From positions 1 through 28,177 of IMG/VR virus record IMGVR_UViG_3300019761_000013: DNA of 28,177 nt; one strand, written 5' to 3'. The stretch comes from a virus. Below the pieces are notes generated by a model. The model saw nothing but the letters and a program-made list of their open reading frames with translations. It made no database searches and was not told the origin of the DNA. Numbering within the stretch: the first letter of the stretch is position 1; each line of letters starts with the position of its first letter. Shown one piece after another: positions 1 to 28,177 of the stretch. A program made the translations under genes and the position numbers.

Positions 1-288
1 AAGACCAGACTCAGTTTACCAACACTTCTGCAGGATCTCCCGTAGCATGCGATGACATTGACATCACTGGTTGTACCCTCTGTAGCGAGTGGCTTACCTA
101 GCAAGGCGCCAATAGCACACGGAACAGGTTGTTTCTGCTCCAGCAATGACCTCACGTTGTTTCGCCTCTATGTCTTTCAATAGTTAGGTAAGATTACAGG
201 TTCCATCGATTATGATGTCGTTTAACACTACTCCACCACTAATTCCATCGCGTACGGGTGGTTAGAAGTCTGTGCCTGTTTGGTTACT
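1..288. other. Unresolved, possibly decayed coding region at window edge
   Basis: No intact gene can be supported. On the minus strand two coding-like stretches occur in different frames: 261-187 then 183-97 in one frame, separated only by a TAA at 184-186 (second piece begins LLKDIEAKQREVIAG), and 167-1 in another frame (contains PVPCAIGALLGKPLA). On the plus strand frame 3 is open from the edge to a TAG at 99-101 (ends CTLCSEWLT). The antisense frames cannot all be real. The minus-strand pieces read like one protein broken by a stop and a frameshift, for example a structural protein fragment; alternatively the plus frame is the 3' end of a gene entering from the left. Local base composition looks richer in G+C than the genes that follow. 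Confidence 0.3.
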
Positions 289-498
289 TTAGTAATTGGT
301 GATAGATAGTACTACACCGTGGCTATTTCCCATGTCTGCAGCTACTACAACCGTATCTACACCGTTTGTTATCGTGTAGACATGGTCTCCTACTACATCA
401 AACCTTAAGTCAGGCTTACTACCATTTATGTGTAATGCATTTGTTGTTAACTCAGCATCAGTGAATTTGCCGTTTACTTCTAGACTTTCTAATATCAT
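289..498 (-). CDS. Small unknown phage protein, 69 aa
   Basis: Starts at the ATG at 498 (MILESLEV) rather than an upstream in-frame ATG at 534, because AAAGGAG lies 5 nt before it. Not recognised. The sequence alternates short hydrophobic beta-like strands (DLRFDVVGDHVYTI, DTVVVAADM, GVVLSI) and has no cysteines or membrane segment, suggesting a small compact beta-rich soluble protein. It is the last leftward gene before the unresolved region at 1-288 and follows the zinc-ribbon miniprotein by about 36 nt, so the two are probably cotranscribed. Function unknown. Confidence 0.7.
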   Translation of the reverse strand: MILESLEVNGKFTDAELTTNALHINGSKPDLRFDVVGDHVYTITNGVDTVVVAADMGNSHGVVLSITNY

Positions 499-534
499 CA
501 CTTCTCCTTTATAAATGTTTGGTATTGTTTCCAA

Positions 535-630
535 TTAGTCAAACCAATTAGCTTCGCATCTCCAACAAGTTAGATCACCTGTTGAATTGTACTGTTTACA
601 TTTCTTACAAACGTATCCTTGATTTGCCAT
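535..630 (-). CDS. Zinc-ribbon miniprotein, 31 aa
   Basis: A 31-codon gene. Its protein carries two CxxC knuckles, CKKC (residues 8-11) and CWRC (22-25), the spacing of a minimal one-domain zinc ribbon. The ATG at 630 overlaps the stop of the upstream gene as TGATG, and GGAG lies 5 nt upstream, so translation is likely coupled. Proteins this small with two CxxC pairs normally bind one zinc ion and act as nucleic-acid or protein adaptors; the specific partner is unknown. A further in-frame ATG at 633 is too close to the SD to be preferred. Confidence 0.7.
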   Translation of the reverse strand: MANQGYVCKKCKQYNSTGDLTCWRCEANWFD

Positions 631-1817
631 CATTTCTCCTTTATGAAGGCTTGATACTGCTCCCAAACGAATGGCATGTGTTGTAGTGCTTCTAGTGCTA
701 TTGGTTCTACTTTACTAGAATGTATGCAGCCTCCACCTGCTGTGTGAAACAAGTCTTTGTCTGCATTATAGAAGTATATCATAGAAGCGTCGTCTGCAAA
801 GTGTACCCATACAGGTTGTCCGTGGTAAAAACCTCGTTCAGAGTCGTAAGGAATGTCAGTCCAATAGTCTGAAGAAAGCACAGGAATTTCCTGTAAGTTC
901 TCAGGATCTCCTATGAAATCGCTATTAGCTAACAGCATCCATGTGCCTGATAACTCGCTATCTATTCTTAGTACATCACCAGCTTCGTTCTTCTTAAATA
1001 GAGGGTACTCAGGTACGATTGGTGTGAGGTTGTACATCGTGTTACACTCCCCTTGCCAGATCCTACCAGTATCTTTGTTCCAGAACTGTGCTCTAGGATG
1101 TTTCATCTTACCTTCTAAGAAGTACCCAAGGAGGTATGTCTGGTTATAGAATTCAACCATTTCACCTGTAAGGTGTCCAGGAAAGTCAGCAGTGAACCCG
1201 TAGTCATTGAAGTTGTTTATAGTATTTTCTTGCATAGTAACATCCCTGCTATTATCGCTGTGATTATCTCCAGTATATGAATAGTTGTTGGCTTCATCTT
1301 CAGTCTCCTTTGGGCAATATACCCAGTTTTGTATTGATTCGTTCCATTCGACTTTATTCATGTCTTCTTCTATAACTGCATATGTTTTAGAGTATTGTTC
1401 GCTATTTTGTCCATTAGGGAATATAACATAGTATTCCTCACTTTTAGCGTAGTTAAAGTCAAATAACGACCCTGGGTTCTTTGCTATAGAATAAAGTATT
1501 TGATAATGTACGTTAGTAGCTTCACAGTAGCAGTTCTTCAGTGACCCTGGAATTGCAAGGTATTCCCATTCCTCTTCATAACCTTCAATAAAGTCTGTTA
1601 TAATCTCTGGTGCTGTTTGAGGGCAAACGTAAACCTCACAACCGTCCAAGTAAGCATCTAGGATGTGTCTGTGCTTTTTGTGGATTAGTTGATAGCCCCA
1701 TTGAGGATTCCATTTCGGGTCTTCGTGTATTGACCAATCAGTGTCACCAAACTTATTTTCTAGTAAACAAATATGATTACCTTGCTCGTACAGTTCTTTC
1801 TTTTGTTGTAATGTCAT
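630..1817 (-). CDS. Unknown phage protein, 395 aa
   Basis: Large soluble, acidic and aromatic-rich protein (many W, Y, E and N), not recognised. ATG at 1817 follows AAAGG with 6-7 nt spacing. Residues about 175-200 are a low-complexity polar linker (many N, S, D, T) that divides an N-terminal half (contains WSIHEDPKWNPQWGYQ) from a C-terminal half with repeated aromatic motifs. The C-terminal part has FHTAGGGCIHSS, a possible metal or ligand site, but one cysteine and one histidine are not enough to assign it. It sits between the HD hydrolase-like gene (2-nt gap) and the zinc-ribbon miniprotein (1-nt overlap), so the three are almost certainly one transcript. Confidence 0.75.
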   Translation of the reverse strand: MTLQQKKELYEQGNHICLLENKFGDTDWSIHEDPKWNPQWGYQLIHKKHRHILDAYLDGCEVYVCPQTAPEIITDFIEGYEEEWEYLAIPGSLKNCYCEATNVHYQILYSIAKNPGSLFDFNYAKSEEYYVIFPNGQNSEQYSKTYAVIEEDMNKVEWNESIQNWVYCPKETEDEANNYSYTGDNHSDNSRDVTMQENTINNFNDYGFTADFPGHLTGEMVEFYNQTYLLGYFLEGKMKHPRAQFWNKDTGRIWQGECNTMYNLTPIVPEYPLFKKNEAGDVLRIDSELSGTWMLLANSDFIGDPENLQEIPVLSSDYWTDIPYDSERGFYHGQPVWVHFADDASMIYFYNADKDLFHTAGGGCIHSSKVEPIALEALQHMPFVWEQYQAFIKEK

Positions 1818-1818
1818 G

Positions 1819-2406
1819 TTAATCCTTTAATAAGATTGGTAGAGAGACAGTTAAGTACCGCTCTTTTTGCTTGTCAGTACCAGTAGATAAGTTATTGCAA
1901 TTGTCAGCAATCTTGACAGCAATGGGGTCTGCTCGACCTGAGTCCTTGATACGTCTGATATTCTCTCTGTACGTAAGGTTTGGGTCTTTAGTAAGCAACT
2001 CTAAGTCTATGTACAGATCATGAGAAATCGCGTACTGTTCTTTGTCGGGCATAACTATGTAGCATTTTTTTGTTACCATGCAATTAGTAAGCTCATAGGC
2101 AGTATCCTCAATTACATCATGTAAGAGTGCAAGGATCTTACGGTACTCTGTATTCATCATAGCAGCCACTGCTTGAGGATGAGTATGGTAAGGCTCTTCC
2201 ATAAACCACTCTTCTGCACCTTCAGACCATGAAAATCTGTGATGATTAATAGTATATACATCAACGTCATAGTCATCTTCTTCTGACAATGAGTCTAGTT
2301 TGTCTGAAAATAGGATTCTATCAGTTTTATTCATCCCTCTAGGTCTACGCCATTGGTTTTCGTGAGCTAGTGTACACAGTTCGTTTGCTTGTTGTAGTGT
2401 TATCAT
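1819..2406 (-). CDS. RelA/SpoT-type HD phosphohydrolase ((p)ppGpp hydrolase-like), 195 aa
   Basis: Residues 71-105 read EPYHTHPQAV...LALLHDVIEDT, matching the N-terminal hydrolase domain of RelA/SpoT and MESH1-type enzymes (YITHP, ALLHDVxEDT). Visible ligands and catalytic residues are H76, H96-D97, the ED pair E100-D101 and D168 in VKIADNCNNLS (family: VKLADRLHNM). The family binds Mn2+ and removes the 3'-pyrophosphate of (p)ppGpp; related single-domain phage HD proteins may act on other nucleotides. No synthetase or TGS/ACT domain is present, so only hydrolysis is expected. Residues about 20-70 form an acidic insertion not typical of the core. AAAGGAC lies 5-6 nt before ATG 2406. A 490-nt leader with switchable hairpins precedes it. 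Family assignment is firm, substrate is inferred. Confidence 0.85.
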   Translation of the reverse strand: MITLQQANELCTLAHENQWRRPRGMNKTDRILFSDKLDSLSEEDDYDVDVYTINHHRFSWSEGAEEWFMEEPYHTHPQAVAAMMNTEYRKILALLHDVIEDTAYELTNCMVTKKCYIVMPDKEQYAISHDLYIDLELLTKDPNLTYRENIRRIKDSGRADPIAVKIADNCNNLSTGTDKQKERYLTVSLPILLKD

Positions 2407-2879
2407 ATTAGTCCTTTAAATTAATTTATTCTTCTATAACTATATGTGTGTCGAGCTTGGTGTTTGTATGCGTAGGCAGGGACAGCGTTTCTTAAGACAA
2501 AGGTAAGCTCTCCTTTTATTGTAATGAAACACACATAGTTATAGAAGAGGTTGATGATAGTTCCTCTTCTATAGTTTGCAGTAAATAGTTTTTTTTTTGA
2601 TTTCTTAAGTAGTACAACAAATGTAGAAAACAATTGTTCCAATAGTACTAAGATAATCGCTTTTTGTGTAGGAAGACATAACCTATTTGCTCTCTGACCC
2701 TGGGCTGGGAGTGAATAGTTCACTTGAGAATTGCTTATGTTGTTATCGATCGTTTAACTAGTATTAATCACCGGCTGGTAAACATATAATGAGGTCATGA
2801 CTCCTCGGTATGGCTAGACCATATAACTAACATGCCGTTACTCACTGTTGTTAGCACCAGTATAAGCAACTCACAAGTA
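2407..2879 (-). promoter_or_regulatory. Long structured leader of the HD hydrolase gene
   Basis: No convincing protein gene lies here. Three related segments can pair: A 2431-2450, B 2530-2547 and C 2563-2573. B pairs with A (18 bp, 2-nt bulge) or, through 2540-2550, with C (perfect 11 bp, 12-nt loop), so the two hairpins exclude each other. On the minus transcript A lies immediately upstream of the SD of the HD gene. Further hairpins lie farther upstream: 6-bp CTAACA/TGTTAG and TATGG/CCATA near 2800-2850. A 9-T run sits at about 2590. This arrangement suggests attenuation or ribosome-site control of the operon, or a stand-alone RNA. Confidence 0.5.
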
Positions 2880-2898
2880 AACTAGCACGAAGCTAGTT
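2880..2898 (-). terminator. Hairpin overlapping the stop of the 236-aa gene
   Basis: Perfect 7-bp stem AACTAGC/GCTAGTT with a 5-nt loop. On the minus strand the arm begins inside the TAA stop codon (2897-2899) of the upstream gene and is followed by TACTTG, only weakly U-rich. It could be a weak terminator or a processing or stabilising 3' hairpin separating that gene from the HD leader. Confidence 0.45.
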
Positions 2899-3607
2899 AC
2901 TTAACAATCTTGATTTGTTTACCAAGTGCTTTACACACTTCTTCCATTGTCATCTCTGTTGACTCTTCTCTTTCCCATATAATATCAAGGTCTTGAAGAT
3001 GGTAGTAAGATCTATTGTGTTGAGGCTGATAAATTTTTACGATATCATAGTCTGTGTCCCCATCTTTATCTTCGAGATTTTTATTATAATTCTCTAATGA
3101 ACCCCAAAGGTTTGTACCTGATAGTATGTCTCCGTTTTGTGTGTCAAGTAGAACTAAGGCTTTATTGCCGTTTCTATTTTCTACTACCATTCCTGTTTCT
3201 AAATCTGATTTTGTCCTTTGTATTCCTTTTACTTCGCCTGTACTGGCGTAATGTTTAGCAGCTTCTTCAGTAAGAAATACTAACCTGTCATTGTATGTTT
3301 GATAAACTACTCCCTCATCCGATAACGAACAACGGTGAAATTTATCGCCAAATTGGTATCTACTTGCTGTAGTAGTTACCCAAAGAGATGGAAATGCAGA
3401 TCGACGAAGATCAATTACACCGGTTTTATGATTACAGTCTGGTAGTTCTGACACACTTCCAGCAACTGGTAAATGCAATCCTTCGTAACCATATGTTGGA
3501 CTAGCTATATAATACGGTTGACCTGCGTTAACAGTCTCTACAGTAGCTTGGTGTTTGTATCTTCTTGGCTTGTTTGTGTACTCTTTACGTTTTTGTATAG
3601 GTTCCAT
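2897..3607 (-). CDS. Phage protein with C-terminal IWER...MTxxEVxKALG signature, 236 aa
   Basis: The ATG at 3607 is preferred over a TTG one codon earlier because AAGGA lies 6-7 nt before it. The last 110 residues follow a pattern I recognise from many phage and prophage unknown proteins: a beta-rich segment (GNKALVLLDT), then DYDIVKIYQP, then IIWERE, ending MTMEEVCKALGKQIKIVK. Residues 100-125 hold FLTEEAAKHYASTGEV, like the residue-range helper motif of such proteins. The N-terminal third is basic (KRKEYTNKPRRYKHQ). Function of the family is not established to my knowledge. Downstream the transcript meets a hairpin at its own stop codon. Upstream, the 339-aa gene ends 10 nt before this start. 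Confidence 0.75.
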   Translation of the reverse strand: MEPIQKRKEYTNKPRRYKHQATVETVNAGQPYYIASPTYGYEGLHLPVAGSVSELPDCNHKTGVIDLRRSAFPSLWVTTTASRYQFGDKFHRCSLSDEGVVYQTYNDRLVFLTEEAAKHYASTGEVKGIQRTKSDLETGMVVENRNGNKALVLLDTQNGDILSGTNLWGSLENYNKNLEDKDGDTDYDIVKIYQPQHNRSYYHLQDLDIIWEREESTEMTMEEVCKALGKQIKIVK

Positions 3608-3616
3608 CAAAAATCC

Positions 3617-4636
3617 TTACAGTTTGTTTGTTACTTTCTTCAACTTCATTAGTTGTGTACTAATTGGTTGAGAGAATTCTGTGTCCTCTGGTAAGAAGTA
3701 CATACCATCATGTTGAATTACTTCTGTTGTTTGGTCGTGGAGTGACATAAGCTCGTTAGACAATAAGATAGTCTCTCCGTTACGTGAGATAACTATACAA
3801 CTGTCTTCGATTCGCAAGAACTCATCAGTTTCATATACACAATCAAATGTTGCTTGCATAACATGTTCAACTTCTTTAACAAATGCTCCAGGAACAGTAA
3901 GACCGTCTACAACGTATCTAAGAGGATCTTGTAACTTTACTGCGGTTTGTTCTGTGTTGTTAAGGATAGTGAACACATCTCTAGTAATGATACCAGAGTC
4001 AGTAGCAATTGATTTAACATCAGGGTACTGAGTAAATGCTCTTGTACACTTTGGTAATTTGATATGAATGTTAACATCAACTTTACTAACAAGTATTTGC
4101 TCTTCTTTTGGTGGCTCTGCTGTGATAATGTCATCCCAAGCAAATCCTTCAATAACTAGATTAGCTAGGTAAGGTTTGATAATACCTGCTTGTTCGTGTG
4201 TACCAACATCCCTTTTGATTGTGATATGGTCAGAACCAATCTCCACCTCGTCGTTATCAAGTGCCATGTTTTGCACTGACTCAATAGTTGCTGTTGTTAC
4301 TTTGATGTACTCCATTCTGATATAGATGTTGTTAGTTCGTTTGTTTACTTTAATGTGTTTTGGTTGCATGATTATTTCCTGTTCGTGTGTTAATTTTGTT
4401 ATGTTCTTTAGGGCTTTCTTTCGTCCGTACCAATATACATCAGCGTAGAAGTAGATTGGCTCTGAATTACCACCGCCGTATTTGTTCAGTATCTTTCTGG
4501 CTTTACCAAGCTCCTTATCGGACAATGGTTTAGTCCAGCAGTGGTCCCGAAATAAATTTGAATCTGATTGGATGATGTCCTCAAGGATTAGTCGACGGTC
4601 TTTGTCAATTCCTGATACTATTGCTTTGAATAGCAT
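3617..4636 (-). CDS. RDH-module fusion protein, 339 aa, with an internal start
   Basis: Residues 1-82 match the entire stand-alone 92-aa protein encoded at 7568-7846: both begin ML..AI.S, share a central RDH followed by L.D, a P[IV]Y...AD.. strand, and a terminal L[KQ]NI.KL. The remaining 250 residues are an unrelated domain that I do not recognise (alternating beta strands, mixed charge). Exactly at the junction an in-frame ATG at 4369 (M90) is preceded by AGGA with 7-nt spacing, so a second, 250-aa product from the same frame is likely. The annotated ATG at 4636 has only a weak SD and sits 1 nt after the stop of the 75-aa gene, suggesting coupling. The architecture looks like a fusion of two once-separate genes. 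Confidence 0.75.
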   Translation of the reverse strand: MLFKAIVSGIDKDRRLILEDIIQSDSNLFRDHCWTKPLSDKELGKARKILNKYGGGNSEPIYFYADVYWYGRKKALKNITKLTHEQEIIMQPKHIKVNKRTNNIYIRMEYIKVTTATIESVQNMALDNDEVEIGSDHITIKRDVGTHEQAGIIKPYLANLVIEGFAWDDIITAEPPKEEQILVSKVDVNIHIKLPKCTRAFTQYPDVKSIATDSGIITRDVFTILNNTEQTAVKLQDPLRYVVDGLTVPGAFVKEVEHVMQATFDCVYETDEFLRIEDSCIVISRNGETILLSNELMSLHDQTTEVIQHDGMYFLPEDTEFSQPISTQLMKLKKVTNKL

Positions 4637-4637
4637 G

Positions 4638-4865
4638 TCACTTGATGTAGCCGCGTTTTTCAGCTATGTCATACAATGTACTAAATAACGTATTGTCTAT
4701 AGTACCTGTGATAGAAACTTCTTTTGAAAAACTACCATACCCGAATTCTCTTGGGTTTGTGTTGGTGGCTCCATAGAGACGTTTAAGCTCCTCTGCTGAT
4801 TCGATAGTTATCTTCAACTCAATTGGTTGAAATTCTGGTTGTTGATTTGTGTGTTCTACTTTCAT
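4638..4865 (-). CDS. Small unknown phage protein, 75 aa
   Basis: Starts at ATG 4865 (MKVEHTNQQ), not the upstream ATG at 4946. GGGAG lies 5 nt before 4865 and the start sits 1 nt past the stop of the 65-aa gene. It has a conserved-looking beta strand (IELKITIESAEEL), a small loop rich in N, G and Y, and a C-terminal helix (LFSTLYDIAEKRGY). This strand-helix plan is common in small phage accessory proteins but I cannot assign a family. Soluble, no cysteine. Confidence 0.7.
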   Translation of the reverse strand: MKVEHTNQQPEFQPIELKITIESAEELKRLYGATNTNPREFGYGSFSKEVSITGTIDNTLFSTLYDIAEKRGYIK

Positions 4866-4866
4866 G

Positions 4867-5064
4867 CTATCTCCCGTAATTATGTACTGTTTCATCAAGT
4901 GAGTACAGGCTGTTAAATGCGTGTTTGGGTCCAGTATGCTCAACATGGTTAGTAGGACATTTCACTGGATTTGGGTGTGGATGGTAAACTGGTTCAGCTG
5001 CGTGCTTGACAGTTACCGTACCGCCTTGTGCAAAATACTTTGCTAGTAGTTGTTTATCACTCAT
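4867..5064 (-). CDS. Small phage protein of the MSDKQLLAKYFAQGG type, 65 aa
   Basis: ATG 5064 is preceded by AAAGGA with 6-7 nt spacing. The N-terminus MSDKQLLAKYFAQGGTVT followed by a basic, proline- and histidine-rich stretch (HPHPNPVKCPTNH) matches a small protein type seen repeatedly in phages (helix, then xGGxVT, then a PxK-like tail), whose function is unknown to me. The single cysteine and several histidines (HAAEPVYHPHPNPVKC...H) could bind a metal but no canonical site is visible. Stop overlaps the leader of the 75-aa gene. Confidence 0.7.
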   Translation of the reverse strand: MSDKQLLAKYFAQGGTVTVKHAAEPVYHPHPNPVKCPTNHVEHTGPKHAFNSLYSLDETVHNYGR

Positions 5065-5089
5065 TTGTTATCCTTTCGATTGACACCAA

Positions 5090-5105
5090 GAACCCTATTG
5101 GGTTC
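5090..5105 (-). other. Short perfect hairpin
   Basis: GAACCC-TATT-GGGTTC, a 6-bp stem with a tetraloop, lies between the stop of the small membrane ORF (5114) and the SD of the 65-aa gene. No U-tract follows on the minus strand, so an mRNA-processing or stability role is more likely than termination. Confidence 0.45.
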
Positions 5106-5113
5106 GAAGGGTT

Positions 5114-5236
5114 TTATGTGAAGGTGGAGACTAAATAACATAGGCCTATGTAAAACCCTAGAGTTATAGTCCATGCTATTTTTCCACACCACTTGGAATA
5201 AGCTTTCTGCTTGTTCAGGTCCTTAAATACGTACAC
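5114..5236 (-). CDS. Possible small membrane protein, 40 aa, GTG start
   Basis: The frame opens just after the stop of the HNH-AP2 gene and offers only a GTG (5236) with no clear SD. The product has a basic N-terminus (KDLNKQKAYSKW) and one hydrophobic span (IAWTITLGFYIGLCYLV), a typical single-pass small membrane protein of phages. A perfect 14-bp palindrome, ACATAGGCCTATGT (5138-5151), lies inside it. The missing ATG and SD could mean that insertion of the upstream endonuclease gene removed the original start, leaving a truncated gene. Plausible but not certain. Confidence 0.4.
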   Translation of the reverse strand: MYVFKDLNKQKAYSKWCGKIAWTITLGFYIGLCYLVSTFT

Positions 5237-5245
5237 GGTAATTCT

Positions 5246-5965
5246 TTACCATAATCTGTCAAGTACTTCTTTTGAGAGTACGTTTTTATATAGCTCCTGG
5301 AGAGCCACTACTTGCGCTTGTCTGGCTTGTTTATATGCGTCTACCGCATCTTCGACTTCTTCGAAAACACCTAAGTTTTTTCCTTTTCCGTCTATCTTAA
5401 TGCTGGCTCTCCACTTAAGTCCGTTTCTTGTTCTACTAACCCCTATGTAACCGCTAGTGTTAGCTGTTTGCTTATTAGTAAGAAAAGAGTTTAACCTCTT
5501 CGGTATAAACACGCACGTACTTGGCGAATAGGCCTTACCCTCATCGGATAAAATATCTTTGTCTATTTCAAATCCTTCTATATAATTCTCATAGAACCAT
5601 TTGGCAAACACTTGGTAGTTATGCCACTCTTCACACATAGTAACCTTGCTATAAGTTGGCTGTCTTTCGTGGAACTTAGGGCAGTAAACTCTCTGTAGGA
5701 TCCTTGCCCAAGTCTCATAGCACTTTAGGCTATTCTTCTTCAAATAGGTACCCACCCCAATAAAGCCTTTCCCGTAGGTAGCAGGGTGTAATGGATACCC
5801 TACCTGACCTCTTTTAATGTCTCCATAATTGACTTCTTTAGTCCATGTACCTATTTGGATAACGACTTTACTACCATTACTACCAGCAGCTATGATTGTT
5901 GCTTCATATCCTTCATTAGTAGTGAATACTTCCCCTATCTTACTAGTTGCTCGGTTATTTCCCAT
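5246..5965 (-). CDS. HNH-AP2 homing endonuclease-like protein, 239 aa
   Basis: Middle region (residues about 75-165) has the pattern YETWARILQRVYCP...MCEEWHNYQVFAKWFYENY...EIDKDIL...YSPSTCVFIP, typical of phage HNH-like endonucleases in which aromatic W/Y helices precede a DKD.L...Y.P..C.F.P zinc/His-Me core. Residues about 180-220 (SGYIGVSRTRNGLKWRASI) form an AP2 DNA-binding domain with the usual YxGVxxx..GKWxAxI look. Such HNH-AP2 proteins are free-standing homing endonucleases that nick or cut DNA and spread their own gene. The start overlaps the stop of an RHH regulator gene as TAATG, so both come from the sigma70-type promoter at 6121-6149. No intron or intein borders are visible. Confidence 0.8.
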   Translation of the reverse strand: MGNNRATSKIGEVFTTNEGYEATIIAAGSNGSKVVIQIGTWTKEVNYGDIKRGQVGYPLHPATYGKGFIGVGTYLKKNSLKCYETWARILQRVYCPKFHERQPTYSKVTMCEEWHNYQVFAKWFYENYIEGFEIDKDILSDEGKAYSPSTCVFIPKRLNSFLTNKQTANTSGYIGVSRTRNGLKWRASIKIDGKGKNLGVFEEVEDAVDAYKQARQAQVVALQELYKNVLSKEVLDRLW

Positions 5966-6093
5966 TATAGTTTCTCACTCGCGAGGTGCTCTAAGACTTT
6001 TTTCATAAGTCCTATCATAGTCATACCACGTTCTTCTGCTGCTGATTTAAACTGTTTACTTTGTTCTTCTAAAACTCTAATTGATTTGTACAT
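5965..6093 (-). CDS. Ribbon-helix-helix regulator, 42 aa
   Basis: A 42-residue protein: N-terminal strand YKSIRVLEE, helix EQSKQFKSAAEERG, turn MTM, helix IGLMKKVLEHLASEKL, which is the compact CopG/Arc ribbon-helix-helix plan. These proteins bind DNA as dimers of two-stranded beta sheets, often on repeated half-sites and often at their own promoter. GGAG lies 5 nt before ATG 6093. The stop TAA shares one base with the start of the HNH-AP2 gene. Directly upstream is a near-consensus sigma70 promoter carrying two direct TGTAACAT repeats 11 bp apart, a natural candidate operator for autoregulation. Confidence 0.8.
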   Translation of the reverse strand: MYKSIRVLEEQSKQFKSAAEERGMTMIGLMKKVLEHLASEKL

Positions 6094-6120
6094 TAGTACT
6101 CCTTTTGTTTATGTTGTAGT

Positions 6121-6149
6121 ATTGTAACATAAATGTAACATATTGTCAA
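6121..6149 (-). promoter_or_regulatory. Sigma70 promoter with tandem TGTAACAT repeats
   Basis: On the minus strand TTGACA (6149-6144), 17-nt spacer, TACAAT (6126-6121). The -35 is perfect and the -10 is 5/6. The spacer and -10 contain TGTAACAT twice (6123-6130 and 6134-6141, plus-strand reading), offset by 11 bp, one helical turn. The -35 overlaps the TGA stop of the 181-aa gene. It drives the RHH and HNH-AP2 genes and is probably read by host RNA polymerase. Confidence 0.8.
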
Positions 6150-6691
6150 GAGATTCTCTTAATTGAGATAAGAAAACCTACTGGATTTTGTGAATATGGT
6201 TGGTCTGGGTACTGGCTGTCGTGCCAATAGTTAGGCCTATACTCACTCACTTTAATACCAGATTCTGGGTGAGGGTACTGTTTCACTGGGAATAGCCCTA
6301 GCTCTGACCAGTAAACTATATCTTGCACATGCTTCACTTCCACATCAGTTGCTGTGAACTTAATAGAACAGCTATTTGGCATATAATCTACGGTTCCAAT
6401 AAATTGTCCATTACTTCCACAAAGTTGACAAGCTTGTCCCATATTACAATCACCAGGACACTCAGTTTGTTCCTGCACAAAGTACTGTTCGTTTGGTTGT
6501 AGTGGAGAGAATACTTCTACACCACTAACCCAGTGACCTATGTGCTCAGGATTTTCCCAAGTAAAGTCGTGTCCTAAGTCATCTGAATTGCTGTATTGGT
6601 CCAATGCCAAGTTTGATAAAGGAAACCAAAATTTGGTTGCTCCGTTGTTCAGTGCTTCTATTTGTTGTTCGTTAAGTTGGATTGGGTTCAT
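6146..6691 (-). CDS. Divergent ASCH-like phage protein with a cysteine cluster, 181 aa
   Basis: The overall plan follows phage ASCH-domain proteins: N-terminal helix with P-I-Q-x-x-x-x-x-I-x-A-L-x-x-G (residues 3-17), a YFVQEQTE strand where the family has (L/Y)VREx(W), EVKHVQDI where the family has xVxRLQDI, and a C-terminal W/PVGFLISIKRI strand like the family's NPxVWVIEFxxI. ASCH domains are beta-barrel RNA- or nucleotide-binding folds of unknown phage role. Between them sits CPGDCNMGQACQLC (residues about 78-91), four cysteines that may bind zinc. The match is by eye and weak, and the canonical GxKxxTxR motif is missing. AAAGGA precedes ATG 6691. Confidence 0.55.
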   Translation of the reverse strand: MNPIQLNEQQIEALNNGATKFWFPLSNLALDQYSNSDDLGHDFTWENPEHIGHWVSGVEVFSPLQPNEQYFVQEQTECPGDCNMGQACQLCGSNGQFIGTVDYMPNSCSIKFTATDVEVKHVQDIVYWSELGLFPVKQYPHPESGIKVSEYRPNYWHDSQYPDQPYSQNPVGFLISIKRIS

Positions 6692-6692
6692 A

Positions 6693-6890
6693 TTAGTCCT
6701 TTATGTTATAAGATTTATAGTCATGGTAATAATAGGCTAACATAAGTAGCGTAAATACAACAAGTAACCAAGACAGCAGTGGAGTAACAATTAATTGCCA
6801 TACGTTAGAGTTCCAGTATTGGTCCTCATGACAGTTGAGTAGAGCCATAAGCACAAATGCTACCGCATAGCCATATAAGTAAATTTCCAT
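6693..6890 (-). CDS. Small two-pass membrane protein, 65 aa
   Basis: Two hydrophobic spans, residues about 4-19 (YLYGYAVAFVLMALL) and 31-52 (VWQLIVTPLLSWLLVVFTLLM), are separated by a short polar loop (NCHEDQYWNSN) and followed by a charged tail (YYYHDYKSYNIKD). AAAGGA lies before ATG 6890. No signal-peptidase site is visible. Size and topology fit phage inner-membrane accessory proteins such as superinfection-exclusion or holin-like proteins, but no lysis partner is adjacent, so function is open. Confidence 0.65.
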   Translation of the reverse strand: MEIYLYGYAVAFVLMALLNCHEDQYWNSNVWQLIVTPLLSWLLVVFTLLMLAYYYHDYKSYNIKD

Positions 6891-6902
6891 GTTTAATCCT
6901 TT

Positions 6903-6946
6903 GTTTTTGACAGGCCTTCATTGTAGAAGAGTTGAAGGTTTTTGAC
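6903..6946 (-). repeat. Hairpin flanked by 9-bp direct repeats
   Basis: GTTTTTGAC occurs at 6903-6911 and 6938-6946, flanking a CCTTCA/TGAAGG stem (6915-6920 with 6933-6938). It lies between the membrane-anchored HNH gene and the two-pass membrane gene on the minus transcript, just before the SD. It may be an attenuator, processing site or footprint of an insertion. Confidence 0.4.
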
Positions 6947-6973
6947 CTTTTGTTTATTGAAGTTTCACGGAAT

Positions 6974-7462
6974 TTATTTGAGACACTCAATCGGATATTT
7001 AGTCACTCTATCGCACCCTAATTTGTCGTGTATTTTCTGGTGGCATGAACGGCAGACGATTCGAAGATCTTCCACTGATTCGTTACCAAGAGTAAGATAG
7101 TGTGTATGATGACAATTGAGTCGATGCGTACTACCACAACCAGGTACTTCACACTGATTATTGGCAATAACCATTCGTTGAGAACGAAGGTCATACCAAA
7201 AGTCACTAAGTAAGTGTTCTGCTTTCTGTTCCGGAGACATAAATTGATCACTCCACCTAAGTTCAGTAGGTATCGTGTATGTTTGCTTGGGTTCGGGTTC
7301 AGGCTCGACTGGTTTGGTTGTTTCAGTAGGCTTGTTAAAGCCCCCAAATATTGGTTCGTTGCTTGATTGGTAGTACTTCTTCCTCGTTCGTTTGGGTCTG
7401 TTGGTGTACTCCACAAACTGATACAGTAGAAAGATAACTACTATAGTAATAATATAATCCAT
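6974..7462 (-). CDS. Membrane-anchored HNH nuclease-like protein, 162 aa
   Basis: ATG 7462 (MDYIITIVVI) is chosen over an upstream ATG at 7522 because AAGGA precedes it with correct spacing. Residues 3-16 form a single hydrophobic span, followed by a basic patch (RPKRTRKKYY) and a P/E-rich linker (VEPEPEPKQT), so the protein is probably tethered to the inner membrane with its C-terminus inside. The C-terminal domain has CEVPGC...LNCHHTHYLTLGNES...DLRIVCRSCHQKIH, a McrA-type HNH fold: CxxxxC and CxxC zinc knuckles, HH of the catalytic strand, N of the N-position and H of the last helix. HNH nucleases cut DNA. A membrane tether is unusual for a homing enzyme and suggests action on DNA at the envelope. 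Confidence 0.7.
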   Translation of the reverse strand: MDYIITIVVIFLLYQFVEYTNRPKRTRKKYYQSSNEPIFGGFNKPTETTKPVEPEPEPKQTYTIPTELRWSDQFMSPEQKAEHLLSDFWYDLRSQRMVIANNQCEVPGCGSTHRLNCHHTHYLTLGNESVEDLRIVCRSCHQKIHDKLGCDRVTKYPIECLK

Positions 7463-7567
7463 TAAATATTCCTTTGCTTGCTTAATCAACAAGAAAAAAG
7501 AAAGCACTCTGCAAGAGAACACCCTGTTAAGGGACCTCCGGTAGGATAAAGAAAAAAAAAGAACAAA
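7463..7567 (-). other. Intergenic spacer, 105 nt
   Basis: No ORF. The minus strand reads U-rich directly after the stop of the 92-aa gene (TTTGTTCTTTTTTTTTC), but no good stem precedes the run. A short CCC/GGG hairpin with a TTAACA loop lies near 7530. Possibly a weak termination or processing region ahead of the membrane-anchored HNH gene. Confidence 0.4.
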
Positions 7568-7846
7568 CTAAGATAGCTTGCTCAATTGAATGTTCTGTAG
7601 TGTACGTTTCTCTACACCAGTATGTACGCATGGGTACACTTTCTCATCTGCTTCCAGATAAACTGGATGAGACTTGTTGTTGTTAAATCGTTTAGACTGA
7701 AGTAGCTTGTGTAGCTCATCAGTAAGCTCTACATGTGCATGGTCTCTGTATGGACCGTCTTCTGTTTGTAAGTCTCTGAGTAGTACTTTAGGAGATGATG
7801 TATGTACATCTCTCAAGTTCCTGCTTATTATTGCTGTTATTAGCAT
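7568..7846 (-). CDS. Stand-alone RDH-module protein, 92 aa
   Basis: Aligns end to end with residues 1-82 of the 339-aa protein at 3617-4636: MLITAIIS / MLFKAIVS, YRDHAHVELTDE / FRDHCWTKPLSD, HPVYLEADEKVY / EPIYFYADVYWY and LQNIQLSKL / LKNITKL. A few short gaps separate the blocks. The predicted strands and a conserved RDH suggest an OB-like small beta barrel; similar RDH-containing phage proteins are common but functionally uncharacterised. AAAGGA precedes ATG 7846 with good spacing. It lies just downstream of the RNA polymerase gene on the transcript, 30 nt after it, and is probably cotranscribed. Confidence 0.7.
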   Translation of the reverse strand: MLITAIISRNLRDVHTSSPKVLLRDLQTEDGPYRDHAHVELTDELHKLLQSKRFNNNKSHPVYLEADEKVYPCVHTGVEKRTLQNIQLSKLS

Positions 7847-7876
7847 GTTATTTCCTTTGTATTAAGTTATAATGGG

Positions 7877-9577
7877 TTACATTATGTTGTTGTTTACTAC
7901 GATTGGCAGTTCACGGTTAGGTAGAGTCCAGTTATTGTCTCTGCTGATTCCTGTTGTTCGTTCGATTGTTTGTAGTTGTCTCTCTGCATAGCCCTCAAGG
8001 ATTGCTAATGCTTCGAATGTTAGTTCAACTACTAATGCTTTGATGCTTGGTTGACCATAGAAGTTATCAAGTGTTGTCTTGATTTCTATACCCATCTCAA
8101 GTAAGTTAGAGTAGATATAATGTTCAGTAAATGCATCTGCTGAGTGTAGGATAGATACTGCTAGTCCTCTGTGTTTCTGTGTACCAATTGCTGGATTGAA
8201 AGGCATAGTTGAGTCAACAGTACTACCATCTTCCATAGGCACTCTACACTTGATTGAGTACGGATACCATACTGCGTTAACACCATCAGGTCTAGTTAGG
8301 ATTACTTCAGTAATACCAGATTCTGCTAGTTTCATACCGTACTGAGACATCATGTGGATGTAGTTGTAAGACTCGCCGAAGATTGAGTTAACCATGTCTT
8401 TATGTTCAGGTTTAACTCGTCCACCGTGGTTAGGCCCTTGCATTACTGCTTTAGCATCATCACGTTCCATACCTAAGTGGTTTGCAACAGCTTGGTGTGT
8501 GTCGAACTTAGTGTCACTGCCAAGTAAGTTAGTTGCTTCTAAGAACTTAGCATCACCAAATTGGTTAGCTGCGTTTATACCACCAGAGTTAGTAAAGTCA
8601 TAAGACACGCAAGATGTTGTGTAGTTACCCTCGTTTTGGATGATATTTTGGTCAACATCAATGATATGTAGTAGTTTACCAAGTTCCTTGTGACTAATAC
8701 CAAAGTCAACTATTTTCCCAGCTTGGTATTCTTCTAAGTCTGCTAGTGCTTCGATTACTTTGTCCATTGCACTATTCACAAGATGGTCATATCGTTTAGC
8801 ACCAAATTCCTCTCTAAGGTATTGTTTAGCAAGCCCCACTTCAGTAGTATCTACTAACCAAGGTTTAGCAGGCTCGATTAACCATTTCTCGAAGCTATCA
8901 CCATATTCGTAAGCAAAGCCATATCTGTTAAGTGGGTAGTTACGACTGTTGCTGTCTAGTTTACGATAGTTAGTGTATGTTTGACCAAGTTTACATTTAG
9001 TCCAGTACGCTACTTCAGTAAGTCTGTCAAAGTAATTAACATCATCAACATTTACTTTAGTATCTTCGTAAAGCAGTACTGCATAAAGGTCAACGAACAT
9101 TGGTTGAATGTCTTTAACCATTAGCTCAACACTTGCCTTCTCTTCAAGTAAAGAAGTAGAGTTGTTGTTGAATTTTCTACCAGAACCTTTAAGTATTGCA
9201 TGATCCTGATATCCTGTTGGTTCGTTATACCAAGACTTGTTAAATGCTTTAGGCTCCTGCTCTCCAACTATAGAAGTAACAGGATGGCACACAAGTTCTC
9301 CATCAGATGACATAGATACTTTGTTAGTAGTTACAGTATCGAAGTCAAGGTCTTTAGCTACAGTGTTTATACGGATAAGTAGCGCTTTTTTGAAGTTGTA
9401 AGTTCCGTTGTTGATTGATCTGATTGCTTTAGTATTAAGCAACATCTCACATACTCTACCAACTAGCATAGACAGTGTGTCGCCAGTAGTTACAGTAGAT
9501 TCAAGTAGTTCAGCTATTTTGCTGTCTGTTAGTTGATTGAGTCGATTAAGTTCAGTTGATAGTATTTTAGGATACAT
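7877..9577 (-). CDS. Phage single-subunit DNA-dependent RNA polymerase (T7/N4-RNAPII superfamily), 566 aa
   Basis: Synthesises RNA from phage promoters. All core motifs of the T7 RNA polymerase family can be aligned: the DxxGR motif appears as D208-S-N-S-R212; motif A as YDFTNSGG (D327; T7 D537 with following SG); motif B as R387-V-K-P-E-H-K393 leading to F400-G401 (T7 R627, K631, Y639-G640); a TRPDGVNAVWYPY strand (428-440; T7 TPDGFPVWQEY); GLAVSILHSADA (471-482; T7 GIAPNFVHSQDG, H478 and D481); and motif C as TTLDNFYGQP (D504; T7 HDSFGTIP). Both catalytic aspartates are kept, but motif C H is L and the G of DxxGR is S. T7 RNAP is 883 aa; here only about 205 residues precede DxxGR instead of about 420, so the promoter-binding N-terminal domain is largely absent, as in N4 RNAPII, which needs a partner. 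AAAGGC precedes ATG 9577. Confidence 0.85.
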   Translation of the reverse strand: MYPKILSTELNRLNQLTDSKIAELLESTVTTGDTLSMLVGRVCEMLLNTKAIRSINNGTYNFKKALLIRINTVAKDLDFDTVTTNKVSMSSDGELVCHPVTSIVGEQEPKAFNKSWYNEPTGYQDHAILKGSGRKFNNNSTSLLEEKASVELMVKDIQPMFVDLYAVLLYEDTKVNVDDVNYFDRLTEVAYWTKCKLGQTYTNYRKLDSNSRNYPLNRYGFAYEYGDSFEKWLIEPAKPWLVDTTEVGLAKQYLREEFGAKRYDHLVNSAMDKVIEALADLEEYQAGKIVDFGISHKELGKLLHIIDVDQNIIQNEGNYTTSCVSYDFTNSGGINAANQFGDAKFLEATNLLGSDTKFDTHQAVANHLGMERDDAKAVMQGPNHGGRVKPEHKDMVNSIFGESYNYIHMMSQYGMKLAESGITEVILTRPDGVNAVWYPYSIKCRVPMEDGSTVDSTMPFNPAIGTQKHRGLAVSILHSADAFTEHYIYSNLLEMGIEIKTTLDNFYGQPSIKALVVELTFEALAILEGYAERQLQTIERTTGISRDNNWTLPNRELPIVVNNNIM

Positions 9578-9614
9578 ATTTTGCCTTTATATTAAATTTG
9601 GGTTGGTTGGGATT

Positions 9615-9638
9615 AAAGTAAGGCCGAAGCCCTACTCT
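9615..9638 (-). terminator. UUCG-capped hairpin between two genes
   Basis: On the minus strand a 10-bp stem (two G-U pairs) closes a TTCG tetraloop, ending GCCTTACTTT then AATCCC. The first arm overlaps the TAG stop of the 279-aa gene (9637-9639). It lies 38 nt before the RNA polymerase start, so partial termination or RNase protection here could set how much polymerase is made relative to the upstream gene. The U-tract is short. Confidence 0.6.
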
Positions 9639-10476
9639 ACGCGAATGACATACTAAGTAGTTTGTCTTTGTTATTATCTTTCAAAGCGCAGATGCCTTTG
9701 ATTGCTTTAGTTACTGCCAGAGTTAATGCTCTATCAGGGATTGGTAATGCACCAACGGCTATCTGCTCTTTGTAGCTTCTGAAAGCCGATTCAAGAATTA
9801 ATACATCAAGACTAGCTGTTGTATCTGCCATTATATCTGCCATGAACAAGTAGTTCTTTGACTCAGTTTTAACATCAGAGTTAAGGTAGTTGTACACTGA
9901 TAAGTTACCATCAGTTGTGTGTAAAGCTGAACCTTTGTCCTCTTTAGTTAATGCTAATGCATTTGCTAGTCTAGCTGTTAATACATCTGCTCTAACATCA
10001 TCGAAGTTAGCTGTTAATAATTGTTTCAGTTCATCAAGTAAGTCAAGCTTAACTTTCAGTCCTGTAGTCATGTTAGTAACTTGTGCTGTTATCTCACTAC
10101 CAAGGTCTGCGAACAGTACGTTAGTAAGTTGCACTACAGTCATTGCTGAGTAGTCTACTGGTACTGAAGGCTCAACTGGAGCAGGTATTTCAATTGCAGT
10201 TACACCTGTTACTAATTCTGATTCTACTGCTTGGGCAAAGTCAAAGCTAATAGCGTCGAATAGTACTGTTGCATCAAGGCCAGTAATGTCCTCTGCACCA
10301 GTGTATGCTGCTAGTAAGTCTTTACAAGTAGTTGGTGCTATAGTGTACTGTTGTTCACTGATGTTTGTGTAGATTTTTCTTAGTAATAAAGCTAAGTCTT
10401 TGTCTGTCTTTCTTAGTACTTTAAGTGCTTTATTTACTGCCGCTGCTGATGTTGTTTTGTTAATAATTGTGTTCAT
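9637..10476 (-). CDS. Unknown protein upstream of the RNA polymerase gene, 279 aa
   Basis: Not recognised. N-terminus is basic and helical (NKALKVLRKTDKDLALLLRKIY). Residues about 95-112 form a proline-rich linker (EIPAPVEPSVPVDY). The rest is alanine-, leucine- and threonine-rich predicted helix, and the C-terminus is lysine-rich (KAIKGICALKDNNKDK). No catalytic motif is visible. Its size and position, directly before the catalytic RNA polymerase gene on the same transcript, parallel RNAP1 before RNAP2 in N4-like phages, which makes a polymerase partner conceivable, but I see no sequence support for that. AAAGGA precedes ATG 10476. A UUCG hairpin overlaps its stop. Confidence 0.7.
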   Translation of the reverse strand: MNTIINKTTSAAAVNKALKVLRKTDKDLALLLRKIYTNISEQQYTIAPTTCKDLLAAYTGAEDITGLDATVLFDAISFDFAQAVESELVTGVTAIEIPAPVEPSVPVDYSAMTVVQLTNVLFADLGSEITAQVTNMTTGLKVKLDLLDELKQLLTANFDDVRADVLTARLANALALTKEDKGSALHTTDGNLSVYNYLNSDVKTESKNYLFMADIMADTTASLDVLILESAFRSYKEQIAVGALPIPDRALTLAVTKAIKGICALKDNNKDKLLSMSFA

Positions 10477-10501
10477 GTTTATCCTTTATGAGTTGTGGTT
10501 C

Positions 10502-10521
10502 TGACTGATACAATCCAGTCA
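10502..10521 (-). other. Intergenic hairpin
   Basis: TGACTG/CAGTCA, a 6-bp stem with an 8-nt loop, lies between the 100-aa gene and the SD of the 279-aa gene on the minus transcript. No U-tract. Probably a processing or attenuation hairpin. Confidence 0.4.
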
Positions 10522-10547
10522 TAGAAGTAGTGAATACCAAACAGTTA

Positions 10548-10850
10548 TTAGGCTGTTTGTTGTGGTTGAGCGTGGATATGAGAGTCTGGTAGCATTAATG
10601 CTATTTGCTCGTCACTATAGTCCAGTTCTCGTAACCTGTCTACCGCTGTGTTAGTAGTTGTTGCTAAGTCTACTACTGAGTCAACTAAGTCACCTTTACA
10701 GTCGTTGTTGAACTGCTTCGCTACACCTGCAATTGCTTGCATAGACTCATCTACTGTGTTGAGTGTTGAACCAATTACTGATTCGGTTGAGTTGAGAGTA
10801 GTTTGTGCTAATGCACCTACTGATTTGAATATGCCTGTTTTTCTTGCCAT
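10548..10850 (-). CDS. Small helical protein, 100 aa, member of a two-copy family
   Basis: Starts MARKTGIFKSVGALAQTT, which resembles the start of the 94-aa protein at 13581-13865 (MRRASIFQSTKQVAQTT): short basic head, IF[KQ]S, then AQTT and a long Ser/Thr/Ala-rich helix. It ends with a polar glutamine-rich tail. The pattern suggests paralogous, mostly helical proteins, maybe oligomeric or virion-associated; no family recognised. AAAGGC precedes ATG 10850 with 6-nt spacing. Confidence 0.65.
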   Translation of the reverse strand: MARKTGIFKSVGALAQTTLNSTESVIGSTLNTVDESMQAIAGVAKQFNNDCKGDLVDSVVDLATTTNTAVDRLRELDYSDEQIALMLPDSHIHAQPQQTA

Positions 10851-10928
10851 TTGTTTGCCTTTATGTTGAGTTGGTTGTTAATGAAATTAATCACATAAAC
10901 AAATAAAATACAAGGAGTTAATCATGTA

Positions 10929-11051
10929 CTATTTGATTGGTTGAGACAAGTCAATGCCTGCTATGAACTCCTCTGCTGGAGTGGGAGTTTCTGCTATGTC
11001 TGCCAGTAAGGCTCGACATATGTTGAAGTTTGCTAGTTGATACTGGTTCAT
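10929..11051 (-). CDS. Small unknown protein, 40 aa
   Basis: ATG 11051 follows GGAG with 7-nt spacing and overlaps the stop of the 22-aa ORF as ATGA. The 40-residue acidic peptide (MNQYQLANFNICRALLADIA...) has one amphipathic helix then a loop with two TP repeats and AEEF. No recognised domain. The overlap and SD support real, coupled translation. Confidence 0.55.
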   Translation of the reverse strand: MNQYQLANFNICRALLADIAETPTPAEEFIAGIDLSQPIK

Positions 11052-11116
11052 TTGTCATCTCCGAAGAATTGGTTAGTTGATTGTTTACGCCATTTTGCTA
11101 AGATTATGTCTTTCAT
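11048..11116 (-). CDS. Possible micropeptide, 22 aa
   Basis: ATG 11116 is preceded by AAGGA at 7-8 nt and the stop overlaps the next start as ATGA. The product (MKDIILAKWRKQSTNQFF...) is a short basic amphipathic helix. Position between two other well-led small genes supports it. It may serve mainly as a translational coupler. Confidence 0.45.
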   Translation of the reverse strand: MKDIILAKWRKQSTNQFFGDDK

Positions 11117-11126
11117 TATCAAGTCC

Positions 11127-11294
11127 TTATCTGTTGTTGTATGACCACATATTGAAGCCACTTGTTGGTTTACTGAACATGTTAGTTACAGTAGTTGATG
11201 ATTTGCTATAGTTGTGTTTGTTGTTGGTACTCAGTACTTCGGCTAACACATAAGTTGCACATAGTAGTGCTAGTAGAATTGCTATTTGTTTCAT
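11127..11294 (-). CDS. Small exported or membrane-anchored protein, 55 aa
   Basis: MKQIAILLALLCATYVLAEV is a lysine followed by a hydrophobic core, looking like a signal peptide or N-terminal anchor; CAT or VLA at 12-18 could be processed, although no clear lipobox (LxxC) is present. The rest is Asn/Ser/Thr-rich and polar. AAAGGA precedes ATG 11294 with 6-nt spacing. Its stop overlaps the SD of the 22-aa ORF. Likely acts in the periplasm or inner membrane. Confidence 0.6.
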   Translation of the reverse strand: MKQIAILLALLCATYVLAEVLSTNNKHNYSKSSTTVTNMFSKPTSGFNMWSYNNR

Positions 11295-11320
11295 GTTAAA
11301 TCCTTTATGTTAATTTGTAC

Positions 11321-11347
11321 AGGCACTTAAGCCTGGGTCGAGACGAC
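11321..11347 (-). repeat. Leader element copy 1
   Basis: Plus-strand reading GGCAC-TTAAGCCTGGGTCGAGACG recurs at 11580-11606 with a 4-nt insertion and five transitions only. This copy can also fold as CAGGC/GCCTG with a 6-nt loop. It lies just upstream of the SD of the 55-aa gene. Candidate phage promoter or RNA leader. Confidence 0.45.
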
Positions 11348-11562
11348 TAAATTCCTATTAATACTGGGAAATCATCATGTCTAGGTTTTATAGGGCTTGG
11401 TAACCAAATCATATCTGGTTGAGGTCCTTTACCTAATGATTTCAGTTCTCTAACTGCTTCTAGAATGTAGTACCATTGGTCTGTACAGTCTACCTCTATT
11501 ATATCTTCATCGTAGTATTTACCTGTTTGTTTGAATGTTGTTATCTTTATTTCTATTGTCAT
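11347..11562 (-). CDS. Small unknown protein, 71 aa
   Basis: ATG 11562 follows AAAGGA with 7-nt spacing. The N-terminus forms two predicted beta strands (IEIKITTFK, DIIEVDCTDQWYYI) joined to a helix (LEAVRELKSLG), with a proline-rich C-terminus (PQPDMIWLPSPIKP). This strand-strand-helix plan is typical of small phage accessory proteins, function unknown. A copy of a repeated leader element lies just upstream of its SD. Confidence 0.65.
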   Translation of the reverse strand: MTIEIKITTFKQTGKYYDEDIIEVDCTDQWYYILEAVRELKSLGKGPQPDMIWLPSPIKPRHDDFPVLIGI

Positions 11563-11579
11563 TTTTATGTCCTTTCATA

Positions 11580-11606
11580 GGCACGTACTTGAACTTGGGC
11601 CAAGAC
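11580..11606 (-). repeat. Leader element copy 2
   Basis: Second copy of the element at 11321-11347. On the minus strand both share CGTCT, CCCA, AAGT and GTGCC blocks in the same order just upstream of an SD. Differences are transitions plus one 4-nt indel. Confidence 0.45.
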
Positions 11607-11849
11607 GGTGTTTTTAATTGGTTAATACTTTTACAGTTTGGTTATTATAAGTATTGTAGTAGTGTTGTAGTAAATAGAGTGTGTATGTGGCATAGTGCAA
11701 GTTTGGTGTTGCTCAAACATTGCAATTTGTCATGTTTTGTTGTGGAATGCTGCACAAATGCAATGCTGTAGACCGTAAAACCACCCCACAAACCCACACA
11801 ATCCTCTATAGAGTTATGGTTGTGTAGAAAGTATACAGTTGGTTGGTTA
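11607..11849. other. Non-coding spacer with a long inverted repeat
   Basis: No supported gene. The clearest structure is a 12-bp inverted repeat with one bulged base: 11718-11730 (CATTGCAATTTGT) pairs with 11754-11765 (ACAAATGCAATG) around a 23-nt loop. The region lies between the zinc-ribbon gene and the 71-aa gene on the minus transcript. It may be a transcription-control or RNA-stability element. A -10-like TATAAT near 11650 on the minus strand lacks a convincing -35. Confidence 0.45.
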
Positions 11850-12062
11850 TTAATACTCTAAGCATGGGCAAGTAGGTAAGTCCATTGGGTCTTCCCACTC
11901 GACACCGCAGTTAGGGCAGATAAATCCTTGTCCACGATTGGGTTGAAAGTCTGGTTTCTCATCTGGTAGGCTATCTAACCACTCATCCTCTAAATCATAG
12001 AGCATGTCTCTTGTATCCTGTTTATTTACTTCTTGCCAAAAGGCTTTGTCTGATTCAGTCAT
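11850..12062 (-). CDS. Zinc-knuckle protein, 70 aa
   Basis: The acidic N-terminal half (many D, E, W) is followed by CPNC at residues 49-52 and CPC at 65-67 (FICPNCGVEWEDPMDLPTCPC), giving a four-cysteine zinc-ribbon-like knuckle. Acidic tails with zinc knuckles are common in phage proteins that bind host proteins such as RNA polymerase, but nothing here proves a partner. AAAGGA (from TCCTTT) precedes ATG 12062. It is the first gene of the long leftward cluster. Confidence 0.65.
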   Translation of the reverse strand: MTESDKAFWQEVNKQDTRDMLYDLEDEWLDSLPDEKPDFQPNRGQGFICPNCGVEWEDPMDLPTCPCLEY

Positions 12063-12412
12063 TAGTTGTCCTTTAGTTAAATTATTTACCTAAACACATA
12101 AAGTATCGGATTAAAGAGTTTTTGCAAATACAATCCAACCAGGTGAAATGAACCATACTGTCCAATTGAATAGAGTGAAATTAATAAAACCTATTATTCG
12201 ACCTAAACCCCACAACTAAAGGAAAAACATACTAAAAAAATCCACAGTTGCGCTATTAGTATATAGGATGTATAGAGGATTAGTAAATAGATAAATTAGG
12301 TCACTGTCTGACTCAAAAATAGGTCAATGACCGATTTATTAGCCCAAAACCCCGCTGTTTTTCCCTTAACTAAAGGCTTTAAGACGAGTTTTGCTCTTAT
12401 TTGCTAACGCTC
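12063..12412. promoter_or_regulatory. Divergent control region
   Basis: No supported gene in 350 nt. It lies between the first leftward gene and the rightward ParB-like gene. A weak minus-strand promoter candidate is TTGGAT (12138-12133), 17-nt spacer, TTTAAT (12115-12110). GTCA/TGAC words are dense from 12299 onward, including two AGGTCAxTG copies and a palindrome GGTCAATGACC (about 12332-12342), continuing into the ParB promoter. These could be operators for the ParB-like regulator. Confidence 0.4.
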
Positions 12413-12441
12413 TTGACATAATCAGTCAACTATGGTATACT
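12413..12441 (+). promoter_or_regulatory. Consensus sigma70 promoter of the ParB-like gene
   Basis: TTGACA (12413-12418), exact 17-nt spacer, TATACT (12436-12441). It lies 30 nt before the ATG. TCAGT/ACTGA (12422-12426 and 12442-12446) form an inverted pair bracketing the -10. This is one of only two strong host-type promoters visible, consistent with early expression by host RNA polymerase. Confidence 0.85.
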
Positions 12442-12471
12442 ACTGACAGATTACACACAAAGGATAACACA

Positions 12472-13182
12472 ATGGAAATATTAGAAACAGAGAGTTTGGT
12501 GCTACACCCAGAGGCATTAGCAACACCACGAATGAACGTAGAACAGTTTGAAGCACTGAAAGACCACATAGACAAACACGGTCAGTTAGAACCAGTTACA
12601 ACATACAGAGGGAAGATAGTTGATGGTAGACACAGATGGTTGGTACTCCAAGAACTTGGGATTGGTACTATTAAAGCAGTTAAGATGGCAAATAATAGTA
12701 CACTACAACAAATTAAGGATGTAGTAATTGGGAAAGAAACAAGAAGACATGAAACTGCTAGTCAATTGGCAATTAGAGCATACAAGCATATCCTCGGAAG
12801 CACAGACAAGATAAGCCAAGCCGAAGCAGCTAAGATGTTTGGGGCAAATGTTAAGAGAATAAGCGAAGCAAAGAAGATAGCAGTAACATACAATAGACCA
12901 GATATACTAGAGTTGTTGTTTGATGGAGAGAAATTCAACACAGGAACAACTGATATACCATTTTTGACTGATTCACTTGGTACTATACTAAGATGGTTAG
13001 CAGATAATTGGACTATAAAGAACTCGGAAGTACAGATTGGGTTAGAGCCAAGGACTGAGTTAACAGAAACAGAGCAGCTGATAGTTAATAAGTTCCTTGC
13101 AGTACTGAAGAAAGAGTCTGAGATAGTTAGGACTGAGGTAATAAAGGTTGGTTATGCCATGCTGAAGGAAGGAAACGAATAA
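12472..13182 (+). CDS. ParB-like DNA-binding regulator, 236 aa
   Basis: ATG 12472 (MEILETES) is chosen because AAAGGA lies 8 nt upstream and the promoter is just before; an upstream ATG at 12391 lies 5' of the promoter. Residues 23-72 follow the ParB/Srx N-terminal fold: EQFEALKDHIDKHGQLEPV, then DGRHRWLVLQELG, where GRHR stands in place of the ParB box II GERR that binds CTP in chromosomal ParB. Residues about 113-137 (ISQAEAAKMFGANVKRISEA) look like a helix-turn-helix. The C-terminus is helical. Phage ParB-like proteins often act as transcription regulators or nucleases rather than partition proteins; no ParA is in the window. It is transcribed against its neighbours. Confidence 0.8.
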   Translation: MEILETESLVLHPEALATPRMNVEQFEALKDHIDKHGQLEPVTTYRGKIVDGRHRWLVLQELGIGTIKAVKMANNSTLQQIKDVVIGKETRRHETASQLAIRAYKHILGSTDKISQAEAAKMFGANVKRISEAKKIAVTYNRPDILELLFDGEKFNTGTTDIPFLTDSLGTILRWLADNWTIKNSEVQIGLEPRTELTETEQLIVNKFLAVLKKESEIVRTEVIKVGYAMLKEGNE

Positions 13183-13221
13183 AGAAAAAAGAATAACCAA
13201 AACCCGAAGGTTAAGGTTATT
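13181..13221 (-). terminator. Rho-independent terminator of a leftward operon
   Basis: Hairpin 13192-13221: AATAACC, aa, AACC, loop CGAA, GGTT, aa, GGTTATT. On the minus strand it is followed by CTTTTTTCTTT, a proper U-tract. It stops the 13865-13217 operon before it runs antisense into the ParB-like gene, whose own stop codon (13180-13182) lies at the tract. A second bulged hairpin (GAAG..ATAGC/GCTATCTTC) lies at about 13222-13247. Confidence 0.75.
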
Positions 13222-13267
13222 TGAAGAATAGCTGTTTGCTATCTTCGTCGTATTGCTCATCAAACAT
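13217..13267 (-). CDS. Possible micropeptide, 16 aa
   Basis: ATG 13267 follows GGAGGTG with 4-5 nt spacing, the strongest SD in the area, and gives a 16-residue acidic peptide (MFDEQYDEDSKQLFFK) ending in the terminator stem. It begins 1 nt after the stop of the 95-aa gene. It may be a true microprotein or simply a coupled leader that lets ribosomes influence the terminator. Confidence 0.35.
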   Translation of the reverse strand: MFDEQYDEDSKQLFFK

Positions 13268-13268
13268 G

Positions 13269-13556
13269 TTACACCTCCGCAGTAAGTTGAGCTAATAAGT
13301 CAATATCGTCAACACCATTCATTGATGGAGCTAATAGGTCCTCTGCGTAGAAGTACACAGCATTTGTTATACCATAGATTTCATCAGTTGAGAAGATTTG
13401 GTTAAGCTGAGTACCAGATACTGAGAAGTTAGCTATCTTAGCAACACGAACTGAGTTAGGACGTTTCAACATAGTAGCCAATGCGTCTTTAGAAGCTTTG
13501 TCAAGAGTTGAAGTCATTTTGTTTATGATTAGTTGTTGTTTGTTTGTTAATTCCAT
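13269..13556 (-). CDS. Small unknown protein, 95 aa
   Basis: Predicted mostly helical: MELTNKQQLIINKMTSTLDKASKDALATML, then a short basic beta turn (RPNSVRVAKIANFSVSG), then an acidic helical tail with many leucines. No cysteine, signal or known motif. AAAGGA precedes ATG 13556. It lies between the 94-aa paralogue gene and a terminator, so it belongs to a two- or three-gene leftward operon. Confidence 0.65.
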   Translation of the reverse strand: MELTNKQQLIINKMTSTLDKASKDALATMLKRPNSVRVAKIANFSVSGTQLNQIFSTDEIYGITNAVYFYAEDLLAPSMNGVDDIDLLAQLTAEV

Positions 13557-13580
13557 TATATATCCTTTATATTAAGTTGT

Positions 13581-13865
13581 TTAAGCTATTGCGCTTAGTA
13601 AGTTTGCTTTTAGTTGTGCTTTCACATCATCAGGTATGTCCATCTTATCAATAGCAGTTTGTTGAGCATATGCTTCAGCAGTAATGTTAGCTACATCCAT
13701 AACAGATTGTACCTTAGCTTCTTTGATATCAGTACCGTCTTCGATACTGTTAAGCTCACGAGTTACTTTGATTTGGTCAACAACTAAGCCAGCTGTTTCT
13801 TCTATGATTGACGCAGTTGTTTGCGCTACTTGTTTGGTTGATTGAAAGATAGATGCTCTTCGCAT
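13581..13865 (-). CDS. Small helical protein, 94 aa, member of a two-copy family
   Basis: Begins MRRASIFQSTKQVAQTT, similar to the 100-aa protein at 10548-10850; both then run as long Ala/Thr/Glu-rich helices. The C-terminal part (IPDDVKAQLKANLLSAI) is a typical amphipathic helix. Function unknown; structural or scaffold-like roles are possible. AAGGA precedes ATG 13865 with 6-nt spacing. First gene of the operon that ends at the terminator 13181-13221. Confidence 0.65.
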   Translation of the reverse strand: MRRASIFQSTKQVAQTTASIIEETAGLVVDQIKVTRELNSIEDGTDIKEAKVQSVMDVANITAEAYAQQTAIDKMDIPDDVKAQLKANLLSAIA

Positions 13866-14319
13866 AATAAATCCTTAGATTAAGCTATGTCTATGACACG
13901 CCTAAGCAAGTAAAGTAAACGGTTCAGGGAAGTACATGAATTGAATGGCAGGTGAAATCAATGGGGGGGCCGTCTGGTTGTATGTCGGTAAAAGTGATAT
14001 TAGTACCTCCCTCCCCGAAAATTTAAAAATGACACACGTCTTACTGATAATCGTTATCAATACCATACTTATCATCTATATTATCCTACTAATAAACAAT
14101 GGAGTTATCAAATCAGTAGTATAGGGTATAAAAGACCGGCTGAGCGGAGGGTTAAGAGCGTGCCTATGAGAACTTGGTAATACCAAAATCACCTGCTCGG
14201 TTGAGGTTGAGGTAAGGCCTAGACAAGTTGGTAAATACCCGATCCTATAAAATTTCCGGAAATAATTCAGTAGAAGTTAAGTATATTGAGAGTATACTGT
14301 TAGTAACAAAGGAATAAGC
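13866..14319. promoter_or_regulatory. Divergent control region
   Basis: 454 nt between divergent genes. Contents: a seven-G run near 13972-13978; an inverted repeat TGATAA-N3-TTATCA near 14047-14061; a possible 31-codon membrane ORF (14029-14124); hairpins TTGGT-AAT-ACCAA near 14174-14186 and GGTA/TACC near 14230; a perfect 12-bp palindrome ATTTCCGGAAAT (14252-14263); and AGTATA-N7-TATACT (14280-14298) around a -10-like box just upstream of the first rightward gene. No strong -35 is seen. Confidence 0.45.
14029..14124 (+). CDS. Possible small membrane peptide, 31 aa
   Basis: ATG at 14029 gives MTHVLLIIVINTILIIYI..., one long hydrophobic span with an Asn in the middle and a short GVIKSVV tail. 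No Shine-Dalgarno site lies before it (AT-rich only), and the hydrophobicity may just reflect AT-rich sequence, so support is weak. Confidence 0.3.
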   Translation: MTHVLLIIVINTILIIYIILLINNGVIKSVV

Positions 14320-14496
14320 ATGAAAGAACAACTAGAACAAATTATAATAACTACTGAATATCAGTTAGAGTGCGCACTACAAGAACTGGCAAAAGCTGAT
14401 GACTACATGGTGCCCACAAAAACGTATGAGTTGAGAGTAGCTGAGACAAAAGGTGAACTAAAAGCACTAAGAATGGTACATGGGATGTTAGGATGA
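14320..14496 (+). CDS. Small helical protein, 58 aa
   Basis: ATG 14320 follows AAAGGA with good spacing. The sequence (MKEQLEQIIITTEYQLECALQELAK...) is two amphipathic helices separated by a proline-containing turn (MVPTKTYELR), likely an antiparallel coiled-coil hairpin. Its stop overlaps the next start as ATGA, so it is coupled to the RHH gene and could be its partner. The upstream promoter-leader (TATACT to SD) is nearly identical to the one before 17477. Function unknown. Confidence 0.65.
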   Translation: MKEQLEQIIITTEYQLECALQELAKADDYMVPTKTYELRVAETKGELKALRMVHGMLG

Positions 14497-14636
14497 ACAG
14501 AGATAAAACAATAATGATCAGACTGACACAAGATGAGAAAAAGAAGATTGAGAAGGCAGCAGACAGTACACCAACAGCCGTGTGGGCCAGGCAAAAGCTG
14601 CTAGATATAGTAAAAACACAGACAGGAGATAAATAA
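14493..14636 (+). CDS. Ribbon-helix-helix regulator, 47 aa
   Basis: KTIMIRLTQDEKKKIEKAADSTPT followed by AVWARQKLLDIVK matches the CopG/Arc plan: basic beta strand TIMIRLT, helix DEKKKIEKAAD, turn with S/T and helix VWARQKLLDIV. Such proteins dimerise and bind DNA with the strand. Start overlaps the preceding stop (ATGA) and the stop overlaps the following start (TAATG). It probably regulates its own operon; the AGTATA-N7-TATACT repeat 195 nt upstream is a candidate site. It is unrelated in detail to the 42-aa RHH protein at 5965-6093. Confidence 0.8.
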   Translation: MNRDKTIMIRLTQDEKKKIEKAADSTPTAVWARQKLLDIVKTQTGDK

Positions 14637-15115
14637 TGATAGAAGTACACTATATGAAAAAAGACGAAGTGAAAATCACAGTAGCCTCTGATAGTATAAA
14701 TAGACTATCGTGTATGGTACACGAAGATGCTAAACCAATAACAGCTGATGGAGTTAACGTACCCCAAATTCAGTACAAGACTGAGGAAATAGACATCAGG
14801 GAGTACAGACTTGGGAAACACAAGTTCTACATAGCAGCAAGAAATGGTACGGAGTGGTACACGATAGTAGCAAAACTAGCAACTGAAGTTGGTGAGTACA
14901 GCGAAGCAATACAAGCTGGTATTGACATGATCAGGTATTCAGAAAAACAGCCTGCATTTGTTGTCGTGTCTAGCTACGTACTAGACAAACTCCTGAGCAT
15001 CGCTGACAGAGGTCAATATCAACCTGCGTACATGAGTGAGAATGGTGTAGATACATATATGAACGTGCCAATTGCTGTGGTTAGCACAGATAAAATAATA
15101 GTAAAGGTTGTGTGA
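14636..15115 (+). CDS. Unknown protein, 159 aa
   Basis: GGAG lies 7 nt before ATG 14636, favouring this start over M7. Soluble, mixed alpha/beta. Residues about 48-80 contain IDIREYRLGKHKFYIAARNG, and the C-terminal 60 residues (AFVVVSSYVLDKLLSIADRGQYQP...VDTYMNVPIAVVSTDKIIVKVV) have strand-helix-loop-strand order a little like the tip of HK97-type coat domains, but the protein is too short for a capsid protein and I do not assign it. Part of a chain of overlapping genes from 14320 to 16265. Confidence 0.65.
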   Translation: MIEVHYMKKDEVKITVASDSINRLSCMVHEDAKPITADGVNVPQIQYKTEEIDIREYRLGKHKFYIAARNGTEWYTIVAKLATEVGEYSEAIQAGIDMIRYSEKQPAFVVVSSYVLDKLLSIADRGQYQPAYMSENGVDTYMNVPIAVVSTDKIIVKVV

Positions 15116-15297
15116 TGCCTTGGACATGTACAAAAGAGATGAGATGGTTGGAAACAGATGATAGTACTCAGGTATTAAGTAGCAATGGAGACCTTGTTGG
15201 TATGTACCCAGCAACAAAGCAAGTACTACAACAAAAATGGGTAAGCAACACAGGCGAAGTTAAATGGCTAGATGTGCCGACAGTAAAGGAGCAGTAA
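15115..15297 (+). CDS. Small unknown protein, 60 aa
   Basis: ATG 15115 overlaps the preceding TGA (TGATG); AAGG lies about 6 nt upstream. A GTG one codon earlier is less likely. The product is rich in W, T and charged residues (CTKEMRWLETDDST, NGDLVGMYPATKQV) with two short predicted beta hairpins. No domain recognised. Its stop overlaps the next start (TAATG). Confidence 0.6.
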   Translation: MPWTCTKEMRWLETDDSTQVLSSNGDLVGMYPATKQVLQQKWVSNTGEVKWLDVPTVKEQ

Positions 15298-15569
15298 TGA
15301 CTAAAGAAAATTACGCACAAGCAAAATACATCCAAGAGAGGATTGATAAAGTAGAGACACGTAACGAATTGTACGACAACCACATAGCAGGAATAGCCGA
15401 CTTCAAGTGGCACGTTGAGGTAGTTGAGGATCGCTACAGTGGAGTTAAGACAGAAAAGATACGAGACGACGTGATATCCGACTACGAGATTACCAAGTTG
15501 ATGGAGTACCTGGATGAGATCAGGGAACAAGAACTAGAAGAACTATATAACAAATTCGAGGAGATATGA
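15297..15569 (+). CDS. Coiled-coil-like protein, 90 aa
   Basis: ATG 15297 (MTKENYAQAKY) follows AAAGGAG with 5-6 nt spacing; an upstream ATG at 15264 lies inside the previous gene and lacks an SD. Helical at both ends, KENYAQAKYIQERIDKVETRNEL and LMEYLDEIREQELEELYNKFEE, with a central beta pair (FKWHVEVVEDRYSG). The highly charged helices suggest a dimeric coiled coil. No family recognised. Stop overlaps the next ATG. Confidence 0.65.
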   Translation: MTKENYAQAKYIQERIDKVETRNELYDNHIAGIADFKWHVEVVEDRYSGVKTEKIRDDVISDYEITKLMEYLDEIREQELEELYNKFEEI

Positions 15570-15883
15570 TGAATTACTACGGAATAAACAAGAAAATAGA
15601 AGTACAAAGAACAGACTGGGTTGGCCCAAAAGCAAGAATAGAGCAAAAGAAAGCTGATGCGCTGCTAGATGAGATTGTGGAACACACGATCGATGCAACT
15701 TGTACTGGTGGAAGAATGGGGCCGCCGTACGACAGGCTGGTGAAAGACTTGTTTAGTAAATACACCAATCTGGGATTTGAGTGTACTGCTCAACAAGGAG
15801 ATTATTACTCAATGTCACTTACACTAAAAGGCACACATCGCGCAATGATAGAGCAATTTGGGGAAGGGTACGATGGCTGCTAA
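15569..15883 (+). CDS. Unknown protein, 104 aa
   Basis: The second of two consecutive ATGs (15569) is better spaced from GGAG (5 nt) than the first (15566, 2 nt). Central helix (ARIEQKKADALLDEIVEHTIDA), a glycine-rich loop (CTGGRMGPPYD), helix (RLVKDLFSKYTNLGF) and a C-terminal strand pair (YYSMSLTLKG). Two cysteines remain unassigned. No recognised domain. Its 3' end overlaps the next gene by 11 nt. Confidence 0.65.
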   Translation: MNYYGINKKIEVQRTDWVGPKARIEQKKADALLDEIVEHTIDATCTGGRMGPPYDRLVKDLFSKYTNLGFECTAQQGDYYSMSLTLKGTHRAMIEQFGEGYDGC

Positions 15884-16265
15884 GCGTAAGAAGAAACAAG
15901 GACCAAAGCAAAATGGTTGGGTGTACGTGATCAAGATTTGGTTAAAAGGGGAAGTCCTATTAAAAATTGGCACTACTAATAGAAACCCAAATACACGAGC
16001 GATTGAGATTGCGACTCAATGCCTAGAGCTGTTTGGGGAGATACCGAGAATGCGAGTGGTTGGTAGTAAACAAGTCCGTGAGAATTATGCAGTGGAGAAG
16101 GAACTACTTGACAGAACAGCAAAATACACATTTGTCCCGGATGAGAGGTTGCACGGCTACTCAGAGTTTAGGCGTATGGGTGAAGTTGACTTACTAAAAG
16201 AGTTCACGAATTGTGTAAATAAAGCTTACCCAGCAGTGAAACCACCTGAATTAATCTGTATGTAA
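15873..16265 (+). CDS. GIY-YIG (T5orf172/MUG113-type) nuclease-like protein, 130 aa
   Basis: ATG 15873 (MAAKRKKK) is preferred to ATG 15858 because GGAAGGG lies close before it. After a very basic N-terminus, residues 16-42 read WVYVIKIW...VLLKIGTTNRNPNTRA, the T5orf172-style GIY-YIG core (VYV...hKIGxTxxxxxRA), with R42 in the usual catalytic-arginine place; E83-like acidic residues follow (YAVEKELLDR). These small GIY-YIG proteins are often free-standing mobile endonucleases in phages. It is followed directly by a terminator hairpin. Confidence 0.75.
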   Translation: MAAKRKKKQGPKQNGWVYVIKIWLKGEVLLKIGTTNRNPNTRAIEIATQCLELFGEIPRMRVVGSKQVRENYAVEKELLDRTAKYTFVPDERLHGYSEFRRMGEVDLLKEFTNCVNKAYPAVKPPELICM

Positions 16266-16271
16266 GCCAAT

Positions 16272-16300
16272 ACTTTGTATAATTAAGGTACAAAGTTTTT
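16272..16300 (+). terminator. Rho-independent-type terminator
   Basis: Perfect 8-bp stem ACTTTGTA (16272-16279) / TACAAAGT (16289-16296), 9-nt loop, then TTTT. The stem is AT-rich and so weak, but position just after the GIY-YIG stop and the U-tract support termination of the 14320-16265 operon. Confidence 0.6.
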
Positions 16301-16303
16301 AAT

Positions 16304-16363
16304 AAAGAGGTCAATCTTGGCGGACTCACCTCTTTAGTAAGTACTTGATAAGAAGTCCGCCAA
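16304..16363 (+). ncRNA. H-type RNA pseudoknot candidate
   Basis: Two uninterrupted helices interleave. S1: AAAGAGGT (16304-16311) with ACCTCTTT (16328-16335), 8 bp. S2: TTGGCGGACT (16317-16326) with AGTCCGCCAA (16354-16363), 10 bp. Loops are 5, 1 and 18 nt, sterically reasonable for a classical H-type fold. It lies after a terminator and 55 nt before the HNH gene. It could be a leader, a ribozyme-like or protective RNA element, or the 5' part of a mobile cassette. The same pairings could instead act as alternative hairpins. Confidence 0.6.
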
Positions 16364-16418
16364 CTCTTCTGAACACTATCAAACTTAAAAATTAACCTAT
16401 GGCGAAAGAAACATAATA

Positions 16419-17450
16419 ATGAAATTACACTCAACTGTAACGAACAAAGTATCTATAAAGACATACAATAAACTGCCTAGCAGGATAGCTCAAATCCACG
16501 GAGATAAATACGACTACTCTCTATTTACATTTAAGGGGGTTAAAGACTCTAGTACACTTCGATGTAATACAGGTAGACACCCTGATTGGGAAACTAGTAT
16601 GGACAAGCATCTAAATGGAAAGCTAGGTTGTCCCTTATGTGCGCTAGAGAAGAAAATCAAACCTACTGCAAAGCTCTATGTCGAATACCAGAGAAGGTTA
16701 GGACTTGGTATACTAAATGCTGTGCACACCTACTGCAAGTTTAAGAAGCCGCCTGCACTTTTATTAATAGGTAAACTTAATAAAAGGTTGAAAAATGAGG
16801 CAACAAAGAAACAACAACGAAAAGAAGTTAAGAGGTTATCAGATAAGAAATATAGAGAGAATAATAAAGAACGACTAGCCGCAAAAAATAAAGCGTGGAG
16901 AAATAAAGACATTGAAGCTTATAGAAAGTCGGAGAGGGAACGGAGGAGTAACCGATCGGCGGAAGAGGTAGAACGACAACGACTAGCTAGACAAGAGTAT
17001 AATAAGGCAAACTCCGCTAAAGTCAAACAAGCTAAGAGAGAGTCTAGATTGAGACACATTGAGAAAGCTAAAGCTACTTGTAAACGTTACAGAGAGTCTG
17101 CTAAAGGCCAGGCAATTGCTAAAGAAGCTAGAGCAAAGTACACAAGTAAGAAAAAAGAAGTCAGTGACGGAACAGTAACAGGTCCGGCATTGAAAGCATT
17201 AATGGAGGATCAAAGGCACCGCTGTAAGTACTGTGATAATGTATTGACTTACTTAAAGCCCAAGTATATACACTTAGATCACGTATTTCCTATCAGTAAA
17301 GGAGGCTTACACACAATAAACAATGTAGTTTGGAGTTGTGCTTCATGCAACTTGAGTAAAAGCTCAAGTACTGACTACAGCTTCCATCCTAACCAACAGA
17401 CAGCGGCTAAAGACTATGTGACAGTTCAGCCAACGTTAATAGAGATGTGA
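16419..17450 (+). CDS. Zinc-module HNH homing endonuclease-like protein, 343 aa
   Basis: Residues 25-75 carry one treble-clef-like module (IHGDKYDYS...LRC...H..W..S...HLNGKLGCPLC) of the DUF723-like type that is repeated four times in the protein at 20018. Residues about 125-245 are an extremely basic, R/K/E-rich predicted helix or coiled coil that could track along DNA. The C-terminal HNH domain reads CKYCDNVL...IHLDHVFPISKGGLHTINNVVWSCASCNLSKS, with both CxxC knuckles, catalytic D-H and N-N. Such genes are free-standing or intron-borne homing endonucleases. There is no strong SD before ATG 16419, only a five-codon mini-ORF overlapping it, so expression is probably low. A pseudoknot lies upstream. 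Confidence 0.85.
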   Translation: MKLHSTVTNKVSIKTYNKLPSRIAQIHGDKYDYSLFTFKGVKDSSTLRCNTGRHPDWETSMDKHLNGKLGCPLCALEKKIKPTAKLYVEYQRRLGLGILNAVHTYCKFKKPPALLLIGKLNKRLKNEATKKQQRKEVKRLSDKKYRENNKERLAAKNKAWRNKDIEAYRKSERERRSNRSAEEVERQRLARQEYNKANSAKVKQAKRESRLRHIEKAKATCKRYRESAKGQAIAKEARAKYTSKKKEVSDGTVTGPALKALMEDQRHRCKYCDNVLTYLKPKYIHLDHVFPISKGGLHTINNVVWSCASCNLSKSSSTDYSFHPNQQTAAKDYVTVQPTLIEM

Positions 17451-17479
17451 TATACTGATATTAACAAAGGAATAACATG
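17451..17479 (+). promoter_or_regulatory. Promoter-leader cassette before the 48-aa gene
   Basis: TATACT (17451-17456) with an upstream TG at the extended -10 position, followed by 9 nt and AAAGGA then ATG. Nearly the same sequence, TATACTG..A.TAACAAAGGAATAA, occurs at 14293-14322 before the 58-aa gene. No -35 match is seen. The -10 starts directly after the HNH stop codon. Confidence 0.5.
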
Positions 17480-17623
17480 ATAGAAATAGAAGAGATAGTA
17501 GACGAAGTAGTGGACTTGGTAGATAACAAGTTGAATGAAAGAGGTATTGACTTGGTAACAGACGAAGCAGACGAACTGCGTGAGTGTGTGCAGATGATAC
17601 TGGAAGTAAGAGAAGGGCTATGA
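17477..17623 (+). CDS. Small acidic protein, 48 aa
   Basis: ATG 17477 follows AAAGGA. Very acidic (MIEIEEIVDEVVDLVDNK...), predicted as one or two amphipathic helices with regular hydrophobic positions, ending in CVQMILEVREGL. Possibly a DNA-mimic-like or coiled-coil peptide; no family recognised. Its stop overlaps the following start as ATGA. Confidence 0.6.
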   Translation: MIEIEEIVDEVVDLVDNKLNERGIDLVTDEADELRECVQMILEVREGL

Positions 17624-17745
17624 GAAAATCAAAACAACAGACAATGTACCGACGTAAGAAAAGTAAAGTAAAAGCAGATAAGTCGCAAATAAAACCAACA
17701 ACACCAGGATTGGTAGAATGGTTGTTAGGTAAATTACGTGGATAG
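17620..17745 (+). CDS. Small basic protein, 41 aa
   Basis: Starts at the ATGA overlap with AAGGG upstream. Strongly basic (MRKSKQQTMYRRKKSKVKADK) with a short C-terminal hydrophobic helix (LVEWLLGKLRG). Opposite in charge to the acidic 48-aa partner it overlaps, so the two might form a pair. Nucleic-acid binding is likely on charge alone. Confidence 0.55.
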   Translation: MRKSKQQTMYRRKKSKVKADKSQIKPTTPGLVEWLLGKLRG

Positions 17746-18133
17746 ACTGGGTAATTCCTTCTGGACGGAAAATGAAGTCACAGATTTCAACAAACAGGAC
17801 ATAACACCAGACAAGCCAAAGTGGAATGTAGAGCCGACACAAAAGAGTATGGCAACATACACACTCCACAAGGATGGTAAGTTCACAGGCACGATGCTGA
17901 TACTAGCAGTTGATAGTCAGATCGACACATACGAAGCACTGAATACCGAATGGGTTGAAACTGGATTGGTAGTGCAGCTTGGTGAATGTGGAGACCCGAC
18001 ATACGGCTGGGAGAAGAAGATTGAGGCGCTACAAATCGTACTAGAGCGATACAAATACACACCAAAATTCAATAATGTGCTTGGTTGTGATTGCATATAC
18101 CGATACGAACAATGGATCGAGAACTTGTTGTAA
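17738..18133 (+). CDS. Unknown protein, 131 aa
   Basis: The frame begins with GTG at 17738 overlapping the previous gene; an alternative ATG at 17852 (MATYTLHKDG) would give 93 residues. Mixed alpha/beta: ATYTLHKDGKFTGTMLIL strands, WVETGLVVQLGECGD, then helix KKIEALQIVLERYKY and a C-terminal CDCIYRYEQWIENLL. Three clustered cysteines (GECGD, CDC) may bind metal. Not recognised. It is followed by a 350-nt non-coding stretch. Confidence 0.6.
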   Translation: MDRLGNSFWTENEVTDFNKQDITPDKPKWNVEPTQKSMATYTLHKDGKFTGTMLILAVDSQIDTYEALNTEWVETGLVVQLGECGDPTYGWEKKIEALQIVLERYKYTPKFNNVLGCDCIYRYEQWIENLL

Positions 18134-18339
18134 ACCTATTAATAATATAGTAATATTAGAGTTGTGGAGACAAAAAGGCCAACTAAGCCGATGGCCACTG
18201 GGATTCGGGCTAGTTGATAATTTCCTAGACAGGAAATAAACATAATAAATAGATCAGGTAAATTGCCTACACAAGAAACAAAATACCAACCAGTTAAGCT
18301 TCCATTAATGTGGGTTGGTGTATACTAACAACATAGAAA
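18134..18339 (+). ncRNA. Structured intergenic region with an interleaved helix pair
   Basis: No ORF. GGCC (18177-18180) pairs with GGCC (18193-18196) while AACTA-GCC (18181-18189) pairs with GGC-TAGTT (18208-18215, one bulge), giving a small interleaved (pseudoknot) pair. Next come a 7-bp hairpin with AGAC loop (18220-18237) and a 9-bp hairpin ATACCAACC/GGTTGGTGTAT (18283-18291 with 18313-18321) ending at a TATACT box. Together with the element at 18340-18442 this makes about 270 nt of dense predicted RNA structure. Confidence 0.45.
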
Positions 18340-18442
18340 GATTCCTGACGAGCGTCCTAGTTCATCTGGAATATCCACCAAAATAAAATGGTCGGGTGTT
18401 CGTCAGAGATCTTCATTGAAGAGTGCAGATGAATTAGGACGC
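18340..18442 (+). ncRNA. Nested pseudoknot RNA candidate
   Basis: Helix P1: 18340-18351 with 18400-18411 (12 positions, one C-A mismatch; the core CTGACGA/TCGTCAG is 7 bp). Helix P2: GCGTCCTAGTTCATCTG (18352-18368) with CAGATGAATTAGGACGC (18426-18442), 17 bp with one G-U. P1 and P2 interleave. A short P3 hairpin (CCACC/GGTcGG, 10-nt A/T loop) lies between P2 and P1', and a P4 hairpin (TCTTC-ATT-GAAGA, 18410-18422) between P1' and P2'. The order P1-P2-P3-P1'-P4-P2' equals that of HDV-like ribozymes, though helix lengths differ and a proper J4/2 is not evident. It precedes the winged-helix gene by 41 nt. Confidence 0.6.
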
Positions 18443-18483
18443 AACTGACACTCAAACTCAACTAAATTATTCCGAAAGAGACT

Positions 18484-19317
18484 ATGCAAGTTAATACAAA
18501 TGCAACAATACACGGTGACGTACTACGTCAAGAGCAAGTAGGACATACACAAAACAACAAGAATGGGACTGTGGTAAGATACACAGAGACCACAACTACA
18601 CTGGTAAGACAGAATAGAGCAAAGACAGGTAACATGAAAAGACTAGGACCAGCAGTAATGACAATGATGCTAAACGTAGCAGGAGATACACACAAGAGTA
18701 CAGCACTAGGAAAACTAATAGCTGAGACAAGAGGTGGAAAGACTGGTAATATCGCGTACGATAGTAAGGGCAAACCACTAAACAAATCAATAGCAGAATG
18801 GTTAGGGTGCTCGGCTCCCGTAGCAAGTAAAGTACTAAAGTGGTTAATCGAATCAGGCATGGTTGTGAAGATTGGTAAATACAAGCTAATGACTAACCCA
18901 TACGAGATACTACCAAATCAACTAGGAAGTGATGCTGTGGCTCAATTGCAGGCACATTGGGACGATAACCCTACTGAAGTAATAGAATGGCTGGAGAAGG
19001 AAGATATAGACCAAATAACAAGAGAACACACAGACTTGCTAGTAGAAAGTAGAAAAGAGCAAATAGTGCTAGAGAAACAAGCAACAGCTGAAGCAAATAA
19101 ACAAGACCAACATGCGTACGAGAACATACACCTAGCAACACCAATACTAGAGATAATGCTGAAGAAACACGAACTACAGGACATAACACCAAGTCACCTG
19201 CGGCACTACATCAACAAGACTGGTAAGATGGACGGAGTACTGACACTACATACGGATAGACCAACACAGAAGTTACTAATGGACTACACAATCCAACAAA
19301 ACAGTCAACTTCAGTAA
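18484..19317 (+). CDS. Winged-helix DNA-binding protein, RepL-like, 277 aa
   Basis: Residues 97-145 read KPLNKSIAEWLGCSAPVASKVLKWLIESGMV then IGKYKLMTNPYEILP: a helix-turn-helix followed by the wing and a xYxhNPxxhxP strand, as in RepL-type plasmid replication proteins and related phage regulators. The N-terminal 95 residues are basic and Thr/Gly-rich. The C-terminal half (about 150-277) is a long charged helical region with two predicted coiled-coil stretches. Probably binds DNA as a transcription or replication regulator at the head of the packaging and virion block. AAAGAG precedes ATG 18484. The structured RNA region directly upstream suggests regulation at RNA level. Confidence 0.65.
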   Translation: MQVNTNATIHGDVLRQEQVGHTQNNKNGTVVRYTETTTTLVRQNRAKTGNMKRLGPAVMTMMLNVAGDTHKSTALGKLIAETRGGKTGNIAYDSKGKPLNKSIAEWLGCSAPVASKVLKWLIESGMVVKIGKYKLMTNPYEILPNQLGSDAVAQLQAHWDDNPTEVIEWLEKEDIDQITREHTDLLVESRKEQIVLEKQATAEANKQDQHAYENIHLATPILEIMLKKHELQDITPSHLRHYINKTGKMDGVLTLHTDRPTQKLLMDYTIQQNSQLQ

Positions 19318-19341
19318 AACACAAGCCAATGTGACCTATAA

Positions 19342-19379
19342 TGTAGTCAGGTAGTTAAGATAGACTGCCTGAAACTACA
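19342..19379 (+). other. Long hairpin before the ClpP-like gene
   Basis: TGTAGT-CAGGTAGT pairs with ACTGCCTG-aa-ACTACA: 14 bp with one G-U and a 2-nt bulge around an 8-nt loop. It ends 4 nt before AAAGGG, the SD of the next gene. A processing, attenuation or stability hairpin is likely. Confidence 0.55.
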
Positions 19380-19392
19380 ATAAAGGGCCAAT

Positions 19393-19992
19393 ATGGAATT
19401 AGAACTAACATTCAACGAAGATAAAGCACCAGGAGCAACTAGCGAATGGGAAAAAGCAGTACCGATAATAGCGGATAAAGATACAGTATATGCGTACCTA
19501 CCAGAAGAGGTATACTCAGTTGGTAATTACTGCGAACTAATACACACATTAGAACACACAAAAGCAAAAACAGTAAAATTAATAATGAATAACGGTGGCG
19601 GCTATATGGATAGTATGCTGAGTATACGTTCGGCAATACAGAAATCCAACGCAAAAGTAATAGCAGTACTAGACGGTACAGTAGCTAGTGCAGCAACTAT
19701 GATTACGATGTGTTGTGATGAGATAGAAATAGGGGACTGGACAAGTTTTATGATACACAGCTCATCTGGAGGTACACAAGGCAAGCACCACGAAACTAAA
19801 GCATACATGGAGTTTAGTGATAAACTGCTAGCCGGTGTATTCAATGACTTATACAAAGGATTTCTGAGTAATAAGGAAATTAATAGAGTACTTGAGGGTA
19901 AAGATCTGTGGCTAGATAAGGATGAGGTACTAGACAGATGGAAAAGGAAACGTAAATTAAGTTATAATACAGACGGAAAAGGATATAATTAA
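19393..19992 (+). CDS. ClpP-like serine protease, 199 aa
   Basis: Follows the ClpP/crotonase fold: NNGGGYMDSMLSIRSAI (residues 66-82; ClpP NSPGGxVxxGxAIYD), then AVLDGTVASAATMI with nucleophile S99 (ClpP G-x-A-A-S-M), then SFMIHSSSGGTQGK with H122 (ClpP MIHQPxGG), and a C-terminal FLSNKEINRVLEGKDLWLDKDEVL with D171 or D175 as the third residue. In ClpP the triad is S97-H122-D171, so spacing is close. In phages this family mainly matures capsids as prohead protease or scaffold-fused enzyme, rather than working with a Clp ATPase. It lies upstream of TerL with structural genes, fitting that role. AAAGGG precedes ATG 19393. Confidence 0.85.
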   Translation: MELELTFNEDKAPGATSEWEKAVPIIADKDTVYAYLPEEVYSVGNYCELIHTLEHTKAKTVKLIMNNGGGYMDSMLSIRSAIQKSNAKVIAVLDGTVASAATMITMCCDEIEIGDWTSFMIHSSSGGTQGKHHETKAYMEFSDKLLAGVFNDLYKGFLSNKEINRVLEGKDLWLDKDEVLDRWKRKRKLSYNTDGKGYN

Positions 19993-20017
19993 ACATAAAA
20001 AGAATGAGGTACAAACT

Positions 20018-21169
20018 ATGGCGAAGTCACTAACAGTTGAAGAAGTTATCCAAAGAGCTAACAATAAGCATAATTATAAGTATGATTATAGTAAGGTGAA
20101 ATACATAGACGCAAAAACAAAGATTGAAATAGTGTGTCCTGAGCACGGAGGCTTCTGGCAGTCTCCCTCGAAGCACTATGGCAGAGGACAAGGGTGTCCT
20201 GTGTGTGCCGGAGTCAGAATTAAAATGACTGACGAGAATTTCATAGAGCGGGCCCGTAAAGTACATAGAGACGTATATGATTACAGCAAAGTAATTAATG
20301 CGACCTCTAGGAATAAAGTAAAAATTATCTGTTCCGTACATGGAGAGTTTGAGCAACGCTGCGACCAACACCTAGCTGGTAAAGGTTGTACAAAGTGCGG
20401 CAATAATACACATACTACTGTAAGTTTCATAGAGTCTGCAAACATACTACACGCAAACAAGTTCGACTACGCTGAAGTCGAGTATACGTTATCAACTACT
20501 CCTGTGACGATTATATGCCCTGAACATGGTAGATTTAGTCAATCCCCTACAAACCACTTAAATGGTACAGGGTGTCCTAAGTGTGGGGTAGTCTCTAGTG
20601 CCAAGAGTAAAGAGTGCTCACAAGAGGAATTTATCCAGAAAGCAAAGAAAGTTCACGGAGATAAGTATACCTACGATAAGACTACGTATACAGCTGCTAG
20701 AGACAAGATTACAATAACATGCCCTGAACACGGAGATTTTGAACAACTGGCATCAGGGCACTTAAGTGGCTATGGCTGCAAACACTGTGTAAGCTATGGA
20801 GGAGGTAAAGGAGACATCCATAAAAAGTGTATGGTTTACTACTTCAACGTAATAGGAACAGACCTCTACAAAATAGGGCTGACCTCACAAAGCATAGAGC
20901 AGAGATATAGGACTCAGTTCGATAGAGACCAGATAAGACTAATCTATACAACAGAATACGATAATGGCGCTTCCGCTTACAAGGTGGAGCAACACATATT
21001 AAAAAAGTACACTAGACACAAGTACAAGGGGGATAAAGTAATGAGCACAGGAAATACGGAATTATTTACTAGAGATATACTAGGGTTAGACGGATTAACA
21101 GACACGGAGAAAGCCGAACGATGGGAAGCTGAACTAGGCAATGAGAACAAGAAAAAGGCAGGTAAGTAA
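20018..21169 (+). CDS. Four-zinc-module GIY-YIG (T5orf172-like) protein, 383 aa
   Basis: Four tandem modules of about 65 residues (about 1-68, 69-133, 134-198, 199-269), each of the form FIxxAxxxHxxKYDYSxVxY...KxxIxCPxHGxFxQ...HLxGxGCPxC, a treble-clef zinc module of DUF723-like type. The C-terminal part (about 270-345) reads MVYYFNVIGTDLYKIGLTSQSIEQRYRTQF, a T5orf172/GIY-YIG nuclease core with R at the catalytic site, followed by a helical tail. Likely a sequence-specific homing endonuclease in which the zinc array recognises DNA. It sits between the ClpP-like and PhoH genes in the late block, a typical landing place. GAGG precedes ATG 20018. Confidence 0.8.
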   Translation: MAKSLTVEEVIQRANNKHNYKYDYSKVKYIDAKTKIEIVCPEHGGFWQSPSKHYGRGQGCPVCAGVRIKMTDENFIERARKVHRDVYDYSKVINATSRNKVKIICSVHGEFEQRCDQHLAGKGCTKCGNNTHTTVSFIESANILHANKFDYAEVEYTLSTTPVTIICPEHGRFSQSPTNHLNGTGCPKCGVVSSAKSKECSQEEFIQKAKKVHGDKYTYDKTTYTAARDKITITCPEHGDFEQLASGHLSGYGCKHCVSYGGGKGDIHKKCMVYYFNVIGTDLYKIGLTSQSIEQRYRTQFDRDQIRLIYTTEYDNGASAYKVEQHILKKYTRHKYKGDKVMSTGNTELFTRDILGLDGLTDTEKAERWEAELGNENKKKAGK

Positions 21170-21170
21170 C

Positions 21171-22520
21171 ATGAAAACAATTGTGATGGATACAAATATC
21201 CTGCTAAATAACGCACAAGATATGCTGGTAGAAGACACACTGGTAATTCTATGTGAGACTGTATTATCCGAGACAGACAAACACAAAGGTGGGTTCGAGG
21301 AAATCAACTTCCAGGCAAGAGCTGCAGCTAGAATACTAGAGAGTGCTGAAATCGTAGTAACAAGACACCCGAAGTATGGTACAATAACTGAACTGCTTGT
21401 ACAAAGTAAGTACATGTTGGGGATAGTTGCACTAAATTCGTACGAAGCAGATGCTGCAGATTACGGTGGTAATGACAGGCGAATAATTGAAGTTGCACAG
21501 AAGTTGGGTTGTCCACTAATGACAAACGACTTGCATATGAAGTTCCAGGCAATAGCAAAAGGGGTGGAAGTGACTAGCCTGAAAGCAGTTGAGGATGTGC
21601 CAATTGAGTTCGTGAAAGAGTTGGCAGTAGAAGATGATGAGCAATTCAGAACACTACACAACAGTGACGTGCTTGGGATTGACCCAGACTACCAAATTGG
21701 TAACTATAGCTATAAATTCACAAACCCAAATACAAACCAGATGAAGTTAGCAACAGTAACAAATGGGTTCGTTAGTGTGCTTGGTGATACCACAGAGAAA
21801 GACTTGCGTAAGCAAAGATGTGGACCAATCAATTCGGAGCAGTTACTTGCAAGTAAAGCAATACAAGACCCAACAATGGACTTGGTACTAATAGAAGGAC
21901 TTGCTGGATCAGGTAAAAATGTGGTAGCACTGAGCAACGCAATTAGGTTGGTTGAGACTAACAGAGACAAGTATAGCTCGATAGTGTACATCAGATCCCC
22001 AATCAATGATGAAGAAAGCGGTGAGGACATTGGCTACTTAGCAGGAAATGATGAGAAGATGAGCGTATACCTCGGCCCAATGGAAGATACACTAGACTTC
22101 ATCGTAAGAAGTGAGATTAACCCAAAAGGCAAGAAGAAGATTGAGATTGACCAAATGGTTGAGGAGAAACGTGACAAATTAGTAGCAGATTGCGGTATGG
22201 AGTCGATGATATCAACTGGGTTGAGAGGTAGAACATTCCACGATACAGTGTTCATCATCGATGAGGCACAAAATGGAAACACAGCAACTACACAGAAAAT
22301 ACTGACAAGAGTTGGTAAGAACTGCAAGGTGATAGTGATTGGTAGTCAGCGCCAAATAGACAACAAATACGTGAATAAGTACAACAATGGGTTGGCTGTG
22401 CTGATGGATGAAGCTAACCGAAGAATGGTAGATACAGACATCAACATGTTCGCAATTACGCTACACAAAGTTGTGAGAAGTGATATGGCACTGTTTGCAG
22501 AAGGGCTGTTCAGCAAATAA
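21171..22520 (+). CDS. phoH: PIN-PhoH ATPase, 449 aa
   Basis: N-terminal PIN ribonuclease domain (residues 1-140): MKTIVMDTNILL with D7, E34 in LSETDKHK, D102 in GGNDRRI and D120 in TNDLHMK, the four acidic residues of PIN nucleases. C-terminal PhoH domain: Walker A GLAGSGKN (243-250), Walker B FIIDEAQN (361-368), then VIGSQRQID (389-397). PhoH2-type enzymes couple an RNA helicase-like ATPase to a PIN RNase; phage PhoH proteins are common in marine phages and thought to act in RNA turnover. Walker A ends KN where most have KT. ATG 21171 (after the previous stop) is preferred to the overlapping ATG 21141. A strong hairpin follows its stop. Confidence 0.85.
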   Translation: MKTIVMDTNILLNNAQDMLVEDTLVILCETVLSETDKHKGGFEEINFQARAAARILESAEIVVTRHPKYGTITELLVQSKYMLGIVALNSYEADAADYGGNDRRIIEVAQKLGCPLMTNDLHMKFQAIAKGVEVTSLKAVEDVPIEFVKELAVEDDEQFRTLHNSDVLGIDPDYQIGNYSYKFTNPNTNQMKLATVTNGFVSVLGDTTEKDLRKQRCGPINSEQLLASKAIQDPTMDLVLIEGLAGSGKNVVALSNAIRLVETNRDKYSSIVYIRSPINDEESGEDIGYLAGNDEKMSVYLGPMEDTLDFIVRSEINPKGKKKIEIDQMVEEKRDKLVADCGMESMISTGLRGRTFHDTVFIIDEAQNGNTATTQKILTRVGKNCKVIVIGSQRQIDNKYVNKYNNGLAVLMDEANRRMVDTDINMFAITLHKVVRSDMALFAEGLFSK

Positions 22521-22524
22521 ACAC

Positions 22525-22546
22525 TAAGGTCACTCGGCCTTAGTCA
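22525..22546 (+). terminator. Hairpin after phoH
   Basis: 9-bp stem ACTAAGGTC/GGCCTTAGT (one G-U) with ACTC tetraloop, beginning 4 nt after the stop. No U-tract, so either inefficient termination or 3'-end protection. A TATACT box at 22579-22584 follows. Confidence 0.5.
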
Positions 22547-22611
22547 ACACTACTTCAACACTCCTTAAGAAACACTACAGTATACTAAAGAAAAACAACA
22601 AAGGCACTTCA

Positions 22612-22803
22612 ATGAAGATTCATTATAAAGCTCAAGTGAGCAGCACAAGCAAAGAAGTTGATGGGCTACCAATGACACTAACAGTTGGTAGTGTTGTGAA
22701 CTGCAAACTAAAGAATGTAACACCGTTATGCAGGAATGCTGATGACAGAGAAAAAAAGTGGTACAAAGAACAGATCGAGAGGAATACTGTAGATGGGAAG
22801 TAA
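22612..22803 (+). CDS. Small unknown protein, 63 aa
   Basis: ATG 22612 has AAGG about 8 nt upstream. Short beta-rich N-terminus (KIHYKAQVSST, GLPMTLTVGSVVNCKLKNVT) resembling a small barrel, then a charged helix (NADDREKKWYKEQIERN). Two cysteines. Overlaps the small-terminase candidate by 11 nt. Not recognised. Confidence 0.6.
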   Translation: MKIHYKAQVSSTSKEVDGLPMTLTVGSVVNCKLKNVTPLCRNADDREKKWYKEQIERNTVDGK

Positions 22804-23593
22804 GATAGAAGATAGGCTGACAACCGAGATCCAAGGTGAGTTCACCCAAGAGGAATTAGCCAGTAAATGGGCTCCAAGGAATACAAATAAACAACTACTA
22901 ACACGTGAGAGATTAGAGTCGTTCATGCCAAAGGGCAGTTCGGTAACAATCACAGACGAGATACTGAAACTGATCAATAGAGTAGAGCAAGATACCGGGA
23001 TGGACCAAGGGTTGTTCGAAGAGCAGATATGCAGCTATGCACACTTGATTGGGCCTGGTATCAGCGTAGAGAAGTTGATGAACGCAATAAAGTATGTGAC
23101 ACTACGAGAAGTAATGGGTGGAAGTGCAAAGGCATACAGAGTGGTGTTCCCAGAGAAGACCGTAGAGATTGAGGGCAGAGGTGCGACAGTAGATAACTTC
23201 GCTAGTATGTACTCAAACACAAAAGCAGTAATAGAAGTACAGAAGTTGGTAATGGTTGGGGTACACATCACACATGCACCACTACGTAACCAATTACTAC
23301 AAAAGATGGTAAACTTGAGTAACGGAGTAGGAGCAAAACCAGACGATTACGTAAGTCCGACAGTGCAGCTGAACGCAACAATAGCAGCATACGATGCAGT
23401 GAAGATGCCGGAAGACAATACGATGGAACTGAAGATTGGGATGAGTGATGCGTCAATTGAGTCACAAAATAATCTAGCTGAGCAGATTTCTAAAATGGCA
23501 GAGATGCAAATGACTAACTACAAAGCCGGAAAGTCGATAAACGAAGTACAGAGACTGAATATAGTGCATACTGTGGAGGTTGAGGATGACTAA
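22793..23593 (+). CDS. Terminase small subunit candidate, 266 aa
   Basis: Assigned by context: it overlaps TerL by 8 nt and lies upstream in the same frame block, the usual place for the small terminase, which binds packaging-initiation DNA and stimulates the TerL ATPase. The sequence is mostly alpha-helical: KLINRVEQDTGMDQGLFEEQI, an N-terminal EFTQEELASKW helix, a central beta part (YRVVFPEKTVEIEGRG) and a long C-terminal helical tail (SQNNLAEQISKMAEMQMTNYK) that could form the oligomer. No HTH is obvious. An N4-like alternative is the gp69-type protein next to TerL. Start overlaps the preceding gene; SD is AGAGGA, loosely spaced. Confidence 0.6.
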   Translation: MGSKIEDRLTTEIQGEFTQEELASKWAPRNTNKQLLTRERLESFMPKGSSVTITDEILKLINRVEQDTGMDQGLFEEQICSYAHLIGPGISVEKLMNAIKYVTLREVMGGSAKAYRVVFPEKTVEIEGRGATVDNFASMYSNTKAVIEVQKLVMVGVHITHAPLRNQLLQKMVNLSNGVGAKPDDYVSPTVQLNATIAAYDAVKMPEDNTMELKIGMSDASIESQNNLAEQISKMAEMQMTNYKAGKSINEVQRLNIVHTVEVEDD

Positions 23594-25526
23594 AGAAGAA
23601 TTGGCCGAAATAGAAAGCTTTGACCTACCTCCAGAGGTATTAAAAAAGCTACGTAAATACGTCAGTCAACCTCCTGCAGTCGATGAGTATTCGGCAGTCA
23701 CCTTCGAAGACGATTATGCTGAAATAGAATACACAGAAGAAGTAATTGCAGATGAAGCCATAGATGCTGATGAAGAATTCAATAAAGAGTTATTAGAGCA
23801 CGCAATAAATACCAAAGAGTTCGAGTTGGACTTTGCACTAGATAGTTATGACCCTGCATTTCCAGGATATACACCAAGTCAAGAGGCGTTTGAGTTCTTT
23901 ACGATAATGAGATTAATAGAGGGAGGGGACTTCGAGTTTGATACTCCTATAGCCCACTACTTCATGGTAGATCTACTACTAAACAATATAACAGATCCGC
24001 ATATGTTCCCTTACAGTAAGGAAATCTGTGATACTATAGAGATAAATCACTTACGACTAGCATTTATGTGTAGTAGAGGGGTTGCTAAGTCTTCAGTAGT
24101 TATATCATTCTTTGGAGTGTATAGTGCAATAAAAGGTGAGTTACCAAACGGCATAGGTAAAGTGTGGTTCTACCTAGTACTAGCTGCCTCGAGTCGTGGG
24201 GGTGCAAGAGTAAATGCCCTTGCAGTCAGAGCAATGTGTGAAGAGAGTGAGTTCCTGCTGGGGTACTTTGAAGAGATGAGGTTCACAGAAACAGAGTCGG
24301 AGTTCGTTAGAAAAGGAAACGGCCCAAGGAAAAATAGGTCATTCCTGATTAGGTACCAGGGTGTAGGAACAGGGGTAAGAGGGATAAGATACGGTCAAAG
24401 AAGAATCTGCTGCATAATTAATGATGATATTATACTTAATGAATCAGCAGCATACTCAAAGACAATTACTGAAAACCTAGAGTTGGTGATCCACTCGGAT
24501 TCAGTTGCAGCACTAAAGGGTGGGGGTAAAGGACGGATACTTAACTGTTTCACCCCCTTCTCGTACACAGACGTAAATACTAGACTCGTGCTTAGTGGGG
24601 CTTATACTCCGTGCGTTATTCCACTAGCTAATGACTTCGACGCAGAATCTGAGGTACTGACTACTAAGGACATAAACAGTACTTGGGAGTCCTATCATCC
24701 AAGTAAGTCAATTATAGCCTTAGTGAGAGATGCTAAAAAGACCAGGACATTAAATAAGTTCATGCAGGAGAGGATGCTACGATTAACAAGTGGTGCAGAT
24801 AGACTAGTCCAAGATGATTGTTTCCAGTTCGTAGACATGCAGTACATAATCAAAAATATACACATGTACAACTTGTATGTAACAACGGACTACACAACAA
24901 CAAGTGGTGAGCAATCTGATTACAGTGGTAGAGCAACATGGGCTATTAGTAATAATGGGGATATATTCATGCTGGACTTAGCACTACGTAAGATGAACAT
25001 GGCGGAACAGTATACAGGTACAATGAACGAATTATCCAACTGGAGAAGACGTGGTAAGCACATAGAACTTGGCGTTGAGCTTGATGGTGGACAAACCGCA
25101 CATGTGTACTCACTAGAACAAGAGATGATGAAACGTGGGGACTTCTATACATTTGCAAGAGATCGAAATAACCCTAATAGTGATAGAAAAGGTATACTGA
25201 GTAGATCAACAGGGGTTAAGAAACACGAGAGGTTCAGGATTGCTGCACAGATAATGCAACAGAAAAAGTTGTGGTTGCCTGCACATTTGGAGCACACACC
25301 AGATATGAAAGAATGGGTTAGTCAAGTAAAAGGCGCAACACACGAGCAGTTCACACGATCTGATGACGGGCCTGATTTGCTAACAATGCTACAAGTGAGT
25401 ATGCAGACACAAACACCAAGTGAAGGCGTACCACTACAAGAAAGCCAAGGTGGATACACCAGGTCAATATACAGTGACTTCGACTATGAAGAACCAGAAG
25501 AATATGGTAATAGTACCGTATTCTAA
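23586..25526 (+). CDS. terL: Terminase large subunit, 646 aa
   Basis: Motor of DNA packaging: N-terminal ATPase and C-terminal nuclease. ATG 23586 has GGAGG 6 nt upstream, so it is preferred over the TTG two codons earlier. After an acidic N-terminal extension (1-80, many D and E), residues 161-170 read MCSRGVAKSS, a Walker A variant (x-R-G-x-A-K-S, as in several phage terminases). Walker B is CIINDDI (276-282), with D280-D281. The RNase H-like nuclease shows YVTTDYTTT (D435), EQSDYSG (D445) and a late acidic DDGPDLL (593-599). Sequence order and size (about 600-650 aa) fit TerL. It overlaps the small-terminase candidate. Confidence 0.85.
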   Translation: MTKEELAEIESFDLPPEVLKKLRKYVSQPPAVDEYSAVTFEDDYAEIEYTEEVIADEAIDADEEFNKELLEHAINTKEFELDFALDSYDPAFPGYTPSQEAFEFFTIMRLIEGGDFEFDTPIAHYFMVDLLLNNITDPHMFPYSKEICDTIEINHLRLAFMCSRGVAKSSVVISFFGVYSAIKGELPNGIGKVWFYLVLAASSRGGARVNALAVRAMCEESEFLLGYFEEMRFTETESEFVRKGNGPRKNRSFLIRYQGVGTGVRGIRYGQRRICCIINDDIILNESAAYSKTITENLELVIHSDSVAALKGGGKGRILNCFTPFSYTDVNTRLVLSGAYTPCVIPLANDFDAESEVLTTKDINSTWESYHPSKSIIALVRDAKKTRTLNKFMQERMLRLTSGADRLVQDDCFQFVDMQYIIKNIHMYNLYVTTDYTTTSGEQSDYSGRATWAISNNGDIFMLDLALRKMNMAEQYTGTMNELSNWRRRGKHIELGVELDGGQTAHVYSLEQEMMKRGDFYTFARDRNNPNSDRKGILSRSTGVKKHERFRIAAQIMQQKKLWLPAHLEHTPDMKEWVSQVKGATHEQFTRSDDGPDLLTMLQVSMQTQTPSEGVPLQESQGGYTRSIYSDFDYEEPEEYGNSTVF

Positions 25527-25537
25527 CTCAACAAGCT

Positions 25538-25612
25538 AAGGCTAAGTTTCAGTACAGTATAATAAGAGAAATACGGACTGAGCCTTGTGGCTAATCAATT
25601 AGTCCACAAAGG
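25538..25612 (+). promoter_or_regulatory. SD-sequestering hairpin and alternative fold before the adaptor gene
   Basis: A 12-bp hairpin (25583-25594 with 25599-25612, bulges at 25603 and 25610, loop TCAA) pairs the AGG of the SD (25608-25613) just ahead of ATG 25622. Its 5' arm can instead pair with upstream AAGGC and TCAGT (25538-25542, 25549-25553) through GCCTT and ACTGA. The two folds exclude each other, so translation may be switched. A TATAAT box lies at 25558-25563. Confidence 0.5.
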
Positions 25613-25621
25613 ATAAGCTAA

Positions 25622-26275
25622 ATGAAGTTATCAACAATACTTAGGCAAGCTAAGTCAGGGGAGTTGTCAAACATAGCAGCAAGAAACAATGATGAGTTGA
25701 TAGTAGATTACATCAACTTGGGGTTAATTGCACTATATAGCCGATTCCTACTGAAGGTAGAAGAAGCCTTAATAGAATTACAAGACGGCAAAACACTGTA
25801 CCACTTAGATGGGACAGATGGTGCGCTAGTAACAGTAAATGGAGATCCGCTAACAGATGATTCGGTAGTAACAATACTGGATGCATATGATGAAGGTGGT
25901 AGAGTTCCGCTGAATGAAATAGATGACGAACGATCAATATTCACACCGACGTACAACTCAATACAAATACCAGTAACTGGTGATGGCGCGTTCGTTAGTG
26001 CTATATACCAAGCACACCCAGAAGAAATAGTGTTCGAGGATGCTGGTGAAGGCGTAGCTACAGAAAAGACAGTACAATTACCAAAACAATTACTAGAGCC
26101 ATTACTACATTACATAGGTTACAGAGCACATGGGTCAATGGATAGTTCGGTACAAGCAGATGCACAAACACACTACCAAAAGTTCCTGTTCAGTTGTAAT
26201 GAGGCCGTTAAGTTGGGGTTAGTAGAAGTAGACAACTTAAGCACAAGACCAGTAACAAGGGGAGGTTGGGTATGA
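25622..26275 (+). CDS. Head-tail adaptor/neck-like virion protein, 217 aa
   Basis: The pattern NIAARNNDELIVDYINLGLIALYSRF (about 17-42), then YDEGGRVPLNEIDDERSIFTPTYNSIQIP, AIYQAHPEEI and LPKQLLEPLLHYIGYRAHGSMD is one I recognise from phage proteins annotated as structural or adaptor-like (DUF6682-type), placed next to TerL in N4-like phages (N4 gp67-like). Mixed alpha/beta. It probably connects the portal to the tail tube. AAAGGA precedes ATG 25622 but lies in a possible hairpin. Stop overlaps the next start as ATGA. Confidence 0.65.
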   Translation: MKLSTILRQAKSGELSNIAARNNDELIVDYINLGLIALYSRFLLKVEEALIELQDGKTLYHLDGTDGALVTVNGDPLTDDSVVTILDAYDEGGRVPLNEIDDERSIFTPTYNSIQIPVTGDGAFVSAIYQAHPEEIVFEDAGEGVATEKTVQLPKQLLEPLLHYIGYRAHGSMDSSVQADAQTHYQKFLFSCNEAVKLGLVEVDNLSTRPVTRGGWV

Positions 26276-26760
26276 TTAGAGTAACATCACTAAACAAACC
26301 ACAAGTAGCAATCGATAGAAATGTGGATAACACAACAGTAGATGCAGTAACTAATATAAATGCTAACTTGCCTGCAATACTTGCGTTGGCTGAGGAGGAT
26401 ACGTTAGCTGATATAAGTGCAATAGCTGACTTGGATCTGACTGAAGTACAGGAACAGATAGAAGATTTGGAGAACCTAACAGCAACAATAGTAGAGACGC
26501 TTCCGGCTGGCACACCACCAGAAGTTGAATTAGTTGGTAGTGAGCTACAGTTCAAACTGCCTCAAGGGGTTGATGGGTTAAATGGATTAACACCAATACC
26601 AACGTTTGCCTACGATGCTGTCAGCGGTATGCTAACGGTTGAAGTGAATGAGTACAGTGATATTAATACAGGCACGTCAGTAGTAGTAACTGGTAATGTT
26701 GACACAGAAGCACTAAAAAATGATATAATCACCGAAATAAACGAAAATGAGGAGTGGTAG
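26272..26760 (+). CDS. Virion fibre-associated protein with short Gly-linked motif, 162 aa
   Basis: ATG 26272 is chosen over an earlier TTG because GGAGG lies 6 nt before it and it overlaps the previous stop. N-terminus MIRVTSLNKPQVAIDRNVD, then a helical stretch with alternating L/A/E (AILALAEEDTLADISAIAD), then LQFKLPQGVDGLNGLTPIP, the tail-fibre type FxLPxGxxGxxG link, then beta strands and a coiled end (TEALKNDIITEINENEEW). It probably joins fibre to tail or forms a short accessory fibre. One frame block with the neighbouring neck-like and fibre genes. Confidence 0.65.
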   Translation: MIRVTSLNKPQVAIDRNVDNTTVDAVTNINANLPAILALAEEDTLADISAIADLDLTEVQEQIEDLENLTATIVETLPAGTPPEVELVGSELQFKLPQGVDGLNGLTPIPTFAYDAVSGMLTVEVNEYSDINTGTSVVVTGNVDTEALKNDIITEINENEEW

Positions 26761-28177
26761 ATGCCAACAAATATAGTAAACTTACACACGCTAATAGCAG
26801 ATGCGTCAAACAGCTACATAGCAGCTAATGCTGAAGTGTTCAAGAGTACAGTACCAGGGGATACAGGACCACAAGGGCCTATAGGAATAGATGGAGCTGC
26901 ACTAACGCTAACAAACTCAGTAAACAATGGTAATGGTACATTCACACTAACGTTCAGTGACGGATCAACACACACAACTGAAGATTTGCGAGGAGTTGCT
27001 GGGGTAGACGGAACAAATGGAGTAGATGGAAACGACGGTCAAGATGCAGATGCGTTGACTGTAACAGACATAACAATGAACCCTGACTACACATTAACAC
27101 TAGAGTTCAGTGATGGATTCGAATACACAACAACAAGTAGTATAAGAGGAGCTGATGGTAGAAACATACACCATATAGTACATATATCAAGCCAATTACC
27201 AAATGGTGACATAGTACCTGCTGTTGGGTACGGTCAGTTCGGTGAAGAGGAAGCAGAAGTTGGCACAGGCGGGAACAAAGATACATATGCCGCATATGCT
27301 GATGAAGATGAAAACACACATGTTGGTGAAATAGTAATCCAGAATGGGGATAGTGCATACACATATGCTGTTGAAGGTGGGTTCACAGGAACTAGAGAAG
27401 AGTTCATATCATTACTTGGACAGGTAGATGATTTGGTACTAGCCGCAACAACTGCAATCACACAGTCAGAAGCTGCTAGAGATAAAGCAGAACAATGGGC
27501 AGAGGAAGATGAGGACGTTGAAGTTGAACTAGGGCAGTTCAGTGCAAAACACCATGCAATAAAAGCAGCAGCAGATGCAGTAACAGCAAATACTGATGCT
27601 GGAATTGCTAGTGCGGCAGCAATTAGTGCTACGGCAAGTGAGGGTAACGCACTAACATACAGCAATGCAGCTGACACTAGTGCTGGGAATGCACTAGTGA
27701 GTGAGAATAACGCAAAAGATAGTGAGACAGTAGCAGGATTATCAGAGACAAATGCACTTGCTAGTGAAAATTCAGCTAGTATAGATGCTGGGCTGGCCGC
27801 AACTAGTGCTGCAAATGCAGCTGTGTCAGAGACAAATTCTAGTGTAAGCGAAACAAATGCAGGAATCAGTGAGATTAATGCAGCAGCTAGTGAAGTAGTA
27901 GTTGCTAACGCACTAAGTACAAAACAAGATATACTAGTAGATACAGTAAACATAAAAACACTAAACGGCGATTCTGTACTAGGTACTGGTGACTTGACAA
28001 TTAGTGCAGGTTCAGGTGGGTATGCAGCTAACTTGTATTTCAGTGACGTACAGTCGACGATAAATCCAGCCTATAAAACACTTAGCTACACAGCTGATGT
28101 TGCGCCAACAGTTAAGCAGATTACTTGTAACAATGGTGAAACTGCAGGTGAAGTGTACTTGTTCGAACTGCCAATAG
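26761..28177 (+). CDS. Tail fibre protein (5' part, runs off right edge)
   Basis: Open from ATG 26761 through the end of the window (472 codons, no stop). It begins right at the previous TAG. Residues 33-45 are collagen-like (PGDTGPQGPIGIDG). Two copies of a beta module follow (about 46-80 and 96-132: ALTLT...TLTFSDG...T..LRG and ALTVT...TLEFSDG...TSSIRG), joined by a G-rich linker (GVAGVDGTNGVDGNDG). Then comes a typical fibre helix EGGFTGTREEFISLLG, a long Ala/Ser/Asn/Glu-rich repeat region (SETNAxxSExNA style) and VNIKTLNGDSVLGTGDLTI, the well-known fibre motif. Binds host surface. Length is unknown because it is truncated here. Confidence 0.85.
   Translation, partial: MPTNIVNLHTLIADASNSYIAANAEVFKSTVPGDTGPQGPIGIDGAALTLTNSVNNGNGTFTLTFSDGSTHTTEDLRGVAGVDGTNGVDGNDGQDADALTVTDITMNPDYTLTLEFSDGFEYTTTSSIRGADGRNIHHIVHISSQLPNGDIVPAVGYGQFGEEEAEVGTGGNKDTYAAYADEDENTHVGEIVIQNGDSAYTYAVEGGFTGTREEFISLLGQVDDLVLAATTAITQSEAARDKAEQWAEEDEDVEVELGQFSAKHHAIKAAADAVTANTDAGIASAAAISATASEGNALTYSNAADTSAGNALVSENNAKDSETVAGLSETNALASENSASIDAGLAATSAANAAVSETNSSVSETNAGISEINAAASEVVVANALSTKQDILVDTVNIKTLNGDSVLGTGDLTISAGSGGYAANLYFSDVQSTINPAYKTLSYTADVAPTVKQITCNNGETAGEVYLFELPI

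Follow-up and report, generated by a model that had tools for sequence, protein, structure and literature searches.

Pseudoknotted 5′ leaders with a conserved CGAAAGA segment in phages: a candidate family of translational operators

In the gene 32 operator of phage T4, a pseudoknot is followed by A/U-rich UUAA(A) repeats and the ribosome binding site (RBS), and the element is bound by the single-strand binding protein; translational operators built on pseudoknots are rare in phages, and a 2010 review considered this leader to be possibly the sole viral pseudoknot used in translation autoregulation (PMC3014915). RNA structure is a common means of control for the homing endonuclease genes of T4-like phages; in seg43(25), for example, a stable hairpin lies 5′ of an RBS that is not sequestered (PMC2988022). 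A pseudoknot at the 5′ terminus together with a single-stranded stretch 5′ of the RBS is likewise known from tisB of Escherichia coli (PMC7708055). Structured RNAs of a different kind, the HDV-like theta ribozymes, are also found in phages, and HDV-like ribozymes are inactivated when the leading C of their J4/2 segment is changed (PMC10879173).

The window analysed here, a 28,177-nt stretch of viral DNA, is part of the 107.7-kb phage contig IMGVR_UViG_3300019760_000001 and is identical to it across the region of interest. The same ~120 nt (window 19290–19412; end of L002, start of L003) are present at both ends of this contig, which is probably a complete genome, either circularly permuted or terminally repeated, though it is classed as linear. 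A 350-nt gap 5′ of ORF 18484 harbours a pseudoknot (leader 18338; Table 1), the two crossing helices of which were correctly placed by the initial annotation and can be read from the sequence. P1 has a core of seven Watson–Crick pairs (18345–18351/18400–18406), and P2, with 16 Watson–Crick pairs and one G–U, surpasses every other fold of the window in strength. That the stretch is folded was confirmed: when the + strand of the window was folded from starts every 40 nt, the 130 nt beginning at 18321 ranked first (−45.4 kcal/mol, z ~ −6). P1 does not begin at 18344/18345, as had been supposed when a cleavage site was proposed there, but runs outward through that site, with 18338–18342 pairing to 18409–18413 across U18343·G18408 and C18344·A18407 to give a helix of 14 positions. 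This full P1 is worth −15.1 kcal/mol, compared with −9.0 when it is limited to 7 bp; the hairpin formerly labelled P4 reaches −1.9, competes with P1 pairing and has no counterpart in relatives. A nested alternative of 13 pairs (18345–18357/18394–18406) can also be drawn.

Table 1. Features of leader 18338, a second leader and their associated genes (positions 16278–19317 of the window)
Feature	Position	Strand	Basis or remarks
Putative −10 element TATACT	18321–18326	+	Proposed from sequence; sister leaders have TATAAT
P1 5′ strand: lower AAGAU (18338–18342), tandem wobble UC (18343–18344), upper CUGACGA (18345–18351)	18338–18351	+	Pairs with 18400–18413
P2 5′ strand, GCGUCCUAGUUCAUCUG	18352–18368	+	17 pairs with 18426–18442
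Hairpin within the pseudoknot loop (P3 position)	18371–18399	+	Fold of −9.1 kcal/mol
P1 3′ strand: UCGUCAG, AG (wobble side), AUCUU	18400–18413	+	Pairs with 18338–18351
Weak hairpin 3′ of P1′ (earlier 'P4')	18410–18422		−1.9 kcal/mol
P2 3′ strand, CAGAUGAAUUAGGACGC	18426–18442	+	Pairs with 18352–18368
Linker, A/C/U-rich, mostly unpaired	18443–18472	+	Fold prediction; leader comparison
CGAAAGA	18473–18479	+	Invariant in family; here AUG 4 nt downstream
277-aa orphan ORF downstream of leader	18484–19317	+	Winged-helix-like; weak HTH matches
Inserted module, leader plus ORF	18134–19317	+	Synteny; limits approximate
Second family member, leader of HNH gene	16278–16418	+	P2 p = 0.0005
Parts of second member: TATAAT; P1; P2; CGAAAGA	16278–16283; 16293–16311/16328–16346; 16317–16326/16354–16363; 16403–16409	+	
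HNH endonuclease gene behind second member	16419–17450	+	Pfam HNH_5/HNH; PHROG endonuclease VII/HNH

With regard to significance, P2 of leader 18338 reaches p = 0.0005 against a shuffled loop and downstream stretch. The initial annotation regarded the interleaving of two such helices as improbable by chance, which does not hold for P1 taken alone: a crossing helix of equal stability arises in 5–15 % of shuffles, so that the 7-bp P1 is not significant by itself, and this rate drops to about 0.5–1.5 % when the crossing helix is required to abut P2. Shuffled windows contain crossing helices of 7 + 13 pairs (G–U allowed) some five times per strand. The main support for the pseudoknot comes from its relatives, nine leaders in all sharing one architecture in different sequences.

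These leaders were recovered by several routes. When the phage's intergenic leaders no shorter than 80 nt (42 in all) were ranked by their best crossing helices, the top four, unreached in 40 shuffles, were leader 18338, the one before the HNH gene (window 16419), and those of the genes at G001 81096- and 77912- in the phage genome, which encode a DUF723/T5orf172 endonuclease and an HTH_36 protein of 181 codons, respectively. An ending of the form CGAAAGA-N4–9-AUG is found in only those same four intergenic leaders of the phage, a coincidence expected by chance once in 111,930. Another leader of this genome, that of the DNA methylase-like gene at G001 70335- (L020), can also cross CCUCGA/UCGAGG with UGAAGCACA/UGUGCUUUA; one of 40 shuffles was as good, and there is no CGAAAGA. 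A search of viral contigs with the pattern CTTAAATTTN{0,14}CGAAAGAN{1,9}ATG gave 62 hits; of the seven strongest upstream pseudoknots among them, two are in leaders already known from the phage and five are new, in L149, L156, L158, L160 and L176. Two scans that made no demand for CGAAAGA recovered L160, L176, L156 and L158, all carrying that segment, and no further leader of the family build, the remaining matches being chance. Similarly, a geometric scan of 6.5 Mb for a P1 with wobble crossed by an 8-bp helix returned L149, L156, L158, L160 and L176, all with CGAAAG and TTAAA, along with A/T-rich chance cases that all lack CGAAAG. The family thus has no fewer than nine members, distributed over six phages: four in IMGVR_UViG_3300019760_000001 and one in each of five other viral contigs, and the case for its reality is strong.

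Beyond these, the pattern TATAATN{10,20}TTTAATAAAGAG yielded at least 119 chance hits and no members, and leader DNA used as a homology query had no match in the phage collection. Among 30 hits of the pattern search of genome_contigs there was a single doubtful pseudoknot, from a Chloroflexi MAG (L268 7160–7330): its helices of 12 and 16 pairs cross and stop at CCUUAAAUUUU, with ACGAAAGA and an AUG to follow; lacking both UAAGG and the linker, it was excluded. Some genes of the leader-bearing phages have relatives in Campylobacterota phages, and the L176 gene, an antirepressor, is closest to those of Nitratiruptor phages, of which NrS-2 and NrS-3 lack the leader. None of the 4227 models of Rfam 15 gives a gathering-score match at any of the nine leaders (for the Ga leader, at the gathering threshold only), and, judged by this and a limited search of the open-access literature, the family is apparently undescribed.

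All nine members follow the same order: lower P1, a two-position wobble or mismatch, upper P1, the P2 5′ strand within the loop, P1′, P2′, an A/U-rich linker that closes with CUUAAAUUU, (C)UUAAAUUU or a variant, CGAAAGA and, 4–9 nt further on, AUG. Structure and linker motifs are conserved together, at a constant place upstream of start codons. The build of P1 in leader 18338 is matched in eight relatives with compensatory changes. At the tandem position, six members have UU/GG, two UU/GU and leader 18338 UC/AG, whilst the upper P1 generally starts UUA/UAA, with CUA/UAG in Gb and CUG/CAG in leader 18338. The latter is the most divergent member in its linker, where ACUAAAUUA (18461–18469) replaces CUUAAAUUU. 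Together with L149 and L156 it forms a subtype in which P2 directly follows P1 and a hairpin fills the loop; only these three of the nine have a hairpin at the P3 position.

Sequences vary across the family and the pairing of P1 and P2 is kept, with changes on both sides at 16 of 19 pairs. Paired cells amount to 96.5 %, against 61 % in shuffles and 37–46 % in slid controls, and the covariation score is 1.02 against 0.28 (0/500), figures that favour structure in that the blocks were cut by hand around the helices. For this reason a second test was made in which P1 alone is given and the loop is searched against the downstream sequence for its best crossing helix. This yields p ≤ 0.0025 in eight of the nine members and 0.08 in Ga, these values being floors set by 2000 shuffles, and, by Fisher's method, 2e-17 over all nine. 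The combined value for L149, L156, L158, L160 and L176, 1e-11, is somewhat inflated, as these five were picked by pseudoknot strength among 62 hits, and it is still far from chance after correction for those 62. Downstream of P2, CGAAAGA is moderately accessible in the predicted fold (probability unpaired 0.45–0.83).

The genes behind the leaders are diverse. They include the orphan winged-helix-like ORF 18484, the HTH_36 gene, the HNH and DUF723/T5orf172 endonuclease genes, a GIY-YIG-like gene in L160 and the antirepressor gene of L176; in L149, L156 and L158 the leader stands before small ORFs, behind which come winged-helix genes of replication type. The protein of ORF 18484 shows helix-turn-helix matches, all weak, and no relative beyond the same phage among phages, plasmids, genome_contigs and other viral contigs. 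In L008 and L010, orf 17738–18133 and the Clp-type protease gene are adjacent with nothing between, and in L005, L011 and L012 other genes come directly after orf 17738, which indicates that leader and ORF are an insertion in the lineage of the window. As the insert is missing from the synteny relatives L004–L016, no covariation could be drawn from these. Covariation among relatives, which the initial annotation had named as a check, is nonetheless strong within the family; its other check, whether relatives keep the genes and not the pairings, came out the other way, as one relative carries a homologue (44 % identical) of a leader-associated gene with no leader, so that the RNA is a module not tied to one gene.

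Several other features of the surrounding DNA may be recorded. Upstream of the putative promoter, 18172–18216 is structured, with AACUAAGCC/GGGCUAGUU able to cross GGCC/GGCC, and on its − strand GGCCATCGGCTTAGTTGGCC-TTTTT resembles an intrinsic terminator. Before the Clp-type protease gene, both the window (19330–19385) and L008 (2575–2635) have TATAAT with a 5′-terminal hairpin directly after it; the sequences of the two differ, and this appears to be a simpler promoter-proximal hairpin habit of the group. A 36-nt promoter/RBS-like segment is duplicated with 89 % identity before two genes (14293–14328 and 17451–17485).

In its anatomy the family most resembles the gene 32 operators of T4, T2 and RB69. 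Both have a pseudoknot in a phage 5′ leader followed by an unstructured A/U-rich linker (UUAA(A) in gene 32) and the RBS, with nucleic acid-binding proteins as the encoded or regulating product. The new leaders differ in their longer helices, the tandem wobble of P1 and the fixed CGAAAGA as likely ribosome-binding segment, and also in preceding several unrelated genes in unrelated phages; the likeness is one of anatomy, and no homology is claimed. The genes downstream of the leaders are not SSB genes. In L156 and L158 the replication operon headed by the leader has an SSB-like gene immediately 5′ of it, which, should the gene 32 analogy hold, would be a candidate regulator, a suggestion only. 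With I-TevI, mobE, segB and seg43(25) the leaders share a structured RNA ahead of phage homing endonuclease genes. Those are simple hairpins that mostly sequester the RBS, whereas the new leaders are pseudoknots with the RBS outside, and also precede genes other than endonucleases; in leader 18338 the helices stop 30 nt before CGAAAGA, which is weakly paired in predictions. The tisB leader is comparable in its 5′-terminal pseudoknot and single-stranded stretch, but its RBS is sequestered ~100 nt downstream, the gene is chromosomal and there is no homology; a tisB-like ribosome standby role would be a near alternative.

Taken with this anatomy, 18338–18483 is probably an mRNA 5′ leader, composed of pseudoknot, linker and CGAAAGA, that serves as a translational operator or enhancer. 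A promoter at ~18300–18326 would start the transcript. TATACT is absent from the consensus promoter scan listing; in the phage's three sister leaders TATAAT lies 8–14 nt 5′ of P1, and transcription would be expected to begin near 18333–18337, placing the pseudoknot at the mRNA 5′ end. This end would fold into P1, with its internal tandem wobble, crossed by P2, leaving the mostly unpaired linker, CGAAAGA and the AUG of ORF 18484 downstream. A protein, perhaps ribosomal protein S1 or a phage protein that binds ssDNA/RNA or acts in replication, might dock on pseudoknot and linker and either block or assist ribosome entry at CGAAAGA-AUG. Control at the level of translation is suggested by the linker and by the proximity of an invariant CGAAAGA to the AUG, and since the same leader precedes unrelated genes, self-regulation by each product is unlikely. 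More tentatively, the leaders could be a mobile RNA cassette (promoter, wobble pseudoknot, CUUAAAUUU linker and CGAAAGA) carried before replication-initiator-like genes and homing endonucleases, with one trans-acting protein setting the translation of all.

An action on the transcript itself, whether protection of the 5′ end from RNases or put-type antitermination by modification of RNA polymerase, is less likely than translational control, yet it is the strongest competitor. In most members the pseudoknot is no more than ~10 nt away from where the transcript is predicted to start, and several leaders head early or replication operons. The put RNAs of HK022 likewise directly follow early promoters, but they consist of two simple hairpins and no pseudoknot, and the conserved linker and CGAAAGA next to the AUG speak for translation. 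Improbable to a greater degree is a bistable switch, in which UAAGG at the end of P1′ would have two alternative partners, 5′ UUUUA within P1 and CCUUA within the linker, and so couple the fold to the ribosome-binding segment. The base of P1 is weakened by the wobble, and a UAAGX/YCUUA pairing (X–Y being G–C, G–U or U–A) can be found in seven of nine leaders, as read by eye from the alignment; it is, however, impossible in leader 18338 and not clear in Gb, and as both strands are conserved in any case there is little covariation to draw on.

That leader 18338 is an HDV-like self-cleaving ribozyme, theta ribozymes included, cut near 18344/18345, is very hard to sustain. Its helix order (P1-P2-P3-P1′-P2′, with a J1/2 of zero length) is indeed alike, a resemblance that stems from the subtype described above, but P1-P2-P1′-P2′ is the order of any H-type pseudoknot, and the defining catalytic features are absent. 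The J4/2 segment is GUG between 18422 and 18426, as the initial annotation had it, with no leading catalytic C, and CAGA could be placed there only against the 17 pairs of P2, which would have to be 4 bp shorter. P1 continues below 18345 for 5 bp and two wobble positions, an outer helix conserved with covariation, whilst P4 and J4/2 are not conserved, the P3-like hairpin is restricted to its subtype and P1.1 is not evident. Rfam gives no gathering-score match in the window or the whole phage and nothing HDV-like at E ≤ 10 in 18130–18490, although this is a weak test, as its models cannot hold a pseudoknot. The tRNA-associated subset of theta ribozymes cleaves ≤5 nt from a tRNA 3′ end; the window has no tRNA, and the tRNA matches of the phage map away from the leader, to L020 (10890–11095, − strand), one with an unusual ARAGORN anticodon call and the other seen only by Rfam. 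A hammerhead was also considered, as CUGACGA is similar to its core and CGAAAGA to its GAAA, and was rejected: stem II, which would have to connect the two, does not form, and CUGANGA is absent from relatives. Membership of the HDV-like class therefore fails, and crossing helices in HDV-like order are no evidence for a ribozyme. What stands of the initial annotation is a structured pseudoknot of two long crossing helices with a hairpin at the P3 position, and its caution about catalysis; the kinship with HDV does not.

A DNA-level element, such as an operator or replication origin hairpin with an incidental RNA fold, has next to nothing to commend it: several of the downstream proteins are DNA-binding or replication-type, but the crossing helices persist despite complete sequence change, where a protein operator would conserve sequence, the leaders invariably face in the sense direction and keep a constant position ahead of an AUG, and a DNA hairpin requires no crossing helix. 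Chance inverted repeats, within which P1 by itself would fall, are refuted for the family by the fold z-score, the ranking of 42 leaders, the covariation and the crossing-helix test.

If the leaders are indeed translational operators, then a family of nine, four of which stand before different genes in a single genome, would show such operators to be a reusable module, and the means by which early genes are coordinated with homing endonucleases in phages would become directly testable.
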